Shown in pieces: positions 1 through 64,000 of a DNA stretch of 64,000 nt (its first letter is position 1; each line of letters starts with the position of its first letter). Under the pieces are notes generated by a model. The model was given only the letters and a program-made list of their open reading frames with translations, was not told the origin of the DNA and did not search any database. Source of the stretch: a virus. The stretch is from IMG/VR virus record IMGVR_UViG_3300034418_010679, positions 1-64,000 of that record; one strand, 5' to 3'. The position numbers and the translations under genes were made by a program.

Positions 1-393
1 TTGTTTTGGCGTTGAACATGCAGGACAAGAAACATTTATTTCATAGTCCTCCCCATATCCATCGATACGAAGAGCAACTAGAATAGCGTTCTTATCACCT
101 GTTAGTAATGTTGATGGGTCAAGTTTCTGGTCTACTAAAACAGACTTGATAAGTCTGTCCACCACTTCGCCTGACTGAAGAATAGATTCATTTGTTAATA
201 TTTCTTCTTGGCGTGTGGTCATAGCCTTCACCTCTACGGTTTCTTTGTCGTAGAGGGAATGACCTTGTGGATAAAACTTTCCCTCGGAAGGTAATTTTAC
301 TAATGTTGTGGGTGGTGAATAAGTCGCTTGCTGTTCTGGTATTTCAGTTGTTGTAATATTTGGTTGATTTATTCTTTCAGCATTCCGTGACAT
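1..393 (-). CDS. T4 gp26-family baseplate protein (3' end outside window)
   Basis: 131 codons are visible; the C-terminal part lies beyond base 1. The start ATG at 393 follows an AAGAGG ribosome binding site at good spacing. After a polar N-terminus, the stretch LPSEGKFYPQGH followed by VEVKAMTTRQEEIL is typical of the T4_baseplate family (T4 gp26/gp51 type), whose members act in assembly of the central baseplate hub. A CPAC motif near residue 126 may be half of a metal site. It directly follows the tail tube gene, a position where this family is often found in distant T4-like phages. The family call rests on motif resemblance, and gp26 cannot be told from gp51 here. Confidence 0.7.
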   Translation of the reverse strand, partial: MSRNAERINQPNITTTEIPEQQATYSPPTTLVKLPSEGKFYPQGHSLYDKETVEVKAMTTRQEEILTNESILQSGEVVDRLIKSVLVDQKLDPSTLLTGDKNAILVALRIDGYGEDYEINVSCPACSTPKQ

Positions 394-402
394 TTATACC
401 TC

Positions 403-939
403 TTATGCACCCGTGATCTCAGCCCAATCGTAAGCGATGGTTAGGCTGAGTTCAACGAGTTCTTCTGATGCGTAATCAAAGCTACCCCAATCTACACTAA
501 CAATGATAGGGTTGTTAAGTGTCCAAGTTTCAACTGGGTCGCCAGCAGCGTTTAGGGCTTGAATTTTGATATCGCCAATGGCATCAGCAAAAGATTTCTT
601 TGTGAAACTTTGCTTCATTGTCTTATCTTCTGGACCCTTTACTGGTGGGTAGTAGCCAGCCTCTCTTAGAAGAGAGTAGAGTTGTTGGGAAGCATCGGGG
701 GTTAGGGGATCTTTGAGAGTAACTGTGATATCATTCCACTTAGCACGTCCTGGGAACTTGAATGAGTGGTTGATATACTGGTGTTCAACTGTGCTCACTT
801 CCACTGTTGGACGTGTGACGTTTGACACAACCCAGCTTGGTAGTTGGTCTTGTTGACCTTTCTTACCAAAGCTAAATAAGAAACGGTGTTGTCTTTTTGG
901 CTGTGAATTTTTGCTTCCCCAAAAGGTTGTCTGTGTCAT
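403..939 (-). CDS. gp19: Tail tube protein (T4 gp19-like)
   Basis: 178 aa, close to T4 gp19 (163 aa). This protein stacks in hexameric rings to form the inner tube through which DNA leaves the particle. The pattern RFLFSF near the N-terminus, a central HSFKFPGRAKWNDITVTLKD, and a C-terminal VSVDWGSFDYASEELVELSLT followed by YDWAE matches the T4-like tube fold, in which conserved beta strands include the F-P-G-x-x-x-W-x-D segment. It sits directly after the sheath gene, as in T4 (18 then 19). The start ATG at 939 is 15 nt from the sheath stop and is preceded by GGGAGAG. Confidence 0.93.
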   Translation of the reverse strand: MTQTTFWGSKNSQPKRQHRFLFSFGKKGQQDQLPSWVVSNVTRPTVEVSTVEHQYINHSFKFPGRAKWNDITVTLKDPLTPDASQQLYSLLREAGYYPPVKGPEDKTMKQSFTKKSFADAIGDIKIQALNAAGDPVETWTLNNPIIVSVDWGSFDYASEELVELSLTIAYDWAEITGA

Positions 940-954
940 TAGTTATTCTCTCCC

Positions 955-3846
955 TTAGTCTTCAAATGAAGCCCCTGAGTTTGTGATAAAGAAGTCTACC
1001 GCGATAAACTCGATAGCTCTTGTTGGCTTAATAAATAGTTTAGCGTATAGAATATTTTGGTCAATGAGGTCAGGGGTTGTTGTTGTCTCATCGAGAACCA
1101 ATCTGTACTCATCAATACCGAACTGTTGTTGCACGTCGAGCAAGAATGGGTTAGCTTCTGAGAGGAAGCGGTTCCATGTGTCTTGAACGTTTGGCTCAAA
1201 CAAGAAGTTGGAGGCAATCTGTGAGAGACCTTGCTTGACGTAGATAAGCATTCTGCGAACGTTGATGCGATCGAGTGCGCTTCTGTCGGCTTGTAGGGTC
1301 TTCTGACCGAACACTACAACACCCTCGTTGGGGAATGTAGCGATTGGGTTGATGCCCACCTCGTAAAGCTTATCACGGTCTTTAGAGGTTAGTTTCTCTG
1401 TGGCGCTTAGAACTGGGATGCCAGTTGCGTCACTTGATAGACCGCCTCGTGTGAAGCCTGCTGGTGCAAACCATGGACCACGGTCAAAGTCTGTTTTGGA
1501 CATAACGCCAAGTGCGACTACTGATGGTGGTAGGTAAACAACCTTGTTGTTCTCGTCGTCTAGGGCTTGTACCCATGGGTAGTAAGCGCAGCCGAATGAA
1601 GAGTCAAGCTGGCGGTCAATAAATGTTTCTACTGCATCCTCAACATCACCAATGGTGTCGTTGGCGTTTGGAGCAGCAGCCTGTGTTGCTGTGCGCTCTG
1701 GTGGTGGAACGAATGCCTTCTCGATATCGATAATGGCTAGTGCGTCACCACGGTCTTCGCAGCGCTCTACGAGACGCTTTGTGAGACCAGCGTTCTTTAG
1801 ACCTGGGACTGTAGCCAAGTTGAAAGAAATTTGCTCTGGGTCTGATAGAAGGTCAATAGCTCTTTGTACTGAGTAGTAAGCGTAGTTATCGCTACTGTTT
1901 GAAGAGAGGAGACCTTCACGAAGGATTGGTTCTTTCTCTTTGATGGTGAAACCATCTGAACCACCGTTGAGTACGGTTGTGAACTGAGCAACGCCACGGT
2001 CGATAAGAGTCTTGTAGCTTGAGCCTGCTTTTGATGTTACAGAAGCACCGGCTACTCTGTTGCCTGCGGCGTAGGAGCTTTGCTGGACTCTGTTTCCTGA
2101 GAATGAAGCGGAAACATCATCAAGCGAGAATACCCATGAGAACTCGGTTAGACCATCCACTTCGTTTGCAGCGGAGTTTTCTTCGCTGTTTGGGTCAGCC
2201 AAGAGGCTTCTTGGTCTTGGTCTAATGATATCTAGGATATCTTCTGCGAACTGTGCGTTTGCTGTTGTCTTGCCGGTGTAGGCACCGTAGAAGACTGATG
2301 TTGGGTCAAGACCACCACCGTCTGTGTTGGCGGCTCTTAGTGGAACTTGTGGGAAGTTGAAGCGAAGTTCAGCGTCTTGACCAGTAAGAATGTACTGTGT
2401 TGTGAGGGCAGCTTGTGGTCCACCTGTCACAGAGCCCGAACCTGCAATAAATGGTGTTACGATTGAACCCAGAATATCGGTAAAGCCGTTTGAAGATGAA
2501 AGGTAGTTTACATTCTCGTAACGGATGGGACCGAACACACCGAAGGGTAGAAGTTCTGTTGGTGTTGTACCAGCCTCTACTTCTTCTTTCATCTCAACGT
2601 AAACAAACTTTGATTGGTTGTCGTATTGACCGAGGTCTCGGCTTATTCTTCTAACGTTGTCGTAAATGACTCTTCTATCGCCAACCTTTCTTGCGAGGTA
2701 GTTTGGTGATGATGGGTCGAGGTTGCAGTTGCTGAAACGCTCGACAACTTCAACTGTGTTGTCTGTGTCGTCTAGCTTGCGAAGAACTAGGTCGAATGAA
2801 CCGTATGAACCGGAGATGCGACCGTAGCGCATGTTTGTGATGGAAACTTTTAGGTTATCTTGAACCCACTTGCCACCGTCACGAGCACGGAGTCTAAACA
2901 ACTTTTGCATGTCCTCTGGGTCGTATGAAGCGGTGTTCTCGTTAAGGTCTTGTGCGATGAACCAGCCTGTCTCAGCCTTTTGTGATGGAAACTGGAAGTC
3001 CTCACCGCTCTCACCGCCTGAACCTGTTGAGGCGAGCTTTACGATGACACCCATGTAGGAGTCGCCAGAAATGCTGTCTAGGCTCTCTTCAAAAGTTTCA
3101 CCCAAGAAGTATTTCTTGTAGGTGGTTGAACTTGCAGCGTAAATATTGCTGTTTGTTCTGATCGCGTCTGTGTTTAGAACGTTGCGAATGTATTTCTTTG
3201 AATTGGGGTTAAAGTTGAAAACGTATGAGCCTGTTGTTTCACCATCAGAAGCACGAGCAACTTCGCCTTCGATGACCAACTTGAACTCAGCGTTTTTTGC
3301 GCTTGTGCCAGCGAGGGCATCAATAAGAGTAGCGTTAAGCTGGTTGGCGCTTTCTTCATAATCGGCAGTATTGCCTGCGAGTTGGATTGTGGCACCATCT
3401 TCTCTATAAATAATAGCAGCAAGAGTACCTGTGTGCAAGCCAGTTGATGAGGAGCCGAACAGGAAGAATCCTAGAGCTTCCTCTGACTTCCATCCTGCGC
3501 GGTCAGATGTGCTTGAAGCGTCGGGGTCTTGTTTTCCGAGAAGTCTAATGAATGTCAGTGAACCGTTGTTTCTCAACCAAGCTTTTGCAGCGTAAGCGCC
3601 GTAAGCTGTACCTGCCTTTCCACCGTCTCTCCAGGCATCTCTAGCCGATTCTTGTGAAAAGGGTTCACCAAATGTTTGAACGAACTCTGAAAATGAAGTA
3701 ACTGTTACGGGTCTCATGCCTGGACCACGTTCTGAGCGACCGATAACCACTGGACCAACAGGAACGGGTGTATCGGGTAGTTGTGATTGGTCAATCTCCT
3801 TGATGAAAACACCAGGGGACACAAACTTGAATCTTCTTTCTGACAT
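955..3846 (-). CDS. gp18: Tail sheath protein, enlarged (T4 gp18-like)
   Basis: 963 aa against 659 aa for T4 gp18. The sheath surrounds the tube and contracts to drive it through the envelope. The N-terminus has the typical FVSPGVFIKEID and GPVVIGRSERGP segments. The last 150 residues carry the conserved sheath C-terminus: NVRRMLIYVKQGLSQIASNF, FLFEPN, a TWNRFLSEANPFL segment and a final FIAVDFFITNSG. The extra 300 or so residues lie in the middle (roughly 130-650), where sheath proteins carry surface-exposed protease-resistant domains. The start ATG at 3846 has a GGAGA ribosome binding site, and a candidate late promoter lies 29 nt upstream. Confidence 0.95.
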   Translation of the reverse strand: MSERRFKFVSPGVFIKEIDQSQLPDTPVPVGPVVIGRSERGPGMRPVTVTSFSEFVQTFGEPFSQESARDAWRDGGKAGTAYGAYAAKAWLRNNGSLTFIRLLGKQDPDASSTSDRAGWKSEEALGFFLFGSSSTGLHTGTLAAIIYREDGATIQLAGNTADYEESANQLNATLIDALAGTSAKNAEFKLVIEGEVARASDGETTGSYVFNFNPNSKKYIRNVLNTDAIRTNSNIYAASSTTYKKYFLGETFEESLDSISGDSYMGVIVKLASTGSGGESGEDFQFPSQKAETGWFIAQDLNENTASYDPEDMQKLFRLRARDGGKWVQDNLKVSITNMRYGRISGSYGSFDLVLRKLDDTDNTVEVVERFSNCNLDPSSPNYLARKVGDRRVIYDNVRRISRDLGQYDNQSKFVYVEMKEEVEAGTTPTELLPFGVFGPIRYENVNYLSSSNGFTDILGSIVTPFIAGSGSVTGGPQAALTTQYILTGQDAELRFNFPQVPLRAANTDGGGLDPTSVFYGAYTGKTTANAQFAEDILDIIRPRPRSLLADPNSEENSAANEVDGLTEFSWVFSLDDVSASFSGNRVQQSSYAAGNRVAGASVTSKAGSSYKTLIDRGVAQFTTVLNGGSDGFTIKEKEPILREGLLSSNSSDNYAYYSVQRAIDLLSDPEQISFNLATVPGLKNAGLTKRLVERCEDRGDALAIIDIEKAFVPPPERTATQAAAPNANDTIGDVEDAVETFIDRQLDSSFGCAYYPWVQALDDENNKVVYLPPSVVALGVMSKTDFDRGPWFAPAGFTRGGLSSDATGIPVLSATEKLTSKDRDKLYEVGINPIATFPNEGVVVFGQKTLQADRSALDRINVRRMLIYVKQGLSQIASNFLFEPNVQDTWNRFLSEANPFLLDVQQQFGIDEYRLVLDETTTTPDLIDQNILYAKLFIKPTRAIEFIAVDFFITNSGASFED

Positions 3847-3874
3847 ATTGTATTTCTCCTAAGAAAAACTTCCT

Positions 3875-3883
3875 AATAAATAG
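3875..3883 (-). promoter_or_regulatory. Candidate late promoter motif before sheath gene
   Basis: Read on the minus strand this is CTATTTATT in the 57-nt gap between the gp15-like and sheath genes, 29 nt upstream of the sheath start. The same motif recurs in five other gaps of this window. The role as the -10 element of the gp55-like sigma factor is inferred. Confidence 0.5.
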
Positions 3884-3903
3884 TGTTATGGTGGGTCAAA
3901 CAC

Positions 3904-4692
3904 CTACTCAATAAAAAATGTCTCTTCTTTCTTGAATCGTATCTTGACCGCATTCTCTCTGACAGCAACGGTTTGTTGTTCTTGGTTGATGCCTTCCCCT
4001 ATTAAAAAGCCTTCCACTCGGATTTCAATATCAGTTTCAAATCTTCTTTCTTCCTCTCCCAAGGTTGCAAGGTTATTGCTTTGGGCAAAGTCTTGCGAAA
4101 CAAAACCTTCATATGAGTTGTTTTCGTCTCCGAGGTCGAAAGAGTAAGCATTACCAAAACGGTTCATAAATGGAGTAACAAGGTCATTCATATGAGTTTG
4201 ATACTCAGCCACCAGTTTTACACCATATGTGACGTGAACCCAAGTTGGTGTTGGGATAGAGGAAAACTCGTAAACAACTCGCTTTGTTTTGAAACGAGAG
4301 TTTTTGTCTCCTCTTACTCTTAGGGAGTCAGCGTTGGCAAAATTCTTTGTTTTATCGGCTTGGATATTTTTGCCAACTAAAAAGTTGTTTCTTCTTCTGT
4401 CCGAGTTGTTGTAAACATTGTTGCCGAATGGTCCCATTCTGGACGGGTCTTTTTGAACATTTGTTCTTTCAATAGTGATAAGTGGGAGGATAAGTGTCTC
4501 ACTTCCATCTCTGGCTTCTTTGGACTTTTTTATTTGATATGCTCTCTCTGCACCAGCCCAAATAACAGGAACTTTTCTTGTTTCGTTATTTGCTCTGACG
4601 TGTAGGTCGAGTTGTTCATCTACCCAGCGGTAAAAAGCTGCATCTATTGTTTCTAAGGTAGAAGGAGTGTATGCTCTTGTTTCAGTTGCCAT
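3904..4692 (-). CDS. gp15: Tail terminator / sheath stabiliser (T4 gp15-like)
   Basis: 262 aa, near the 272 aa of T4 gp15, which caps the tail tube and sheath and joins the tail to the neck. Features in common with gp15 are the early FYRWVDEQLDLHVR, KVPVIWAGAERAYQIKK, LILPLITIERTN, then TWVHVTYGVKLVAEYQTHMN leading to an FMNRFGN segment, and a C-terminal FETDIEIRVEGFLIGE. Its place between a gp14-like gene and the sheath equals the T4 order 13-14-15-18. It overlaps the upstream gene by 11 nt (ATGGCAACTGA). The call rests on pattern and synteny. Confidence 0.78.
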   Translation of the reverse strand: MATETRAYTPSTLETIDAAFYRWVDEQLDLHVRANNETRKVPVIWAGAERAYQIKKSKEARDGSETLILPLITIERTNVQKDPSRMGPFGNNVYNNSDRRRNNFLVGKNIQADKTKNFANADSLRVRGDKNSRFKTKRVVYEFSSIPTPTWVHVTYGVKLVAEYQTHMNDLVTPFMNRFGNAYSFDLGDENNSYEGFVSQDFAQSNNLATLGEEERRFETDIEIRVEGFLIGEGINQEQQTVAVRENAVKIRFKKEETFFIE

Positions 4693-5164
4693 CGAATAAA
4701 CCTTCCCTTGCTTTTATACACTCTGCTGTGGTTTCGTATTTTTGCCCTTCTTGACCAAACAATCTTTTTGCGCCAATGGTTTTTACTATCTCGTAGTAGT
4801 CTCCATCGTAGTAAACAAAGTCTCCTACTCTAACAAAAAGGTCTTGGTCTTCTGTGAGTCTCTTACGGTGAAAGTATACTGAGATGCGGGGTCTTTTGTC
4901 GTAACCCTTACTGTCGTTTGTTACGTCACTCTCTTGTGCCTCTACTCTTGCATAAACCCTTACTGGTGGTAAGAAAGTTTTTTGTATTGCCTCGCCATAA
5001 ACAGGGTGAAAGTTTGTGTGCTCTAAACTAATAGCGTAGTAAGCTATGGCTTGACCAACCACATTTTCGATAAGTTCGGTATTAACTTGGCGAACCAAGT
5101 CTCTTTCTTTCTTGCCAACAAAGAGCGGTGGTGGTGGCGCATCTGGTCTTGTGAATTTTGCCAT
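4682..5164 (-). CDS. gp14: Neck protein (T4 gp14-like)
   Basis: 160 aa, shorter than T4 gp14 (256 aa). Neck proteins gp13 and gp14 close the portal after packaging and provide the attachment surface for the tail. The C-terminal half carries DLFVRVGDFVYYDGDYYEIV, resembling the gp14 segment in which a 'GDLIY' strand is followed by an 'FEI' strand. The N-terminus is proline-rich. Position between the gp13-like and gp15-like genes supports the call. The start is ATG at 5164, two bases after the gp13 stop. An unrelated head-completion protein at the same site cannot be excluded. Confidence 0.62.
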   Translation of the reverse strand: MAKFTRPDAPPPPLFVGKKERDLVRQVNTELIENVVGQAIAYYAISLEHTNFHPVYGEAIQKTFLPPVRVYARVEAQESDVTNDSKGYDKRPRISVYFHRKRLTEDQDLFVRVGDFVYYDGDYYEIVKTIGAKRLFGQEGQKYETTAECIKAREGLFDGN

Positions 5165-5168
5165 TTAT

Positions 5169-6422
5169 TTACCCCACATAGATTGCATTTGGAACGTTTT
5201 CAAAAAGTTTTTGCGAGTTCTCGACAATATTTGCGTCACTTTCAGCTAAAGCTGAGTAAGTTAGTTGGTCTAGAAGCTCTTTTAGTTCTGTTTTTAAGTT
5301 TTGTTGTTCTTCTCGGGACTGACTAATAAGGTCTGAGCCATTTAGAGTCACAGAATCGTTTGGAATTGGAATAGTGCCGAACTTGGAGCGCACTTGACCT
5401 AAAATTTCCTTACAAAGTGCAAGGGCATAGCGGCGAATCCATTGCTTACCCACCGAGTTGATGTTATCGTAGGGAATATTAGCAAATGGCAAGGTGTTCA
5501 TGTTGTTTACACCCTTTACTCCGCGCTCTCTGGTATCATCTACGGTGTTTGCATCTTCATCAACGGTAAATGTAAACCAAATGTAATCATCGGACTGTAC
5601 AGAGTCTCCTGGGGGTGGATATACCTTTAAAAAGTTGTTGTGTAACTCGTAAGAATAGTGTGAGAAACGAACATTTGTGTGGTCTTCGTATGCCATAGCT
5701 TGCAAACGGTTGTGCCAAGTTGGAATAACCTCGTATGTTGAGTCATCAGCATACTGACCATAGGTGGAAAGGTTGCCTACTACGTTGAGACCACCGTAGT
5801 AGCTAAAGAACCTCCACATAACCTTGGGGCTTTTGTAATAAACATTTCTAATAAGAACTTTTTTGTTATTAATCTTGTTGTAATAATCAGAAGAGGCTAG
5901 AGAGCTTGAAGCCTGAACAATGGCTTGTAGGTCGTATTGTTGTGTATTTGGTTCTAGCTTGAAACTTGCTGAGTATTCTGTTAGGAAGCCACCTACGCCA
6001 GCTTCGGTTGATACACCCTCTGCCACACGACGTGCATAAGCAAAACCAAAGTTTGGAAAGTCTCTCGATGCGTCAGATGCCCCTCCTGAAATCTCTCCGT
6101 CTTCATCAAAAGAAGAAGTCGATGCTCCAAGCATGTCAGAAAGCACGTTCTTAGCTTGGTGAGAGTTTATCATATATGAGTATTCTAATACTGCTTCTTG
6201 ATAAGCTGCATAAACATTACCAGTTTTTATTTCAATATCTAAAACATCGCCGCCTAGTTTTTTATAAACATAAGCTACTTGGTCTACTGCTCCGCTAATA
6301 AAAGCTGCGTTGTCACTGTATACGGTAAATGGTAAAGCAGCTACCACATCATCTGTTGAGCCTGTGGCTGTTAAAACAGATGTGCTTACGGTAGATACTG
6401 GACTAAGTTCTGGAACTGGCAT
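5169..6422 (-). CDS. gp13: Neck protein / head completion (T4 gp13-like)
   Basis: 417 aa against 309 aa for T4 gp13. The diagnostic part is the C-terminal third: GKQWIRRYALALCKEILGQV, then RSKFGTIPIPNDSVTLNGSD and a helical EEQQNLKTELKELL. This parallels gp13 of T4-like phages, where an RYALALxKE helix precedes a glycine-proline turn and 'tLNG'. The central WRFFSYYGGLNVVG and KVYPPPGD segments look like beta structure. It is the first gene after the capsid terminator and has its own candidate promoter 20 nt upstream of the start at 6422, so it probably heads a late neck-tail operon. Confidence 0.75.
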   Translation of the reverse strand: MPVPELSPVSTVSTSVLTATGSTDDVVAALPFTVYSDNAAFISGAVDQVAYVYKKLGGDVLDIEIKTGNVYAAYQEAVLEYSYMINSHQAKNVLSDMLGASTSSFDEDGEISGGASDASRDFPNFGFAYARRVAEGVSTEAGVGGFLTEYSASFKLEPNTQQYDLQAIVQASSSLASSDYYNKINNKKVLIRNVYYKSPKVMWRFFSYYGGLNVVGNLSTYGQYADDSTYEVIPTWHNRLQAMAYEDHTNVRFSHYSYELHNNFLKVYPPPGDSVQSDDYIWFTFTVDEDANTVDDTRERGVKGVNNMNTLPFANIPYDNINSVGKQWIRRYALALCKEILGQVRSKFGTIPIPNDSVTLNGSDLISQSREEQQNLKTELKELLDQLTYSALAESDANIVENSQKLFENVPNAIYVG

Positions 6423-6441
6423 TGTCTAAACCCTCTTCTTC

Positions 6442-6449
6442 CTAAATAG
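6442..6449 (-). promoter_or_regulatory. Candidate late promoter motif before gp13-like gene
   Basis: The minus strand reads CTATTTAG followed by GAAG, 20 nt upstream of the gp13-like start and directly after the capsid gene terminator. A terminator followed at once by a promoter is what is expected at an operon boundary. The assignment as a late promoter is inferred from recurrence of the motif. Confidence 0.5.
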
Positions 6450-6456
6450 TTTCCCC

Positions 6457-6493
6457 AAAGAGAAACCCCCCGCCTACCGAAGCAGACGAGGGG
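6457..6493 (-). terminator. Rho-independent terminator after major capsid gene
   Basis: On the minus strand a 12-bp stem (bases 6493-6482 with 6477-6466, including a few G-T pairs) closes a TTCG loop flanked by C and G, the very stable UUCG tetraloop. It is followed by TTTCTCTTT. It starts 24 nt after the capsid stop codon. Stem, loop and U-rich tail are all visible in the sequence. Confidence 0.88.
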
Positions 6494-6516
6494 CAACTCT
6501 TAGTCAAAGACTAGGC

Positions 6517-8238
6517 TTATACCAAGTCTTGGCAGATGACGAGACCGTACATGTCTGGACGGACCATCTTCTTGCCGTAGCGTGTCATCACACCCTTACG
6601 TGGTACGAAGTCCTCTGTGCCAAAGATGGTTGGAGTGACTTGTAGTGGGACGTAAGGAGCGTAGACGTAACCACTCTCTAGGAAGCTGTTGCCACGGCGA
6701 CCAACTAGAACCACGTTGCGTGGGAAGTATGGGTCAACGTAAACGTCGAGCTTCTTGGAGATGCTACCAACATTTACAGCACCGGCTGTGCCATTGGCGT
6801 CAACGGTAACGTTGGCGCGGAAGCCAGCAGTGAACTCTAGAATGTTAGCAACTTCTGGTGAGCAAACTACGAAGTTTGCACCACCGCGAACGGTGCGACG
6901 GTGAATCTCTGCGGACACATCGTTGATGGTCTCTAGAAGAGTCTCGTACCATTCGCTAACTGTACCTGTGAAGTCAGGGGCAGCAGTGCTTGCACCAACT
7001 TCAACACCAGTTACGCGGTTTACAAACTTACCAGCAGCGCGGCTCCAGTAGCGAACACCGGCACCCTTAGCAGCACCTTGAATGAGGTCGTTCAAGATTT
7101 CTTGATCGATCTCTAGGGCAATCTGCTCAGAGAGGATGCTTGTAAGCTCAACCTCAGCGTCGAGGTTGTGGTAGGCGTTGAGGTCTTGACCGAGTTCGGG
7201 TGACCACTTAGCCTTTAGCTTTTTGGTGTTGGCTGTGATAGCAACACTGTCCACCTTGATATCAATCTCGGGGATATTTGGTGTATTCTCAAGTGCCCAC
7301 TCGCTTTGACCGCGAACGGAACCAACAGCGTTGCTAGCTGCAAAGTTATCGGTGATTGCGGCATCAATAACTGTGATAGCTGTGAGTGCTGTTGTCAACT
7401 GAGCAGGTGTACGACCTGTCTCGCTAGCGGCTGGAATGGCAACCAAGAGAACTCTTGTGTTGTCATCGGGGTCGATGCGAGTTAGACGACGTAGAAGAAC
7501 CTCGTTTGATAGACCACCTGAGCTTAGGGTGATGAGGTTATCCATGTTAACGCCAGCGGCTGAGAGTGTTGCAACTGGAACAGAAGCAATAGCGCAGTTT
7601 GTACCGGAAGCAATATCGGGATCGTAACGGAGCAACTTATCAAAAGTATCTGAAGTTACTGTATCACCGTCGCCCATTGTGGACTCAGTTACACCAGCAC
7701 CGTAAGTACCGGAAGCAACAGCAGAAATGGTAACACTAACAGTGCCTGTTGGTGAAGCATAGCCGTTGTTGAGGGCGTATGGTCCCTTTTCAGCGTTGAG
7801 ACCTGGGAATGTTGAGCCGAGGTCAATACCACCAGTAATTTGAGCAGCTACAGCGCCGCCACCAAATAGTGAGGCGTTTTGGTCGTAACCAAGCTTCTCT
7901 GTACTGGAAGTGAAGTCCAAGAAGAAAATGAGACCTGATGGTAGGCTCATTGGTTGGACGGAAACGAGTTCGTTGGCGATTAGCTCACCAAAGACTCTGC
8001 GGACGATTGGGAATGCTACGGCACTAAAGCCTTCGACATCACCAGCCGCCATTGTGGAAGCTTCACGGAGAAGTTCCTTGGCTTGGTTCTCTAAGAGACG
8101 AGCCATGTTGTTTTTTGTAACATCGCTGTTGAGACCTTCAAGAAGTCCTGTGCCTTCCCACTTATTTAGTAGAGCAGCACCTTCCTTTTGGAGATCACGA
8201 GCAACAATGCCTTCTGTTAATTTTTCTAATGCAGACAT
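6517..8238 (-). CDS. gp23: Major capsid protein precursor (T4 gp23-like)
   Basis: 573 aa (T4 gp23 is 521 aa). It forms the hexamers of the head shell, HK97-type fold. The conserved entry into the mature fold is visible as FPIVRRVFGELIANELVSVQ then PMSLPSGLIFFL (residues about 76-108). The first ~60 residues are a helical propeptide. LRE|A at residues 57-60 fits the L/I-x-E site cut by T4-type prohead proteases, giving a mature protein of about 514 aa. The C-terminal VTPTIFGTEDFVPRKGVMTR and YGKKMVRPDMYG segments are also typical. A perfect AAGGAGG ribosome binding site precedes ATG 8238, and a strong terminator follows, fitting very high expression. Confidence 0.96.
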   Translation of the reverse strand: MSALEKLTEGIVARDLQKEGAALLNKWEGTGLLEGLNSDVTKNNMARLLENQAKELLREASTMAAGDVEGFSAVAFPIVRRVFGELIANELVSVQPMSLPSGLIFFLDFTSSTEKLGYDQNASLFGGGAVAAQITGGIDLGSTFPGLNAEKGPYALNNGYASPTGTVSVTISAVASGTYGAGVTESTMGDGDTVTSDTFDKLLRYDPDIASGTNCAIASVPVATLSAAGVNMDNLITLSSGGLSNEVLLRRLTRIDPDDNTRVLLVAIPAASETGRTPAQLTTALTAITVIDAAITDNFAASNAVGSVRGQSEWALENTPNIPEIDIKVDSVAITANTKKLKAKWSPELGQDLNAYHNLDAEVELTSILSEQIALEIDQEILNDLIQGAAKGAGVRYWSRAAGKFVNRVTGVEVGASTAAPDFTGTVSEWYETLLETINDVSAEIHRRTVRGGANFVVCSPEVANILEFTAGFRANVTVDANGTAGAVNVGSISKKLDVYVDPYFPRNVVLVGRRGNSFLESGYVYAPYVPLQVTPTIFGTEDFVPRKGVMTRYGKKMVRPDMYGLVICQDLV

Positions 8239-8254
8239 AGTTAATTTTCCTCCT

Positions 8255-9325
8255 TTATTCTATTCCTGCGAGCTTGCGCCAATTCTTAAACATTGGAGCT
8301 TGCTCTTGTTGTTTATCTTCTCTCTTGCGAGAGGAGACGACGAGGGAACGAGTACGGCTTACAGCTTCAGTCAGTGATTCTGGTGCTGTTTTTTCATTGG
8401 TGCTACCCACTGAGTCTTTCATTGTCTCATAAACCAGTTTGGTTTCCTCAATTGTTTTGGCTTTTGCCAAGGACTCGACAATTTTACTTTTTTGACGAGT
8501 ATTAAGTTCTTGTGAAGATAGTGTTTGAGTTGTGTAGAAAAGTCTAGCGTTCTGAAGATTTACTTCTGCGGCTTTGGTTTTCATCTCAAGCAATACTTCT
8601 TTTGCTTTCTTGAGCTTTGTTTTTGCTTCTTGTAGCTGCTCGGAAAGCATCTTGTTTTGGTCTTGTAGTTCTTTATTTTTCTCTTGCTCTTCATCAACTG
8701 CGGCAGCTAGTGCGGCAAGGTCAGCGTTCTCAGCACGGTCACCGGCTGTGGAGCCAGCCCAACCGTTGTTGGGGTGCTGGGACTTAATGTCAACGTTGAC
8801 TTCTTCTAGAAGGGCGTCGAGTTGTTCTTCTGTTAGGGCATCGATGGCTTCATCAAGACCTTCGCCTTCTTCCATCATTTCGCCTGCTGGCTCTAGGAGT
8901 TCTTCACGGTCGATAGCAGCCTCTGCTTCGGCGGGAACTTCTTCTGCTTCTTCCTCGGGAGTAGAAGCTTCGTAGTCAGCCATTAGCTCATCGAAGTCAA
9001 TAACTATTTCTTCTTGGTCGTCTTCAAGGGCTTGGGCAAGAGCAACAGTTGCTGCGTCTGGGACTTGTGCCATTAGTGAGTCATCACCAGTTGGTTCAGC
9101 AGGCTCGGCGTCCATTTCCATGTCCATAGCCATTTCTTCACCACCTTCGGCAGTCTCCTCCTCGGTGGCTTCTAACTCTTCTTCTTCGTCCTGCTCAAGA
9201 AGGTTCTCCAAAGATTCTTTTAGTTCTACGGAATACTTCTCAATAAGTTGCTTCTCAGCATTACGAAGGGCTGTTTCTTTTAGCTCTTTCGCATCTGCTA
9301 TTGCCTTTTCAAACAATGATGACAT
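8255..9325 (-). CDS. gp22: Prohead core scaffolding protein (T4 gp22-like)
   Basis: 356 aa. The sequence is dominated by charged helix: an N-terminal amphipathic helix (1-45), a strongly acidic middle (about 45-180, runs of E and D), then a coiled coil at about 205-262 (EEQEKNKELQDQNKMLSEQL onward). The C-terminus ends in FKNWRKLAGIE; short basic-hydrophobic tails of this type end many T4-like scaffold proteins and contact the capsid protein. It sits immediately before the capsid gene, as gp22 does before gp23. It should be destroyed by the prohead protease; LTE|A occurs near residue 319. It starts a transcription unit: a candidate late promoter lies 33 nt upstream. Confidence 0.85.
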   Translation of the reverse strand: MSSLFEKAIADAKELKETALRNAEKQLIEKYSVELKESLENLLEQDEEEELEATEEETAEGGEEMAMDMEMDAEPAEPTGDDSLMAQVPDAATVALAQALEDDQEEIVIDFDELMADYEASTPEEEAEEVPAEAEAAIDREELLEPAGEMMEEGEGLDEAIDALTEEQLDALLEEVNVDIKSQHPNNGWAGSTAGDRAENADLAALAAAVDEEQEKNKELQDQNKMLSEQLQEAKTKLKKAKEVLLEMKTKAAEVNLQNARLFYTTQTLSSQELNTRQKSKIVESLAKAKTIEETKLVYETMKDSVGSTNEKTAPESLTEAVSRTRSLVVSSRKREDKQQEQAPMFKNWRKLAGIE

Positions 9326-9357
9326 AATACACTTCTCCCATGACAGAAATAGTCGTT

Positions 9358-9366
9358 AATAAATAG
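9358..9366 (-). promoter_or_regulatory. Candidate late promoter motif before scaffold gene
   Basis: The minus strand reads CTATTTATT in the 61-nt gap between the bS21 and scaffold genes, 33 nt upstream of the scaffold start. It would let the scaffold and capsid genes be transcribed more strongly than the genes before them. Function is inferred from motif recurrence. Confidence 0.5.
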
Positions 9367-9386
9367 TCCTAACGAAGCCAAAAAAC

Positions 9387-9593
9387 TTATTTAGCTTTTT
9401 GCTCGTTGGTTATCTTTCTAGCGATTCTTTTTCTGCGAAGTTTTTTTAATCTTCTGGTCTTGGATGGCTTGACATAGAACCTTCTTTCTCTTACTTCGTC
9501 TATGATGCCTTCTTTCTTTACTTTTCTTGAGAACCTTTTTATTAGTCTCTCGCCGGGTTCGTTGCGGCGAGCTTCCACTTTAACGTGTGCCAT
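9387..9593 (-). CDS. rpsU: Ribosomal protein bS21, phage-encoded
   Basis: 68 aa, the usual length of bS21 (E. coli 71 aa). Conserved bS21 features are visible in order: a short VKV strand, NEPGERLIKRFSRKVKKEGI, then a DEVRERRFYVKPS segment with the invariant R-x-x-x-K-x-G, EVR-x-R-x-FY and KP, and a lysine/arginine-rich C-terminal helix. bS21 binds the 30S platform near the anti-Shine-Dalgarno end of 16S rRNA and aids initiation. Phage bS21 genes are known from environmental phages and are thought to exchange with the host protein. Here it lies inside the head gene block, one base after the preceding stop, with an AGAGGT ribosome binding site. Confidence 0.93.
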   Translation of the reverse strand: MAHVKVEARRNEPGERLIKRFSRKVKKEGIIDEVRERRFYVKPSKTRRLKKLRRKRIARKITNEQKAK

Positions 9594-9594
9594 A

Positions 9595-10023
9595 TTACCT
9601 CTTTTTAGCTGTGGCTAGGGTCTTCCAGTTTCTCCCTCCAAGAGCCATGATGCCTGAAATGTCCACACCAGGGTCTTTTGCACTTACGCCAGCCATAGGA
9701 CTAGCGGAGGCTGCACCTTCAACGGGTGCGTCCATTGGTTCGATTCCCTCAAAAATGTTTGAATACGCACCTTCGCCTACTGCTTTTGTAAGCATTTGTC
9801 TTTTCTCGGCAAGGCGCTTCTTTTGTAGTTCTATTGCTTCTTGGTTTGTGTTTCTTTGTGGTTCTGGTGTAGGCTCTGGTTGTTTTGCTTCAACAATAAC
9901 ATTGCCCATTCCTTTAGCCACCTCTGCTACAACCTTTGTAAGAATGCCTTCCTCGATAATAACTTCATGGATGCACTCTTTGATAATGGGTTTAATAAGT
10001 TTTTTTAGTTGTTCTCGCTTCAT
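9595..10023 (-). CDS. Putative internal head protein with protease-cleavable leader
   Basis: 142 aa from the ATG at 10023, which overlaps the upstream stop as ATGA; a TTG start 15 nt earlier is possible but unlikely. No family recognised. The N-terminus, MKREQLKKLIK onward, matches the leader of three neighbouring genes (M-x-x-x-Q-L-x-x-x-I-K pattern) and ends at IEE|G (residues 23-26), an L/I-x-E site. A proline-rich linker follows (about 45-60), then a QKKRLAEKRQ helix, and a C-terminus rich in A, G and P (about 80-142). The best inference is a prohead core or internal protein delivered into the capsid and trimmed by the adjacent protease. Confidence 0.6.
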   Translation of the reverse strand: MKREQLKKLIKPIIKECIHEVIIEEGILTKVVAEVAKGMGNVIVEAKQPEPTPEPQRNTNQEAIELQKKRLAEKRQMLTKAVGEGAYSNIFEGIEPMDAPVEGAASASPMAGVSAKDPGVDISGIMALGGRNWKTLATAKKR

Positions 10024-10445
10024 AGTTCTCTCAACCAATCGCAGTCAAACTTTGCTGCTATTTTTTCGATCTTTTGCATCTCGATAACATCATAACCCGT
10101 TGGGTCTGTGAGAGCGCCATAGCTTGCTCTCTCGTGCGTTTGCTTCAAACGAGCGCACTTTCTTCTTTGCTCGCCAGCGTCCATTTCATTCATAGGTTCG
10201 CCGCTTGTTAGTAAGTAGTCTCTTGCGCTGTTGAGATAAGCAGAAGCCAAAGCCACTTTCTTCATCCACCAAGAAGGAAGGTCTTGCTCTGCGCTGAAAC
10301 CTTCTAGGTGTTGTAGAATATCTTGACTATCCTCGATGGCGAGTTTTGCTTGACGACGGGCAGAAGATACATCTGTGTGTCCGTCTTCGTTGAGAACTGC
10401 TTGTAGTTCTTCTTTGATAAGTTTTCTCAACTGTTCTTTATTCAT
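10020..10445 (-). CDS. Putative internal head protein with protease-cleavable leader
   Basis: 141 aa; the start ATG at 10445 overlaps the upstream stop as ATGA. The N-terminal MNKEQLRKLIKEELQAVLNE is the shared leader, with LNE|D at residues 18-21 as the predicted cleavage site. The remainder is mainly helical, with SARRQAKLAIEDSQDILQHL, then LPSWWMKKVALASAYLNSAR, then a charged segment containing two cysteines (about 98 and 134). SWWMKKVALA-type helices occur in unnamed proteins of marine T4-like phages, but no function is known to me. Co-location with the protease and the shared leader point to a head-internal role. Confidence 0.62.
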   Translation of the reverse strand: MNKEQLRKLIKEELQAVLNEDGHTDVSSARRQAKLAIEDSQDILQHLEGFSAEQDLPSWWMKKVALASAYLNSARDYLLTSGEPMNEMDAGEQRRKCARLKQTHERASYGALTDPTGYDVIEMQKIEKIAAKFDCDWLREL

Positions 10446-10732
10446 AGGTCAAAGTCTCCACCCAAGTAAAGAAGTCTGTCTCTCATAAGTCTGTTAGCGA
10501 GGTTCTTTAGTTCGGGTTTCATTAGGGGGTAGCCTATTGTTTTTTCCCATTTAGCGGGAATGTCTTCTTTATCAATAGAACCACCAAACATAGTCTTTAC
10601 TACTTCAGCAAACTTTTTGTAGTCGTCCTCGGAGACTTCTACGTCTTTGAGACCAACATTGTCGAGCATACCTTCGGTGACGACTGCTTGTATTTCTTCT
10701 TTGATTATTTCTCTTAGTTGGTTCTCGTTCAT
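10442..10732 (-). CDS. Putative small internal head protein with cleavable leader
   Basis: 96 aa; the start ATG directly follows the protease stop (TAAATG). The leader MNENQLREIIKEEIQAVVTE ends in VTE|G at residues 18-21, the same position as in two sibling genes. The predicted mature part of 76 aa contains a DYKKFAEVVKTMF helix and ELKNLANRLMRDRLLYLGG near the C-terminus; it is not similar to the mature parts of its siblings. Function unknown; a capsid-delivered protein is inferred from the leader and the neighbours. Confidence 0.6.
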   Translation of the reverse strand: MNENQLREIIKEEIQAVVTEGMLDNVGLKDVEVSEDDYKKFAEVVKTMFGGSIDKEDIPAKWEKTIGYPLMKPELKNLANRLMRDRLLYLGGDFDL

Positions 10733-11311
10733 TTATTTTCTTCCGACAAGAATGTCATTGAGGGCGCGGTTGATTCTGTCAGCCTTGCCAAATATTTCTC
10801 TTTCCTTTGCCTCTTTCATAAGGTATGCACCGGGGGTGGATGCCTCTGAAACAAGGTCAAAGCAAATAAGTGTGAAGTCGTCCTCTACCATAGTTAGCCC
10901 ACGCTCTTGACGAGTTGAACCTAAACCACGAGAGGAGATACCCAGTGAGCCACCGTCCAAAACAATTTGTTGGGCGATTTTGCCTGCTGGGGTATTGAGT
11001 AGTTTTAGTGTTCCGTAAACTGCATCGCCATCCATATGGATTTCTGTTACAAGGTGTGATGCGTTTTTTAGTTCCACGACTGATGTATCGGGGTGATCGA
11101 GTTCTCCGTATGCTCTGCGGTCACGAACTATTTTTTTGTAGTTCTCGACTTCTCTTTGGAGAGCGCGGGGTGGGTAAACTCTGCCGTTGCCGTTCTTTTT
11201 GTTGGCGTGTTGAAGGAGACCTTTTAGGTAAACGAAACCATCGTCAGCACGCTTGGCTTCCGTTAGTGTTTCAAGTTGAAAGTATTCTATTAGAACTTGT
11301 TTCTTTGACAT
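10733..11311 (-). CDS. gp21: Prohead maturation protease (T4 gp21-like)
   Basis: 192 aa (T4 gp21 is 212 aa). This serine protease of the U9/herpesvirus assemblin type degrades the scaffold and trims capsid proteins. Visible features are GRVYPPRALQREVENY, GELDHPDTSVVELKNASHLV with the catalytic His at 73, and GGSLGISSRGLGS with the catalytic Ser at 126-127. The N-terminus contains its own L/I-x-E site, LTE|A at 16-19, consistent with self-processing. The ribosome binding site AAGGGG stands 9 nt before ATG 11311. It lies in the middle of four genes that carry the same kind of site in their leaders. Confidence 0.93.
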   Translation of the reverse strand: MSKKQVLIEYFQLETLTEAKRADDGFVYLKGLLQHANKKNGNGRVYPPRALQREVENYKKIVRDRRAYGELDHPDTSVVELKNASHLVTEIHMDGDAVYGTLKLLNTPAGKIAQQIVLDGGSLGISSRGLGSTRQERGLTMVEDDFTLICFDLVSEASTPGAYLMKEAKEREIFGKADRINRALNDILVGRK

Positions 11312-11313
11312 AG

Positions 11314-11388
11314 CTAAGACCCCTTGCAGCAGTTTGTTGGTGGGCGAAGCATCCAGTGATTATCTACCCAAATGTTTATGTTGCTCAT
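11314..11388 (-). CDS. Possible 24-aa micro-ORF filling the gap before the protease
   Basis: 25 codons including TAG. The ATG at 11388 overlaps the TGA of the preceding 65-aa gene as ATGA, a GACGGAG sequence precedes it, and the stop ends 2 nt before the protease start. This is the only gap of 55 nt or more here that lacks the late promoter motif. The peptide begins MSNINIWVDNHW, has two prolines and ends in CCKGS. Translation is inferred only from the coupling and exact fit; it may be chance. Confidence 0.35.
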   Translation of the reverse strand: MSNINIWVDNHWMLRPPTNCCKGS

Positions 11389-11582
11389 TCTCCGTCCCTT
11401 AGAGCTTTTACAATAGCTGCAAGACCTGCTGCCATTGCTCTTGCTCTTTCGTCGCTAACGTCACCTTTGTTTAGCTCTCTAATTGTGCGGTCAATCATTT
11501 GATACTTATCAAAATCTGACGCTTCGCTAAGAAGGTTTTGAACCTCTTCTTTAATCATTTCTTTTAGCTTTACTTTGTCCAT
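11385..11582 (-). CDS. Small putative internal head protein with cleavable leader
   Basis: 65 aa. The leader MDKVKLKEMIKEEVQNLLSE ends in LSE|A at residues 18-21, at exactly the same position as in the two genes after the protease. The predicted mature part of 45 aa is helical and charged (DKYQMIDRTIRELNKGDVSD, then an alanine-rich ERARAMAAGLAAIVKALRDG). It overlaps the membrane protein gene upstream by 13 nt (ATGGACAAAGTAA). No family recognised. A role inside the prohead is inferred from the leader and location. Confidence 0.6.
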   Translation of the reverse strand: MDKVKLKEMIKEEVQNLLSEASDFDKYQMIDRTIRELNKGDVSDERARAMAAGLAAIVKALRDGE

Positions 11583-11869
11583 TTTATTTTTATTCCTTCA
11601 TCGTCAAATACTTGACAGAGTATGTAACTTGTCCCAGAACTTAGACACCCTAATAAAATAGGTGTTACGAAGTTTGGTTCAAATGTAAATAGTGGTGTAA
11701 AAGGAGAAATGACGCAAAGAAAGAACCCTACCCAAAAGCCCATACACATTGGGCAATGGAAGAGTTCTCCAAGTTTTCCTTTTGTTGGTCTTATTGGTTT
11801 TAGTATTGAGCCATAGACAAGTATTTGTGTGAGCCCATAGGCTACTAAAATAAATGTTAAAAGTTCCAT
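11570..11869 (-). CDS. Small membrane protein with CPMC motif (DUF1360-like)
   Basis: 99 aa. Hydrophobic segments lie at about residues 2-19, 43-61 and 66-85, so it probably spans the membrane two or three times. The central GKLGELFHCPMCMGFWVGFF resembles the 'L-x-x-C-P-x-C-x-x-x-W-V-G' signature of DUF1360-type small membrane proteins, which are also found in phages. Function unknown. It lies between a putative prohead core gene and the leader-bearing genes, starting in a TAATG junction at 11869. A role in the host membrane (exclusion or assembly site) is only a guess. Confidence 0.55.
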   Translation of the reverse strand: MELLTFILVAYGLTQILVYGSILKPIRPTKGKLGELFHCPMCMGFWVGFFLCVISPFTPLFTFEPNFVTPILLGCLSSGTSYILCQVFDDEGIKIKWTK

Positions 11870-12387
11870 TATATCCTGTAAACAAGTGGTGTGATGTAAG
11901 GGTCTTTTGGAAGTGTGCCCTTATCTTCTTCTTGTGGAACTTCGCCAAGTTCAGTAGCGTCTTCTTCTGGTGGGTCAAGAAGGTATTCGTCGTATTCGTC
12001 TTGGTAGTATTCGTCGTAGTGTTCGTTTTGCTCGTTTTTCAAGTATTCATCAACGTGGAAAACAGCGAGTTGCAAAATGGAACGGTCTTCTACTGGTTTG
12101 CCAAATGTGGCTTCCAAGGAAGCATAAATGTTGCCACCTTGTACGGTTTCTGGTTTTACAAGACCAACGCGAACCATGTAGTCCATAAGACGCTTCATGG
12201 CTGCATAAGCTTCGTCTGTGTAGTTGCCGTCTTTGGCAAAGCAAAGCAGCTTGTCTTTTTTAACAATAATGGTGAGGTAAGGGTGTGTGAGAAACATAAG
12301 GTCGCCGTCAATAGTCTTTGTGACCGCTACTTTCTTTTTTAGCGTCTCCATTTCTTTTTGGCGGCGAATCTTTATTTTAATTGTCAT
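11869..12387 (-). CDS. Hypothetical acidic protein in head module
   Basis: 172 aa from ATG 12387, which overlaps the upstream stop by 11 nt; a start at 12402 is also open but gives a longer overlap. The N-terminal half looks globular (KTIDGDLMFLTHPYLTIIVK, then YTDEAYAAMKRLMDYMVRVG). The C-terminal 55 residues are very acidic and tyrosine-rich (HYDEYYQDEYDEYLLDPPEE). No family recognised. Its place between portal and protease corresponds to that of the small prohead core proteins gp67/gp68 in T4, so a head assembly role is plausible but unproven. Confidence 0.5.
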   Translation of the reverse strand: MTIKIKIRRQKEMETLKKKVAVTKTIDGDLMFLTHPYLTIIVKKDKLLCFAKDGNYTDEAYAAMKRLMDYMVRVGLVKPETVQGGNIYASLEATFGKPVEDRSILQLAVFHVDEYLKNEQNEHYDEYYQDEYDEYLLDPPEEDATELGEVPQEEDKGTLPKDPYITPLVYRI

Positions 12388-13186
12388 CGGACTGAATCTC
12401 ACTTACCAGCTTTTGAATTTTGAGAACATCAATAACTGTGCTCTCATTTATTTTTTGCTTACCAACATTTTCTAAAATGTCAATAACTTTTTGTGTGTTC
12501 TCGACCATTACCTCGTCTTCTTTGATTTCGGGGAGGTCAAGGCTTCCAGCTAGAACACCTTTGAGGCGACCTAGTTCTTCGTTTAGGAAAGAAACCAAGC
12601 CAGAGGGGTCAGCGATAAAAAGGCTTAGAACCTCTCTTTGCTCTGGTAGTAGGGAAGAATACTCACGGTTGAATACTTTAACGTATTGTTTAAATGTGAA
12701 GTCGTCCATACTCTTTGTTTGTGGAGTAAGAACTTTCTTGCCTGTCATTTCTTTTAAAAGGTTGGTTTCCAAAAGAACTTTTGTTTTGCCAACTGTTTCG
12801 TCTGAAAAGAGTTGAGCGATGCTCGCTAGGGAGCGGTAGTTTGGAACGTAGTTATTATAAACTTGTGGTGAAATAGTTTTATTAACTTCTGAAATAAGAA
12901 AAGACTGTCTTTTGAATACTTCTTTCTTATCGAGTTGATGATAAGAGTTGCGGCACTCAACAATAATTTTTGCTGCGAGAAGTTGGTCTGCTTCTTTTGT
13001 TTCGTAAATGCTTTTGTAAAGTTGGAGTTCTTTGTGTAGAATGGTGCCTTTACCAAAGTGCTCTTTAATAACTTTTAAAACTTTTTGTTTCTTTTTGTTG
13101 TCTCCGCGAATAGCAGCCTTGGTCATTTCACGAACCAGTGCTTCAAATAAAAATGCGGTGTTTCTTTTCTTGTTATGTTTAGCCAT
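12377..13186 (-). CDS. Putative prohead core protein (position of T4 gp67/gp68)
   Basis: 269 aa, almost entirely helical and lysine-rich at the N-terminus (KKRNTAFLFEALVREMTKAA). 'FLFEALVREL'-type starts are seen in conserved unnamed proteins next to the portal gene of marine T4-like phages. A QREVLSLFIADPSGLVSFLN segment is central, and the C-terminus is a charged helix (QKINESTVIDVLKIQKLVSE). It starts inside the portal stop (ATGGCTAA). Role as core or scaffold component is inferred from position; no catalytic motif is visible. Confidence 0.5.
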   Translation of the reverse strand: MAKHNKKRNTAFLFEALVREMTKAAIRGDNKKKQKVLKVIKEHFGKGTILHKELQLYKSIYETKEADQLLAAKIIVECRNSYHQLDKKEVFKRQSFLISEVNKTISPQVYNNYVPNYRSLASIAQLFSDETVGKTKVLLETNLLKEMTGKKVLTPQTKSMDDFTFKQYVKVFNREYSSLLPEQREVLSLFIADPSGLVSFLNEELGRLKGVLAGSLDLPEIKEDEVMVENTQKVIDILENVGKQKINESTVIDVLKIQKLVSEIQSDDN

Positions 13187-15110
13187 TCTTGTTCTCCAAA
13201 CTTTCGATTAGTTTTTCGATTTCCTTATTAGAGTTCAGAATCTCCGACTCCATATCCTCATAAATAGTTTTGCTTTCATTAAAAACATAGCCCTTACCGA
13301 GTTTATTCAACTCTTCCGCGCCTGTGGCACGGGCTGTGGTGCGCTGACCACCAACAGGGTTGGCAATGGCAGAGTTGTGGCGCTTCTTTGCACCTTCGCT
13401 TCTGCGGTCTGTTTTTACTGGTTGGTACATTTTACCTTTGGACTTATTGGTAGTTGTCATTCCGTCTTTAAAGGTATAGTGAATAGTGTCTTCATCAGCT
13501 TCTGTGAGTTCTTCATCGCCAGGAGTTGCCAAGAGGGGGCTTTCTTCTTCTGCTCCACCGGCTTCTTCTTCTCCACCAAGGTCGAGTTCTTCACCTTCAC
13601 CACCCAAGTCAAGCTCATCAGCGCCACCAAGGTCGAGCCCACCGGCATCACCACCTTCCTCTGGTGCTTGACCAGCGGCTTCCATTGCTGCTCTGAACTT
13701 CGCATCATAGAACATCTCCTGTTCGTTACGAACAAACTCTTCGTCGGTCATATTGAATAGGCGTGTGGCTATCCATCGACGTGAAACAAAACCTTCTGTG
13801 GCAGAACCTGCAACGGAGAACTTCTTCTCCCAGTGCTCCAACTCTTGTAGTTCAGCAATCTTGCTTGGGTTGTTTAGTTTGAGCTTAAAAGAAAGTAGGT
13901 CTGTGCCTCTGTATCCTAGAACATAAAGGTGAACAATGCAAATCTTTTCTAGCTCGGAAACAACTGAGCGTTGTAGTCTTTGAATAGTTCTGGCAAAACG
14001 AATATCTTTCTGGGCTAGGGTTGTTTTGTCTTCCTCTGCACCTTCACCACGGGCTAGGTAAGAACGTGGAATTTTAAGAGCGGAGAACAGTTTGTCACGG
14101 AGATAATTTACGTCGTCAATGTCGCCTGTGAAAGCACCACCGGGAAGGTTCTCAATACGAGAACTTTGACCACCACGGACGGGAATAAAATAGTCCTCGT
14201 CAATAGACATTGGGTTGTAGCGAAGGTCAACGCGACCTGTGTCGGGATCTACAACTTGGTTTCTTTTTAGTGAGGTTTTAACCCTCTCCATGTATTGCTC
14301 AACGTCTTCGGGAGCAATAGCACCAACGTCAATGTAAAAAATTCTTCTCTCGGGCGAACGAACAATACGGTAAGCCATCATTGCGTCTTCAAGCATTGTT
14401 AGCTGACGCCAAATGCGTCTGGCTGGTTCTAGCACCGATGTTCCGTATGGAGCATACTTGTCATTACCAAGAATACGGAAGTGTGCTACTTGCCAGTTTT
14501 CAAAGGTCATACCTGCGGAGTTCCATTGGTATTGAATGTAGTTCGGGTTTGTTTTGTCCTCGCCTTCTAGTCTTTCGACTTCTGCTGAGGGAAGGGAAAG
14601 AACAGACTTTACACCTATTTTCTCATCAACGTCGAGATAAAGGTAATAGTCACCCATCTTGCACATACCACGAGCCCAGCCGTAAAGGTTGAACTCAACG
14701 TTTAGCACGTCGTAAAGAAGTGTGCGGAGTGTGGAGCGAATCTCGTCATTGTGGCAAACAACGTGAAGTAGGGGTTGTAGGTCAGAGAACGTGGTCATCT
14801 CGTCGGCATAAATGTCGAGAGTTGAAGCAATCTCTGGTGTGTATTCCATTTGGTCGAAATCTACATAACGCTCTGCTCTATTTTGTGACGCATAGTATTT
14901 TGCTGAATAGTTCTCATAAATGTTGTGCTCGGCTTTCTTGAACTGTTTACCAGAAAGTGAGGTAAACTTTGTGCCGTATTTATCTAGCTGTTTTCGTTTG
15001 AAACGCTTTTGTTGTTCCGAGTCGTAGTTAACAATAGGTCCAGAAAAAAGTCTGGTTAGGACTTTGTAAAGAGGACTTGCTTCGTTTCTTGGGTTTCTTG
15101 GGTCTGCCAT
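13179..15110 (-). CDS. gp20: Portal protein (T4 gp20-like)
   Basis: 643 aa (T4 gp20 is 524 aa). The dodecameric portal occupies the packaging vertex, nucleates the prohead and docks the terminase. T4-type motifs are clear: YVDFDQMEYTPEIASTLDIY followed by ADEMTTFSD, WQVAHFRILGNDKYAPYGTS then VLEPARRIWRQL, APEDVEQYMERVK, NLPGGAFTGDIDDVNYLRDK and SALKIPRSYLARGEG. The core ends near residue 480. The last 160 residues are an added glycine/glutamate-rich tail (GGDAGGLDLGG-type repeats) followed by a charged end, longer than in T4. It lies directly after the terminase gene. Confidence 0.95.
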   Translation of the reverse strand: MADPRNPRNEASPLYKVLTRLFSGPIVNYDSEQQKRFKRKQLDKYGTKFTSLSGKQFKKAEHNIYENYSAKYYASQNRAERYVDFDQMEYTPEIASTLDIYADEMTTFSDLQPLLHVVCHNDEIRSTLRTLLYDVLNVEFNLYGWARGMCKMGDYYLYLDVDEKIGVKSVLSLPSAEVERLEGEDKTNPNYIQYQWNSAGMTFENWQVAHFRILGNDKYAPYGTSVLEPARRIWRQLTMLEDAMMAYRIVRSPERRIFYIDVGAIAPEDVEQYMERVKTSLKRNQVVDPDTGRVDLRYNPMSIDEDYFIPVRGGQSSRIENLPGGAFTGDIDDVNYLRDKLFSALKIPRSYLARGEGAEEDKTTLAQKDIRFARTIQRLQRSVVSELEKICIVHLYVLGYRGTDLLSFKLKLNNPSKIAELQELEHWEKKFSVAGSATEGFVSRRWIATRLFNMTDEEFVRNEQEMFYDAKFRAAMEAAGQAPEEGGDAGGLDLGGADELDLGGEGEELDLGGEEEAGGAEEESPLLATPGDEELTEADEDTIHYTFKDGMTTTNKSKGKMYQPVKTDRRSEGAKKRHNSAIANPVGGQRTTARATGAEELNKLGKGYVFNESKTIYEDMESEILNSNKEIEKLIESLENKNG

Positions 15111-15113
15111 TTT

Positions 15114-16712
15114 TTATCCCTTCAATAGAGCGATGTAATTCATCTGCGCGTAAGCTTGAGTTTCTTTATGCTTGCCGGGAGAAAACGAATCTTGTTTCGC
15201 TTTGTATCCCGTCATGCCTGCGATTCTCGTATCAAACTTTGTCTTTGATGTGCTTATCGAAGACAACATCGCTTTTCGGTAATCTAACTCTCTTTGGTTA
15301 ACAACTAATGCTGTGTCTCTTACCCAGCAAGAGATGGCTGTCGCCATAACCAAGTCGTCGTTATAACTTCTTTGTGCTTCGGCTCTGCCGTTGTTCCAAA
15401 TGAACGTTGTCATTTCATTATACAACCTAGCCGAGTTTATTTTAATTAGTTTATTCCTCACAAACTCTTCCAGTTTTGCAATAATGAGGGGTCTTGTCTT
15501 TGGTGTGGTGGAGAAGCCAATAATAGAGTTGGCTATTCCTTCTGCTTGGAGTTTGTCCACATACTGGTGAGTTCCCTTTACTGAGTAGTACAGGTTTGGA
15601 TGGTCTAGTTCTTTTAGTTTTTCTAGGACTGCAATACCAAGCGAGTTGTTCTCGACCACAGTTAAACAAAAGCCGTATTCTTTTGACGCATCGTAAATAA
15701 TGTGGGAGTAGTCGTCTAGGTTTGGTTTGCCTTGGTATTCTGCTACTTGCTCAAAAGTATCGAGACGCCAGATGTGGAACGCAGAGTGGTCCTTGCCGTC
15801 GCCACGGGCAACGTCGCCTACGAGTAGGTATTCTGCGCCTTCTTGGTATCCTTCCCATATCCAGAAGTTGCGGTCCATGCCTGTTTTGTGTGTTGGTTCT
15901 ACTAGGGAAGTTCTTATTACTTCCATGTCTTCTGGGTGGAAAACACCTTCGCCGGATTGGTTGAAGGAACACTCCAACTCTTGTGCGATTTCACGGCGAG
16001 ACATGTTGCGGGTTTCTTTTTCAAACCATTCTTTGTCTCTGTCTGGATGAACGTCCCAAGGAAGTCTTATTGGGTTGAAATCATTTTTTCCTTCCTCGGC
16101 TTCTGTGTAGGTTTTGTGAAACCAGTTGCCTACGCCATTTGGAGAGGAAAGTGAAATGCAACGACCACCAGTGGATAGCGTTGGGTAAAGACCAGCCCAC
16201 ATCTCGTCCATGCCATCAACGAATGCAGCCTCGTCCACTACTAAGAGGGTCAAGGCTTCTGAACGACCTGCGTCACCTGATGTTGAAGATGCTTTAATTT
16301 GTGAGCCGTTAGCCAACTCAAAAGAAGTCCTGTTGTCGATGGTAATTTTTGAAATCATCATCCAATCAGGAAGGTTCTTAAAAATGGACTTTACTTTCTT
16401 TACGAGGTTTGCTGCTGTTGCAAGCTTTGTTGCAACTACAAGCACGTTTTTATCTCTGTGGAAAAGAAGCATCCAAGAGATGTAAGCAGCGGCTGTGGTT
16501 GAAATGCCTAACTGACGGGCTTTGAGAATAACGTTGAAACGATAATCATTGAAGTCCCGAATAGCTTCTTCCTGAAAAGGGTAAAGCTTAAACGGAATCA
16601 GACCCTTCATAGGGTGAGAAATCTTACAATAGTTTTTAATAAAATAAACGGGGTCTTTACCCGCTCTGAGTATTTCTTGGACTTTCTGCTGTTTGTTTAG
16701 TTGATAAGACAT
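15114..16712 (-). CDS. terL: Terminase large subunit (T4 gp17-like)
   Basis: 532 aa (T4 gp17 is 610 aa). This is the packaging motor ATPase and headful nuclease. The N-terminal ATPase has a Q-motif-like FKLYPFQ (41-47), a Walker A variant KARQLGISTT (64-73), Walker B LTLLVVDEAAF (154-164) and a coupling motif SSPNG. The C-terminal RNase H-fold nuclease shows acidic residues in LLVGDVARGDGKDHSAFHIW, VVENNSLG and NDDLVMATAI. It starts in a TAATG junction at 16712 and is followed by the portal gene. No confirmed small terminase lies beside it. Confidence 0.96.
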   Translation of the reverse strand: MSYQLNKQQKVQEILRAGKDPVYFIKNYCKISHPMKGLIPFKLYPFQEEAIRDFNDYRFNVILKARQLGISTTAAAYISWMLLFHRDKNVLVVATKLATAANLVKKVKSIFKNLPDWMMISKITIDNRTSFELANGSQIKASSTSGDAGRSEALTLLVVDEAAFVDGMDEMWAGLYPTLSTGGRCISLSSPNGVGNWFHKTYTEAEEGKNDFNPIRLPWDVHPDRDKEWFEKETRNMSRREIAQELECSFNQSGEGVFHPEDMEVIRTSLVEPTHKTGMDRNFWIWEGYQEGAEYLLVGDVARGDGKDHSAFHIWRLDTFEQVAEYQGKPNLDDYSHIIYDASKEYGFCLTVVENNSLGIAVLEKLKELDHPNLYYSVKGTHQYVDKLQAEGIANSIIGFSTTPKTRPLIIAKLEEFVRNKLIKINSARLYNEMTTFIWNNGRAEAQRSYNDDLVMATAISCWVRDTALVVNQRELDYRKAMLSSISTSKTKFDTRIAGMTGYKAKQDSFSPGKHKETQAYAQMNYIALLKG

Positions 16713-17266
16713 TAAGCATTTTTAGGACGGGTATCATTCTTTGGACGTTTACCAAAACCACCCTGCTCCAAGAACTTCTTGTAGGAGTCAGCCATCTCAC
16801 GCTTATTGACTTCTGCACCAGTTGCGGCTACAACATCAGAGAGACCAGCGATTTTGTAGCTGCGAACGGCATGAACGAGTGTGCGGTAGCGTGAGACATA
16901 TTCTACATCAACCTTGGAACCATCGCCTTCGGCTGTTAGTGTAATGGACTTGCCAGCTTGTGCGCGGTAGTTCTTTTTAAGACCATCGACTAACTTTTGA
17001 ATCATGTCGTCCATTTCGTTTTGGAAACCATTGATGCCATTTTTATGCACATCTTTGAGTGTAATCTCTGCCTCGTATGAAACAACAACCTTATCACCAG
17101 CGAAACGAACCTTACCAGCGTCAAACTGCTTACGGTTTGTGTTTGGTAGTGAGTCTCTTTTTAGACCCAAGTCAACTGCTTCACCCTTTGAATCGACGGC
17201 ACCATCATATAGTTGCCCTGCTGCCACTGAGAGGTCTTTTAGAACTTGTAAATCTGCGTTAGCCAT
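16712..17266 (-). CDS. Hypothetical protein upstream of terminase
   Basis: 184 aa from ATG 17266, chosen because GGAG stands 9 nt upstream and the start overlaps the preceding stop as ATGGCTAA; an ORF start 48 nt earlier has no such support. The protein has a KVVVSYEAEITLKDVHKNGI beta segment, a helical FQNEMDDMIQKLVDGLKKNY, then SITLTAEGDGSKVDVEYVSR and a basic C-terminus (GKRPKNDTRPKNA). No family recognised. Being next to terL it could be a virion or packaging protein; it does not look like the known coiled-coil small terminases. Confidence 0.45.
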   Translation of the reverse strand: MANADLQVLKDLSVAAGQLYDGAVDSKGEAVDLGLKRDSLPNTNRKQFDAGKVRFAGDKVVVSYEAEITLKDVHKNGINGFQNEMDDMIQKLVDGLKKNYRAQAGKSITLTAEGDGSKVDVEYVSRYRTLVHAVRSYKIAGLSDVVAATGAEVNKREMADSYKKFLEQGGFGKRPKNDTRPKNA

Positions 17267-17636
17267 TATTTGGTCTCCAACCTTGTCGCCAGCGTTCCTC
17301 ACGCCCTTCGACATATTTTATGTGGCAGGTTTCACAGCACTCCCAACGTAAAACAAATATTTCATCACGAGCAGTGAGGTTGTATTTGTTACATTGAGGA
17401 CAAGAAGCGTTGCCACTCTTCATAAGTAGTTTTTTGCTTAATAAAACACCTTCCTGCTCTACCTTCTCTTGTAGTTCCTCTTGGGCAAAGTGTTTTTCGT
17501 TTATTTTTTTGAGTTCTTGGAGGTATTCTTCCTCCTTTTCTTTGTCCCAACCTGAGCGTGGGTTGTGGATGGCTTTTTCACCGTATTTGTCTTTAATAGC
17601 TTTTTCTATCTTTGCAACATAGTTTTGGTCTTTCAT
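17259..17636 (-). CDS. Zinc-ribbon protein of unknown function
   Basis: 125 aa. The N-terminal half is charged helix (KIEKAIKDKYGEKAIHNPRS, then a GWDKEKEEEYLQEL segment). The second half holds CPQC and, about 20 residues on, CCETC, a four-cysteine zinc ribbon likely to bind nucleic acid or protein. The 'KYGEKAIxNPRSxW' stretch recurs in conserved unnamed proteins of environmental phages. Its position two genes before terL leaves open a packaging role, but no motif shows it. The start is at 17636, after a GAGGT site. Confidence 0.5.
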   Translation of the reverse strand: MKDQNYVAKIEKAIKDKYGEKAIHNPRSGWDKEKEEEYLQELKKINEKHFAQEELQEKVEQEGVLLSKKLLMKSGNASCPQCNKYNLTARDEIFVLRWECCETCHIKYVEGREERWRQGWRPNNG

Positions 17637-17644
17637 TTTACCTC

Positions 17645-18655
17645 TTATGCTAGAGTGCGCTCAACCAATGAGCCAGATGGTGGGTAGTAGAACTCGTAGT
17701 CGTCATAAACTCTGAAAAAGTCGCACCATCCTTGTAGGTTGTCTGAACCTGCAACGTTGTTCATTAGAAAACCAATGTAGGGTAACTCACCAGCATAAGT
17801 TCTTTGAACTAGTTGATACCAGCCAACACCATCGGCTGAGTGGTCGAAGTTATAAGTGGTCGTGTTTGTACCGTTGTTATACGAAACTCGGATTCTTAAA
17901 TAAGAAAACGACCTGTAAATGTTATTTACGTTTGCTCCACCGTAAGAAGTGTAGTTGTTCCAAATTTGGGCTCGGGCTTGAAAAGTGCTTCCCTCACGAG
18001 CAACAACACAGTTCCATGCTTTTGCGGTTGTTGGGTTGGTGGCAATATCTTCTGCAATAAAAATACCAACATTTGGAAAGTCGCTGGCATCAAGAGAAAC
18101 CCAACTCACCTTTGACCAAAAAGCATATGTGTAGTCGCTGCCAGGATTTGTTGGTGCCGACTTATAAATACCAACAAGTCTGTCGCCTGGGACTGTGGCA
18201 CAGTCTAAAACAAGCATTTGTTGGGCTGTTTGGGTTGTCGCAGAAAATGTAACACTGCCTGCATTCCAAGTAGACCAGCCCGAAAGAGAGCCTGTAAACT
18301 CATCATCAAGGGCATTGGCTGTGCCAGGAGGAGCCATAGCATCCCATTGGTTGTATGTTGTGCCTCCACCGCCACCAGTGGCTGCGATGGTTAGAGTATC
18401 CGTACCTGCGTTGGTTGTAAGTGTAATACCAGAACCAGCAGCAAATGTGATAGAGCCTGATGGTGAATCCGCAAGAATATCGCTCTGTCCAGAAACAGAG
18501 GCTGTGGCAAAAGCGTTTGTTGAAGAGCCTCCACCACCACCTGTGGAAGAAATAGTTATTGTACTTCCGTCGCTAGATAGAGTAACGTTAGAACCAGCCT
18601 CAAACGAGCCAGATATTTTATTGAATAGCTGCTGTGGGCTGTACTTAAACGACAT
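17645..18655 (-). CDS. Virion fibre/adhesin-like protein with lectin-like domain
   Basis: 336 aa from the ATG at 18655 (TAATG junction); a longer ORF reading back into the upstream gene is out of place. Residues about 15-105 hold two related repeats of roughly 45 aa, each ending TITIS or TLTIA plus five to six glycines, a pattern of trimeric fibre shafts. Residues about 110-325 resemble a laminin-G/concanavalin-like sandwich (FTGSLSGWSTWNAGSVTFSA; YNFDHSADGVGWYQLVQRTY). It may be a head or tail fibre binding a carbohydrate; the attachment site cannot be inferred from its place between the lysis-like and packaging genes. Confidence 0.5.
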   Translation of the reverse strand: MSFKYSPQQLFNKISGSFEAGSNVTLSSDGSTITISSTGGGGGSSTNAFATASVSGQSDILADSPSGSITFAAGSGITLTTNAGTDTLTIAATGGGGGTTYNQWDAMAPPGTANALDDEFTGSLSGWSTWNAGSVTFSATTQTAQQMLVLDCATVPGDRLVGIYKSAPTNPGSDYTYAFWSKVSWVSLDASDFPNVGIFIAEDIATNPTTAKAWNCVVAREGSTFQARAQIWNNYTSYGGANVNNIYRSFSYLRIRVSYNNGTNTTTYNFDHSADGVGWYQLVQRTYAGELPYIGFLMNNVAGSDNLQGWCDFFRVYDDYEFYYPPSGSLVERTLA

Positions 18656-19092
18656 TATTTTCCCGCCTGTGCTGCTGCGTAGAAAATACCGATGGACAGA
18701 CCAACGCCTGCTACAAAGCCACCCACAAACCAAAATCTGCTATAATCTGGTTTTGTAGCCTTGTCAAGTGCTTTTTCTAATCTTTTTACCTCGGCATTTT
18801 TGAGGTTCATTAAACTGTCGTGTTTGTTTTGCGCTGTTGTTTTCTCGATGGTGAGAAAGCGCTTATCGAAGTCACACTCTGCTTTTAGCTTTTTAATGGT
18901 GTAGTTTTTGTCTATCTCGCAGATTTTTACGGCAGACTCTCTCTTTGCTGCCATAGTTGCTTCTGCTTTCTTGTCGAAAAGAATACCATCAAAGGGTGCG
19001 GTCTGTCCTTTCTTTATTGCCGCAACCTTCCCGTTCGCAAAGCAAAGGGAAGGCAATAGTGTGAGTAAAAGTATTATTGTTATTTTCTTCAT
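18655..19092 (-). CDS. Exported coiled-coil protein with C-terminal membrane helix (spanin-like)
   Basis: 145 aa. A signal peptide is clear (MKKITIILLLTLLPSLCFA, cleavage after about residue 19). A charged coiled coil follows (about 45-112), then a membrane segment FVGGFVAGVGLSIGIFYAAA near the end. It overlaps the preceding gene as ATGA. Together with the next two upstream genes (a membrane-anchored coiled coil and a holin-like protein) it forms what looks like a lysis cassette, in which spanins join inner and outer membranes. This assignment is by architecture only. Confidence 0.45.
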   Translation of the reverse strand: MKKITIILLLTLLPSLCFANGKVAAIKKGQTAPFDGILFDKKAEATMAAKRESAVKICEIDKNYTIKKLKAECDFDKRFLTIEKTTAQNKHDSLMNLKNAEVKRLEKALDKATKPDYSRFWFVGGFVAGVGLSIGIFYAAAQAGK

Positions 19093-19493
19093 TCTTCTAC
19101 CTCGACTACTTCAAAGCCAAACTCGTCGGAGAGGGCTTGGACACGCTCTTCTTCTGGCATTTCTAAGACTTCTTTTATTCTTTTCTTTTCCTCGGCTTTT
19201 ACTTGCTTGCCTTCTTTGGCTCGCTCAAACTCCAAGGCTTCTACAACAAGTTGGTGGTCTTTTTCTACACGGGCTTTTTCTTTTCGCTCGGTTTCGTGTG
19301 CTTTGTTTATAACTTCTAGTTCTTCTTCGTTTTGTTTGGCTTTTTCTTTGTAAAGACCGCCTAAAACATCTTTGTCAAATAGAAAAAACTTGTGGAGCAC
19401 AAAGCCTAATGCAATAAGTGCTCCAACCCACCAATAGTTTTTAATGTAGAACCAAGTTTTTTGTAGTAGGTGCTTGACCGTTATCCAAGTCAT
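19089..19493 (-). CDS. Membrane-anchored coiled-coil protein (inner-membrane spanin candidate)
   Basis: 134 aa. One N-terminal transmembrane helix (about residues 20-38, WWVGALIALGFVLHKFFLF) is followed by a long, highly charged helix of about 90 residues and an acidic end (FGFEVVEVEE). N-in anchor plus periplasmic coiled coil is the layout of Rz-type i-spanins. It starts in a TAATG junction with the holin-like gene. No sequence family recognised; a structural membrane protein is an alternative. Confidence 0.45.
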   Translation of the reverse strand: MTWITVKHLLQKTWFYIKNYWWVGALIALGFVLHKFFLFDKDVLGGLYKEKAKQNEEELEVINKAHETERKEKARVEKDHQLVVEALEFERAKEGKQVKAEEKKRIKEVLEMPEEERVQALSDEFGFEVVEVEE

Positions 19494-19687
19494 TACTTAC
19501 CCTTGAAACGGGCTACAACATCAACGAAGCCCTGTGTGCCGACATATGCTGCGGCGATGACTATCCATTGTTCTGAATCTACCTTCTCGGCAAGAAGTAG
19601 ACCTGTTGTTGTGAGCCATACCAAAAGTTTCTTTGATACGAATCTTTCTAGGTGTTTATCTGCAAATGCTTTTACTGCTGCCATCAT
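19493..19687 (-). CDS. Holin-like small membrane protein
   Basis: 64 aa. After an amphipathic start (AAVKAFADKHLERFVSKK) come two hydrophobic stretches, LLVWLTTTGLLLA and WIVIAAAYVGTQGFVDVV, separated by a short polar turn, and a basic end. Size and hairpin topology fit small phage holins. ATG 19687 and ATG 19684 are both possible; GAGAGG precedes them. A candidate late promoter 42 nt upstream makes it the first gene of a late unit with the two coiled-coil membrane proteins, as expected for lysis genes. Confidence 0.5.
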   Translation of the reverse strand: MMAAVKAFADKHLERFVSKKLLVWLTTTGLLLAEKVDSEQWIVIAAAYVGTQGFVDVVARFKGK

Positions 19688-19728
19688 TTTATCCTCTCTA
19701 TTCTTCGATAACCTTTATGGTTAGTGAA

Positions 19729-19736
19729 GTAAATAG
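19729..19736 (-). promoter_or_regulatory. Candidate late promoter motif before holin-like gene
   Basis: The minus strand reads CTATTTAC followed by TTCAC, 42 nt upstream of the holin-like start in the 63-nt gap after the homing endonuclease gene. The base after CTATTTA differs from the CTATTTATT form seen in four other gaps. Confidence 0.42.
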
Positions 19737-19750
19737 TAAGAAAGTTTTCT

Positions 19751-20455
19751 TTATTTCACTCGCCAAGATACACCATACTTTACCCTCTTTATGGTTGAAA
19801 GCGATACGCCATACATCTCTGCAACTTGTGGGTTGGTTAGTTTAGTGCCGTTGGCAAAAAGTTCTCTTATCTCTTTTACCTGCTCTTCTGTAAGGCGGGC
19901 GTTTGGGTTCTTTGCACCCGTTCTTGTCTTGGCGTATTCGCTCAGTTTCTTTCTGGTCTCTTGCGAAGGGCTGTTGAACATGTGTGGAAGAATTATGCCC
20001 TTCTTTGATTCGCTCAACCTTCTTCTGGTTTCCTCGCTGACGTGCTTGCCTTTGTTGCCTGCTCTTATCTTGGCTTTGGTTTCTTCTGTGTGTTTTCTTC
20101 CAGCAGAGGTTTTCGCTATTTTTTCTTTTGTTTCTTTTGAGTGCTTTCTTCCCTTCATGGGTGAACCAGCAAAAGGGGCTTTGTTGTAGCCAACTTTTTT
20201 GTTGAGGCAACCACTTTCATCTATGACCTGCTGTTCTACATCGAGCAGCATTTCTTCTTCTACTTCTTGTAAGATGGAAAAAGTAAACGACTGCTCGCCA
20301 TACTTTTCCCAAGCTGATAGCAAGTGTTGGTTGGCGTGAATACCACTCCGCAAGCGCCACCTGTGAGCACGCCAGCGTTTCTCAACATTGACACTGCTTC
20401 CTATGTAGAACTTTCCCGTTTGTTTGTTGGTTATTTTGTAAATGCCGCAAGTCAT
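19751..20455 (-). CDS. GIY-YIG homing endonuclease, free-standing
   Basis: 234 aa from the ATG at 20455; an upstream GTG at 20467 lies within the ribosome binding site region and is less likely. The N-terminal nuclease shows CGIYKITNKQTGKFYIGSS (GIY...YIG), an arginine in EKRWRAHR, and NKKVGYNKAPFAGSPMKG. Next are NUMOD3-type DNA-binding repeats (GRKHSKETKEKIAKTSAGRK, GRKHTEETKAKI, KHVSEETRRRLSESKKG). The C-terminus has a helix-turn-helix (LTNPQVAEMYGVSLSTIKRV). It is a mobile gene that cuts phage DNA at a specific site, here lying between the recombination gene and the lysis-like genes. A hairpin covers its ribosome binding site. Confidence 0.92.
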   Translation of the reverse strand: MTCGIYKITNKQTGKFYIGSSVNVEKRWRAHRWRLRSGIHANQHLLSAWEKYGEQSFTFSILQEVEEEMLLDVEQQVIDESGCLNKKVGYNKAPFAGSPMKGRKHSKETKEKIAKTSAGRKHTEETKAKIRAGNKGKHVSEETRRRLSESKKGIILPHMFNSPSQETRKKLSEYAKTRTGAKNPNARLTEEQVKEIRELFANGTKLTNPQVAEMYGVSLSTIKRVKYGVSWRVK

Positions 20456-20461
20456 AAAGAA

Positions 20462-20502
20462 ACCCACCTATTTATCGGTTCGTCTATAATAAATAGGTGG
20501 GT
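20462..20502 (-). promoter_or_regulatory. Hairpin sequestering the homing endonuclease ribosome binding site
   Basis: Perfect 14-bp inverted repeat: on the minus strand ACCCACCTATTTAT (20502-20489) and ATAAATAGGTGGGT (20475-20462), with a 13-nt loop. The 3' arm contains AGGTGG, the ribosome binding site 7-8 nt before ATG 20455. Read-through transcripts would hide the site. Similar hairpins are known to control T4 homing endonuclease genes. Confidence 0.72.
20488..20496 (-). promoter_or_regulatory. Candidate late promoter inside the hairpin 5' arm
   Basis: CTATTTATT on the minus strand, 33 nt upstream of the endonuclease start. Its first eight bases belong to the 5' arm of the 14-bp hairpin. 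A transcript begun just downstream would lack that arm and expose the ribosome binding site. Promoter function is inferred. Confidence 0.52.
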
Positions 20503-20526
20503 CATCAAGGAAAAGCAGTATTTTTT

Positions 20527-23500
20527 TTACTCGTCTACAAATGCGTGTCCATCTTTTTCTTCTATTGTGACAACCTTATCAACATTATCTTTCAAACTGT
20601 CAATGTGGGTAATAAGAAGAGTCGTTTTGAAATGCGCTCGTAGGATATCTAGGATTCTGGTGAAGCCCTCCATGTTGTTTGCGTCAAGGGCTGTTCCAGG
20701 CTCGTCGCAAATCATTGTGTCGGATTTTGGCATGTTGCTCACATTTAGCAGCGCAATACGAATAGCCATAGCAGCCAAGGTTTTCTCTGCACCTGAGCCA
20801 AGCTCTAACGGTCTGGCGTTCTGGTCTTTGTGCTGAATAAAGATATCCAGCTTACGCCCGTTGTCCTCAAAATAAACGTTGAAGTCAACAACGTTGGCTA
20901 GTACCTCTGTAATAGCCTCGTTGATTACTGGAAGTTTATTCTTAATAATACCAAACGCAATACCATTCGGGTGCATACACTTCATAAAAAGGTCGTATGC
21001 AGAGAACTCACGACGGGTCTTTTCCAGTTCATTTCTTTTATTTTGGTTCTCGGTGAGTTGCGCTTGTAGCGAGCCCTCTTGCTTGTGGAGTTTTAGAAGG
21101 TCATCACGGCAATAGTTGCACTCCCGCTTTGACTCGTGAATATCCAACTCCAACTGTCGCTTGTTCTCTTTGAGAAGAGCAGCATTAAGAATAGCCTCTT
21201 TGTTTTGCTCGTAGTAGTCCAGCTTCTCTCGCAGTTCTTCTATTTGCTTTTCTGTCGCTGTTTTCTTTTGTTCTTCTCGGCTTACTTGCAGTTGTAATGA
21301 GGTAATGGTGTGCTCGTTCTCCAACACCTTTGTTTTAAGAGCGCGGACTTTACTAAGAAGATGGTCTGCTTGGCTACTCTCCAACTTCTGTCGTAGAGAA
21401 ATGCTCTTTTCCTCTGCAACAGCAAGGGACAAGTTTGCAGCAGGTATCAAGTCTCTTGCGGCAAATGCATTCTCAATAAACTTGCAAGAGGTCTTGTATT
21501 TATCTCCACAAGGAATCTCGTCAAGAATACCAATACGCTTGTTGTAAAGGTCAAGGTTGCGCTCTGTGTCTTTACACTCGTTTAACAAAGAAGTTAAGTT
21601 TTCTTTTAGTTTTGTGTTTTGCTCGACTTCTTCTGTTAAAGCCTTTTCGTCAAACTGTTGAAGAAGTTCTTTTGCGTTCTCCAAAAAAAGACTTGACTCG
21701 CCTATCTTTGTATGATAGTTGTTTATTTTTCTATCGATACTCTCGATAAGAAGCTCGGCTGTGTTTATCTGGTTTTCGACCAATGGCGCGTCAATAATCT
21801 CTGCTGGAATAGAGTCGAGTTTGTCTTCTGTTTCTTTGAGGTCTGCTTTTAAGGTTTTTAGTTTTTGCTCCAACTCTTCGCAACGTTGGTCGTTTTGTTC
21901 GATAAGAACTAAAACCTCGTCTTGTTTATTTGCGATGGCTTCTTCATCTGCGTCGAGGTTAAAGGTTTCCAGCTTTTTGAGGTAGCCTTTTGTATCGGCA
22001 CTTTCTTTCTTGGCTAACTTAAACTTTTTATCAAAGAACTCCAAGTCAAGAAACTTTGCAAGAATTTCTTTTCGACGGGTTGAACCCTCGTTGATAAAGT
22101 CAAGTGCGCCCAACTGTGAAGACATAGAGGTCGTTAAAAAGTCTTCCAGCGTGCCAAAGGTGTGGCGAATGCGTGCGTCAGTTCCGTTACGGTCTGTGGA
22201 GTCAAGTATTTCTTCCTCGCCTGTGGCAAGGTCGATAACGCTAAACTTCACATCTGTGCGTGCCTCTGTGGTTGCTTGACCACGAAGCTTCTTTTCGTAT
22301 TTCTCACTTGTGCGCTCGACGGTGTATAGTTTTGTGCCTACTTGAATCTTTACTTTGCCTCGACCACCATTCTTTTTATTATTTACAATATCCACGTTTT
22401 TGCGGACGTTCTTTGAGGTAGAGTTGTAAAGCGTGTAAAGTAGAGAATCTACCACGGAAGACTTACCTGAGTAGTTCTTACCGAAAATGCCTACAAGACC
22501 CCGAATGTTTTCAAAGTCTATTTTGTTGCCCTCGCCATAACAAAACAGGTTGTCCCATTCAAGGTGTTTGAGCGACCAGTTGACGTTGCGAGCAACTTCC
22601 TCGTTTTCCTCGGCTTCTTTGTTGAACCGCTCGTTGAGCGAGAAGACTTCTTTGAGGAGTTCTTCGCTTGGTTCGTAGTCTTTGAGATAATCGCGGATAA
22701 GCTCTTGTTGAACTTGAACGTCTCTAAGATTTTGCTCCGTAATTTCGTCTGTATGCGCCGAAGATAAACTTACCCCAGCCCTGTTAAGGAAAGTAAGACT
22801 TTCGGGCTTGAAGCGCGTCCTAACCACGTCTGTGGCTTTCCTAATAGTTTCTACCGGAAGCTTGGTATTGGCTACAACACGAACTCTTGCACCGAGTGGT
22901 ATTTTTGTGTTTTTTGGCACTCTGCCTTTTGCTGTAAGCTCAATAGTGATAAAGGGCTTTGGGTTTCTAAAAGTGTGGAGTTCTACCTTGAAGTCATCCT
23001 TATTATCGATAGTCCAAAGCAGGTAACCTTTATCAAGTTCTTCTGCGTGGTTTTGCTGGACTGTGCTGCCAACATAACGCACTCGCCCTTCGTCGTCAAG
23101 GCTTTGGTTGGTTTTGTGAATATCGCCAAGCATGGCATAGTCAAAACCCTCAAAGATAGAAACGTCGTTCTCGCCGTGTTCCATAACCCAACCAAGAGAA
23201 GTCTCGCAGCCAGAGATAGAACCGTGGTAAAGAGCAATATTAATTTTATCTTTTCTCGTCGGCTTAACCCAGTTCTCTGGGTCGAACACGGAAAGAACGT
23301 TAAACACAATATTTGTGTCCCACAGGGTCTCACCGGAGTCTTTAAGAAGGTGAATATGCTTGTGGTTGAGCGCAGTCACCAAAGGTGTGATGGCATCTTG
23401 ACGTGCTGTGTTTCTCAGGTTGCCGTCATGGTTGCCTGGAATAATAATAAGTGGGGCAATATCGGCAAGGTTTTTGAGAAAGTCTGTGGCAAGGTCAAAA

Positions 23501-23679
23501 TACTCTGGCGAAAGGTTGACCTTTGTGTGCGCCAAGTCTCCACAATGAACAATACAGTCTGGCTTTTGTTTGCGTAGAGACTTATACATTTGTGCGAACA
23601 CATCACGGTATTCTTTGTGGTATTTTAGATTACGGATATGTGTGTCACTAATGTGGGCGATTTTGTAGTTTAACTTCAT
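20527..23679 (-). CDS. Fused SbcD-SbcC type recombination nuclease (T4 gp47 + gp46 in one chain)
   Basis: 1050 aa. In T4 gp47 (339 aa, Mre11-like) and gp46 (560 aa, Rad50-like) are separate; here one frame encodes both, the nuclease first. Residues 1-340: Mre11 phosphoesterase motifs D12-x-H14, GD 47-48, GNHD 82-85, YHG about 151, GDIH 185-188. Residues about 365-1050: Rad50-type ATPase with Walker A GKNYSGKSS (400-408), two long coiled coils around a hook with CGDKYKTSC, then a signature LGSGAEKTLAAMAIRIALL and Walker B region ICDEPGTALD. The complex resects DNA ends for recombination-dependent replication. The ATG at 23679 follows GGAGG. Confidence 0.93.
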   Translation of the reverse strand: MKLNYKIAHISDTHIRNLKYHKEYRDVFAQMYKSLRKQKPDCIVHCGDLAHTKVNLSPEYFDLATDFLKNLADIAPLIIIPGNHDGNLRNTARQDAITPLVTALNHKHIHLLKDSGETLWDTNIVFNVLSVFDPENWVKPTRKDKINIALYHGSISGCETSLGWVMEHGENDVSIFEGFDYAMLGDIHKTNQSLDDEGRVRYVGSTVQQNHAEELDKGYLLWTIDNKDDFKVELHTFRNPKPFITIELTAKGRVPKNTKIPLGARVRVVANTKLPVETIRKATDVVRTRFKPESLTFLNRAGVSLSSAHTDEITEQNLRDVQVQQELIRDYLKDYEPSEELLKEVFSLNERFNKEAEENEEVARNVNWSLKHLEWDNLFCYGEGNKIDFENIRGLVGIFGKNYSGKSSVVDSLLYTLYNSTSKNVRKNVDIVNNKKNGGRGKVKIQVGTKLYTVERTSEKYEKKLRGQATTEARTDVKFSVIDLATGEEEILDSTDRNGTDARIRHTFGTLEDFLTTSMSSQLGALDFINEGSTRRKEILAKFLDLEFFDKKFKLAKKESADTKGYLKKLETFNLDADEEAIANKQDEVLVLIEQNDQRCEELEQKLKTLKADLKETEDKLDSIPAEIIDAPLVENQINTAELLIESIDRKINNYHTKIGESSLFLENAKELLQQFDEKALTEEVEQNTKLKENLTSLLNECKDTERNLDLYNKRIGILDEIPCGDKYKTSCKFIENAFAARDLIPAANLSLAVAEEKSISLRQKLESSQADHLLSKVRALKTKVLENEHTITSLQLQVSREEQKKTATEKQIEELREKLDYYEQNKEAILNAALLKENKRQLELDIHESKRECNYCRDDLLKLHKQEGSLQAQLTENQNKRNELEKTRREFSAYDLFMKCMHPNGIAFGIIKNKLPVINEAITEVLANVVDFNVYFEDNGRKLDIFIQHKDQNARPLELGSGAEKTLAAMAIRIALLNVSNMPKSDTMICDEPGTALDANNMEGFTRILDILRAHFKTTLLITHIDSLKDNVDKVVTIEEKDGHAFVDE

Positions 23680-23687
23680 TTGTCCTC

Positions 23688-24614
23688 CTAAACGCAGGCA
23701 ACCTGCATAGCCAAAAGATTATCTGGGTCTACCCAGGTGGCGTTTTCTTTTCTTTCTTGGAACTGTCCTCGGGTCATTTCACCTACATCGTCGTATCCTG
23801 AAATGTCAACCTTATAAACATCTACATCGTATTGTAGCAGTTTTCGCATAATTTTGTAAGCCTTTGAGTCGGCGTCTGGGTCAAGTGCGAAGTAGACTGC
23901 GGTATCGTTATGAACAATACTTTGAAATAACTTGCTTTCTTCTCGCAGGGTTGAGCCAAGAATAGGCACAGCGTTTTCACCTGCGATGATGGCGTCAAAC
24001 ACGCCTTCTACTAAAATAATTTCTTGGGAAAAGTCGAGGAACAGTTCGTTGAAAATAATGTCTTTGCTTGCATCGGGGTTGCGATACTTTGCCCAAGAGC
24101 CTTTGTAGGTTCGTGCGATAAAGAAGTTTGGGTCACCGTCTTTGTTGAAAGATGGGATAATAATGCGGTCTTTGAACTCGCCCCAAGGACAGTAGCCTAT
24201 TTTCCAAAACAGTATCTCGTCCATTGTGATGCCACGCTTTGCGAGATAATGTCGGGCTGGGAGGGAAGAGTGGGGTAGGTTGTTCTTGCCAAGGAAAATA
24301 TAATCTTTTGGAAGTTCAATAACCTGTTCTACTTCTTCTCCTTCCTCGCCAAAAAGGTCGTCGAAGTTGGTTAGGTCTACATCGGGGGTGAGTTCCAACC
24401 AGCGTTGTTTGTCGGCAAATGTGGCAAAGCGGCGAACAAGACGGAAGATAGACTTTCCCGAATAGTTGCAGTGCCAACACTGGAACTTATCCTTGTCGAT
24501 ATTGACAGATAGTTTGTTGTTGTGGTGTTTACAGTTGGGGCAATGAAACAAACGCTCCCCACCGCTTTTGCGAAAGTCGCCTAATGTTCTGCGGAGGATA
24601 GAGACTTTTTCCAT
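23688..24614 (-). CDS. DnaG-type primase (T4 gp61-like)
   Basis: 308 aa from ATG 24614, with an AGGTTGG site upstream; a start 30 nt earlier is open but extends further into the RuvC-like gene. N-terminal zinc ribbon with C25, C28, C46 and C49 (CPNC, CWHC), then a linker rich in acidic residues. A catalytic core of DnaG type follows: a TOPRIM domain with LVEGVFDAI (E203, D207) and ALDPDADS (D245, D247). It would make RNA primers for lagging-strand synthesis. It overlaps the RuvC-like gene by 34 nt and is followed by the gp46/47 fusion. No helicase domain is present, so it is a stand-alone primase. Confidence 0.88.
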   Translation of the reverse strand: MEKVSILRRTLGDFRKSGGERLFHCPNCKHHNNKLSVNIDKDKFQCWHCNYSGKSIFRLVRRFATFADKQRWLELTPDVDLTNFDDLFGEEGEEVEQVIELPKDYIFLGKNNLPHSSLPARHYLAKRGITMDEILFWKIGYCPWGEFKDRIIIPSFNKDGDPNFFIARTYKGSWAKYRNPDASKDIIFNELFLDFSQEIILVEGVFDAIIAGENAVPILGSTLREESKLFQSIVHNDTAVYFALDPDADSKAYKIMRKLLQYDVDVYKVDISGYDDVGEMTRGQFQERKENATWVDPDNLLAMQVACV

Positions 24615-25117
24615 ACTGACCAACCTGCTTTTGCGATAACCCAACTGTCTGCTTTGTCGTATGACTCTGGACGTGGGTTGCCCTTTGTCGTGTATTGTAT
24701 ATCAAAAGTGGGGTCGTTGTCAAGAACAAATTGTAGAACAACGGGTTTTGCTTTTGTGCCACGGGGAACTTTGATGCCTACTGCTCGCCTTGCTTCGCCT
24801 GCGGTTAGATACTGTGGCTGGACTCCAAAAAGGGTGTAGGCTATCCAGCTAACGACTCCGTTGAATCTTTGTAGCGCTGCCATGGTCTTGGCAGAAGAGC
24901 CACCGGAGTTGAAAAACATAAACGGTTGCTCAATAAAAACTTCGGTTATTTTAACCTCGCTTTTAATGGTTGTCAAGTATTCTTTTATTTTTTCTGCCTT
25001 GACAAAAAAGTCTTTATGTTTGCGGAGGTCTATTGCTGAACAAAGTACAACATCTCCGTTGGTGTCTATTACAGACACACCTGTGATGGACGTTGAAACG
25101 TCAAGTGCTAATATCAT
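24581..25117 (-). CDS. RuvC-like Holliday junction / RNase H-fold nuclease
   Basis: 178 aa. Acidic residues of the RuvC fold are visible: D6 in ILALDVSTSITGVSVID, E63 in EVFIEQPF, and aspartates in the C-terminal DKADSWVIAKAG. T4 instead uses endonuclease VII (gp49) to resolve branched DNA before packaging, so this enzyme may replace it. It is the first gene of the replication block. The region before the ATG at 25117 has no clear ribosome binding site but a TATAAT 6 nt upstream. A non-resolvase RuvC-fold nuclease is an alternative. Confidence 0.8.
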   Translation of the reverse strand: MILALDVSTSITGVSVIDTNGDVVLCSAIDLRKHKDFFVKAEKIKEYLTTIKSEVKITEVFIEQPFMFFNSGGSSAKTMAALQRFNGVVSWIAYTLFGVQPQYLTAGEARRAVGIKVPRGTKAKPVVLQFVLDNDPTFDIQYTTKGNPRPESYDKADSWVIAKAGWSVWKKSLSSAEH

Positions 25118-25123
25118 ACTGTT

Positions 25124-25129
25124 ATTATA
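25124..25129 (-). promoter_or_regulatory. Possible sigma70-type promoter (-10) for the DNA metabolism genes
   Basis: TATAAT on the minus strand, 6 nt before the RuvC-like start codon. A weak -35 (TTAAAG) lies 17 nt further upstream. It stands at the boundary between late tail genes and early-type genes. With normal spacing transcription would begin at or near the ATG, giving a leaderless message. Inferred from sequence only. Confidence 0.35.
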
Positions 25130-26218
25130 CTATAAGTCGATGTTGACTTTAAATGTGTAGCCATCTTCCTCGTCCTTTTTGACGGGTCTGGCTAGTTTGG
25201 CAATAGCGATAAGGTTTTTGTTGTCGTCGTAGATGCCAATCTTTGAGATGTAGGTGACGGGGGCAAAGGGCTCTTCACCATTTACATAATCTGACTTTAC
25301 TGCGTTTATAACAGTAGAGCCTGTGGGCTGGGTGTAGCTCTTTCTCTCTACATTTACAAACTTTGTGCTGCCACTTGTAATAAATGTTGGGTTATTAGAA
25401 AAGTTATATTCGTTCTTGCCAGCTTCACAAAGCATTGTCATAACCGGAACTGTGTTTGTGCCTTCAAACTCCATAACCCATGAACCGGAGTCTGGTGGGT
25501 TTGCTTCGTCGTATGGACCAAAGAAAGTCCATTTTGGAGCGGTAACGCTGCCATCCCAGGTGTCATCAGCAGAGTCAGACAGTTCTGCGGAAGATGAGAG
25601 AAGAATAAATCCCTCATTGTAAAGAACTGTGCCAACTGTTGAGCCTGAAAGGGAGGCTGTGCCGAATGTTTGTATTAGTGCGCCGTTGCTACCTCTGTCC
25701 TCTGCTCTGGCAACAAGGGTGCCTGTGAAATAACAACTAAGTTTTACAGAACCTTTTTTTATACTCTCGCCATAAAAGATGGCTGGAATAGAAATGAGGT
25801 TTACTGCCTCATTATCATAGTTCTCATAAGCATAAGATGGGCTGAGGTATTTGTAATAGTTTAGTGTATTTTTGAGGGCTCTCTTGTAAGAGTCTGTCAT
25901 TGGGTATTGACGACTAATAGAAGATGTGAGTGGGTATGAGCCTGAAATAGTTGCACCAGGGTTTAGTGCGTTGTAGGTTGCTTTCGTTGTAACTGTAAAA
26001 CTATTTTTGGCAGCGTCTTTTGTTACAAAAGGATAGACCAACTCCCCAGATGCTCTATCGACGTTTATCTCATAAAGAGATAATGAGCCAGAAGAAATGT
26101 TCTGCCCTTCATTTATTCTATCGTTATAATATGCATTACCGCTGTGAAAATCCGCCCTCAAGCGAGGGTGGGTTTTCAAGAAATTAGTGAATACTTGATT
26201 CTCTGAAAATTTCTTCAT
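25130..26218 (-). CDS. Virion structural protein, paralogue of its neighbour (copy B)
   Basis: 362 aa. No named family recognised. Starts MKKFSENQVFTNFLKTHPRL. From about residue 150 it follows the adjacent gene closely in layout: IPAIFYGESIKKGSVKLSCY (copy A has INFSRLLYKDEIQKGTFSLK), a GTVLYNEGFILLSS strand, CEAGKNEYNFSNNPTF, PVTYISKIGIYDDNKNLIAI and AKLARPVKKDEEDGYTFKV at the end. The beta-rich sequence and location in the baseplate block point to a tail or baseplate component. Starts in a TAATG junction at 26218. Confidence 0.6.
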   Translation of the reverse strand: MKKFSENQVFTNFLKTHPRLRADFHSGNAYYNDRINEGQNISSGSLSLYEINVDRASGELVYPFVTKDAAKNSFTVTTKATYNALNPGATISGSYPLTSSISRQYPMTDSYKRALKNTLNYYKYLSPSYAYENYDNEAVNLISIPAIFYGESIKKGSVKLSCYFTGTLVARAEDRGSNGALIQTFGTASLSGSTVGTVLYNEGFILLSSSAELSDSADDTWDGSVTAPKWTFFGPYDEANPPDSGSWVMEFEGTNTVPVMTMLCEAGKNEYNFSNNPTFITSGSTKFVNVERKSYTQPTGSTVINAVKSDYVNGEEPFAPVTYISKIGIYDDNKNLIAIAKLARPVKKDEEDGYTFKVNIDL

Positions 26219-27357
26219 TAGTAATCAAGTCTTACCCTCAACACGTACTCGGTTTCTGGTGTCTTGCGAAGTGGCTCGGAAAGCTTTGCAACAGCCAGTA
26301 GTTCGTTGTTGGCAGAGTAAAGACCAACGGTTGTGATGTATGACACTGGTGTGTCTGTTGGGTCATCCTTTACAACAATCTTTGATGAAGATAGGTAGGA
26401 TGGGTTTGCTGAGTAGTTGAACTCGTTGTGTCCTGCGCGGCAGAAGTAAATGGATGAGTTTAGCTCAGTTGTGTTGTTGAAAGAAATATTATCAAGGCGG
26501 TGACGGAAGTTGTCTGCAAAATCGTCAGCAGATGCTGAGGCAATCATATTCTCTAGGTTAACCTCTCCAAAGGATGCGGAGTATTGTTCTGCTCCTGTAC
26601 CCTCACCAATCACGGGGAAAGCAGCGTTAACGCCTGAGCCGGTGATTGGTAAAACAACCACACCTGCTTGGTAAAAGATCAGACCAGCAAAAGACAAACC
26701 GTTAGTACCAACATTAGCAAATTGCGTGTTGTATGGTGCAGCGGGTGGTCCAGAAAGTGCAACGCCAGTTTGCTCAGTAACATAAAGAACGCCATATTCA
26801 CCAGCAGGAGAGTTAATGCGATAATCACTAGCGGCTCCTTGGTCGGCGTATGTTAGTGCCTCAACGGGATTTGCATAGTTGCCAGACATATAAACCTTTA
26901 AAGAAAAGGTGCCCTTTTGAATCTCATCTTTGTAAAGAAGTCGAGAAAAGTTAATAAAAAATACATTATCGTATTTATTTCCTTCTGTCAAGTCGCCATT
27001 TTCATCAAACTTGCGAAGATCGCCATTTTGATCAAAACCGGCAAGAACTTGCGCCATGGAGTTGTAGACGTTGACACGCTTTCTTTTATCTGCGGCACTT
27101 AGCTCGGTTGCGTCATCGACAGTGCTTGTGTGAAAACCAACTGTAAGATCGTAGATGTGGTTTGCAGAGGAGCTTAGATAAGGGTAATCAAAAACTGACT
27201 CAAACATTCCGTGGGTGTATTTTCTAACATTATCATCATTGGGGAATGTTCCGTAAGTTCCTGATGCCAACGTACCAGTTAGTGGAATCGCCTCGTGTAA
27301 TAATGTTGTTACCGAGGTCTTATCGTTAGCGTTGAATTTTTTTCCAAATTGTGCCAT
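26218..27357 (-). CDS. Virion structural protein, paralogue of its neighbour (copy A)
   Basis: 379 aa. Shares with the following gene the central FSRLLYKDEIQKGTFSLKVY and the C-terminal series CRAGHNEFNYSANPSYLSSS, then PVSYITTVGLYSANNELLAV and AKLSEPLRKTPETEYVLRV, so the two are tandem duplicates that have diverged. Extended regions are rich in S, T, G and A, typical of beta-structured virion proteins. The start ATG 27357 follows an AGGAT site, 12 nt after the preceding stop. Precise place in the particle unknown. Confidence 0.6.
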   Translation of the reverse strand: MAQFGKKFNANDKTSVTTLLHEAIPLTGTLASGTYGTFPNDDNVRKYTHGMFESVFDYPYLSSSANHIYDLTVGFHTSTVDDATELSAADKRKRVNVYNSMAQVLAGFDQNGDLRKFDENGDLTEGNKYDNVFFINFSRLLYKDEIQKGTFSLKVYMSGNYANPVEALTYADQGAASDYRINSPAGEYGVLYVTEQTGVALSGPPAAPYNTQFANVGTNGLSFAGLIFYQAGVVVLPITGSGVNAAFPVIGEGTGAEQYSASFGEVNLENMIASASADDFADNFRHRLDNISFNNTTELNSSIYFCRAGHNEFNYSANPSYLSSSKIVVKDDPTDTPVSYITTVGLYSANNELLAVAKLSEPLRKTPETEYVLRVRLDY

Positions 27358-27369
27358 TTTTTTATCCTA

Positions 27370-28344
27370 CTAGAATGATTTGATTTTCACAAAGCGAAGC
27401 GGGATGCTCAAAGAGTATCCTGTTTTTGCACCAACAACTCTAACTTCTGTATCGATGTTGTATACAGTTGTGTAGCTTCCATCGTCGGTAGAGTCTGATG
27501 TGTTACCAAACTTCTCAAAGAGGAAGTCTGAGAAAGCCAAGTTGTCTGATGCGAACACGCTGAAACGGAGTGCGTTTCTGTTGTATGGACCATCAATTGC
27601 AGATGGGCTTGACGTGTCAGTTGTGGCTGGGTCTCTGATGGTTACAAAGTTTTCAGCGTTTACTGCGTTACCTTGACTAATAACGTATGTTGCAATGTTG
27701 TCGTCATCGATAAATGCTGGTTGTAGTGTGTCGCCATTTGGCTTCACCAGTGTGCCGAGTCTGTTATCTAGGTAAACAAAGTAATCTGTTTCTGTCAAGT
27801 CGTTTGCTAGGTTCTCTGTGAAAGAAACCTGTGTGGTGTTCAAGCCTTGGTGAATAGTGATAGAGTTCTTTGTTCTATCGCCTGTGCTTCTTGCCAAGAA
27901 GTTGCCTGGGAGTAGGTTCTTAGCTGGTGAGCGGCTTGAGAAGCCGTATATTGTACCAGTGTTTGTTCCAAAGTCGCCATCAGCGTTCACTAGGGCAACG
28001 TATGTGCCGATGCTGCTTGTAGCAAAGCCTGCTCCGTTGGCGTCAGATGTTTCTAGCTTTTCGATTGGCAAGTAAAGAAGGCTTGTGTTTGAGTATGTGA
28101 CTAGCTTTGACTTCATTGAAGCAATGTTATCTGTAATGGCTTCAAGAATTGGTGTTTGTAGAATATCCAAGTCTTGGTAAGCGCTACCAGTTGAAATGTT
28201 GTATTGAGAATAATCAATCTCATCGTCGCCTAGTGCGAACTGTGAAATCTCAAAAGAACCATCACCTTGGGAAAGTCTCTTGCGACCAAGGTCGGTTAAG
28301 ACGGCATCTAAGATAATGTCTCCTGAGTTGTTAAGAAAAGCCAT
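27370..28344 (-). CDS. Tail/baseplate structural protein
   Basis: 324 aa. The N-terminus, ILDAVLTDLGRKRLSQGDGS then FEISQFALGDDEIDYSQYN, is a motif found at the start of many unnamed structural proteins of T4-like phages and recurs in variant form in the 282-aa gene at 33784 (LTSEGRRLLSLGRFKPKYY). The rest is beta-rich and ends SIPLRFVKIKSF. It has the only sizeable upstream gap in the baseplate block, with a candidate late promoter 21 nt before the start and a GGAG ribosome binding site. This suggests it begins a unit with the two paralogues after it. Confidence 0.6.
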   Translation of the reverse strand: MAFLNNSGDIILDAVLTDLGRKRLSQGDGSFEISQFALGDDEIDYSQYNISTGSAYQDLDILQTPILEAITDNIASMKSKLVTYSNTSLLYLPIEKLETSDANGAGFATSSIGTYVALVNADGDFGTNTGTIYGFSSRSPAKNLLPGNFLARSTGDRTKNSITIHQGLNTTQVSFTENLANDLTETDYFVYLDNRLGTLVKPNGDTLQPAFIDDDNIATYVISQGNAVNAENFVTIRDPATTDTSSPSAIDGPYNRNALRFSVFASDNLAFSDFLFEKFGNTSDSTDDGSYTTVYNIDTEVRVVGAKTGYSLSIPLRFVKIKSF

Positions 28345-28364
28345 GTGTCATACTCCTTTACTTC

Positions 28365-28373
28365 AATAAATAG
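28365..28373 (-). promoter_or_regulatory. Candidate late promoter motif within the baseplate block
   Basis: CTATTTATT on the minus strand in the 65-nt gap before the 324-aa structural gene, 21 nt upstream of its start at 28344. Part of the recurring motif set. Function inferred. Confidence 0.5.
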
Positions 28374-28409
28374 ATTGTTCGATACTATTTTACCTTTTAT
28401 CAACTAACT

Positions 28410-30911
28410 TCATGGTTCGGCTGAATCTTCCGTAATAATCACAATGTCACCGCCTTCAAGTGGTATCTCATCATACTCAAAACCAGATGGTAGTTCTTTT
28501 TCTGAATTAATAACTTTTGTTTGCATTTCAAAGTGAACATTAATATCAAACTTTTTATTTGTTTTCTTCGACTTGATTCTCACCTTGTATGTTTTACCAA
28601 AGGGCGACTCTGTACCTAAACCGGCTGTTATCTGCCCATTTTCTACCGATGGGCTAGTGTGTTGTGGACCAGCGGCAATGTACACAGACTTAGCAAATGA
28701 GTCAGAAGGTGAAACCTCTTTTGGTAATAGTTGGTCTTCAAAACTAAAAAGTTTTATTATTGGGTTGATGTAGCCATCGTCGTTTATAATACGGAAGCGG
28801 AAAACCGCTGATGGGTTTGAGACATTGCCGTTGAAGTCCTTGACCCTTCCTGTTATCCAGTAGTCCTTGTTGGGCTCAATATTCAATGTGTATGAAGAGC
28901 CAACAGGTTGGTTGTTGTCTTTTGCTTTCGCTATCTCAACAGGGTCAGAGGTGTTCAAAATACTTATTTTTGTTGCTGTCGCAAAGTCTTCATACTTCTT
29001 TGGCTGCTCATCTGTGACAAACAACTCAAAAAACTCTGCGTCCTCTGACTCACTTTTGTAGTAAAGTTCATCTTTGTAGAAAGAATAGAACTGTCTAGCG
29101 TATTGCTCGGCTTTATTGTTTGCCTCGTTGTCCTCTAACAAGATGTTTTGCCTCTTTGCACGGTACTGGTCGTTGAAACCGGCGAATAATACTGTCATTA
29201 GGTTGTCTGTTTGACGGTAAGCAAAGAGTTGTAGGTTTGGTGCAGCGGGTGCTGAGTCGTAAACCAAGATGCCATCTTGTGAGAAAAATGGGACTTCAAT
29301 AAAGTTGACTGAGGGTCTTGCCTCGACCCTAAAAGCAAGGTCGGGTAGATCGTTTGTGCCCTCTGCCGCTGGCTCAAGAATAATGTTTTGTCCAACGAGG
29401 TCAATGGCGTCTTTTACACCTTCAAGTGCGCTCTCTGGAACCTTGTATAAATAATCTACTGCAACTGTAGCTCTGAGGGCGAACACTTCATATGTTGCAT
29501 CTGCGCCCTCATTGAAGCGCAAGTTTGTATCAAAAACTTGAATGTTTTGCAAGGATGGGAAGTTTGGAACTATCCAGTGGCTTACTTTGCCTGTGTACTT
29601 GTCTGTCTTTGTTACTCGGTAGCAAACTGGCTCGCTGTAATTGGCGTTCAACCAGAAGTCTTCCTTGTCGCCAAGAGTATCAACAATAAGTTCTGTGACC
29701 TTTTTCTCAAATAAAAGTGAACTTAGTTTTTTCTGAATGTTGGAGCATTTCTCTTGGTTTGTGCCCTTTGAAAGTTCAAAGTTGAGAAAGTCAGCGTCTT
29801 TGGCTAGCTCTTTTGCTCTAATAACTTTTGTATTGAAAGTTTCTACTTGCTCTCCGGTTTCTTGGCTGAAAACAGAGAACTCTTCGCTGCTGTCGAGCCA
29901 AGAAGCACCTTCATACTTGTCGGGGTTTTCAACTAGGTCTGTGTAGAGACCAAGGAACTGTTGAAAGAACGGGGCTATCTGTGGAGAGTTCAAAAAGTTT
30001 ACGAAAGAAAAACCGCTCATTGAGTTCTTCTCGGTTGTAAACTCTGTTCTTGAATAGAATGGAACAAAGTCTCTCAAATCTTCTATTTGTTTTTCTATAC
30101 TGACATATGGGGCTTGTTCTTTATATGTTGCAACGCTTCTAAGACGGTCTTCTGTAATATCGAGACAACCTTGTAAAAATGTGTTGTAAGAATCTAAGTC
30201 ATAGAACACGACGTGGTTTAGACCTTTACTTTCATACAAACTGTAATTTGCATCTTTTCCTATTTCGTTCAAAGTCTTGCCATCGGGTTGAAAAAATGAT
30301 GACTCAACAATTCGGTACATGGATGGAACAAAATCACTGTTTTGCGAAGTGTTTCCCTGAAACCTTTGGTATGGGTCGTCTTTAATGTATTTTTTGTAGT
30401 AAGAGCGAATCTTGTAGAAAAAGTGCGGAATGTTCTCTGCTTGTTTTGACTCTGCTATCTCTTCCTCGGTTGCGTCAGCAGGGAGAAAGAAAGACTCGTC
30501 AACAATTCTTCCGGCTGGAAACGAAACATCAAAGAACAAGTCTTTGTCAAAGATTGGTTCGGCAACAAGTTTAGTAGCCGCTTCTGCAATTTTTACAAAA
30601 ATCAAAAATGCGGCTGCTGGCTTTGAGAAACCTTTTGCTTCTAGTTCTTTCTTGAATTGTTGAACCGCTTTATCACCGGCAAAGTTTTCCACTCTAAACT
30701 CATAAAGTTTTTTTGTCTCGTCGATCAAATTAAGTTTTTCAAATTTTATCTCAGACTCGCCGCCAAAAAGAAGTTTGTTCAAAAGAGCGAGGTCAACATC
30801 TGGCTTTATTTTTGTGCCAAGGTTGAATTGTTTCCTGATGCTATCAATAATGCCATTGCCAACAAGGTCGGTTGGAATGTAAATCAAATTTTCTTTATAT
30901 TTCTTATTCAT
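28410..30911 (-). CDS. Large baseplate-region structural protein
   Basis: 833 aa, no named family recognised. The N-terminal 400 residues are mixed helix and strand with many aromatic residues. Around residues 540-720 the pattern (SVNFIEVPFFSQDG; YTLNIEPNKDYWITGRVKDF followed by NGNVSNPSAVFRFRI) resembles one or more fibronectin-III-like sandwiches, common on phage virion surfaces. The C-terminus is acidic (GGDIVIITEDSAEP). It starts in an ATGA overlap with the 959-aa gene, so both are probably produced in a fixed ratio. Virion location is inferred from context. Confidence 0.55.
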   Translation of the reverse strand: MNKKYKENLIYIPTDLVGNGIIDSIRKQFNLGTKIKPDVDLALLNKLLFGGESEIKFEKLNLIDETKKLYEFRVENFAGDKAVQQFKKELEAKGFSKPAAAFLIFVKIAEAATKLVAEPIFDKDLFFDVSFPAGRIVDESFFLPADATEEEIAESKQAENIPHFFYKIRSYYKKYIKDDPYQRFQGNTSQNSDFVPSMYRIVESSFFQPDGKTLNEIGKDANYSLYESKGLNHVVFYDLDSYNTFLQGCLDITEDRLRSVATYKEQAPYVSIEKQIEDLRDFVPFYSRTEFTTEKNSMSGFSFVNFLNSPQIAPFFQQFLGLYTDLVENPDKYEGASWLDSSEEFSVFSQETGEQVETFNTKVIRAKELAKDADFLNFELSKGTNQEKCSNIQKKLSSLLFEKKVTELIVDTLGDKEDFWLNANYSEPVCYRVTKTDKYTGKVSHWIVPNFPSLQNIQVFDTNLRFNEGADATYEVFALRATVAVDYLYKVPESALEGVKDAIDLVGQNIILEPAAEGTNDLPDLAFRVEARPSVNFIEVPFFSQDGILVYDSAPAAPNLQLFAYRQTDNLMTVLFAGFNDQYRAKRQNILLEDNEANNKAEQYARQFYSFYKDELYYKSESEDAEFFELFVTDEQPKKYEDFATATKISILNTSDPVEIAKAKDNNQPVGSSYTLNIEPNKDYWITGRVKDFNGNVSNPSAVFRFRIINDDGYINPIIKLFSFEDQLLPKEVSPSDSFAKSVYIAAGPQHTSPSVENGQITAGLGTESPFGKTYKVRIKSKKTNKKFDINVHFEMQTKVINSEKELPSGFEYDEIPLEGGDIVIITEDSAEP

Positions 30912-33787
30912 TCTCTTGCTCCGATGCTTACGGCGCGAGTCGAGCGTGCTTTACTTGGATTTACTGCTGAACGGGATGGCAAACTAATTCCCTGGAAACC
31001 TATCAACGTTTGCGCCTGTTCCGCAGTTAATAGCTCTGGTGCTTCGCTCAAGAACGCAAATGGCGAAGGCACTGGTAGTGCGTTCACGGAGTTGCTGATA
31101 ATAAAGTGTTCGTTTGTAATGTTGTACTCTGACAAAATAGGAATGCCTGCTTTTAGCACCACTCTTGCAACCACATTTGATTCTGCGGGCAGTTGTGTAA
31201 AGAACTGTTTTGTTAGCGGTGTGTAAACTGGCTCAAACTTTGAGTTGAGACCGGAGACATACTCTAACTGATAACTATTCATCAGTCTTGTAATAAATGA
31301 TGCTGGGCGAAGTTTATACTCTGGCTCTCCAAGTAGTTGAGCAACCTTACCGTGCTTTTGGTCAATCTTGCTAATAACTTTTAGAAATACTGCTGTCTGG
31401 ACAAAAGCGTTGGGGTAAGTTGCTTGGTCTAGATACAATGACTTTGTTGCCTGTTGACCAAGTTGTTCTACCGCTGCTTGTAGGATGGCTTTTAGAGTTT
31501 GCTCAATAACACTTACCTTTTTTGTTATTTTCTTGCCAGCAAGTGGTTGGCGAGAGTTGTCAAGGTCTGATGGGATAAAGTTGTCTTGTGGTGGAAGCGC
31601 TGTCAAGGTTTTTTGTCCCGGCACTTCTATTGTAACACCATCTGCTTCTAAAAGTTTACCCACTAAGTCAGACCGAGTTGTGTAAAAATTGTATGGAGCT
31701 TTGACTTCTAACTCTGCTGCTAACAATGTGTCTGTGTAAAGTTTTTCAAAGTCCTCGACATCTGTCACGAGGTTTATCATTGTGTCGTCGATTTTTACTG
31801 AAACTGGTGCAAATGATAGAACTTCGTCGTCGGCGTAAGCGTTGCTCTCTTCTGTGACTCCGTAAGAGTCGAGAGTTTGACCTTCCAAGTCTACTCTTGA
31901 TGAAAGTGTCTGTGGGTTGACAAAGAAACCACTCTCAGTCGGCTCAGTTTGGTTTATAAAGTCATAAAAGACTCTTGCCTCTCGGTAGGTGTACCCTTTT
32001 TCAAAAACAAAGTTGAAGGTCTTGTAGGGCTCAAAATCTTTTTTCTTAGACTTGTTGCTTGATGTGGCAGATTGGTTTGGAATATTTATTCCTTCTGTCT
32101 CGGCTATCTTCAAGAGGGTTGTTTGTGCTTGGTTGTATAACTCTTGTAATTCTTGGAACTGGTCAAAAGAAACTAACTTTCTGTCTTCGATAGTTATTTG
32201 TTTATTTGGCAACAAAAAGTTATAAACTTTGAATAATGAAGTTCTAAGCTTCCCATATAGTTGATTGTCGTTAGTGTAAAACTCACTATTGATGTAGTCG
32301 TCGGTAAAATATCCTGTTATGGGATTAAAAATTATCAAAGACTTTTTACCCGTTTCAAACGAAGAAACTATACCGTCCAAGGCATATTTTAGTAACCCTA
32401 TTAGCGGCAGAACATAGTCAAATAAAGATTGTAGCGGACTTTTCGCCGTGACAGTTACTCTATAATGAAACTCTCTCGGGTCATAAACATCTGTGAACTT
32501 GTAGCCAACAGTCATGCCACCGTTAAAAGAAAGTCCAGTTAAGGTTGCGGGGTCTGCGAGTTCTTCTATTGTTCCATCGTCAAACACCTTACTCATTTTT
32601 ACACCCTGCAAAACATCTTTGTAAAGTTCTGGATTGTCTAAAAATGCTTGGTAGGATATTAGATTCTTTGATAAGTTTTTTTGACTTAGGAAAAATACCC
32701 CGTTTACCTCTTGACCGTACCCAATAGAAACCACTGGGTCTGAGATTACTTTTTCATTACCAGTATTCTGGGTAAAGGAGTAATATCCGTTATCTCCAAA
32801 TGCTTTTCTAACTAATTCGTTTATACCACCCAAGGTAAACTTATCAAGTGCGAACTGTGGTTTTTGTTCTGCAAGACTTACATCAACTATTTTATCAACA
32901 CCAATATTCTGTGGTTGGAAGTTTTCAACGAGAGGAAGGGAAACATATTGCCTTACGGTGAAAATAAGTTTTTCATTCTCTCGGAACTCAACGTTTGGCA
33001 CTAAAACTGCGTAAAGGTTTTTCAGTTGTGTGTCACCAAAAATAACTTGTAATTTCTGACTGTTTATTATTTTTGGAGCGGGTGGGTTACCGCTAATCTC
33101 TATTTGTTCGCTCGATACCTGTAAAGGCTTTGCAAAAGTAAATATTTGATCTTCTGTTGGATCTAACCCAACATAGTTGTTATCATTTAGTGCTGCTAGT
33201 ATTCTATCAGCAAGTGTCACTATTTGTTTTACCTGTGATGGAGTAGGAGATGTTTGTTCTGTCGTTGTTTCAGTCTCTATTACGCCTGGGGCGGGTTCTT
33301 CTTCTACTGTTTGGTTAACAGCGGCGGTTGGTGTCGATGCCATTTTGAAGATGCATTTGTTTAGTTGCTGAACTGCCTGCTTCGCTGGTTCTGGTGCGTC
33401 AGCAGGAGTAGCGTCAATAAACTTTTTTACTTCTTGTGTTGTTGGCGTCTGAGTTCCGTTGTAAAGATAAAAGCCAACCTGCTCTGCAACTGCCACCAAC
33501 TCTTTTATAAGCTCGTAGCGGTCTGGGTCATTTGTTACTAAAACTTTTACATTGTAAAGGTCTGGCTGACCGCTTGTTGCATCGAGAATATCACGGAGAG
33601 AAAAACTGTCTAAAAAGTTTTCTACTTCAATAAGGTTTGTGTGACTAATGGTTAGTTCAAACTCTTCATCAGCGGCAGTGGAAAAGCTGCCAGCAGCGAC
33701 GGGTGCATCAGTTGCTGCGCCCTCTGTCAACTGTCTAACTGAAATACCATCAATACTTATTTCTGGAAGAATATCGTTGCAACTCAT
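30908..33787 (-). CDS. Large baseplate-region structural protein
   Basis: 959 aa, no family recognised. Begins MSCNDILPEISIDGISVRQL with an acidic alanine-rich stretch. A proline/threonine/glutamate linker (about 155-185) separates an N-terminal domain from the rest. A hydrophobic segment near residue 455 (LQSLFDYVLPLIGLLKYALD) is either a buried helix or membrane-active. Near the C-terminus are Q- and L-rich helices. The ATGA overlaps at both ends tie it to its neighbours. It may be a wedge component like the large gp7 or gp10 of T4, but no motif decides this. Confidence 0.5.
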   Translation of the reverse strand: MSCNDILPEISIDGISVRQLTEGAATDAPVAAGSFSTAADEEFELTISHTNLIEVENFLDSFSLRDILDATSGQPDLYNVKVLVTNDPDRYELIKELVAVAEQVGFYLYNGTQTPTTQEVKKFIDATPADAPEPAKQAVQQLNKCIFKMASTPTAAVNQTVEEEPAPGVIETETTTEQTSPTPSQVKQIVTLADRILAALNDNNYVGLDPTEDQIFTFAKPLQVSSEQIEISGNPPAPKIINSQKLQVIFGDTQLKNLYAVLVPNVEFRENEKLIFTVRQYVSLPLVENFQPQNIGVDKIVDVSLAEQKPQFALDKFTLGGINELVRKAFGDNGYYSFTQNTGNEKVISDPVVSIGYGQEVNGVFFLSQKNLSKNLISYQAFLDNPELYKDVLQGVKMSKVFDDGTIEELADPATLTGLSFNGGMTVGYKFTDVYDPREFHYRVTVTAKSPLQSLFDYVLPLIGLLKYALDGIVSSFETGKKSLIIFNPITGYFTDDYINSEFYTNDNQLYGKLRTSLFKVYNFLLPNKQITIEDRKLVSFDQFQELQELYNQAQTTLLKIAETEGINIPNQSATSSNKSKKKDFEPYKTFNFVFEKGYTYREARVFYDFINQTEPTESGFFVNPQTLSSRVDLEGQTLDSYGVTEESNAYADDEVLSFAPVSVKIDDTMINLVTDVEDFEKLYTDTLLAAELEVKAPYNFYTTRSDLVGKLLEADGVTIEVPGQKTLTALPPQDNFIPSDLDNSRQPLAGKKITKKVSVIEQTLKAILQAAVEQLGQQATKSLYLDQATYPNAFVQTAVFLKVISKIDQKHGKVAQLLGEPEYKLRPASFITRLMNSYQLEYVSGLNSKFEPVYTPLTKQFFTQLPAESNVVARVVLKAGIPILSEYNITNEHFIISNSVNALPVPSPFAFLSEAPELLTAEQAQTLIGFQGISLPSRSAVNPSKARSTRAVSIGARE

Positions 33788-34632
33788 TTGTCTTCACATA
33801 CCACCTTTGATTTTGCGTTTGGTGCTCTTGTAGTAAGTAGTTCTGCTGAGAATAGTGACTCGGCGCTTTGGTCAAGAAACACTTCAAGGTTTTCGGTTAG
33901 TAGGTTGTCTACGTCTTCTCTAATAATTTCTACTTTTAGTTGCCTCTCGGTTATTTCTTGCGGGGTTTTGGGACTTGTGTCCTCCAAGATAAACAACTTT
34001 GGCTGAGATAGTGAAGTGGTAGAGCCTGTCATTTCATAAACTTCAATCTCAAAGTCCTCAGTAAAGTTGGTGAACTGTGTGTTCTCTTCTTTAAGTATAA
34101 AAAAGAGAGGATCTTCCGCTACATAAACCGTGTCTTCTGATGTGCTGTAAAAGTATCTGTAAGAGCAGGTTATGTTTAGTTGAGGAATGGTCATCGCAGC
34201 GTTGTCTACAACCTGTGCAGAACTGGTGAATAGACCATTGATGTTGTTTGATAGAATCTCTAAGTCGAAGTATGGGGCTTGTTGAACTTGTGAGTTGTAT
34301 GAGCCGAGAGGGGTCAAGTAAGGAGACTCGTTTAGGTAAATATCTTTTTTGATATTTTGAAAGTTTTGTTTACTCGACTTGAAGTTGGCTTGACCCTTTT
34401 CAACTGCTTCCTTAAACCTTGCATTTGTTTTTGGGTATTGCGTCTCGTCAAGAATACGGTCTTGGATAAGATTTTGTGTTTCTTCTCCATCGGCATAACC
34501 AATATCGTAAAGAACATCATCATCGTAAAAAGCGTAGTATTTTGGCTTGAAACGACCAAGTGATAAAAGCCTGCGACCCTCGGAGGTTAGTTGAACGTCA
34601 AAGACTTCTTCTTTTTTGTTAGAAAATGTCAT
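33784..34632 (-). CDS. Baseplate-region structural protein
   Basis: 282 aa. The N-terminus VFDVQLTSEGRRLLSLGRFK then PKYYAFYDDDVLYD matches in pattern the start of the 324-aa gene at 27370 (L-T-x-x-G-R-x-x-L-S-x-G, then F/Y-A-x-x-D-D), a motif of T4-like tail proteins. The remainder has several beta strands (LNITCSYRYFYSTSEDTVYV) and a charged C-terminus. It starts in a TAATG junction after the giant 2666-aa gene and overlaps the next gene as ATGA. Confidence 0.55.
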   Translation of the reverse strand: MTFSNKKEEVFDVQLTSEGRRLLSLGRFKPKYYAFYDDDVLYDIGYADGEETQNLIQDRILDETQYPKTNARFKEAVEKGQANFKSSKQNFQNIKKDIYLNESPYLTPLGSYNSQVQQAPYFDLEILSNNINGLFTSSAQVVDNAAMTIPQLNITCSYRYFYSTSEDTVYVAEDPLFFILKEENTQFTNFTEDFEIEVYEMTGSTTSLSQPKLFILEDTSPKTPQEITERQLKVEIIREDVDNLLTENLEVFLDQSAESLFSAELLTTRAPNAKSKVVCEDK

Positions 34633-37600
34633 TATTCGTTACCTCCACCTATTAGGTTTGTTAAGGCTTGCAGGGTAGCATTGTTAGATAGTGTTCCAGC
34701 ATCTACTGCTGCGCCCAATGCTCCTGCTTGTGCGGTGTCCTCTTCAACTGTTTGGTTAACGAATGCTGGTGGCTCATCTGGTGTTGTTGGAGCAATAGTT
34801 GCTATCTTTTCTGATAGTTCTATCTGTGAGTCCACCTTAGCCAACTCAATGAGTGAGCAGAAGTCGTAAGGGTAGTTGTAAGAGTAAGCCAAACGCTTTT
34901 TGCCAAAGTCATCGAAGAATGGTAGTTCAGTCTGTACGCCAAAGGGTTTGAAGTCAAACTGCAAGTTGTCATCTTCAACAGCCTTTGTGATGCGTGAGTA
35001 TTGGAACTCACCACGCTTTTTCACCTTGAACACGAAGAACTTCAAGTCGTCAAAGTCAAGTTCGTTGAGTGCTTTTACGTCGTCCTCAAACACAGGCTCT
35101 TTACCAGAGGCGAGAAGCGACTGAATGTTAGCATTAATGATGTCAACTGGTGTTCCATCTTCTGCTGTAAGAGAATCAAAACCTGTGCCAAGGTCAATAA
35201 CAGCCTCTTGCTCAACCGCTGTTAGACCAGCGTCTGGTAACACACCTTGCCAAATGTTGGCGAGGTCTTGTTGAGATAGTGTGCGAGAGAACTCAAACAC
35301 GTACATAACTGGCTTTCTAACATTTGACTGAATGTTGGCTTCTGTTAAGTCTGGTGGCGAGAATGTAACCCAATCCAAGAAAGGTGGAAAAACATATTCT
35401 TTCATTAGTCTTGCTTGACGAACCAGTTGGTCATCAGCGGAAGAAACAGACTTTCTATTTGCCTTCTTCAAAGTTTTTCTAACTGCATCGTTAGTTAATT
35501 CAAAGAAGCGAATAGGTTGGTCTTTTGTGTTGTCAACATAGTATGGAAGAACAACCAAGCCTTCTTTTAGGTCTCGCGATGTTGCAAGGCGACCAATGGC
35601 TTTCTTTTCTTTGGCGATTCCGAGAGCATCTGCGAGTGAGGCTGAAGAAAAGCCTCGACTAGAAACTTTTGTAAAACCATCGCTAATTTCAGCAAAGACG
35701 CCCACGCTACTGTAATCTGGAATTGTTCCATTTTGGTGCCACATACCCCTTGGGGCAGTTGTTTCACCAAACTGAGGACGGTTGATATCAACTTCTTTAA
35801 AGTTTAATATTGGGCATTCATATTTACTGTGGATAACGAGTTTCTTTCTTGGAGTATCAAATGATTCAAAGTCAACAACATCTCCATCCTCATTGAACTT
35901 GATTTTCTTTTCCTCTACAACGGCATCTACAATAAAACTTGAACTAATTTGCATGTCATCATCAAGCTGATTCAATGTAACAGAGGAAAGCGACTCAGCC
36001 ACAAATTCTGGATCTCTTAATAAAACGCTGTATGGATTCTCAGAGGCTCTAAGATAAGAAATTTGCATCTTTGACACAACTTCTTCTAAAGTGTGTTGCT
36101 CCTGAGTAGGTGTAAAAGTGTAACGGGCGCGGGCAAAGCCATTGTAATATGGTGGAGTAAAAGAGGAAAACTTTCTAGCCTCAACGTGACCCTCAGAGGC
36201 TGTTGCAAACGCATTTGAAGCGAAGCCAAAAGCATCTGCCCTGTCATACATAATACAATTTTTTGTTGGTTCCAGTATGGATGTGGTATCAAGAAACACA
36301 TCTTTAAATGGAGTAGAGCCTGTTATTTTTGGCAGTTGTTTTTTGATCTTAGTTGTAAATTCTTCAATAGAAGATATATCGGCGTTTGTTAATGTAAAAT
36401 CCATTTGATAAGTTTTCGTTGTATCAAATGCAAATGTGTCCTTTGCTTCTCCTTCAAACGAAACAAGACCTCGCTTCAAAAAGAAATTGACAGTCTCTGC
36501 AAAATAGTTGTTTGCAAAAAGTGTGTAGTTTATTTTTGGTTTTGAGCCCACTGTGGTAAATGACCCCGTGGACGCTGCAAGGTGGTTGGCATCAAATTGT
36601 ATATATTTTTCCTTGTAATTGCTGTAAGGGTCAAGCATTGCTTCAAATGGAACTCTTCTAACCAAGCCGCCGCCGCGAGTATTATTGTCAACGTTTGATG
36701 GTGTATCAAAGAAGCGATAATCTAGACCTAAGTATTTGTTTATAAATGGATAAGATGCAGAATATGGAGTAGGATACTGCAAACCAGCCTCAAACCACCA
36801 GAAAGAAGCTGTTGATATCCACTCATTTGTTATAGCATCCCCATAATATGTACTAGAGCCGGTATGAGCAGATGTAAATATTCTTACAACCTCGGCAGAT
36901 GTGCCACCAAGAAGAGTACCAGTATATTCATACATTGGGTAATCAACGGCTAAACCAGACTTAATAGTGTTAAACAAAATACCGGGAGTCACATAGGGCT
37001 CAAAGAAAAATTGTTTTGGATTTTTAAAGCCCAATCCATCGTCGTCAAAATTCTCAAGAGAATCCACATAACTTTGGCTTAGTTCTTGTGCAAGTTGAAC
37101 TGTGCGCTGTTGTGGGTAAAAGCCCTCGTATGGTAGAAGCTTCAATAGAGCTTTTGCTTTTAGTCCGAACTTCTTTACGCCAAGGCTTGTCTCAGTTTTT
37201 AGACCTGCAACGACTTCTGATAGTTCTGCCGAGGAATAGCGGTTTACCGAGAAATCTGAAGTTCCAGTTAAAGATAAGAAGCCTGACAGTTGTGCTGCAA
37301 AGTCAAATCCATTTGATAGATAAGTATCGATGTGGTCTGTAATCTTAAATTCCGCAACAATAGAGTGGTCTTTACCTCTTCTTCTCAACTCTTCAGCATA
37401 GTTGTCGTAAGAGTTGTAGAATGGGTTTCTACCAGATTGTGAGCCCACTTCCCACAAAGCTTCGCCAGTGTTAAGAATGCCACCTGTAACTGATGTATTT
37501 ATCACAGAGGGTAGTGGTGAACCGGCGGATTCTGTAATAAATTCAATCGTTCTTCTTGAGTACAGAGGACCATATTTCAGCAAAGAACCGGCGCTGGCGT

Positions 37601-40600
37601 CGGGAAAAAGGTGAAAAGTGGTATATGAATTTTGTAAAATACCTGAACCGGATGGGTTGTTTGGACCATATTTGAAACCAGTGCTTGGATCTTTAGAATC
37701 TCCCTCTGGTTTTGTTATTAGGAAGTCATCTCTGGCATCCATTGACCAGCGAGACTGATATGGTGTGCCAGATTTACCAGCAAATGAACTAAAGGAAAAA
37801 CCAAATACATTTGTGGATAGCACTTGTTGTCTGTCTGTTCGACTATTTCTCCACCATTTGTTATCAAAAACATCTCTTGCTCTTGTTAGCTGCAAGAACT
37901 GGTTATCTTTCAGTGGGTAAATACTTGTACGGAGAGCAATGGTGTCAACAAAAATTTGTGGTTCTGTGTTCTCGGCTGCAAGAACCCTGTCTAAGAAGGT
38001 TGTCTTGTTATCAAGACCATTCTCAAAGTTGGCTTGATTTTCTTGAAGTGCTGGCTGGGTAAAGCCCATTTTCTCATTTTCATAAGAAGTTTTCAAGTCA
38101 AAGTCTGCTGCCAGGAGCTTGATGTAAAGTGGGTCAGTTGTACTTACAGGCGTCTGCGTGACATTGTTTAGATGATTTATCAATAAAGTTTCACCGCGAA
38201 TAACTAACTTGCTTGACGTTAAGAAAGAAATAATATTTGAGTTTCTATGTGCTCGGACGATTGGGTGAGAATCCTTGCGATAGGCTCTCCAAGATGCGTA
38301 ACCATATGGTCCGTTTCTTCTTGAGTTTAACGTGCTGATAAGTTGTTGAGCGCCTATGAGTGGATCTGAGCCCACGGTTCTAGCATATCCGTCCAAGTCA
38401 TATGCACCTATACCAAGTGATAATGGATAACCAAGGGTATTTTGTGAAGCTGAAACTGGATCTAATAACCAAAAGTTCAGCGGTACAAATGGGTCTCCCA
38501 AGAAAGTCGAATCGGATTCTAAAGGAGCGGAGAATTCGTCATAACCGTATATCAACGTTTCCTGTCCGACTGAAATGTCTGCGCCCTGATTACTGGCAGA
38601 TAGAAATGTTATCTGTTCATTTGGAGAATATACGCTTTGAGTTTGATATCTTCTTATGTCCGCGCTTTGGTATGACTCTGTAATCCAAGCATAAGCCAAG
38701 TCAGTGGCGGGAATCTGAGTTTGAACATAGTAGTTGTCAAATACTTTTTTGTCTACAATGTTTGCGCCTGAATATTGTTTTCGTGTGTAACCATTGCGAG
38801 CAGTTTTGTGGAAAGATGCTGTAGTTGTTGAACCAGATTGGTATCCACCAAATGCAGATGGAATAATCAATAGTTCTTCAAGGGCGTCTCTTACGACCGT
38901 GTTACGATAGTTTATGTTGTTGTAGACGGACAGTTCTCTAGCGGCTGTGTCTAAGCCTCCACCCATTGTTTCGGGACCGCCAGGAGCATTGAATAAACTC
39001 CTAAACACAGTTTTATATTTGTTTCTCTCGGGCAAAGCGTAGTCGAATGTACTTGTTACAAAGCGTGACTGTGCAACACCAGGGTTACCTTCGATGGCAA
39101 GATATTTGCCATTAAATGCGCCTTTTTGACCAACGGCTTGAACAACTTCATAGTCTTCACGGAAGTTTCCAACTGTTGATGAAGCAAAGTTTTTTGGTGC
39201 TACACTGCCTTCTCTGCGGCTGTCGTCGGAACTAGTAACAGTTTGTACATTGACAATAGAAACGGGCGTTATATTGCCACTCAGGGGCTGCTCGGCACCT
39301 ATTTGGTATACACTCACATAATTAGGAGTCTTTGCAGATGAGGATGCAAAGTTAAAGGAACCTTGGGCGAGGTCACGTCGGTCATCTAGAAGATTGAGCC
39401 TAGTTGCAATATTTTGTGTGCTAAAAATAGAACCAATAGAAGCTGATGGGTCGGGAGTTTTGAACTCCAAGGTTGGGTACTTCAATGGGTACTTGTTTCT
39501 TTCCAGAACGTGACTCTCAACAAGGTTTGGAGAATCTGACGCAATGTTTGTTGTTGCTGGAATAAGGTTGTCGATAATAGTGTCAACAACTGTGTCTAGC
39601 CATTTGAAGTATTTTGTAAACTTTTCTAGTTTTGGGTTGTTCTCGACCGATTCAAAGTAAAGTCTGCGAAGGTGGTCGAGGTCTTTGTAGTCAACTCTGT
39701 AACGGTTGACAGGGTTACCAATGAGGTAGTTAAAGTCTGTGATACCAGCAAATGCTTTTAGCATATCACCGGACACAGCGTCGTACATGCTCTTGCCAAT
39801 GATAACAGAGTCTCTTGCTGCTGCTTCGTTTGGTTGGAATATTATTGTGGACTCGCCATCAGAGTTCACAACATTTATTGCGGTTGACTCTTCTGGGTTT
39901 GTTAGTCTAACTTTTGAGATAAACTCGTTCTCAAATACTTTTATATCGGTTGGGAACTCGTAGCCAAAGCCTGTGTAAGTTTTTGCTACTGCTGGACCGT
40001 AGTTGCCGAATGCATCAGCGTAGTCAATAGAAGCAGAGGTTGTGTCTACTACCGAGAACTGACCTGCGGCATCTGGTGATGATACAAGTTCAAAGTCCCA
40101 TTCAAAAAGCTTTGTTAGATATTGTGGAACAAATGTTGTATCATCGCCATTTTTTCTGTTTGCGTTCTCAAAAGGACGAATACGACCTTCGCTGTTCTTG
40201 TATTTGGCATGGAGGTAAACTTCGTCTTCTTCAAGTGAGTCGCCGTAGAACTTGCAGTTGCCAATACGAGCATAGCTTCTGTGGAGAATAGAGCCAGTAA
40301 AGTTTGTTCTCTCTGCGCCAACGAAAACACGCTTGCTTTCAGTAGACATGCTATCACCATCAGCAGCAGAAATAGAGGCTGTGATGTTAAAGGAGTTAAC
40401 TGTAAAGCCAGACTCTACTTGGTATCCTATTAATCTTGCAACATAATCTTGGTTTGTTGTTGATGCAACATTTCTTGGGTCGCCATCTGGCTCAACTACA
40501 ATAGCCAAGTTCCAGTTGGTGGAATCAAAAATATCGTATGTGTCAGACTCTACCGCTGTGAAGTGCCCGTTAGATGATGAAAGAACGAACTTACCCTGTC

Positions 40601-42632
40601 TAACAGTTTTACCACCGTGAACTGCGTATGCAGCCATACCACAAACATCTGAACCTGCAAATGTTGTGTCTGTTGGGGATGAGGCATCAGCAGCGTGGAC
40701 GCCAAATAGAGAGCCACTTGTGTCATAACCAATGTAAAAATCACTAGCATTAGTTTGTTGTGTTGGGAAGTAAATGTTACTTTCAATGGAAAATGCTTTG
40801 AAACCGCCTGTTACATAACTTTGGTTATTTGCGTCAGAGCCAGTAAAGTTGAAGATGCTTGCCTCGTTTGGCAAGGTTGTTTTGGCTACAAGGTTTTTCA
40901 AGCCATAGAAGTCAACTGTTTTATCTTTGAACTGGTCTATTTCATCTCTGTTCTCTATTGTTGTTGTGGTATTGTTAGCAAAGTTGCGGAGCCTAATAAG
41001 GTTTCCGTCAATACCATAACAATGGAGAAGGTTTCTAATGGACTTTTGTGTGCCCTTTGTTTTGTAGATGTGCAGCAAGTTGTTGTAAATGTTGCGGTAG
41101 ACATGGTTTTTCAAGTCTGAAATAGAGCCGCTTACTAGGTTTGCTACTGTTGTTTTTTCTTGTATGTCTGCTAAAACATCGGAGCCCAAGAAACCAGAAG
41201 CGTCAAAACCACTTCCCTCTAAGAGTTTTTCATAGTATGGGAATATTTTTAGGTCTTGGGCTTGGTAATCTTTTCTTTTTACTTTCTCGAAAGAACTTAT
41301 CTGTGCGTACATTTCATCGAACTTTGCGCCGATGATGTGTGAGAGGTATTCAAGGTCGTTTGTATCTTGGTCACGAATCCACTCTGGCATTAGCTGGTAG
41401 AAACTGTGGTAGTTGTTTCTATCGAATACTCGACCCTCTTGCACCTTGTCAGCTTCCAGTGAAGCAACATCTGGGTGGTTTGAGTAGATAATGGGGTCTG
41501 GAACTTCGTAAAAAGATGTGCTGTATTCCTCAATAGCTGAACCTGTTGAACGGGCTGTGCTGAGGTAGTTTAGAATACTTGCGCTTGCCACTCGACCAGA
41601 GTAGTCAAGAACTGTTTGGTCAATAGACGCAGTTGCGGTGATACCCTCATTAAACTTTAAGTAAAGACTGAGTGGGTGTGTTTCTGTGTTGGCTGTGTTT
41701 GAGCCACCGTAAACATGTGTGTTGTAGTTCAAGCCGATTTGTTTTGTTGTTCTTTTTGTCTTCCAGTAGCGGAACTCGTCAATGCCGCCCTTATAGTAAT
41801 ACGTTTGAGCAAAGCCAACATTACCGGAAACAGCATTAACCGTCGTAGTTACTGTGTTTGAGTCGGTTAGCTGCTCAGTGTAGACACCATCAACGTACAG
41901 AGTTGATACAAGGTTGTCGCTACTGTTCAGATCAAATGTCAAGGCATAGTGGTGCCACTCTGCATCATATCCGGTAAGAGTGCTGAACGTTGAAAAAGCC
42001 TCTGTGCCCCCTGCTGATGAAGACTTTGCTGCAATAAGCTGCACACCAGTTCCACCGGGATTGTTGAGGTAAATAACAAAATAGTTGCCAGAACTATCAA
42101 CTGTTTCAAAGATACCGCCTGAAAAAGCTGAACCGTTTGGCTTCGCCCAAAACTCTACTGTTACACCGGCTTCTGCATCAAAGGAAAGGTTATTCGTCTG
42201 TAACGATGAAGAGTTGTAAACATTGTTTACGTTTGGTCCTGCTTTAATTTCAACTCTCTGAGTTGAACTCGCGCCTTCGTTTAGTGTGATAAAGCCCGTT
42301 GTTTTTGGGTAAAGGTCGTTCCAAATGTAGTAGTCAAATGTTGTTGACTCATTTAGAAACTTGTAAACCTCAGACTGTGAGCCGTCGTAAGGGTAGTCGT
42401 TGTAGATTCTTTGAATACCTGTTTCATAGTGATACTCGGCTAAACCATAGCGAACATAGTTGCCAAGGCTCGCTGAGATATCGACAAACGCAAATACTTT
42501 TTTATCAAAGTCGCTTTTTTGTTTTAGATCGGCAAGAGTTTTAAAGTCGTCTGAACCGCTAACGTTGATATTAGCCTTTGTTGACTTTAATGCTGTTTGT
42601 GATGTTGGTTTGAAAAACTTTTTTAGACTCAT
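34632..42632 (-). CDS. Giant virion protein with lectin-like (LamG) domain
   Basis: 2666 aa, the largest gene here at 8 kb. It begins MSLKKFFKPTSQTALKSTKA. Residues about 130-310 form a laminin-G/concanavalin-type domain (VTVEFWAKPNG, GYDAEWHHYALTFDLN, STLYVDGVYTEQL, GGIDEFRYWKTKRT). A helical region follows with WIRDQDTNDLEYLSHIIGAK and HIYKTKGTQKSIRNLLHCYG, the latter resembling tail proteins in which a 'KGT...IRxLLxxYG' helix precedes a wedge-binding domain. The remaining 2000 residues are beta-rich with few motifs. It may combine roles that T4 spreads over gp7 and other wedge proteins or act as a baseplate-attached fibre. Function unproven. Confidence 0.6.
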   Translation of the reverse strand: MSLKKFFKPTSQTALKSTKANINVSGSDDFKTLADLKQKSDFDKKVFAFVDISASLGNYVRYGLAEYHYETGIQRIYNDYPYDGSQSEVYKFLNESTTFDYYIWNDLYPKTTGFITLNEGASSTQRVEIKAGPNVNNVYNSSSLQTNNLSFDAEAGVTVEFWAKPNGSAFSGGIFETVDSSGNYFVIYLNNPGGTGVQLIAAKSSSAGGTEAFSTFSTLTGYDAEWHHYALTFDLNSSDNLVSTLYVDGVYTEQLTDSNTVTTTVNAVSGNVGFAQTYYYKGGIDEFRYWKTKRTTKQIGLNYNTHVYGGSNTANTETHPLSLYLKFNEGITATASIDQTVLDYSGRVASASILNYLSTARSTGSAIEEYSTSFYEVPDPIIYSNHPDVASLEADKVQEGRVFDRNNYHSFYQLMPEWIRDQDTNDLEYLSHIIGAKFDEMYAQISSFEKVKRKDYQAQDLKIFPYYEKLLEGSGFDASGFLGSDVLADIQEKTTVANLVSGSISDLKNHVYRNIYNNLLHIYKTKGTQKSIRNLLHCYGIDGNLIRLRNFANNTTTTIENRDEIDQFKDKTVDFYGLKNLVAKTTLPNEASIFNFTGSDANNQSYVTGGFKAFSIESNIYFPTQQTNASDFYIGYDTSGSLFGVHAADASSPTDTTFAGSDVCGMAAYAVHGGKTVRQGKFVLSSSNGHFTAVESDTYDIFDSTNWNLAIVVEPDGDPRNVASTTNQDYVARLIGYQVESGFTVNSFNITASISAADGDSMSTESKRVFVGAERTNFTGSILHRSYARIGNCKFYGDSLEEDEVYLHAKYKNSEGRIRPFENANRKNGDDTTFVPQYLTKLFEWDFELVSSPDAAGQFSVVDTTSASIDYADAFGNYGPAVAKTYTGFGYEFPTDIKVFENEFISKVRLTNPEESTAINVVNSDGESTIIFQPNEAAARDSVIIGKSMYDAVSGDMLKAFAGITDFNYLIGNPVNRYRVDYKDLDHLRRLYFESVENNPKLEKFTKYFKWLDTVVDTIIDNLIPATTNIASDSPNLVESHVLERNKYPLKYPTLEFKTPDPSASIGSIFSTQNIATRLNLLDDRRDLAQGSFNFASSSAKTPNYVSVYQIGAEQPLSGNITPVSIVNVQTVTSSDDSRREGSVAPKNFASSTVGNFREDYEVVQAVGQKGAFNGKYLAIEGNPGVAQSRFVTSTFDYALPERNKYKTVFRSLFNAPGGPETMGGGLDTAARELSVYNNINYRNTVVRDALEELLIIPSAFGGYQSGSTTTASFHKTARNGYTRKQYSGANIVDKKVFDNYYVQTQIPATDLAYAWITESYQSADIRRYQTQSVYSPNEQITFLSASNQGADISVGQETLIYGYDEFSAPLESDSTFLGDPFVPLNFWLLDPVSASQNTLGYPLSLGIGAYDLDGYARTVGSDPLIGAQQLISTLNSRRNGPYGYASWRAYRKDSHPIVRAHRNSNIISFLTSSKLVIRGETLLINHLNNVTQTPVSTTDPLYIKLLAADFDLKTSYENEKMGFTQPALQENQANFENGLDNKTTFLDRVLAAENTEPQIFVDTIALRTSIYPLKDNQFLQLTRARDVFDNKWWRNSRTDRQQVLSTNVFGFSFSSFAGKSGTPYQSRWSMDARDDFLITKPEGDSKDPSTGFKYGPNNPSGSGILQNSYTTFHLFPDASAGSLLKYGPLYSRRTIEFITESAGSPLPSVINTSVTGGILNTGEALWEVGSQSGRNPFYNSYDNYAEELRRRGKDHSIVAEFKITDHIDTYLSNGFDFAAQLSGFLSLTGTSDFSVNRYSSAELSEVVAGLKTETSLGVKKFGLKAKALLKLLPYEGFYPQQRTVQLAQELSQSYVDSLENFDDDGLGFKNPKQFFFEPYVTPGILFNTIKSGLAVDYPMYEYTGTLLGGTSAEVVRIFTSAHTGSSTYYGDAITNEWISTASFWWFEAGLQYPTPYSASYPFINKYLGLDYRFFDTPSNVDNNTRGGGLVRRVPFEAMLDPYSNYKEKYIQFDANHLAASTGSFTTVGSKPKINYTLFANNYFAETVNFFLKRGLVSFEGEAKDTFAFDTTKTYQMDFTLTNADISSIEEFTTKIKKQLPKITGSTPFKDVFLDTTSILEPTKNCIMYDRADAFGFASNAFATASEGHVEARKFSSFTPPYYNGFARARYTFTPTQEQHTLEEVVSKMQISYLRASENPYSVLLRDPEFVAESLSSVTLNQLDDDMQISSSFIVDAVVEEKKIKFNEDGDVVDFESFDTPRKKLVIHSKYECPILNFKEVDINRPQFGETTAPRGMWHQNGTIPDYSSVGVFAEISDGFTKVSSRGFSSASLADALGIAKEKKAIGRLATSRDLKEGLVVLPYYVDNTKDQPIRFFELTNDAVRKTLKKANRKSVSSADDQLVRQARLMKEYVFPPFLDWVTFSPPDLTEANIQSNVRKPVMYVFEFSRTLSQQDLANIWQGVLPDAGLTAVEQEAVIDLGTGFDSLTAEDGTPVDIINANIQSLLASGKEPVFEDDVKALNELDFDDLKFFVFKVKKRGEFQYSRITKAVEDDNLQFDFKPFGVQTELPFFDDFGKKRLAYSYNYPYDFCSLIELAKVDSQIELSEKIATIAPTTPDEPPAFVNQTVEEDTAQAGALGAAVDAGTLSNNATLQALTNLIGGGNE

Positions 42633-44054
42633 TTACTCAACCCTAAATTTGAATGTATCGGCTGGCTCAATATACTTTCCTTGTAAATAGAGTTTAAAGG
42701 AGATTTCATACTGGTAACCTGACTCAAAATCTGCAAATTCTAAGTCGGTGTAAGAGCCTGATACATCATAGGACATAAGAGTTTGTTCGTCTGAACCTGT
42801 GCCATAGGCAATAATCGTTTGATTATCAACCACTCTTTTTACTTGGTAATAAACTTTTTCTACTATCTCTGATTCTATGGCAGTTGTAGCTGTGGTGTAG
42901 ATAGTTGGAGACCAATCACGTTGACGAATGTAGAGTCTTAGTCTTGCTTTGTCGCCAGTTGTGTATGTTGAGCGCAAGTTGGTCAGGTTGACAACATATT
43001 GTGCATCTGGGTTGTATGTCTCGGAAGCAAAGTCTTTTACGGTTATTGCCGTGCCGGTGTGGTATTCTGTTGAGCCAGAGAACCAAACATCATAAACCTC
43101 AGAGGCTGTTGTGTCAAGTTCTGCTGACGCAGTGTAAATACCAGTATCAACATAGCCACCTGTAATGGCTGTTGTGTTGATAGCGGAACCACCAAGTGTC
43201 TCGTAGAAATTTACATAGATAGCACCTGTGCCAACGCCAGGAATGTTTCTCAACTGCCCTCTAATGTTATTGTAGAGGTAGATGGTGTTTGTGTTCTCGG
43301 CAGAAGTTGCCAAAGATGAGCTTGCGTAGAAATTACCACGGTCGTCGCCCTCTGATGAGTTCCAACGTGCTTCTACTGCTGGTCTTTTGAAAAAATATTC
43401 GCTCCCTCTCGCAAAGAATTTCTTCGTGTAGTAGGAAGAAGAAGCAATGAGGTTTCCTGTGCCGCTTTCGTATGAAGAAGAAAGTTTGACCAAGAAGCCA
43501 TAGTTTTGTTTTGTTCCTGCGAGCCATTGTTCAACAGTGTCGGTCACATCAATTTCAAGGTCTTCGATACCTGTTGTAAATGTTTGTGTTTGTTCTGGGG
43601 AAGTATGAAGGTCTCCACCAGCCGAAGTCCAGCTTGTGTATGTTGAGCCATCGTAGGATGCTGTGAGCCAGTTTGATACACCTGTGTCGAGGTAGTCATC
43701 CATGTCTAGACCGATGCCTTCGTCCCAAGAACGGGAAACAGCATTTACAGTCATAACAAAGTTTGTTGCGTTTGTGCCTTCGTGTGGGGCGTTGAAAAGT
43801 CTTAGGTAAAAGCTAACCGAACCAGAGGCTGGAATGTCTCCTGCTGTTCTTTTTGCAGCAATATCAGTTGTATCGAACTCGACTAGAACGCGGGAGTTCT
43901 CTAATGAAGCTGTGGAAAATGAGCCAAACAGCGAATAAACTTCTAAAACATCTGCTGCGCCCATGTTGGCGTCTGTGGCTCTTGAAGTTCTAATAGCTCC
44001 GTAGCCATTTGTTATTGTGTTATCTTTTGTAGCGAAGAACTTTTTGATTGCCAT
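42633..44054 (-). CDS. Baseplate/tail structural protein (DNRLRE-like N-terminal domain)
   Basis: 473 aa. The start MAIKKFFATKDNTITNGYG, followed by NMGAADVLEVYS and SRVLVEFDTTDI, resembles DNRLRE-type beta domains, in which a series of strands carries 'N-x-G-x-x-x-x-L-x-V' and 'L-I-x-F-D'. It continues with SVSFYLRLFNAPH, AVSRSWDEGIG and VTDTVEQWLAG, all usual in that domain. The rest is beta-rich. Its place directly after the gp6-like gene and before the giant protein suggests a baseplate wedge partner or adhesin. The start is in a TAATG junction. Confidence 0.55.
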   Translation of the reverse strand: MAIKKFFATKDNTITNGYGAIRTSRATDANMGAADVLEVYSLFGSFSTASLENSRVLVEFDTTDIAAKRTAGDIPASGSVSFYLRLFNAPHEGTNATNFVMTVNAVSRSWDEGIGLDMDDYLDTGVSNWLTASYDGSTYTSWTSAGGDLHTSPEQTQTFTTGIEDLEIDVTDTVEQWLAGTKQNYGFLVKLSSSYESGTGNLIASSSYYTKKFFARGSEYFFKRPAVEARWNSSEGDDRGNFYASSSLATSAENTNTIYLYNNIRGQLRNIPGVGTGAIYVNFYETLGGSAINTTAITGGYVDTGIYTASAELDTTASEVYDVWFSGSTEYHTGTAITVKDFASETYNPDAQYVVNLTNLRSTYTTGDKARLRLYIRQRDWSPTIYTTATTAIESEIVEKVYYQVKRVVDNQTIIAYGTGSDEQTLMSYDVSGSYTDLEFADFESGYQYEISFKLYLQGKYIEPADTFKFRVE

Positions 44055-45862
44055 TAGACTGCCTCTGCGGTAATGCTTGTACTAAATAGTTTTATCTCAA
44101 ACACATAGTCTTCTGGGATGGTGATGAATCTGCCATCTGATGTTGTATTTCTGATAAAGTCATATTCAACGTCGGAAAACGAACCGCCAGTTAGTGAGTA
44201 GAACTCCATTTTTAGAATATCGGTGACTTGCTCTGTGTCGTTCAATATTCTTATGAGTTCGGAAACATTTATTGACTCACCGAAGTTATATTTTCTTCTG
44301 TTGAAGTAATCCTCAGTGACTTCAATGGCTGTTGAGATGGCTTCAACATTGTTGTATGCTCTGTTGGATACAAATGAGAACCTTACACCGAAGTTGACTA
44401 TTCTGCCATCTAGAATATCAACGGAGTCGGAAATGGTTTTGTACTGTGATAACCAAACTTTCAAGTTGTCTTTCACAGCTTGACTTGTAGTTGTGAGAGC
44501 CCCTGTGTCGTCCTCGGAGAGAACATAAAGGTTAATAGACCTTCTTGGAGAAAAGTCGTCTCTTAGGGCAATTGCTCTCTTGATAGCCCCAAACTGTGCT
44601 GGCATTCTGTATGAGAAGTTCACATAGTCTGTTGGCGTAACAACTCTGCCTTGCGAGGACATGAGACCCATCACTGCTTCTCTAATCTCTTCGTCAGTTA
44701 GTGATAGACGGCTTCCTGCTATTTGCTCTTGGTTTTCAACCTCTATAGAAGTCCTTACCTCTGCTTTAAGTGTTTCATCGGTAGCCGCTGTTGAAAAAAC
44801 ATAAATTGCATCGTCAACATTTGTTAGGGAGTATTGTGGTGCTGAAATAAGGTCTGCTGTGTTTACACGGTATGTAATAGTAAGCTGTGTGTTTGATGGT
44901 CCAATACCAAACTTATCAGTAGCCTTTAAAACAGTTGGGTCAAGAATTGTTGAAGAAACATAGTCCTTGCCTTGTTTCTGTAAAACAACGTTTGAAGGGT
45001 CATTGATGCTGTCGAGAGTTGAGTCGGAATCTTCTTTTCCGTTTCCAAATATTAAACTAAAATTTTCATCCTCAAACTTTGTGACAAACCTTCTTGAAGC
45101 TACAACAGGTTTCATAACATTTATTGTATTTGATGCTGTCGAGCCCTGGTTAGGAAAGGATTTATACACAATGTTTTGTGTAAGCGCATCAACTTGGTAG
45201 TATTCATTGCCTTCTATATCAAATACTGAAATAACCTCAATAACATTGTCTTCTTCTATTTCTGTTGAGTAAAACTTTGTGTTGTCAGACTGATCTTCAA
45301 CGTCTACATCAATAGTGCGAATCACGCCAGAGGCAACCTGTGCATCAACCTTAGCGGCATATTTTGTGGGAATGCCCGTTGTGTTATTTACCTCAGAAAC
45401 AACAAACTCTACGTCTGCTTCGGTAAAGTCAATATCTTCAACAAGGCTAAACACTGCGCCCTCACCAGAACTAAAAGTTGTTCCTCTTTTTAGAACTGGG
45501 AGGTAATCTCTGTTTGGACCGGAGTTGTCAGCGGCTGATGGAATGTTCAAATATATGGTTACGACACCAGTTACATTTGGAGAAAGTGGGTCACTGTATC
45601 CCATTTGCCTTGCAAGGGCAATAATATTGTCACGGTTGATAGCAGTTGAGAGGTTGTTCTCGTTCGATTGATAATCAAGCTGAAATGACATAACGTCGCC
45701 AAGATAAGCAACGGCATCTAAAATAAATGAGCCAAATGAAGCGTCTGTGAAATCGCTGTATTGATTAGGGTAAAACCTTTTTGCATAGGTTACCAGTTCG
45801 TCTTTGATGGCGTCAAAGTCTCTCGCCAAATAGTTTATTTGTGGTTTGTTTGGATTTGCCAT
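44054..45862 (-). CDS. gp6: Baseplate wedge protein (T4 gp6-like, baseplate J family)
   Basis: 602 aa (T4 gp6 is 660 aa). gp6 dimers form the continuous ring that keeps wedges together and triggers sheath contraction. Characteristic parts are INYLARDFDAIKDELVTYAK, the FYPNQYSDFTDASFGSFILD region followed by AVAYLGDVMSFQLDYQSNE, NLSTAINRDNIIALARQMGY, and, in the second half, RLSLTDEEIREAV with GRVVTPTDYVNFSYRMP. It follows a gp25-like gene, the same pairing as in many contractile tails (gp25 then baseplate J). It starts in a TAATG junction. Confidence 0.85.
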   Translation of the reverse strand: MANPNKPQINYLARDFDAIKDELVTYAKRFYPNQYSDFTDASFGSFILDAVAYLGDVMSFQLDYQSNENNLSTAINRDNIIALARQMGYSDPLSPNVTGVVTIYLNIPSAADNSGPNRDYLPVLKRGTTFSSGEGAVFSLVEDIDFTEADVEFVVSEVNNTTGIPTKYAAKVDAQVASGVIRTIDVDVEDQSDNTKFYSTEIEEDNVIEVISVFDIEGNEYYQVDALTQNIVYKSFPNQGSTASNTINVMKPVVASRRFVTKFEDENFSLIFGNGKEDSDSTLDSINDPSNVVLQKQGKDYVSSTILDPTVLKATDKFGIGPSNTQLTITYRVNTADLISAPQYSLTNVDDAIYVFSTAATDETLKAEVRTSIEVENQEQIAGSRLSLTDEEIREAVMGLMSSQGRVVTPTDYVNFSYRMPAQFGAIKRAIALRDDFSPRRSINLYVLSEDDTGALTTTSQAVKDNLKVWLSQYKTISDSVDILDGRIVNFGVRFSFVSNRAYNNVEAISTAIEVTEDYFNRRKYNFGESINVSELIRILNDTEQVTDILKMEFYSLTGGSFSDVEYDFIRNTTSDGRFITIPEDYVFEIKLFSTSITAEAV

Positions 45863-46239
45863 TATATACCTACCTCAATCAAGTCTTGTTCTTCTGTGTT
45901 TGTTGGTAAAATGACGTATTTTAAGAGTACCTGCAAAGTCTGCTCACTTATTGAAACGTCAAGTTCCGTGATAGCGATATAGGGAGCATATGTTGTTAGT
46001 TGCTCTTCTATCTCATCTCTAATAGAGACTTCTCCAAACTCCTCGTCAACTGCGGGATCAAATAAAAATGCTCGAAAACCACAACCAAAGTCAATATCGG
46101 TCAACTTTTCGCCCTTCTCGGTTTGCAGTATCATTCTTACATTCTGTTTGGCGTTTTCATTGAAAGTCTTTGTTAGGACATATGAACCTTGAAGTTCATC
46201 TGTTTTTAGCGGTATTGATGGTTGAAATCCTGCTGTCAT
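45862..46239 (-). CDS. gp25: Baseplate wedge protein (T4 gp25-like, GPW/gp25 family)
   Basis: 125 aa from ATG 46239 (T4 gp25 is 132 aa), chosen because it stands one base after the preceding stop; a longer ORF runs back into the upstream gene. The family core is visible: NAKQNVRMILQTEKGEKLTD, IDFGCGFRAFLFDP, EEQLTTYAPYIAITELDVSI. gp25 clamps wedge proteins and seeds sheath polymerisation. Despite the family's old 'lysozyme-like' label there is no enzymatic motif. The next gene is gp6-like, as expected. Confidence 0.85.
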   Translation of the reverse strand: MTAGFQPSIPLKTDELQGSYVLTKTFNENAKQNVRMILQTEKGEKLTDIDFGCGFRAFLFDPAVDEEFGEVSIRDEIEEQLTTYAPYIAITELDVSISEQTLQVLLKYVILPTNTEEQDLIEVGI

Positions 46240-46240
46240 T

Positions 46241-47818
46241 TTATAATAACCTTGACAATTCTCCACAGTCCCTTAGCCAAGGGAAGTCTCCTGATAAATA
46301 GGCGCTGAGAGAAGAAAACAGTTCGTTTATTCCGTCGTCGATTCCCTTGAAGACACCGTTCTTTCTCATAATAGGGATTATTTGTTTCGCTATCTCAACA
46401 TTTGGAATAACATTTATGGTGTTAAATAGGAAAACAGGAACAAACACCGACTTGATAACGGCATCAAAATCTTTTGTTTTTATCAGGTCAATAATGAGCA
46501 ATTCTGCAACTGATGCATCGGTTGGGTATGCGCTGAGTTTGAAAACATCTTTCAAAACAATGTTATTGAACTCGGCACCTTCTTGTAGCACTTTCGTATA
46601 TTCTGAGGCTTTGTATGGGTTTTCTGCACTAGCTAGCACATAAGTTACATGTTCGTATGTCTGCGCTGCCTCCACTTCAACGGTTTTGAATTTCAAACCA
46701 TCAGATGTGTTTTCAGTGACAACTTGGGTGCCTTTAAAAAGGTAAGGTTCCTTATAATAAAATGTTTTCTCAGGAAAAGTCTTGTCTAAAATGGGAGAGT
46801 TTGCATTAACAGGGGCTGGTTTTATGGCGTCAACCGAACATCTTACGCCAAGGGAAATACCCTTAAAAATGGCGTCGAGTGTTTCTCTAAATTGCACAAT
46901 ACTGATACCTTTGAGAGCCTGCTCTGCATTGAGTTTTGGAAACATAATACCCTTCATATAATTATCAAAATCATCGATAGCACAAACAAATGTATTCAAT
47001 GAAATAGAAAGAAGATTAGCCCCCAATGTTGGCTTTAAAAGCGGAGAGGTTTCACCTTCACTAAGAGTAAAAAACATTTTTACAATCTCATCTACTATAA
47101 TTTTTATTTGTTCCTCGGTGATATCTAATTCTGAAATACACTTTTCCATATCGGTCTTGCCTTTGGCGGTTACTCTGACGTATGGCTCAAAACAAAACCT
47201 TGGGTTTTTACTATATCCGGTGTCTGGAAAAACGCCAGTAGTAGAAGGTTGTGGGACTCCGACTTCGGGGTTTGTGATGCGGTAAAACTTTGTTTCTTTC
47301 TTGTTTTCACTCCATCCAGCCCATTTTTTAATTTGCCCATCTTTATCGAGAAAGGTTAGCTTTGTTGTTTTCTCCATCTTGAAGAACTGGTCAACAACTT
47401 CATCAAGAAAGTTTCTTTTTGTTATATCTTTATCGAAGTTGTTTAGTTCTGCAACTTTTGACTGTGGATTGTAGAGTCTCGCACTTAGTTTCTCAATGGC
47501 ACGAAACACAGTTCTTTTTATTGCCACATCAGACAAAAGTCTTATTTCTGTTTCTGTTAGTTCATCGAAACGAATATCGGGGAATGTTTCTGAGACTAGG
47601 GCTTGTGAAATATCTCCTAGTTCGCCTCGGTCTACAAGAGTTTGTTTCACATATTGGAAAAACAAGTCCACTATCAACTCGTCTGTTGGCGAGATAATCT
47701 GGTAGTTGCTCATGTAAACAGGAGGTAGGATGGAAAAGAATATTTCCATTACGATGTTTTTTACTTTTATGTCTGCACCATAGCCGAATAGGGCAGATGC
47801 TAGGGCTTTACTACTCAC
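46241..47818 (-). CDS. Baseplate-region structural protein
   Basis: 525 aa from GTG 47818, chosen because a perfect AAGGAGG stands 7 nt upstream and the start overlaps the previous stop by 8 nt (GTGAGTAG). No family recognised. The protein is largely helical with several cysteines and a charged KMEKTTKLTFLDKDGQIKKW segment. It is followed after one base by gp25 and preceded by the 1570-aa gene, so it belongs to the wedge or hub set; gp53-type roles are possible but not shown. Confidence 0.5.
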   Translation of the reverse strand: MSSKALASALFGYGADIKVKNIVMEIFFSILPPVYMSNYQIISPTDELIVDLFFQYVKQTLVDRGELGDISQALVSETFPDIRFDELTETEIRLLSDVAIKRTVFRAIEKLSARLYNPQSKVAELNNFDKDITKRNFLDEVVDQFFKMEKTTKLTFLDKDGQIKKWAGWSENKKETKFYRITNPEVGVPQPSTTGVFPDTGYSKNPRFCFEPYVRVTAKGKTDMEKCISELDITEEQIKIIVDEIVKMFFTLSEGETSPLLKPTLGANLLSISLNTFVCAIDDFDNYMKGIMFPKLNAEQALKGISIVQFRETLDAIFKGISLGVRCSVDAIKPAPVNANSPILDKTFPEKTFYYKEPYLFKGTQVVTENTSDGLKFKTVEVEAAQTYEHVTYVLASAENPYKASEYTKVLQEGAEFNNIVLKDVFKLSAYPTDASVAELLIIDLIKTKDFDAVIKSVFVPVFLFNTINVIPNVEIAKQIIPIMRKNGVFKGIDDGINELFSSLSAYLSGDFPWLRDCGELSRLL

Positions 47819-50800
47819 CTGTAACCTCCTTGATAGCACCCAAAATGTGTTTTTGTTGCGTTTTTGTTAGTTTGGAACTTCCTAGCCAATCGCCAGCAAA
47901 ATAGACACCATTAGCCTCAGAAGTTGAGTTCATTAGTCTTTGCGTCTCGTAAAACGCCTCGGGGGCTTCCACGACATTACCGATAAAGTTTGATATCTTC
48001 TTGGGCTCGTTTAGTTCTCCATCGGTAAGGTTTTTGTAGAAGTCTTTTAGACTTGCTTCAACCTTATTGATGAGTTTTTCCACCTCTGCTGGAACTGTGT
48101 CCTCAAAGAAAACATCGCTGAGAATATTGTCAGAACGCAAAAAGAACAAAACAGATGGTGGCTTGGGGTTTGTTTTTAGTTTCTTGATTATCTCCAAAAT
48201 CTCTTTTGGTGATGGGTTCTCTGGTAGTTTTATTTTCTGGGCTTCAAGATATGGCTTGAAGAAGAAGTTGGAAACTTGTTCGTATGGCTTGCCAAGTTCT
48301 TCTTTGACCCTTGTATCAAGAACAAGTTGTGTGTCGCTATAAATACTATTTGCCACAGAAGACAACTGTGTTTTTTGATCTTGCGATAAGTTTGGATAGA
48401 AGCTCGTGTTTTTAATTGAATTCTCAATAACAGATAGGAACACTTGGTTTTGTGGGTTCTCCGCGTTCTGTATTTTAACAAGCTCTCCATTTTCACTCAC
48501 AAACTTCTCATAGTCGTATTCATTATTTACCGTTAGTGGTTCGGAGAGTTTTGGCAAGTCTCTGTTTAGTGCGTTTACCCCTTCATCAAGTTCAACTCGG
48601 AAATCCCTAAGACCTATGTTTAAGTCGAGAAGAGTTGTTTCGCCGTTTGTATACTCATAACGAATACCTTCATTACTGCGTGTTATTTTTAGAACATATT
48701 CTTTATCAACAAGAGTCACATTTCCATTTGTGTCTTCTTGGGCATTTGGATAGTTCTCTAAAACAAAACTTTGGTATTTTGCAGGAAACCTTCTTGGGTC
48801 TGGCTCAAATGGTAACAACGCGAGAAGGTTCTCAGCCCAAGCGTAAAAATAGTTTGAGTTGTTTAGTTCACGAGATGCATCAAGAAGCGCAAATTCGGTT
48901 GTATTTATACCACCTACATCAAACAAAGCTTCCAACATTTGTGATTTGAACGGAGCAACAAGCGGGTTAATAATAACAAGTATCTCTATCAAGTCTTGCA
49001 AAAACTCTCTCTCAAAAGAATCATTTCTGAGCAGCTTTACTGTATTATTTTCATACTGAATGCCAAGAGCATTGCTGAATACTTGTGGTCTTAGGTTGAA
49101 TTTTTTGCGATAATTTCTGTTCTCGGCATCACCGTTGTTTTTTCGGACTTGACTCAACCAATAGTTATTGTATAGAACTCCATAAGCCAAAGAAAGGTCT
49201 GCGGTGACAACATCTTCAAGGTCGGGTTTATCATCGAGAGAGCCAACAAAAAGCCTTCTGAGAGAACGGTAGTCGAAGTATGGCTTGATACGCAACTGTG
49301 TGACCAACTGTGTGACAGTTCCTGATAAAGCAAAGTTGGTGAAACCAGCCAAGAGTGTTGGCGCTGTGTTTATCTCTTTGATGAGACCAATTGTGCCATT
49401 TAGAAGCTCACAGAAACCGCTAACCCTTTCTTCCAACTCCTTTCTCGCCTCTTGTATTTGCTGCTCGGCTTGCTCGTCTGTTAGACCAGACCTCTCGGCT
49501 AAACGAAGCAGAGCGTCTTTGAGGGCGTCAACCGTTTCGGAGCCGTCAACGATAACTGGTGGACACTCTTCTGTGCCAGTAATCTGTCTAAATAGAGTTG
49601 CTGCGATAAGTGCATCATATTCGTAACTATCGTTTATGATACTAAGCACTGTGCGAAACTCTTCATCAGAAAAGGTTGCAGGATAGAAAACATTATCTGC
49701 TATTAATTTGCCTCTTGCAAAAATAAACTGTGGTGCGTCACCTCCCAACAAAGCCTTAAAGTGGGCTATTGGCATGTCGGTTGCCAACTGACTTATGAAG
49801 TCTGTCAGCAAATCTGCTGTAATAAAGCCAAAAGATGGTATTTTTTGAATAGTGTTTGTGGCTGTGGCAGCGTTTGAACCCGTTAAACCAGCGGCAGCAA
49901 GAGAGCCAGCTTGGTTGGACAAGGTTTGGTTTAGGCTTGATGAAGACTGATCAATGTCAGATTGGTCACAGTCAGAGAAGTCCGCGCCGCAGTCAATATC
50001 AAGTAGGCTCAAAATACTCTGAACAAATGCAACAATAAGGTCTTTTATTATCTTCACTAGCAAAGAAATCAAAAAGCCTCTTAGGCACTTGAACCAATCA
50101 AGAGATGGAACTTTTGGTATTTCTCTGGCAAACAAAAGTTTTGCGAGGGGGAAGTTGGGGTTTTCTTTTGCTTCCTTCTCCAAGAACTCTGGGAAGTTTG
50201 TAACAGTGTCAATGGCTTTTAGGGTGTTTTGGTAAGCGCCCATTGTGTCAAAGTTAGCCAAACAAGCCAACTCTCCACCACCTAACTTAGAAAGTTCGCA
50301 TTTGAACCTGTCTACTGTTTTTACAACAAACAATGCCCAGTTGCCCTTGTGAAGAACCGTAGTGTAAAGGTCGTCTATTGTTTGAGCGCTCTTGACGGCA
50401 AACTCAACACAGCCGGTGCCGCCAAAGGCTTGTTCAATAAGTTCGTTTCTCCTGTTGTTCAACTCTCTAAGAATGGCAGACTTCTCTTCGTCTGTTAGTT
50501 CAGCCGTGAGAATATCTTTACCTCTTGATAGTTTTTGTGAGAAAGGCTTTTCTTTGTAGTATATCGAGTATCGATACAGTCTATCAAAAAATGTTTTGTA
50601 TGTTCCTGCACCATTTACTTCTCGATAGCTGTCGTCATCAGTGGCAAGTATGAATGATAACTCTGGTGCTGAAAGTTGTGCTGTAAGGTCGTTTTGCCCC
50701 TTGATGTAGGTATTTATTTGCAAAGTTCTGTAATCAAAGTTATCTATAAGAACCTTATCTCCCGCTGGAGATGCATTTAGCCAAGTAAACTGTTCCAATA

Positions 50801-52523
50801 GACTGCCCCATTGTGGGACGTATTCTACAAGAATATTGTTTGCCTTTTTTCCCTTCTTTTTTTCTCTTACCACACCAACTGTGTATGGACCGTCAAGCTT
50901 ATCAAAGTTTGTAATATCTTTCAGTTGCCCATTTACTAAAACAGACTTTTTTATCTTCTTTAGGCTCGATATACCTTCGATATAAAGTTGCCCTTTCATT
51001 AAAGCATCGCGAGCGATGGTAGCCAAACCATACACAAGAGCATATTGTAGTTTTTTATCGGGAAAAGCAGCACGATAAATGTATTCTATATCAGTTGTCT
51101 TACTGGTTATCGCGGGGTCATCATTACCCTCTCTTGTATTAAGAAGTAGAATAACGTCTTTCAATATACTGTCAAAGTCGTCTATGCTTTGCAGGGTTTT
51201 GCGAATCTGTTTTGCGATCTCATCTTCTATTAGAACAACCTTACCGTTTTCTAAAAATATTTCGTCCACGTTGTTTGTAAGTGTATTATTCAAAGTAAGC
51301 GTAAGCAGTGCTCGTGGTGTAAGAACGGTTCTATCAAGATGAATACTGGAAATATATTTTGGAACTCTTGCCTGGGTGTGGAGATTTATTGTAAATGCCG
51401 CGTTAGAAAGTGCATCTAATGCTGTTGCGGTTATCTCTCCATATACAGCAGAAGACTTTACAAATGTAGGAATATTTTTTATGTTCTCGACTTGTTTGTC
51501 AACGGTTTTTTGCAGAGTAGAATCGTCTTCACTCACCCCAGCATAAATGGCTTTATCGTTACCGTCTGTCATTGCCGTTTCAAGCTTTGTTGCCATACGA
51601 GTCAAGTTTTGTAACCTTGCCTCAAATTCATCAGCGCCTATTTCTTTTGTTTGTTTATTATTTGCATCGAGCCTGATAATATCATTTAGTAGACTGTGAG
51701 CCTTATCTATTCCAAATGGTGTGCCTGTTTGGCTTTGCAACAAATCTTTTGTGTTAATTGGCTCAACCACTGGGTTTACTTTTGATGAAACAGCGAGTTT
51801 CAGTGGAATCTTATAAGTAAAAAAGCCCCAGCGTTGAGTGGTTGGAATCTTTGGGTTATAATCTATTATTAGTTTATCGGGTTGTGCCAACATTTCTAAG
51901 AAAAATTCTTTTGATAAGCCAAAGGATTCCACACAGCCGTCTGCTATTACAGACCTGAAAGTTTCATAAGATAGGGTCTCTGTTGCAAGCTCTTTGTAGC
52001 TAATACCAAGTTCATTACTTACTTGATAAATGTTTTTATAAGTTCCAGTTTGTAGTTTCTCAAACTGTTCTTCATTTGGTCCTGCTGCAAGGGCGGCGGC
52101 GGCTCTTGCCTCTGGCTCAAAAAGTATTCCTGCATACTCTATCTGTGAATTGGGGTTTGGGACATTGCCTTCGTTTGCTTCACCAACCAATGGCAAGTAG
52201 AAGAAAGGCTGAACAATGTCGATTGTTTTGTCTGCCGAGTTCCAGTAACAAGCAGGGGTCTTTGAAAACATATTTGCGTTTGGAAGCGTTTTTGTCATTT
52301 CTTTAAAAATAGAAATAGCGACCATAGGATTGGTGCCAGCTAAAAAAGAACCGACATTGGCACCAAACTTTTCAACAACCTTTGTTTCGTTTAGGCGTTG
52401 AAATATTTCCTCAATAGAGAGGGTTGTAAAACCACCTTGTAGTAATTCAAAAACAATATTTTGTCCGGTCTCATCAAAACTGTTTACTGCTGATATGTCT
52501 TGTTTAAATGGCTGTAACTTCAT
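47811..52523 (-). CDS. Very large virion protein with hydrophobic central segment
   Basis: 1570 aa, no family recognised. Mostly helical with many N, E and K residues. Around residues 805-840 a strongly hydrophobic helix pair (CLRGFLISLLVKIIKDLIVA followed by FVQSILSLLDIDCG) stands before a low-complexity linker rich in S, Q, D and A. Such segments occur in tape-measure or DNA-injection proteins, which insert in the host membrane. A tape-measure gene is otherwise not evident in this window, so this protein is a candidate, though baseplate context would also fit a hub protein. It starts one base after the upstream stop. Confidence 0.5.
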   Translation of the reverse strand: MKLQPFKQDISAVNSFDETGQNIVFELLQGGFTTLSIEEIFQRLNETKVVEKFGANVGSFLAGTNPMVAISIFKEMTKTLPNANMFSKTPACYWNSADKTIDIVQPFFYLPLVGEANEGNVPNPNSQIEYAGILFEPEARAAAALAAGPNEEQFEKLQTGTYKNIYQVSNELGISYKELATETLSYETFRSVIADGCVESFGLSKEFFLEMLAQPDKLIIDYNPKIPTTQRWGFFTYKIPLKLAVSSKVNPVVEPINTKDLLQSQTGTPFGIDKAHSLLNDIIRLDANNKQTKEIGADEFEARLQNLTRMATKLETAMTDGNDKAIYAGVSEDDSTLQKTVDKQVENIKNIPTFVKSSAVYGEITATALDALSNAAFTINLHTQARVPKYISSIHLDRTVLTPRALLTLTLNNTLTNNVDEIFLENGKVVLIEDEIAKQIRKTLQSIDDFDSILKDVILLLNTREGNDDPAITSKTTDIEYIYRAAFPDKKLQYALVYGLATIARDALMKGQLYIEGISSLKKIKKSVLVNGQLKDITNFDKLDGPYTVGVVREKKKGKKANNILVEYVPQWGSLLEQFTWLNASPAGDKVLIDNFDYRTLQINTYIKGQNDLTAQLSAPELSFILATDDDSYREVNGAGTYKTFFDRLYRYSIYYKEKPFSQKLSRGKDILTAELTDEEKSAILRELNNRRNELIEQAFGGTGCVEFAVKSAQTIDDLYTTVLHKGNWALFVVKTVDRFKCELSKLGGGELACLANFDTMGAYQNTLKAIDTVTNFPEFLEKEAKENPNFPLAKLLFAREIPKVPSLDWFKCLRGFLISLLVKIIKDLIVAFVQSILSLLDIDCGADFSDCDQSDIDQSSSSLNQTLSNQAGSLAAAGLTGSNAATATNTIQKIPSFGFITADLLTDFISQLATDMPIAHFKALLGGDAPQFIFARGKLIADNVFYPATFSDEEFRTVLSIINDSYEYDALIAATLFRQITGTEECPPVIVDGSETVDALKDALLRLAERSGLTDEQAEQQIQEARKELEERVSGFCELLNGTIGLIKEINTAPTLLAGFTNFALSGTVTQLVTQLRIKPYFDYRSLRRLFVGSLDDKPDLEDVVTADLSLAYGVLYNNYWLSQVRKNNGDAENRNYRKKFNLRPQVFSNALGIQYENNTVKLLRNDSFEREFLQDLIEILVIINPLVAPFKSQMLEALFDVGGINTTEFALLDASRELNNSNYFYAWAENLLALLPFEPDPRRFPAKYQSFVLENYPNAQEDTNGNVTLVDKEYVLKITRSNEGIRYEYTNGETTLLDLNIGLRDFRVELDEGVNALNRDLPKLSEPLTVNNEYDYEKFVSENGELVKIQNAENPQNQVFLSVIENSIKNTSFYPNLSQDQKTQLSSVANSIYSDTQLVLDTRVKEELGKPYEQVSNFFFKPYLEAQKIKLPENPSPKEILEIIKKLKTNPKPPSVLFFLRSDNILSDVFFEDTVPAEVEKLINKVEASLKDFYKNLTDGELNEPKKISNFIGNVVEAPEAFYETQRLMNSTSEANGVYFAGDWLGSSKLTKTQQKHILGAIKEVTGE

Positions 52524-52524
52524 T

Positions 52525-53466
52525 TTATGTCGTCTTATTGTGTGGGCTGCAAATATATCTACGTGCGCCGGGAGTTAGATAATTAGTTTTGAACTCAGCG
52601 TGCTGAAACTGTCTGAGGTTTGTTTCTACCGCTTGCATTGCATTGTCAACTGTTGTTAACAAGCCTTGTATAAATGAGTTTGGGTCAATGGGTGGTGTTG
52701 TTGGACCAACCGCCGAGCCGTGGAAGTGTCCTATGAACTGTGCCTGTTGTTGGACAATTATTTTTGTAATAACTGATATTTGTGTATCGAGGGTGGCAAC
52801 ATGTTCTAGCAACGCCGTCATCGCGTCCACGAGGTTTTGCCCTTTTACCATTGGCTGTAAGTCTGTGTTGCCCTTTGTAGAATTTGCTGCTGCAATGAGT
52901 TCAATGCCGTATTCGCCACCTATCTGTCTATTCTTGCTGTTATATCTATCAGGCATTGTAACCAACTTGATAGACTCTCTACTGATGAGGCGAATACCAT
53001 CTGCTTTCATGCCGATTGCAGATTTATTTTTTGATGCTCCATCAATCGAACCCTTCTTTCTTAGAAGGTCACTAATATAAAAGTTATCGTCAATATCAGT
53101 CTTTTGTGAAACATAGATACGAGCGGAATCTAGTTTAAAGTTTGGAGTTGTCAAGCCTGGAGTTCCAGTTTGTTCTCCAGCTAGCTTCTCTTTTATGTAT
53201 TCCTTGCCAACATCGCCGCCTCTGCCCACAACCAAGTCAAGGGTCGCTGCGTTTGTTTCACCAGCATGACCGGCTCGACCAGCACCAGGGTTATCTTTGC
53301 CAAACACAATGTATGCGTCACCATTTCTAAGAACTTTTTCACCAAGTAGTTGATTATATTCAAAAATATATTCTCCCGGCATTGATGAGCCTTGGACTAC
53401 TTTTTCATAGCCATTGGGGAGGTTTGTAATATCGACTCTACTGTCTACTGCTTTTTCTTTACTCAT
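52525..53466 (-). CDS. Baseplate hub/spike-type structural protein
   Basis: 313 aa. Glycine-rich beta segments (GDAYIVFGKDNPGAGRAGHA, ATLDLVVGRGGD, ARIYVSQKTDIDDNFYISD, GIRLISRESIKLVT) suggest a beta-helical or OB-type spike region like the C-terminal part of T4 gp5. A helical segment follows (MTALLEHVATLDTQISVITK) and ends with PGARRYICSPHNKTT. It comes right after the amidase-bearing hub gene (ATGA overlap), which supports a place at the tail tip. No enzyme motif is visible. Confidence 0.5.
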   Translation of the reverse strand: MSKEKAVDSRVDITNLPNGYEKVVQGSSMPGEYIFEYNQLLGEKVLRNGDAYIVFGKDNPGAGRAGHAGETNAATLDLVVGRGGDVGKEYIKEKLAGEQTGTPGLTTPNFKLDSARIYVSQKTDIDDNFYISDLLRKKGSIDGASKNKSAIGMKADGIRLISRESIKLVTMPDRYNSKNRQIGGEYGIELIAAANSTKGNTDLQPMVKGQNLVDAMTALLEHVATLDTQISVITKIIVQQQAQFIGHFHGSAVGPTTPPIDPNSFIQGLLTTVDNAMQAVETNLRQFQHAEFKTNYLTPGARRYICSPHNKTT

Positions 53467-54866
53467 TTTCTTAGTATTGGTGTTGGATTTTGTTTTGTTG
53501 TCTGTGCAGCCGCTGTCATTTTCAATGTTGCGTTATAAGCGTCTTGTGGACTTGAACCCAGGGCTCGTATATGACAATAGCAAACCTCAAACCTGCCATC
53601 TGAGTGTTGTTTCTTTCTTTCTTCTTTTGTCTGTTTGTCAATTGGTTTGTTTACTTGTCGTGCAGAGCCGTGAGCTACAATGCCGTTTTTTTTCTTATCG
53701 ACGCCGAACGGCAGAACTCCGAAAAGAAATTTTTTGCCATCTTTTGTAGATTCCATTGCTGTAATCGGTATTTTCTCACCAGTTGGAAGTTTCACAAGTT
53801 TTTGTAGTTTTAGCAAAAGTTGATATAGGGCTTCCATCTGGGCTAGAGAGCCGGGTTTATACTTTTTTGAGGGAGGTCCGAATGAGCTTCCATTCAAAAC
53901 CTCGATACTAATACACTGCCCATTCAAGGCACCCTGTGCAATAGACCTCTTTTCCAATGGAGTGTGTTGGCTTACACTCCCATCTCTATCAACTATAAAA
54001 TGAGTATTAAGTCCATTACCTTTATTTTTTTTGTTTAGAATTCTAATGGTGCCCTTTTTATCAGCGCCAGAAGCAGAAATATGGATGACAAAACATGTAG
54101 TCTTTTTTCTTGTGCGAAGTGAGGCTTTGTTTCTAACAAACACGTCCTCATATGGGACACCGGGAACTTGACTTTTAAGAACTTGGTAATTTTGAACATC
54201 GTCGCAAGGCTGTTTAGCCACACCAACCTTTTCTTTAACAGTCTCAACTACTTTTTCAGCGGCTTTTTTCAATACCTCTGGAATAGTGCCTTCTTTTGTC
54301 GGTGGGGTCGGGGTGTTGCCAGATGGAGCAGGCGTCTTTGGAACAGCGCTGGGTTTGTTACAGTATTTGTCACGGTTGCTTGTGTCTGAGTTGGCTCTGG
54401 CGTCAGTTGTTTGGGCTGTTACATCACGAACAAACTTGCCTGTAGAATACACCCCGTCTGTAAAAGACACTTCGATAATACTATTTGCAGTAATATTCGC
54501 AGCCTCTCCGGTTAAAGAAACTTTTGTCAAGTATTGTCTAAAATTTTCTGGCGTTATACTTTTCGCAAGAAGGTCGTGAATAACATCAATGTAAACATAT
54601 GCGGTCGCAGCTTTGGGCGACGTATCTGGAGAGAAAAGGTCTAAAAATGGAAATAAAGACTCAGTGTCGTTATCAATCTGATCCACAAAATAGACAATAC
54701 CTGTAAGGCTTGTGTAATCGGGAACTGTAACTAACTTGTTTAGTTGGTCTCCAATAGACAAGCTGTCGTCTGTGTCTGTGACAAAGAAGGGTTGTCTTGG
54801 AAGCACCGTTTCTTTGTTCAGGGAGCCGCGCTTTATGTCGAGGAGATTTATTGTATTTTCAGCCAT
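53463..54866 (-). CDS. Baseplate hub protein with N-acetylmuramoyl-L-alanine amidase domain
   Basis: 467 aa. Residues 1-150 form a structural domain (OB/hub-like, beta-rich). A proline/threonine linker (about 165-215) follows. Residues about 250-400 are an amidase of the type-2 zinc family: CFVIHISASG with H262, NTHFIVDRDGSVSQH with H301, ISIEVLNGSS with E322, and GIVAHGSARQ with H399. The enzyme cuts the bond between muramic acid and the peptide. By context it is the counterpart of T4 gp5, whose domain is a muramidase, and would open the wall during infection rather than at lysis. Its zinc site and architecture are read from motifs. Confidence 0.8.
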   Translation of the reverse strand: MAENTINLLDIKRGSLNKETVLPRQPFFVTDTDDSLSIGDQLNKLVTVPDYTSLTGIVYFVDQIDNDTESLFPFLDLFSPDTSPKAATAYVYIDVIHDLLAKSITPENFRQYLTKVSLTGEAANITANSIIEVSFTDGVYSTGKFVRDVTAQTTDARANSDTSNRDKYCNKPSAVPKTPAPSGNTPTPPTKEGTIPEVLKKAAEKVVETVKEKVGVAKQPCDDVQNYQVLKSQVPGVPYEDVFVRNKASLRTRKKTTCFVIHISASGADKKGTIRILNKKNKGNGLNTHFIVDRDGSVSQHTPLEKRSIAQGALNGQCISIEVLNGSSFGPPSKKYKPGSLAQMEALYQLLLKLQKLVKLPTGEKIPITAMESTKDGKKFLFGVLPFGVDKKKNGIVAHGSARQVNKPIDKQTKEERKKQHSDGRFEVCYCHIRALGSSPQDAYNATLKMTAAAQTTKQNPTPILRK

Positions 54867-55163
54867 CTACTCATCTTCCTCCCCGTTGTCGTTGAGGTTA
54901 TCGTAGATAGCATCAATGTCTGCTGATGAGATAGTTTCAGTTTGTTTACTAGTCTTCGCCATAAGTGAAGCAACCTTTACTAGCTGTTCGTTGGAACGCT
55001 GTAAGGTTTCTAGGTACTTGGCTACAACAAGACCTTGACGACCGTGGTCTGCCCTTCCTTGATGAATATCTTGGCTTATTTCATCAAGAGCAGTGTTGGT
55101 CGCCTCTCGGTCAAGTCTAATGTTTTTTATTGCTTCTTCAAGAAGTTCTTCATATTTCGCCAT
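54867..55163 (-). CDS. Small helical protein after sigma factor gene
   Basis: 98 aa, entirely helical and charged: YEELLEEAIKNIRLDREATN, then GRADHGRQGLVVAKYLETLQ, RSNEQLVKVASLMAK and an acidic end (DNLNDNGEEDE). No family recognised with certainty. The helical layout (R-x-N..., long helix, 'S-N-x-x-L-x-K-x-A') vaguely recalls small terminase subunits such as T4 gp16, a gene not otherwise found here. Equally it might be a late-transcription co-factor like gp33. It overlaps the sigma factor gene by 14 nt and ends next to the amidase gene. Confidence 0.45.
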   Translation of the reverse strand: MAKYEELLEEAIKNIRLDREATNTALDEISQDIHQGRADHGRQGLVVAKYLETLQRSNEQLVKVASLMAKTSKQTETISSADIDAIYDNLNDNGEEDE

Positions 55164-55827
55164 CGTTCCAATCAGACCTAAAGCCTCTATACCTCACTTT
55201 GAGCTTTGTGAGGACAGTTGCGATTTGTTTTGTGTTCAAATCGGTGATCTCCCTCATGTAAAGATAAATAGCTTTTTTATTGAAAATTTCTATTTGGTCA
55301 GAGTGCTCAAACAGCACTTTGATAGCGTTGATGACTTTTACTTCGTTTTCTTTCTCGGCTGCTTCATACCATTCATCGATGTTCTCGCGAAGATGGGCGA
55401 AGAACTCGGTACGGTTTCTTTCGTGCTCGTATGGTATGTGGTCGGTAAGGGGGTGTTCTAAGTTCTTTGAGTCGTCAATAGGAGTCTCAGTTTTTAGACG
55501 CTTGGTTGTTTTCTTTACTTTGTGGATAAACCAGTTCTTGGTAACGACTGAAAAGTAAGAGAAAGCTTTGGAGCCTTTGTCGGGGTCATACTTGTCGAGA
55601 ATAGTGACCAACCAAGCTTTACATTCTTCACGGAGGTAATCGATGTTTGGAAGAGTTGTGAACTTGTATGTGTAAATAATTTTATCAACAAGCTCGTCGA
55701 ACGCAGGATGAATAAACTCGATGTAGAGTTTTTCTTTTGTGTAGCGGTCTTTTGTTTTACAGTATTTAACTATAGCGTCCTCATGGACTTTTGTAAAATA
55801 CTTTCTTTTAGTTCTCTTCTTCGGCAT
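55150..55827 (-). CDS. gp55: Late transcription sigma factor (T4 gp55-like)
   Basis: 225 aa (T4 gp55 is 185 aa). The central DYLREECKAWLVTILDKYDP then DKGSKAFSYFSVVTKNWFIH and KVKK is the sigma region 2-like core, equivalent to the gp55 segment with 'FDPAKSSNPFAYFTQI'. The C-terminal part has a KKAIYLYMREITDLNTKQIA helix-turn-helix-like segment, longer than in T4. It would direct host RNA polymerase to late promoters; candidate sites in this window read CTATTTA-N-N. The gene overlaps both neighbours by 20 and 14 nt and is preceded by GAGGAG. Confidence 0.8.
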   Translation of the reverse strand: MPKKRTKRKYFTKVHEDAIVKYCKTKDRYTKEKLYIEFIHPAFDELVDKIIYTYKFTTLPNIDYLREECKAWLVTILDKYDPDKGSKAFSYFSVVTKNWFIHKVKKTTKRLKTETPIDDSKNLEHPLTDHIPYEHERNRTEFFAHLRENIDEWYEAAEKENEVKVINAIKVLFEHSDQIEIFNKKAIYLYMREITDLNTKQIATVLTKLKVRYRGFRSDWNDGEI

Positions 55828-56098
55828 CGCCTGCTATCTCCTCTTGTATTCTTGCCACGTCTTTTAAGGTCTCGCTAAGAACTGTTGTGGCTGTGACAAG
55901 GTTTTGTATAATAGGGTCGCCGTAGTATGTTTCGCTAGCGTTGACAGTATTTACAAGCTCGTCAAAATCATCGACCTGTTCTCGCAGGTCGGAAATTCTT
56001 GCCTGAATATTGTTAAGGGTTTCGGCAAAGTTATAACAAAGGTATGACAGTGCTGCTGTCGTAGAAACAAAAATAACTACTAGTGTCCATTCAAGCAT
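55808..56098 (-). CDS. Membrane-anchored coiled-coil protein
   Basis: 96 aa from ATG 56098, which overlaps the preceding stop by 8 nt; GGAG lies 10 nt upstream. A single N-terminal membrane helix (WTLVVIFVSTTAALSYLCYN) is followed by a coiled coil (NNIQARISDLREQVDDFDEL) and a second helix (TTVLSETLKDVARIQEEIAG). No family recognised; function unknown. Position between a zinc-ribbon protein and the late sigma factor gives no clear clue. Confidence 0.5.
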   Translation of the reverse strand: MLEWTLVVIFVSTTAALSYLCYNFAETLNNIQARISDLREQVDDFDELVNTVNASETYYGDPIIQNLVTATTVLSETLKDVARIQEEIAGDAEEEN

Positions 56099-56354
56099 TT
56101 GGGTCAAACTCCTTTGTTCTTGCTTCTTCTTGCATTTGTTTTAAAACCTCTCGGTTTTCTTCGATGCCCTCTTTCGTTGCTTCGCCCACTTTTTTGTCGC
56201 CTCTTTGTTCTGTCTTCATTGTGGTGAAGTGACTAGGAATGCGAAAAACAAAGGGCGAGTCGCACTCTTCGCACTTGGTGACTATCTCTGACATAGAGTG
56301 CCACTCGTCCCAGTTTCTCAAACAAGTGTTACAGCGATAAGAATATTTAGGCAT
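56091..56354 (-). CDS. FmdB-type zinc-ribbon protein
   Basis: 87 aa from ATG 56354 (GGAAG site upstream, 8-nt overlap ATGCCTAA with the cupin stop). The N-terminal MPKYSYRCNTC, WDEWHSMSE and CEECDSPFVFRI are the usual layout of FmdB/CxxC_CxxC zinc ribbons: two CxxC knuckles, the first after a Y-x-Y-x-C strand. The C-terminal half is charged helix. Members are common in phages and bacteria and are thought to bind nucleic acid or protein; the exact role here is unknown. Confidence 0.72.
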   Translation of the reverse strand: MPKYSYRCNTCLRNWDEWHSMSEIVTKCEECDSPFVFRIPSHFTTMKTEQRGDKKVGEATKEGIEENREVLKQMQEEARTKEFDPNA

Positions 56355-56703
56355 CTGTTCTTCCATAGTCGTCTGAAAGACGAACAACGTCGTCAAGCTC
56401 GGGAGTAGAAACCTCAAAAAGCTCTACGGGCGAATCGTCAGGTGCTGTAAACCTGTGAATTGTGTTTGGAATAATTCTCCAAGACTGCCCTTCTTTGAGT
56501 TTCATAATATTGCTTTCAAGGTCATTTCTTGAAAGGTCCAAGTGTAAAACACCCTTTGAAACGAATACTGTCTCGTCTTTCTTGACATGAAATTGTCTTG
56601 AAAGACGCTGACCTTCGTTAATCCAAAGACGTTTCATTACATACTTTTGTGTATGAACGATAATTTCTTCATGTCCCCAGGGTTTTTCTACGATTTTATG
56701 CAT
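56347..56703 (-). CDS. Cupin, mannose-6-phosphate isomerase-like
   Basis: 118 aa, a single cupin barrel. KPWGHEEIIV at the start and LSRQFHVKKDETVFVSKGVL then LHLDL, followed by SWRIIPNTIHRFTAPDDSPV with a late His, match the cupin domain found in type II mannose-6-phosphate isomerase/mannose-1-phosphate guanylyltransferase. The usual first metal histidine is replaced, leaving Q-x-H-x4-E plus the late His. With GDP-mannose dehydratase and fucose synthase nearby it may work on the mannose side of the pathway, but catalytic activity is not certain. The ATG overlaps the preceding stop. Confidence 0.65.
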   Translation of the reverse strand: MHKIVEKPWGHEEIIVHTQKYVMKRLWINEGQRLSRQFHVKKDETVFVSKGVLHLDLSRNDLESNIMKLKEGQSWRIIPNTIHRFTAPDDSPVELFEVSTPELDDVVRLSDDYGRTDA

Positions 56704-56872
56704 CGTCTTCCTCTGGTGCTTCTACTGTGGGTGGATTAATAACAACAAGATTATCGTCATTATCAAATGCCAACATAAAGCCGCGAAGAATAGCTGTAAT
56801 ATCTTCTTGGTTCATAATTGCCTTTTGTAGTGCCATCATAATTGCTCCGACAGCCTGATCTGATAAATTCAT
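56696..56872 (-). CDS. Conserved small phage protein, 58 aa
   Basis: 58 aa, shorter than usual ORF cut-offs. ATG 56872 overlaps the preceding stop as TAATG, and the TAA at 56696 overlaps the cupin start by 8 nt, so the junctions fit the operon exactly. The sequence starts MNLSDQAVGAIMMALQKAIM, continues with NQEDITAILRGF, and has a LVVINPPTVE segment near the end. I recall proteins of this type ('LSDQAVGAIMxALQKxL...LxVxNPP') from many marine T4-like phages, all of unknown function. No motif suggests an activity. Confidence 0.75.
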   Translation of the reverse strand: MNLSDQAVGAIMMALQKAIMNQEDITAILRGFMLAFDNDDNLVVINPPTVEAPEEDDA

Positions 56873-57795
56873 TACATAACTCCATTATTATTTCTATATT
56901 TTGAGCGCCCAGCGCCGTTCATGTATCTTTTTAGTTCGCTAAAGCAGTGGCTTATTCCAGCATCAATTTTTACTTGGGCTGTCCATCCAAGTTCAGCAAG
57001 GGCAAAGATGTTTGCTTTTGTTAAAAGAACATCTCCCTTGCGAGCAGGACGCTTTTCAAACTCTACTTTTGGAAAATGTTCTTTGATAATTTTTATTATC
57101 TCGTTTAGAGAAATGTTTTCCCCAGTTCCAACATCATAAACATTACCGTTGAATGGTTTCCCGTAATTCATTGCAAAGATATTTGCAGATACAACGTCTG
57201 TAACATGAACCATATCTCGTCGGTTTTTTCCATCCCCGTTCAAAAACGGAGTTTTGCCATTTTTTATATGGCTCATCCAATTTGCTATAGCTGTGGCATA
57301 ACTGTCATTTGCCTGTTGGTCTTCTGAATATACATTAAAGTATCTTAAACTAACAGTATCTAAACCGTAGACTTTTGACCACAACTTGCATTCCATTTCC
57401 GAATACAGCTTTTGCAAAGCATAGGGGCTAACTGGTCCTTCTCCGTCGCCCACAACAGATGAAGAACTAGAAAAAATAACACGCTTGGCTCCTACGGAGC
57501 GAGCAAAATTCAACACATTTGTTGTTGATATAATATTGTTTTTTGTTGTCTCTACGGGGTTCTCAACACTATACAAGACTCTGGGAATACACGCCATGTG
57601 AAAAATGTATTCTGGTTTAAAGTTGAGGTAAAAAGGGTGAAATGACCGTCCATCAACACCGTGGTGAAGATCCTTGTTTATATCATGCCCATCCTGTAAA
57701 TCAATACCTAAAACCTCATGCCCTTGTTTTTTCAGTTCAGAAAAAAGACGGCTACCTATGTAACCCTTGTGTCCTGTAACTAAACACCTAGCCAT
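56872..57795 (-). CDS. NAD-dependent sugar epimerase (UDP-glucose 4-epimerase type)
   Basis: 307 aa from ATG 57795, with GGGGTGG upstream and a TAATG junction; a GTG 9 nt earlier is possible. It is an extended short-chain dehydrogenase: G8-x-x-G11-x-x-G14 in VTGHKGYIGSRL, SSSSSVVGD, the catalytic YALQK, and RRDMVHVTDVVSANI. Family members epimerise C4 of UDP-hexoses or make related sugars. The substrate is unknown; C4 epimerisation of UDP-GlcNAc or UDP-glucose is the default expectation. It belongs to the glycan cluster and is immediately after gmd. Confidence 0.82.
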   Translation of the reverse strand: MARCLVTGHKGYIGSRLFSELKKQGHEVLGIDLQDGHDINKDLHHGVDGRSFHPFYLNFKPEYIFHMACIPRVLYSVENPVETTKNNIISTTNVLNFARSVGAKRVIFSSSSSVVGDGEGPVSPYALQKLYSEMECKLWSKVYGLDTVSLRYFNVYSEDQQANDSYATAIANWMSHIKNGKTPFLNGDGKNRRDMVHVTDVVSANIFAMNYGKPFNGNVYDVGTGENISLNEIIKIIKEHFPKVEFEKRPARKGDVLLTKANIFALAELGWTAQVKIDAGISHCFSELKRYMNGAGRSKYRNNNGVM

Positions 57796-58787
57796 TATTT
57801 CCACCCCTTTTGTGTTACTATTGAATTAAAATCACATTGATACATATCTCTTGCCAAAGATGAAAAATTATATTTTGGCTCCCAACCCAAGACCCTTCTA
57901 GCTTTTGAGCTATCACCAAGTAGATATGGCACTTCATGTGGTCTTAGGTATTTCTTGTTAATTTTTAAATGTCGCGCTGGGTCACCAAGGTCGGCTGCTT
58001 CCCACACCTCATCTAAAAATTCTCTTACTGAATGTGTTTCCCCGGTTGCAATAACATAGTCATCTGGTATATCTTGCTGGAGCATTAACCACATTGCCTC
58101 AACATAGTCTTTTGCGTGACCCCAATCTCTTTTTGCGTCGAGATTTCCTAGTTCAACATACTCTTGATGACCAAGCCTGATGTTTGCTGCTGCTAATGTA
58201 ATTTTTCTTGTTACAAAGGTTTCTCCACGTCTTGGCGATTCGTGGTTAAATAGAATACCGCTGGAAACGTGAAGACTGTATGATGTGCGATAGTTGCGGA
58301 CTAGGTTATGTGCAAATACTTTGGCACAAGCGTATGGTGAAGCTGGCATTAGACGAGAATTTTCATCGTATCCAGCCTCTGGGACGTTTGGGTTGTCGCC
58401 GTACATCTCAGATGAACTTGCTTGGTAGAAGCGACATTTTGGATGAACATTTCTTATTGCTTCAAGAATGCGAAGAGTGCCATTAGCTATTCCAAGAACT
58501 GTATCCTCTGGCACATCAAAAGAAACTCTAACATGAGATTGCGCTGCTAGGTTATAAAATTCATCAGGTCTATACTTTAATAGTAGTCTATATGTTGCAG
58601 AAGCATCATTTAAATCCCAGTATTCCATTGTAAAACTTGGATTGTTATAAAAACTGTTAACCCTCTCGGTACAGATAAGAGATGTTCTTCTTTTTAGTCC
58701 AACAACAAAATAACCTTTACGCAACAAAAGTTCTGCCAAGTATGAGCCATCTTGTCCTGTAATTCCACTAACAAATGCGGTTTTCAC
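57795..58787 (-). CDS. gmd: GDP-mannose 4,6-dehydratase
   Basis: 330 aa (E. coli Gmd is 373 aa). It converts GDP-D-mannose to GDP-4-keto-6-deoxymannose, the first step to GDP-L-fucose. Seen: SGITGQDGSYLAELLLRKGY (GxxGxxG at 8-14), LKRRTS (33-36), AAQSHVRVSFDVPEDT, ASSSEMYGD (S125, E127), PYACAKVFAH (Y152, K156), and LDAKRDWGHAKDYVEAMW. The GTG start overlaps the fucose synthase stop as GTGA, so the two enzymes are translationally coupled. Confidence 0.95.
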   Translation of the reverse strand: MKTAFVSGITGQDGSYLAELLLRKGYFVVGLKRRTSLICTERVNSFYNNPSFTMEYWDLNDASATYRLLLKYRPDEFYNLAAQSHVRVSFDVPEDTVLGIANGTLRILEAIRNVHPKCRFYQASSSEMYGDNPNVPEAGYDENSRLMPASPYACAKVFAHNLVRNYRTSYSLHVSSGILFNHESPRRGETFVTRKITLAAANIRLGHQEYVELGNLDAKRDWGHAKDYVEAMWLMLQQDIPDDYVIATGETHSVREFLDEVWEAADLGDPARHLKINKKYLRPHEVPYLLGDSSKARRVLGWEPKYNFSSLARDMYQCDFNSIVTQKGWK

Positions 58788-59695
58788 TTTATTCCTCTAA
58801 CGTTTGGATAACTTATTATAAACCAATCGCAAGTCTTTTTTAAACCTTCTTTTAGTGATGTATAGTATTCTTTTTTCCACCCTAAGTCAAGTAATTTTTG
58901 GTTTGAGCTTGGCTTTCTGTGTTGTCCAGATGGTTGGTCTGTTTGCCACTCTAACTCACCATCATATCCTAGAATATCACATATCATCTCCACGACTTCT
59001 TTGATGGAATATTCATCTGTGTTGCCAATATTGATTGGCTCTGGCTCATCGTAGTTTTCCATAAGGAATAGAAGAATACGTGCGATATCTTCTGAATAAG
59101 TGAACTCACGAAGTGGTGAACCATCACCCCAGCAGAATACAGAAGGCTCTTTATTTATTTTTGCCTCCCAGACTTTGCGGATAAGAGCGGGGATGACGTG
59201 ACTGTTTTCTAAGTCAAAGTTATCATTCTCGCCATATAGGTTGTTTGGAATGGCTGTGATAAAGTTACAGCCGTATTGTTGTCTGTATGCCCTGGACATA
59301 ACATCTACCATTCTTTTGGCATAAGCATAGCCAAAGTTGGAATGGTGTGGTGGTCCAAGGTGTAGCTGGTCTTCTGTGAGTGGATAAGTTACATAAGGTG
59401 CGTCTGGATAGACGCAGGTTGATAAGAGGGAGAGAACCTTGTTTGCTCCGCGATGATGTGCGTCGTGAAGTATTTTTTGGTTTATGTTTGAGTTCTCGTA
59501 ATAGAACTGCGCCATTTCCTCTGTGTTTGCTTTGACACCACCAACTTTGGCTGCGAGGTGAATAATACCTTTGTCTTGGGGGTCAAACAGCAGGTTGTGG
59601 AACTGTTCTCTGTTTGGATATTCTGCTTCTGGTAGGACTCTCTTAAATGCAGAGCCTACCATCCCTGTGCCGCCTGTAATGATTGTTTTTCTCAT
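58784..59695 (-). CDS. fcl: GDP-L-fucose synthase
   Basis: 303 aa (E. coli Fcl/WcaG is 321 aa). Epimerase-reductase that turns GDP-4-keto-6-deoxymannose into GDP-L-fucose. Seen: ITGGTGMVGSAFKRVLP (G8, G11, G14), IIHLAAKVGGVKAN, STCVYPDAP (Ser 92), FGYAYAKRMVD (Y123, K127), NNLYGENDNFDLENSHVIPA and LREFTYSEDIAR. Gene order is fucosyltransferase, synthase, dehydratase, so the sugar donor and its user are made from one operon. Confidence 0.94.
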   Translation of the reverse strand: MRKTIITGGTGMVGSAFKRVLPEAEYPNREQFHNLLFDPQDKGIIHLAAKVGGVKANTEEMAQFYYENSNINQKILHDAHHRGANKVLSLLSTCVYPDAPYVTYPLTEDQLHLGPPHHSNFGYAYAKRMVDVMSRAYRQQYGCNFITAIPNNLYGENDNFDLENSHVIPALIRKVWEAKINKEPSVFCWGDGSPLREFTYSEDIARILLFLMENYDEPEPINIGNTDEYSIKEVVEMICDILGYDGELEWQTDQPSGQHRKPSSNQKLLDLGWKKEYYTSLKEGLKKTCDWFIISYPNVRGIK

Positions 59696-59696
59696 T

Positions 59697-60521
59697 CTAG
59701 CCCCATTTAAACCACTCTTTTAAGGGAACTTGGCTTAAATTTTTATTCGATGTTCCCTTCCACGGTCGCCAAGGTCCATAAACACCAACCTTTTTAGCAT
59801 CGCTCAAAAACGCTGCCCACCAAGAGAGTGTTCCATGTTCAAACAGTATATTATCACAACTACGAATAAAATTAAAGTCCTCAAGAACATTTTGCTTTTT
59901 ACAAACTGGGTTATATTCTGAAAGGGTTTGGTAAAGAGAATTAAAATACTCAACCGACTCTACGAGTGACACTCTTTCGTTGTCAGCCACCTTTGTATGA
60001 AACTCAAAAGAAGACAACTCTTCAGGTGTTATTTGTTTCCAAACTGGAAAATCTGTTACAACATGCATTTCGTCGAAGTCAAACTTTTCAACAGCATCCT
60101 TGTATGCTATTGCAGTTGGTTTTGTATAGAACTCATTCTTCATAAAAAGACGGTCGCCGGTCCTTAAATGAACGGCAAGTGTTCTCTTTTTTTCTTTTAC
60201 CGGGGGGAACCAGCCTTTTATTTTTTCCCTATTGGCAATAAAGTACCTGTAATCTTCAAAGTATCCAGATAGCAAAACATGGCTGTTCTTTGTGTCCAGT
60301 GAAAAAGCAGAAACATACTCGTTATCGTGGAGTCGGTGCGAAAAAGATGGAGGCTTCTCACAAAAAACAAAGCCAAGTTTTTGAAGGTGTTCTTTGCCGT
60401 AATAATTGGGAAAGGGTTGTACCAAATGTACGCTATCTTTTTTGTATTCTGCTAAGACCTTACCGGCGAGGGCTTGAAATAGGTTATTGCCAAACCCATT
60501 TGTAAGTTGAACGTATATCAT
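59697..60521 (-). CDS. Fucosyltransferase-like protein (GT11-type)
   Basis: 274 aa. Motifs of alpha-1,2-fucosyltransferases: N-terminal LTNGFGNNLFQALAGKVLA (G-x-G-N-x-x-F), TLAVHLRTGDRLF (H-x-R-x-G-D, which binds GDP-fucose), and near the C-terminus CDNILFEHGTLSWWAAFLSD (S-x-x-S-W-W-A-A type). Its neighbours make GDP-L-fucose, which supports the donor. The acceptor could be a host or phage surface glycan, virion protein or other sugar chain. It overlaps the next upstream gene as ATGA. The family call is by motif; specificity is inferred. Confidence 0.78.
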   Translation of the reverse strand: MIYVQLTNGFGNNLFQALAGKVLAEYKKDSVHLVQPFPNYYGKEHLQKLGFVFCEKPPSFSHRLHDNEYVSAFSLDTKNSHVLLSGYFEDYRYFIANREKIKGWFPPVKEKKRTLAVHLRTGDRLFMKNEFYTKPTAIAYKDAVEKFDFDEMHVVTDFPVWKQITPEELSSFEFHTKVADNERVSLVESVEYFNSLYQTLSEYNPVCKKQNVLEDFNFIRSCDNILFEHGTLSWWAAFLSDAKKVGVYGPWRPWKGTSNKNLSQVPLKEWFKWG

Positions 60522-61321
60522 CTTGGCTCTACCTGTTCTACCAGTTTGCCTTGGTAGTCTATTAACTTTTGTGTTTTATCTCTGTGTGGGAAATCTTTTA
60601 TTGGTTTTGTTTTGTCAAACTCGGTAAATGGACGACATATGTCGGTTATGTATCTAACATCAACGCCTTGACTATTAAGCCAACCCTCCCAAGCATGTTC
60701 GGTGCATTCAAAATTATTGTCCGTTCTAGTTGGGTCTTCACCCTCCAAATATTTGTAGGCGCAATATTTTTCAAACACCTCCGGTGTTCCCAGCGCAAAA
60801 AAGCACAAGTCCCTGTGTCCAGAAGGTGTAAACCGAGTGCTATAAATAATATTTTCGTTTAGCTCTATATTGTTTCCAGAGATAACCACTTTTTTTGGAT
60901 ACATAGAGTTGTCTGGTCTACTACGAATAATCAGGTCGTACTTAAAGTTGTTTTGCCTAGCATACTCCTTAGCCATGGCAAAGCCTTTGCCAATATTATC
61001 TATTTGATTTTGCATTCTTGTTCTAAAATACCCAAGTGTCCCAAAATTTCCATCAGGAAGCTTTTCATGTTCATCAACAACAAGTGCTTTTAGATTGTCT
61101 CCATAGATATTTGGAACATCTTGTTCTATCTGCTCCTTTGTATAGGCTGTGGTAGTGTTATACTTTTGTTGTAAACTTTTACCACAAGAGTGCATTGTGT
61201 TTGTGGTTGTAGCATACACAAACACATCGGCATTATTGGGTTCTATAAGGTGTTTTATTTGATTGAGGGCATTAATTTTATAGTCTCTCATTTGTCCAGT
61301 TATTAAAACAGCGACTTTCAT
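60518..61321 (-). CDS. Putative glycosyltransferase-like protein, unclassified
   Basis: 267 aa. Starts MKVAVLITGQMRDYKINALN, a strand-turn-helix start seen in uncharacterised viral and bacterial sugar-cluster proteins. Later come AKEYARQNNFKYDLIIRSRP with D-N, resembling a GT-A metal-binding strand, then ENIIYSTRFTPSGHRDLCFF and an acidic segment with WEGWLNSQGVD. No family can be named with certainty. Its place among glycosyltransferases suggests a role in building the same glycan. It is coupled to both neighbours by ATGA. Confidence 0.5.
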   Translation of the reverse strand: MKVAVLITGQMRDYKINALNQIKHLIEPNNADVFVYATTTNTMHSCGKSLQQKYNTTTAYTKEQIEQDVPNIYGDNLKALVVDEHEKLPDGNFGTLGYFRTRMQNQIDNIGKGFAMAKEYARQNNFKYDLIIRSRPDNSMYPKKVVISGNNIELNENIIYSTRFTPSGHRDLCFFALGTPEVFEKYCAYKYLEGEDPTRTDNNFECTEHAWEGWLNSQGVDVRYITDICRPFTEFDKTKPIKDFPHRDKTQKLIDYQGKLVEQVEPR

Positions 61322-62178
61322 TTTTGCTCCATATATTCTGGTTTTACATTATCTCTGCAAGATTTGCAAAAACCCTCTTTAGGACCATCTTCTTTATGGT
61401 GTTCGCGCCAGGGCTTGTATTTGTCGCTCATAAAGATGTCCCACAGTTTTTGCTCCCTAATATTACCCATAACCCCTGACTCCTGCCCAGGAACGTCGGA
61501 ACGCATAGCACAACATACCGTAACATGTCCATTGTAGTCGATATACATGTTATGAAATGGCTGTAAGCATCTCTGAGTTCTAACATAGTCTGATGCGATA
61601 TCCACTGTTTCGCCCCTGGAGGAGCCATCTAGCTCAAAGTTTCTCGATCTTATGTGGATTGTCATACCTCTGTGTGACAAGTCATATTCTAATTTACACC
61701 CAGGTATATCGGTTATAACCTTGGCAGGGAGACCTAACTTTTTTATTCTTTTCTCTGCGCGGCGGCGCATTCTTTCGTGGTCATATTTTTCGTTATTTCC
61801 AAGATATTGTTGTATCCACAATTGGTCAAATCCAATATCGCACAACTCTTCAATATATTCTCTTGTCACGTAATCGCCGTTTGAATTTGTTCTAAGAATA
61901 GCATTTGGCAACATTTCCCTAGCTTGACGGACTCGCTTTAAAAACAAATCTTTGTGCGAAAGAGGTTCGTTGTACCTACTATAAGTTAACTCTCCCGAAA
62001 AATCAATTTCCTGAAGTTGCTCTAAAAGACTTAGGTATTCTTGCTCTGGCATCTCTTTGTTAGTAGACATTCTATCGATAAACGAGTTTGGGCAGAACCA
62101 ACACTTTCGGTTACAATAAGAAAATATCTCTATTTCTATTAGTCTAAGAGCTTCTTTGAAATGTCGTTTGTTGTTCAT
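61318..62178 (-). CDS. Radical SAM protein with C-terminal auxiliary cluster (SPASM-like)
   Basis: 286 aa from ATG 62178 (ATGA junction); a start 48 nt earlier lies inside the previous gene. The radical SAM cluster motif C22-x3-C26-x2-C29 (YCNRKCWFCPNS) is intact, followed by ELTYSRYNEPLSH, ILRTNSNGDYV and GFDQLWIQQYLG of the barrel. The C-terminal part has CLQPFHNMYIDYNGHVTVCC and FCKSCRDN, typical of SPASM/Twitch domains binding further Fe-S clusters. It could modify a sugar or peptide; the substrate is unknown. Confidence 0.85.
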   Translation of the reverse strand: MNNKRHFKEALRLIEIEIFSYCNRKCWFCPNSFIDRMSTNKEMPEQEYLSLLEQLQEIDFSGELTYSRYNEPLSHKDLFLKRVRQAREMLPNAILRTNSNGDYVTREYIEELCDIGFDQLWIQQYLGNNEKYDHERMRRRAEKRIKKLGLPAKVITDIPGCKLEYDLSHRGMTIHIRSRNFELDGSSRGETVDIASDYVRTQRCLQPFHNMYIDYNGHVTVCCAMRSDVPGQESGVMGNIREQKLWDIFMSDKYKPWREHHKEDGPKEGFCKSCRDNVKPEYMEQK

Positions 62179-63113
62179 AAAATGCCTTGTATTGTTCCAA
62201 CCAGTTGTTTTGCTCGGTTTTCCCAAGTGTGATTAGTTAAAAAATCTTGTGTAGCAGTTGTGGTTATTTTGGAAACTTCAATAGGATTGTTTTTTATCCA
62301 TTTTACCACATCAGCAAAGTTATTTAAATCTGGATCAAATTGAACACAGTTTATCCCATCCGTAAAAATATGTTCATACTCTCTTTCGACCCTTTGGCAT
62401 AACAATAGAGTGTTAGACGCTGCCACTTCATAGTATCTAGGGGTGATATCACCAAATGCAGCAGCAGTAGCAATCCAAGCATTGGATGAATTAATGACTT
62501 TTGCGTATTGCTCATAACTTGGTATTCTTGATGGTCTATCATCGGATGAATACCAAAATACGTCTAAATTGTCTTCTTGTTGCAAAGCCTCGCCTATTTT
62601 GGTTCTTAGGTCTTTTGTTTTAAACGCTCCGGTTGGATAATGTTTGTTTTCATGCAGCGCGCCGCTAAAACCAATATCATATTTTTTTTCTATTTGACGA
62701 CTCTTAAATATCTCTGGATCGAACCCATATGGAAATAACTCCGTCTTTATGCCTGTCGCCTTTTCGTATTTTTTATATTGTGGTATTGGGGTCAAAATAC
62801 GATTAATGTTATTATAGATACAAAACTTTAATTTATCTCTCAGATTGTTTTGTGGCTTAAACAAAATACAAACAGAAGGGACGTTTAGATTCTTTACAAT
62901 TCCAAAATAGCCGTGGTTAAACCACCCAAGACCAAATACAACAACATCTGGCTGAAAGTTTATTTTTGAGGTGTAAGCTTGAAAATCAAAAACTGGTTCT
63001 CTACATAAGTGAACTTGGGATATCCTTATGAGTTCGTCATAAACACCATCATAATATTTGTAGTTTTGTGACGTTGCAGTCTTTATAGTGGGGTCAAGGT
63101 AAAGTATTTTCAT
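62175..63113 (-). CDS. Glycosyltransferase, CgeB-like (GT4-type, group 1)
   Basis: 312 aa. The C-terminal half holds the family pattern YDIGFSGALHENKHYP, SYEQYAKVINSSNAWIATAA and FGDITPRYYEVAASNTLLLC, then EYEHIFTDGINCVQFDPDLN, all as in the glycosyl transferase 'group 1-2'/CgeB set with a GT-B fold. The N-terminal half is a degenerate Rossmann-like domain. Donor and acceptor are unknown. It overlaps the genes on both sides as ATGA. Confidence 0.75.
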   Translation of the reverse strand: MKILYLDPTIKTATSQNYKYYDGVYDELIRISQVHLCREPVFDFQAYTSKINFQPDVVVFGLGWFNHGYFGIVKNLNVPSVCILFKPQNNLRDKLKFCIYNNINRILTPIPQYKKYEKATGIKTELFPYGFDPEIFKSRQIEKKYDIGFSGALHENKHYPTGAFKTKDLRTKIGEALQQEDNLDVFWYSSDDRPSRIPSYEQYAKVINSSNAWIATAAAFGDITPRYYEVAASNTLLLCQRVEREYEHIFTDGINCVQFDPDLNNFADVVKWIKNNPIEVSKITTTATQDFLTNHTWENRAKQLVGTIQGIL

Positions 63114-64000
63114 TTTGTCAAGTCCTTCACCCCAGGCGCAATATCTTGTAAATGACGAAACTTGCCCTGGTTGTGAACACCGCTGTCAACCAAATTAAAG
63201 TCATATATCTCATCTTGAATCATGTGGACAAACAAAGAGATAATTTCATTGTCTCCCCAGCGGTACTTGTATATGCCACCAGATTTATTAACAAAACCTA
63301 TCCATTCCTTCCACAGTTGGCTTTTGAACATTTTTGTATCTATGACATATGTGTCACACCAATCTAATAGGTGAAAGTTATTATTGGCTGCTGGGTCTGT
63401 TAATAAGGAAGCCAGCTTTTCATTCTTCGGGGTCAGGTTTTTTAGTTCCAGAAACCTCTTTGTTAGCTGCCATAAGCCTACTCTGGTATCTAAGTGTCCT
63501 TGGTGTGGTCTACCATTTTTCAACCTTTGACCTGTCTTGTAGGCACCAAAAAGTTTATTTTGTTCCCTCAATATTGAGAACGGGTTTATATCAACCTTGC
63601 TATCATACCCAGACTCGTCATCATGTGTTAGGATAAAATCATACTGAGTTAAGTTAGTATCAGGATATCCATACATGTTGCTTGTAAAATTACACATGTG
63701 TAGATATCCCTTTCTATTAATGGGAAAGCTAGTTCTGGCATACCACAACTCTTTTCTGTTATAGAAAAGTTCTTCTTCTCTTATATTCTCCGGTGTTTTA
63801 TAGGGGACAGAAATAAAACGAACATCTTGTGAGTTGTCCTCTCTTATTTCTTGTCTAAAACTTTCATCATCATATATGTCATCAAAATAATGAACATACA
63901 CGGGATATCTATGTTTGTGATTAAAGTTATCCCAAAGTGATTTAAGGGAATGCCTAATACACTTTTTTCTTGAAGAAATATAAACTATACAAGCATTTTG
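63110..64000 (-). CDS. Glycosyltransferase of GT15 type (Kre2/Mnt1-like mannosyltransferase), 5' end outside window
   Basis: 296 aa visible; the frame is open to the window edge, and a GTG at 63901 sometimes taken as start is internal. Pattern shared with fungal alpha-1,2-mannosyltransferases: an ACIVYISSRK strand, then SLWDNFNHKHRYPVYVHYFD ('FN-x-x-x-x-YP-x-x-x-x-x-D'), YLHMCNFTSNMYGYPD, YDFILTHDDESGYDSKVDIN with PF, NKLFGAY, and KEWIGFVNKSGGIYKYRWGD then NEIISLFVHM. This follows the 'MCRF...YDYYWRVEP...DPF...GGFYYERWGD' order of GT15. It would transfer mannose, agreeing with the GDP-mannose chemistry downstream. Confidence 0.68.
   Translation of the reverse strand, partial: QNACIVYISSRKKCIRHSLKSLWDNFNHKHRYPVYVHYFDDIYDDESFRQEIREDNSQDVRFISVPYKTPENIREEELFYNRKELWYARTSFPINRKGYLHMCNFTSNMYGYPDTNLTQYDFILTHDDESGYDSKVDINPFSILREQNKLFGAYKTGQRLKNGRPHQGHLDTRVGLWQLTKRFLELKNLTPKNEKLASLLTDPAANNNFHLLDWCDTYVIDTKMFKSQLWKEWIGFVNKSGGIYKYRWGDNEIISLFVHMIQDEIYDFNLVDSGVHNQGKFRHLQDIAPGVKDLTK

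Follow-up and report, generated by a model that had tools for sequence, protein, structure and literature searches.

A shared 20-residue leader as a candidate capsid-targeting propeptide of exchangeable cargo genes around a viral prohead protease

Small genes flanking a gp21-type prohead protease gene in this virus open with a common 20-residue leader, and we consider it likely, at a probability of roughly 80%, that this shared N-terminus is a capsid-targeting propeptide removed by the protease. The initial annotation had proposed a modular head-loading leader ending in a protease site, and every sequence test that could be run supported the idea: the leader is shared, it ends abruptly at a site that is kept across unrelated cargoes, cargo is exchanged at that end, and the leader accompanies the S77 protease and is a viral feature nearly absent from cellular genomes. 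These points are demonstrated at the level of sequence; docking, packaging, cleavage, ejection and an effector function of the cargoes are inferred.

The DNA analyzed here (the window) is a 64-kb portion of a 70.5-kb virus record. Its head genes lie on the minus strand in the order terminase, portal, 269-aa gene, 168/177-aa genes, DUF1360, 65-aa gene, protease, 96-aa gene, 141-aa gene, 142-aa gene, bS21, scaffold-like protein and major capsid protein, with the following coordinates (scores are bits against the leader profile described below):

11570-11869, minus strand: DUF1360 membrane-type protein, between the portal and protease genes
11385-11582, minus strand: 65-aa leader-cargo gene; leader 11523-11582, predicted cut after LSE20 (11523-11531), score 23.1
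10733-11311, minus strand: prohead protease, Peptidase_S77 (gp21 type); PF03420, E = 6.9e-23; PHROG 207
10442-10732, minus strand: 96-aa leader-cargo gene; leader 10673-10732, predicted cut after VTE20 (10673-10681), score 33.6
10020-10445, minus strand: 141-aa leader-cargo gene; leader 10386-10445, predicted cut after LNE20 (10386-10394), score 40.2
9595-10023, minus strand: 142-aa conserved gene with a similar N-terminal helix; IHE as I-x-E20 at 9964-9972, score 9.4 alone
9387-9593, minus strand: bS21 ribosomal protein, passing the family cut-off
8255-9325, minus strand: scaffold-like acidic helical protein in the gp22 position (between the protease and capsid genes), assigned from position and sequence only
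6517-8238, minus strand: major capsid protein (Gp23); PF07068, E = 1e-74; LRE at 8062-8070

The earlier identification of a gp21-type protease gene among the leader genes was borne out (81.6 bits against a curated cut-off of 27 for Pfam PF03420; E = 2e-48 to PHROG 207, head maturation protease). Both cleavage motifs quoted with it were also located, LTE↓A at residues 16-19 of the protease itself (LTE at 11258-11266) and the precursor site LRE↓A at residues 57-60 of the capsid protein; capsid precursors of near relatives have a small or aliphatic residue after ELLRE. Across leader-bearing contigs, nearly all proteases have their own [LI]xE[ASG] just before the catalytic domain and capsid precursors have ELLRE or a similar motif, and these protease and capsid sites therefore provide an independent estimate of the cleavage motif. 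The scaffold-like protein had no family match in Pfam or PHROGs. From the DUF1360 gene to bS21 the genes overlap or nearly abut, except for a gap between the 65-aa gene and the protease, and this tight packing makes co-production with head proteins likely. A DUF1360 protein between the portal and protease genes is kept in most near relatives; a bS21 gene lies between the 142-aa gene and the scaffold gene in many relatives too, and at the equivalent place in Microcystis phage Mel-JY01 (PP395634).

The four N-termini read MDKVKLKEMIKEEVQNLLSE↓A in the 65-aa protein (LSE at residues 18-20), MNENQLREIIKEEIQAVVTE↓G in the 96-aa protein (VTE at 18-20), MNKEQLRKLIKEELQAVLNE↓D in the 141-aa protein (LNE at 18-20) and MKREQLKKLIKPIIKECIHE↓V in the 142-aa protein (IHE at 18-20). 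A leader profile trained only on leaders of other viruses, with near relatives of the window excluded, gave these four the scores listed above; the next-best place in the 64 kb scored 2.9 bits, 100 codon-block shuffles reached a maximum of 9.6 with a mean of -0.9, and the other 6.5 kb of the record held no score above 6. That four small minus-strand ORFs open with one common helix, and that three of them have L/V-x-E at residues 18-20 (LNE↓D, VTE↓G, LSE↓A), was thus correctly observed in the initial annotation. The genes had also been described as adjacent; they do lie side by side, although the protease gene separates the first (65 aa) from the second (96 aa). The 141-aa gene retains its leader and LNE↓D in relatives L008, L009 and L014, and the 96-aa gene differs from that of L008 mostly by synonymous changes.

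For the fourth gene, IEE↓G at residues 23-25 had been taken as the cut site, but this position is unconserved, reading IES, VNE, VGE, FEE, YEE, AEK or LES in orthologues, and IHE at 18-20 had been overlooked. We took the ATG at 10023 as the start (an automatic ORF listing prefers an upstream TTG at 10038). On its own this leader is marginal, scoring below the shuffle maximum, so its case rests on orthologues: 13 of 14 have [IVM]-x-E at residues 18-20 in simple register, and the remaining one (L029) has VKE and then an insertion. In most relatives with enough sequence to judge, the orthologue comes after the protease; about 90 residues into the protein, FE↓G is invariant, with I or V before it, and is possibly a second cut. 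Structure prediction returned a mainly helical protein at low confidence. Of the four-member family first proposed, three genes (65, 96 and 141 aa) read as swappable leader-cargo genes, whereas the fourth (142 aa) probably encodes a conserved core protein or component with a leader-like helix rather than swappable cargo. We also considered this gene as an orthologue of a baseplate-locus family (A6) and did not adopt the assignment: the profile match (P = 3.6e-7, probability 93%) is perhaps largely helix-driven, and in the reverse test A6 did not retrieve the 142-aa gene in the genome of the window virus.

Relatives with proteases at least 96% identical have differing sets of leader genes, six of them in L008. 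In L011, an unrelated 219-aa cargo replaces the 96-aa cargo behind an identical leader; compared with the L008 96-aa gene, 60 of 60 leader nucleotides are identical and identity is at chance level by about nucleotide 75. The 63-aa gene of L011 and the 66-aa gene of L008 are likewise identical over 60/60 nucleotides and then match at 3/15, and the slot of the 65-aa gene holds the same leader with different cargo in relatives. Judged from these alignments, cargoes are exchanged at the predicted cut site. The side-by-side arrangement, and the fact that the 141-aa protein used as a query matches the 96-aa gene (E = 1e-4 over 65 residues), would also suit tandem duplicates of one gene whose 3' parts decayed or diverged; with cargo changing abruptly behind identical leader DNA, and with many lengths and at least 152 unrelated clusters carrying the leader (see below), this explanation is already disfavored and we regard it as very improbable. 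We give almost no credence to the first 60 bases being a DNA or RNA element, such as a recombination site or translation signal, instead of a peptide signal. Leader DNA is indeed identical between swapped cargoes, and may guide homologous recombination as a by-product, but from gene to gene within the window part of the difference between leaders lies in synonymous codons, which argues that the peptide is what is selected, and across viruses the leader peptide is conserved with free codon use.

A peptide signal that ends in a protease site also fits the spread of the leader in IMG/VR, where degenerate DNA patterns for the first 13 codons matched at least 120 stretches, compared with 1 match for a scrambled version; a similar but narrower pattern gave 3 matches, all on small contigs, in 257 Gb of prokaryote genomes. 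The patterns imposed only codons 1, 2 or 3, 6, 7 and 9-13, so residues 14-21 are free evidence. Clustering of cargoes was done after removal of native N-termini and of the baseplate-locus family; terminase, portal-like and HK97-type capsid proteins that matched the DNA pattern were among those judged by eye to have native N-termini and removed. The samples are not taxonomically random, and counts refer to the matches listed. The leader-bearing proteins, up to 12 per contig, fall into at least 152 unrelated cargo clusters with the consensus MKKSELRQIIKEEISKVLNE↓. Among the matches listed (152 clusters), the columns standing out past residue 13 are I/V/L14, V17, L18 and E20, and column information is 1.78 bits at E20, 0.33 at residue 21 and about 0.1 from residue 22 on. 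[LIV]xE with its E at residue 20 occurs in 98 of these 152 clusters (2.3 expected), and counts at positions 22-57 average 2.0 with a maximum of 5. In about 18 further clusters the E of the motif is residue 17 or 19, so that its position shifts along with leader length; A, G, S, D or N follows the cut in 69%, compared with a background of 32%, and about one-quarter of the clusters have no L-x-E near the leader's end.

It is possible, if unlikely, that the helix serves for docking of proteins on the core or shell but stays uncut, L-x-E being merely the end of an amphipathic helix. The amphipathic pattern is clear, and besides the quarter of clusters without a site there is an isolate, Flavobacterium phage immuto, with three leader genes of which none has a site at residue 20. 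What is hard to reconcile with an uncut helix is that E20 is the strongest column past residue 14 yet lies off the hydrophobic face, that the site shifts to E17 or E19 where leaders are shorter and has a small or polar residue next to it on the cargo side, and that S77 is enriched in leader contigs. Two observations concern the extent of the leader family. A randomly chosen, S77-positive contig of 235 kb (L386) has leader genes at L386:12811 and L386:7061 with a slightly longer start, MKIKRGRLQQIIREELTRVLAE, and the family is thus broader than the patterns used; L219:5220-5669 is a single ORF with two copies of the leader, one N-terminal and the other about 57 residues further on (MKKSELRQIIKEEVKKVL), and thus resembles a fusion of two leader-cargo genes. 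We found no published description of this leader, subscription papers being outside our coverage, and the leader, the 141-aa protein and the recurring cargoes (see below) had no match among named phages, although the 20-aa query was possibly masked by a low-complexity filter.

Removal by the prohead protease is further suggested by co-occurrence. Among contigs of 60 kb or more, an S77 protease was found in 24 of 29 with leaders and in 5 of 19 taken at random (p = 1.9e-4), two of these five being weak matches inside longer proteins. Shared ancestry may explain part of the association, and the random contigs have a different taxonomic mix. Leaders lay within 15 kb of the protease in 41 of 80 cases (22 expected), some genes being far from it; all 80 were on the same strand as the protease, to which we attach little weight because genomes of this kind often have their genes on a single strand. 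The leader was absent from the two S77 phages examined, T4 and cyanophage P-SSM4, and from three of four random S77 contigs tested for it.

The distant genes would also be accommodated if the helix were an address for a target outside the head, such as the tail or baseplate, host RNA polymerase or the membrane. Moreover, a related helix starts a gene family (MKLDxLRKIIREEVRAAVKEELQDMLNEAV) that adjoins baseplate genes recognized by eye as gp25/gp6-like; that locus does not readily suggest head loading, so the helix may have other uses. Since leaders are enriched near the protease and flank it in the window, end in its site motif and accompany S77, we nevertheless find a non-head address quite unlikely. 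Members of this baseplate-locus family at L087:7940-8362, L081:9099-9548, L103:135-608 and L073:469-939 lie directly before the gp25/gp6-like genes, and many members have a C-terminal G[IL]D[IL]SKL.

Under the capsid-targeting reading, the 20-residue amphipathic helix would dock a freshly synthesized protein on the core or scaffold of the prohead, with the scaffold-like protein (8255-9325) as its proposed partner, and the docked protein would be enclosed while the shell forms. The neighboring S77 protease would then cut after L/V/I-x-E20, or after E17 or E19 in variants, and the mature cargo would be freed inside the head and probably ejected with the DNA. By analogy with T4, docking on the scaffold would fall to the amphipathic front half and cutting by S77 to the end. 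As targeting would lie wholly in the first 20 codons, the leader would serve as a fusion point behind which cargoes are exchanged. Nearly all of these phages are uncultured, and we found no virion proteomics data on them.

What the cargoes do can be approached only in part. The four window proteins gave nothing informative against Pfam, PHROGs and NCBIfam, nor did the 141-aa protein against PDB sequences; in a scan of 112 cargo proteins nearly all were without a convincing Pfam match, and PHROGs matches were only to families without function. One cargo recurs in other viruses (L101:2700-3350, L105:12872-13501, L156:8171-8839 and L256:10754-11170), with the leader site LNE↓G or LSE↓G in 4/4. 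Its best score against Tox-ART-HYD1 was 20.8 bits, under the Pfam gathering cut-off of 25, and its structural model (mean pLDDT 68) came closest to Tpt1/KptA (E = 7.4e-4, TM only 0.35-0.41). Tpt1/KptA are NAD-using enzymes with an ADP-ribosyltransferase fold, and from its model the recurring cargo looks like a fold of this type. In this model residues 3-20, the leader, form a helix apart from the rest, and confidence is low over residues 18-22, the predicted place of the cut. Two further cargo-like proteins, L214:1902-2615 and one of immuto (L415:5323-5763), resemble protein-kinase folds by eye, with a glycine-rich loop followed by V-x-K; this reading has no Pfam support for L214.

The lack of a common fold makes injected phage proteins difficult to detect, and nearly all the leader-tagged cargoes are without a known family. 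We lean modestly toward the wider proposition that a single 20-residue tag marks a large, mostly uncharacterized set of injected proteins in many uncultured aquatic phages with gp21-type proteases. If true, the tag alone would allow hundreds of unknown phage genes to be called as packaged, injected effectors. The leader supplies a simple sequence rule and, for every tagged protein, a predicted mature N-terminus, together with candidates for anti-defense or take-over proteins; it might also be usable as a packaging tag in phages beyond T4. The T-even internal proteins were discovered via their common signal (PMC12373910), and the leader provides an equivalent entry point to uncultured environmental phages.

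The T4 capsid-targeting sequence (CTS) has 10-19 residues and an L/I-x-E cut, and diverse injected proteins have only this CTS in common (PMC9026906, PMC3012670); its front residues direct packaging and its L/I-x-E end directs processing (PMC9026906). As with the CTS of IPI, IPII and IPIII, the present leader is a short N-terminal element on otherwise unrelated small proteins, ends in an L/I-x-E-type site and occurs with an S77 protease in the same virus, but it is about 20 residues long with a different, well-defined consensus. At E ≤ 10 the leader profile matched nothing in the T4 genome, and homology to the CTS is not shown; our best reading, by analogy, is that the leader would work like the CTS without having been shown to be the same element, with packaging, cleavage and ejection inferred. 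T-even internal proteins are described as diverse defense proteins with only the CTS in common (PMC3012670); Ip1-3 of T4 each block a different type IV restriction enzyme, and at least 10 Ips are reported from T-even phages (PMC12373910). Their repertoire varies among close relatives (PMC9026906, PMC3012670, PMC12373910), as it does here. T4 has the head-gene order 20-67-68-21-22-23, and its three ip genes are reported from two distinct loci, whereas here leader genes flank the protease and reach 12 per contig and at least 152 cargo clusters. T4 Alt, which has cleaved propeptides, is an ADP-ribosyltransferase carried in the head, ejected and processed by gp21 (PMC9026906). The recurring cargo with a predicted ADP-ribosyltransferase-type fold is similar in this respect but is not in the window, is closest to Tpt1/KptA at moderate model confidence, and has no demonstrated homology to Alt. 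In phiKZ and SPN3US, a gp21-like protease likewise processes several inner-head proteins, cutting them behind a short x-E motif (PMC5694885), but those propeptides are mostly more than 100 residues long with an A/S-x-E motif, whereas here a single 20-residue leader with L/I/V-x-E is reused. With docking, packaging, cleavage and ejection inferred by analogy, this is the logic of the T-even internal proteins built on another leader, with a larger and almost unexplored set of cargoes.
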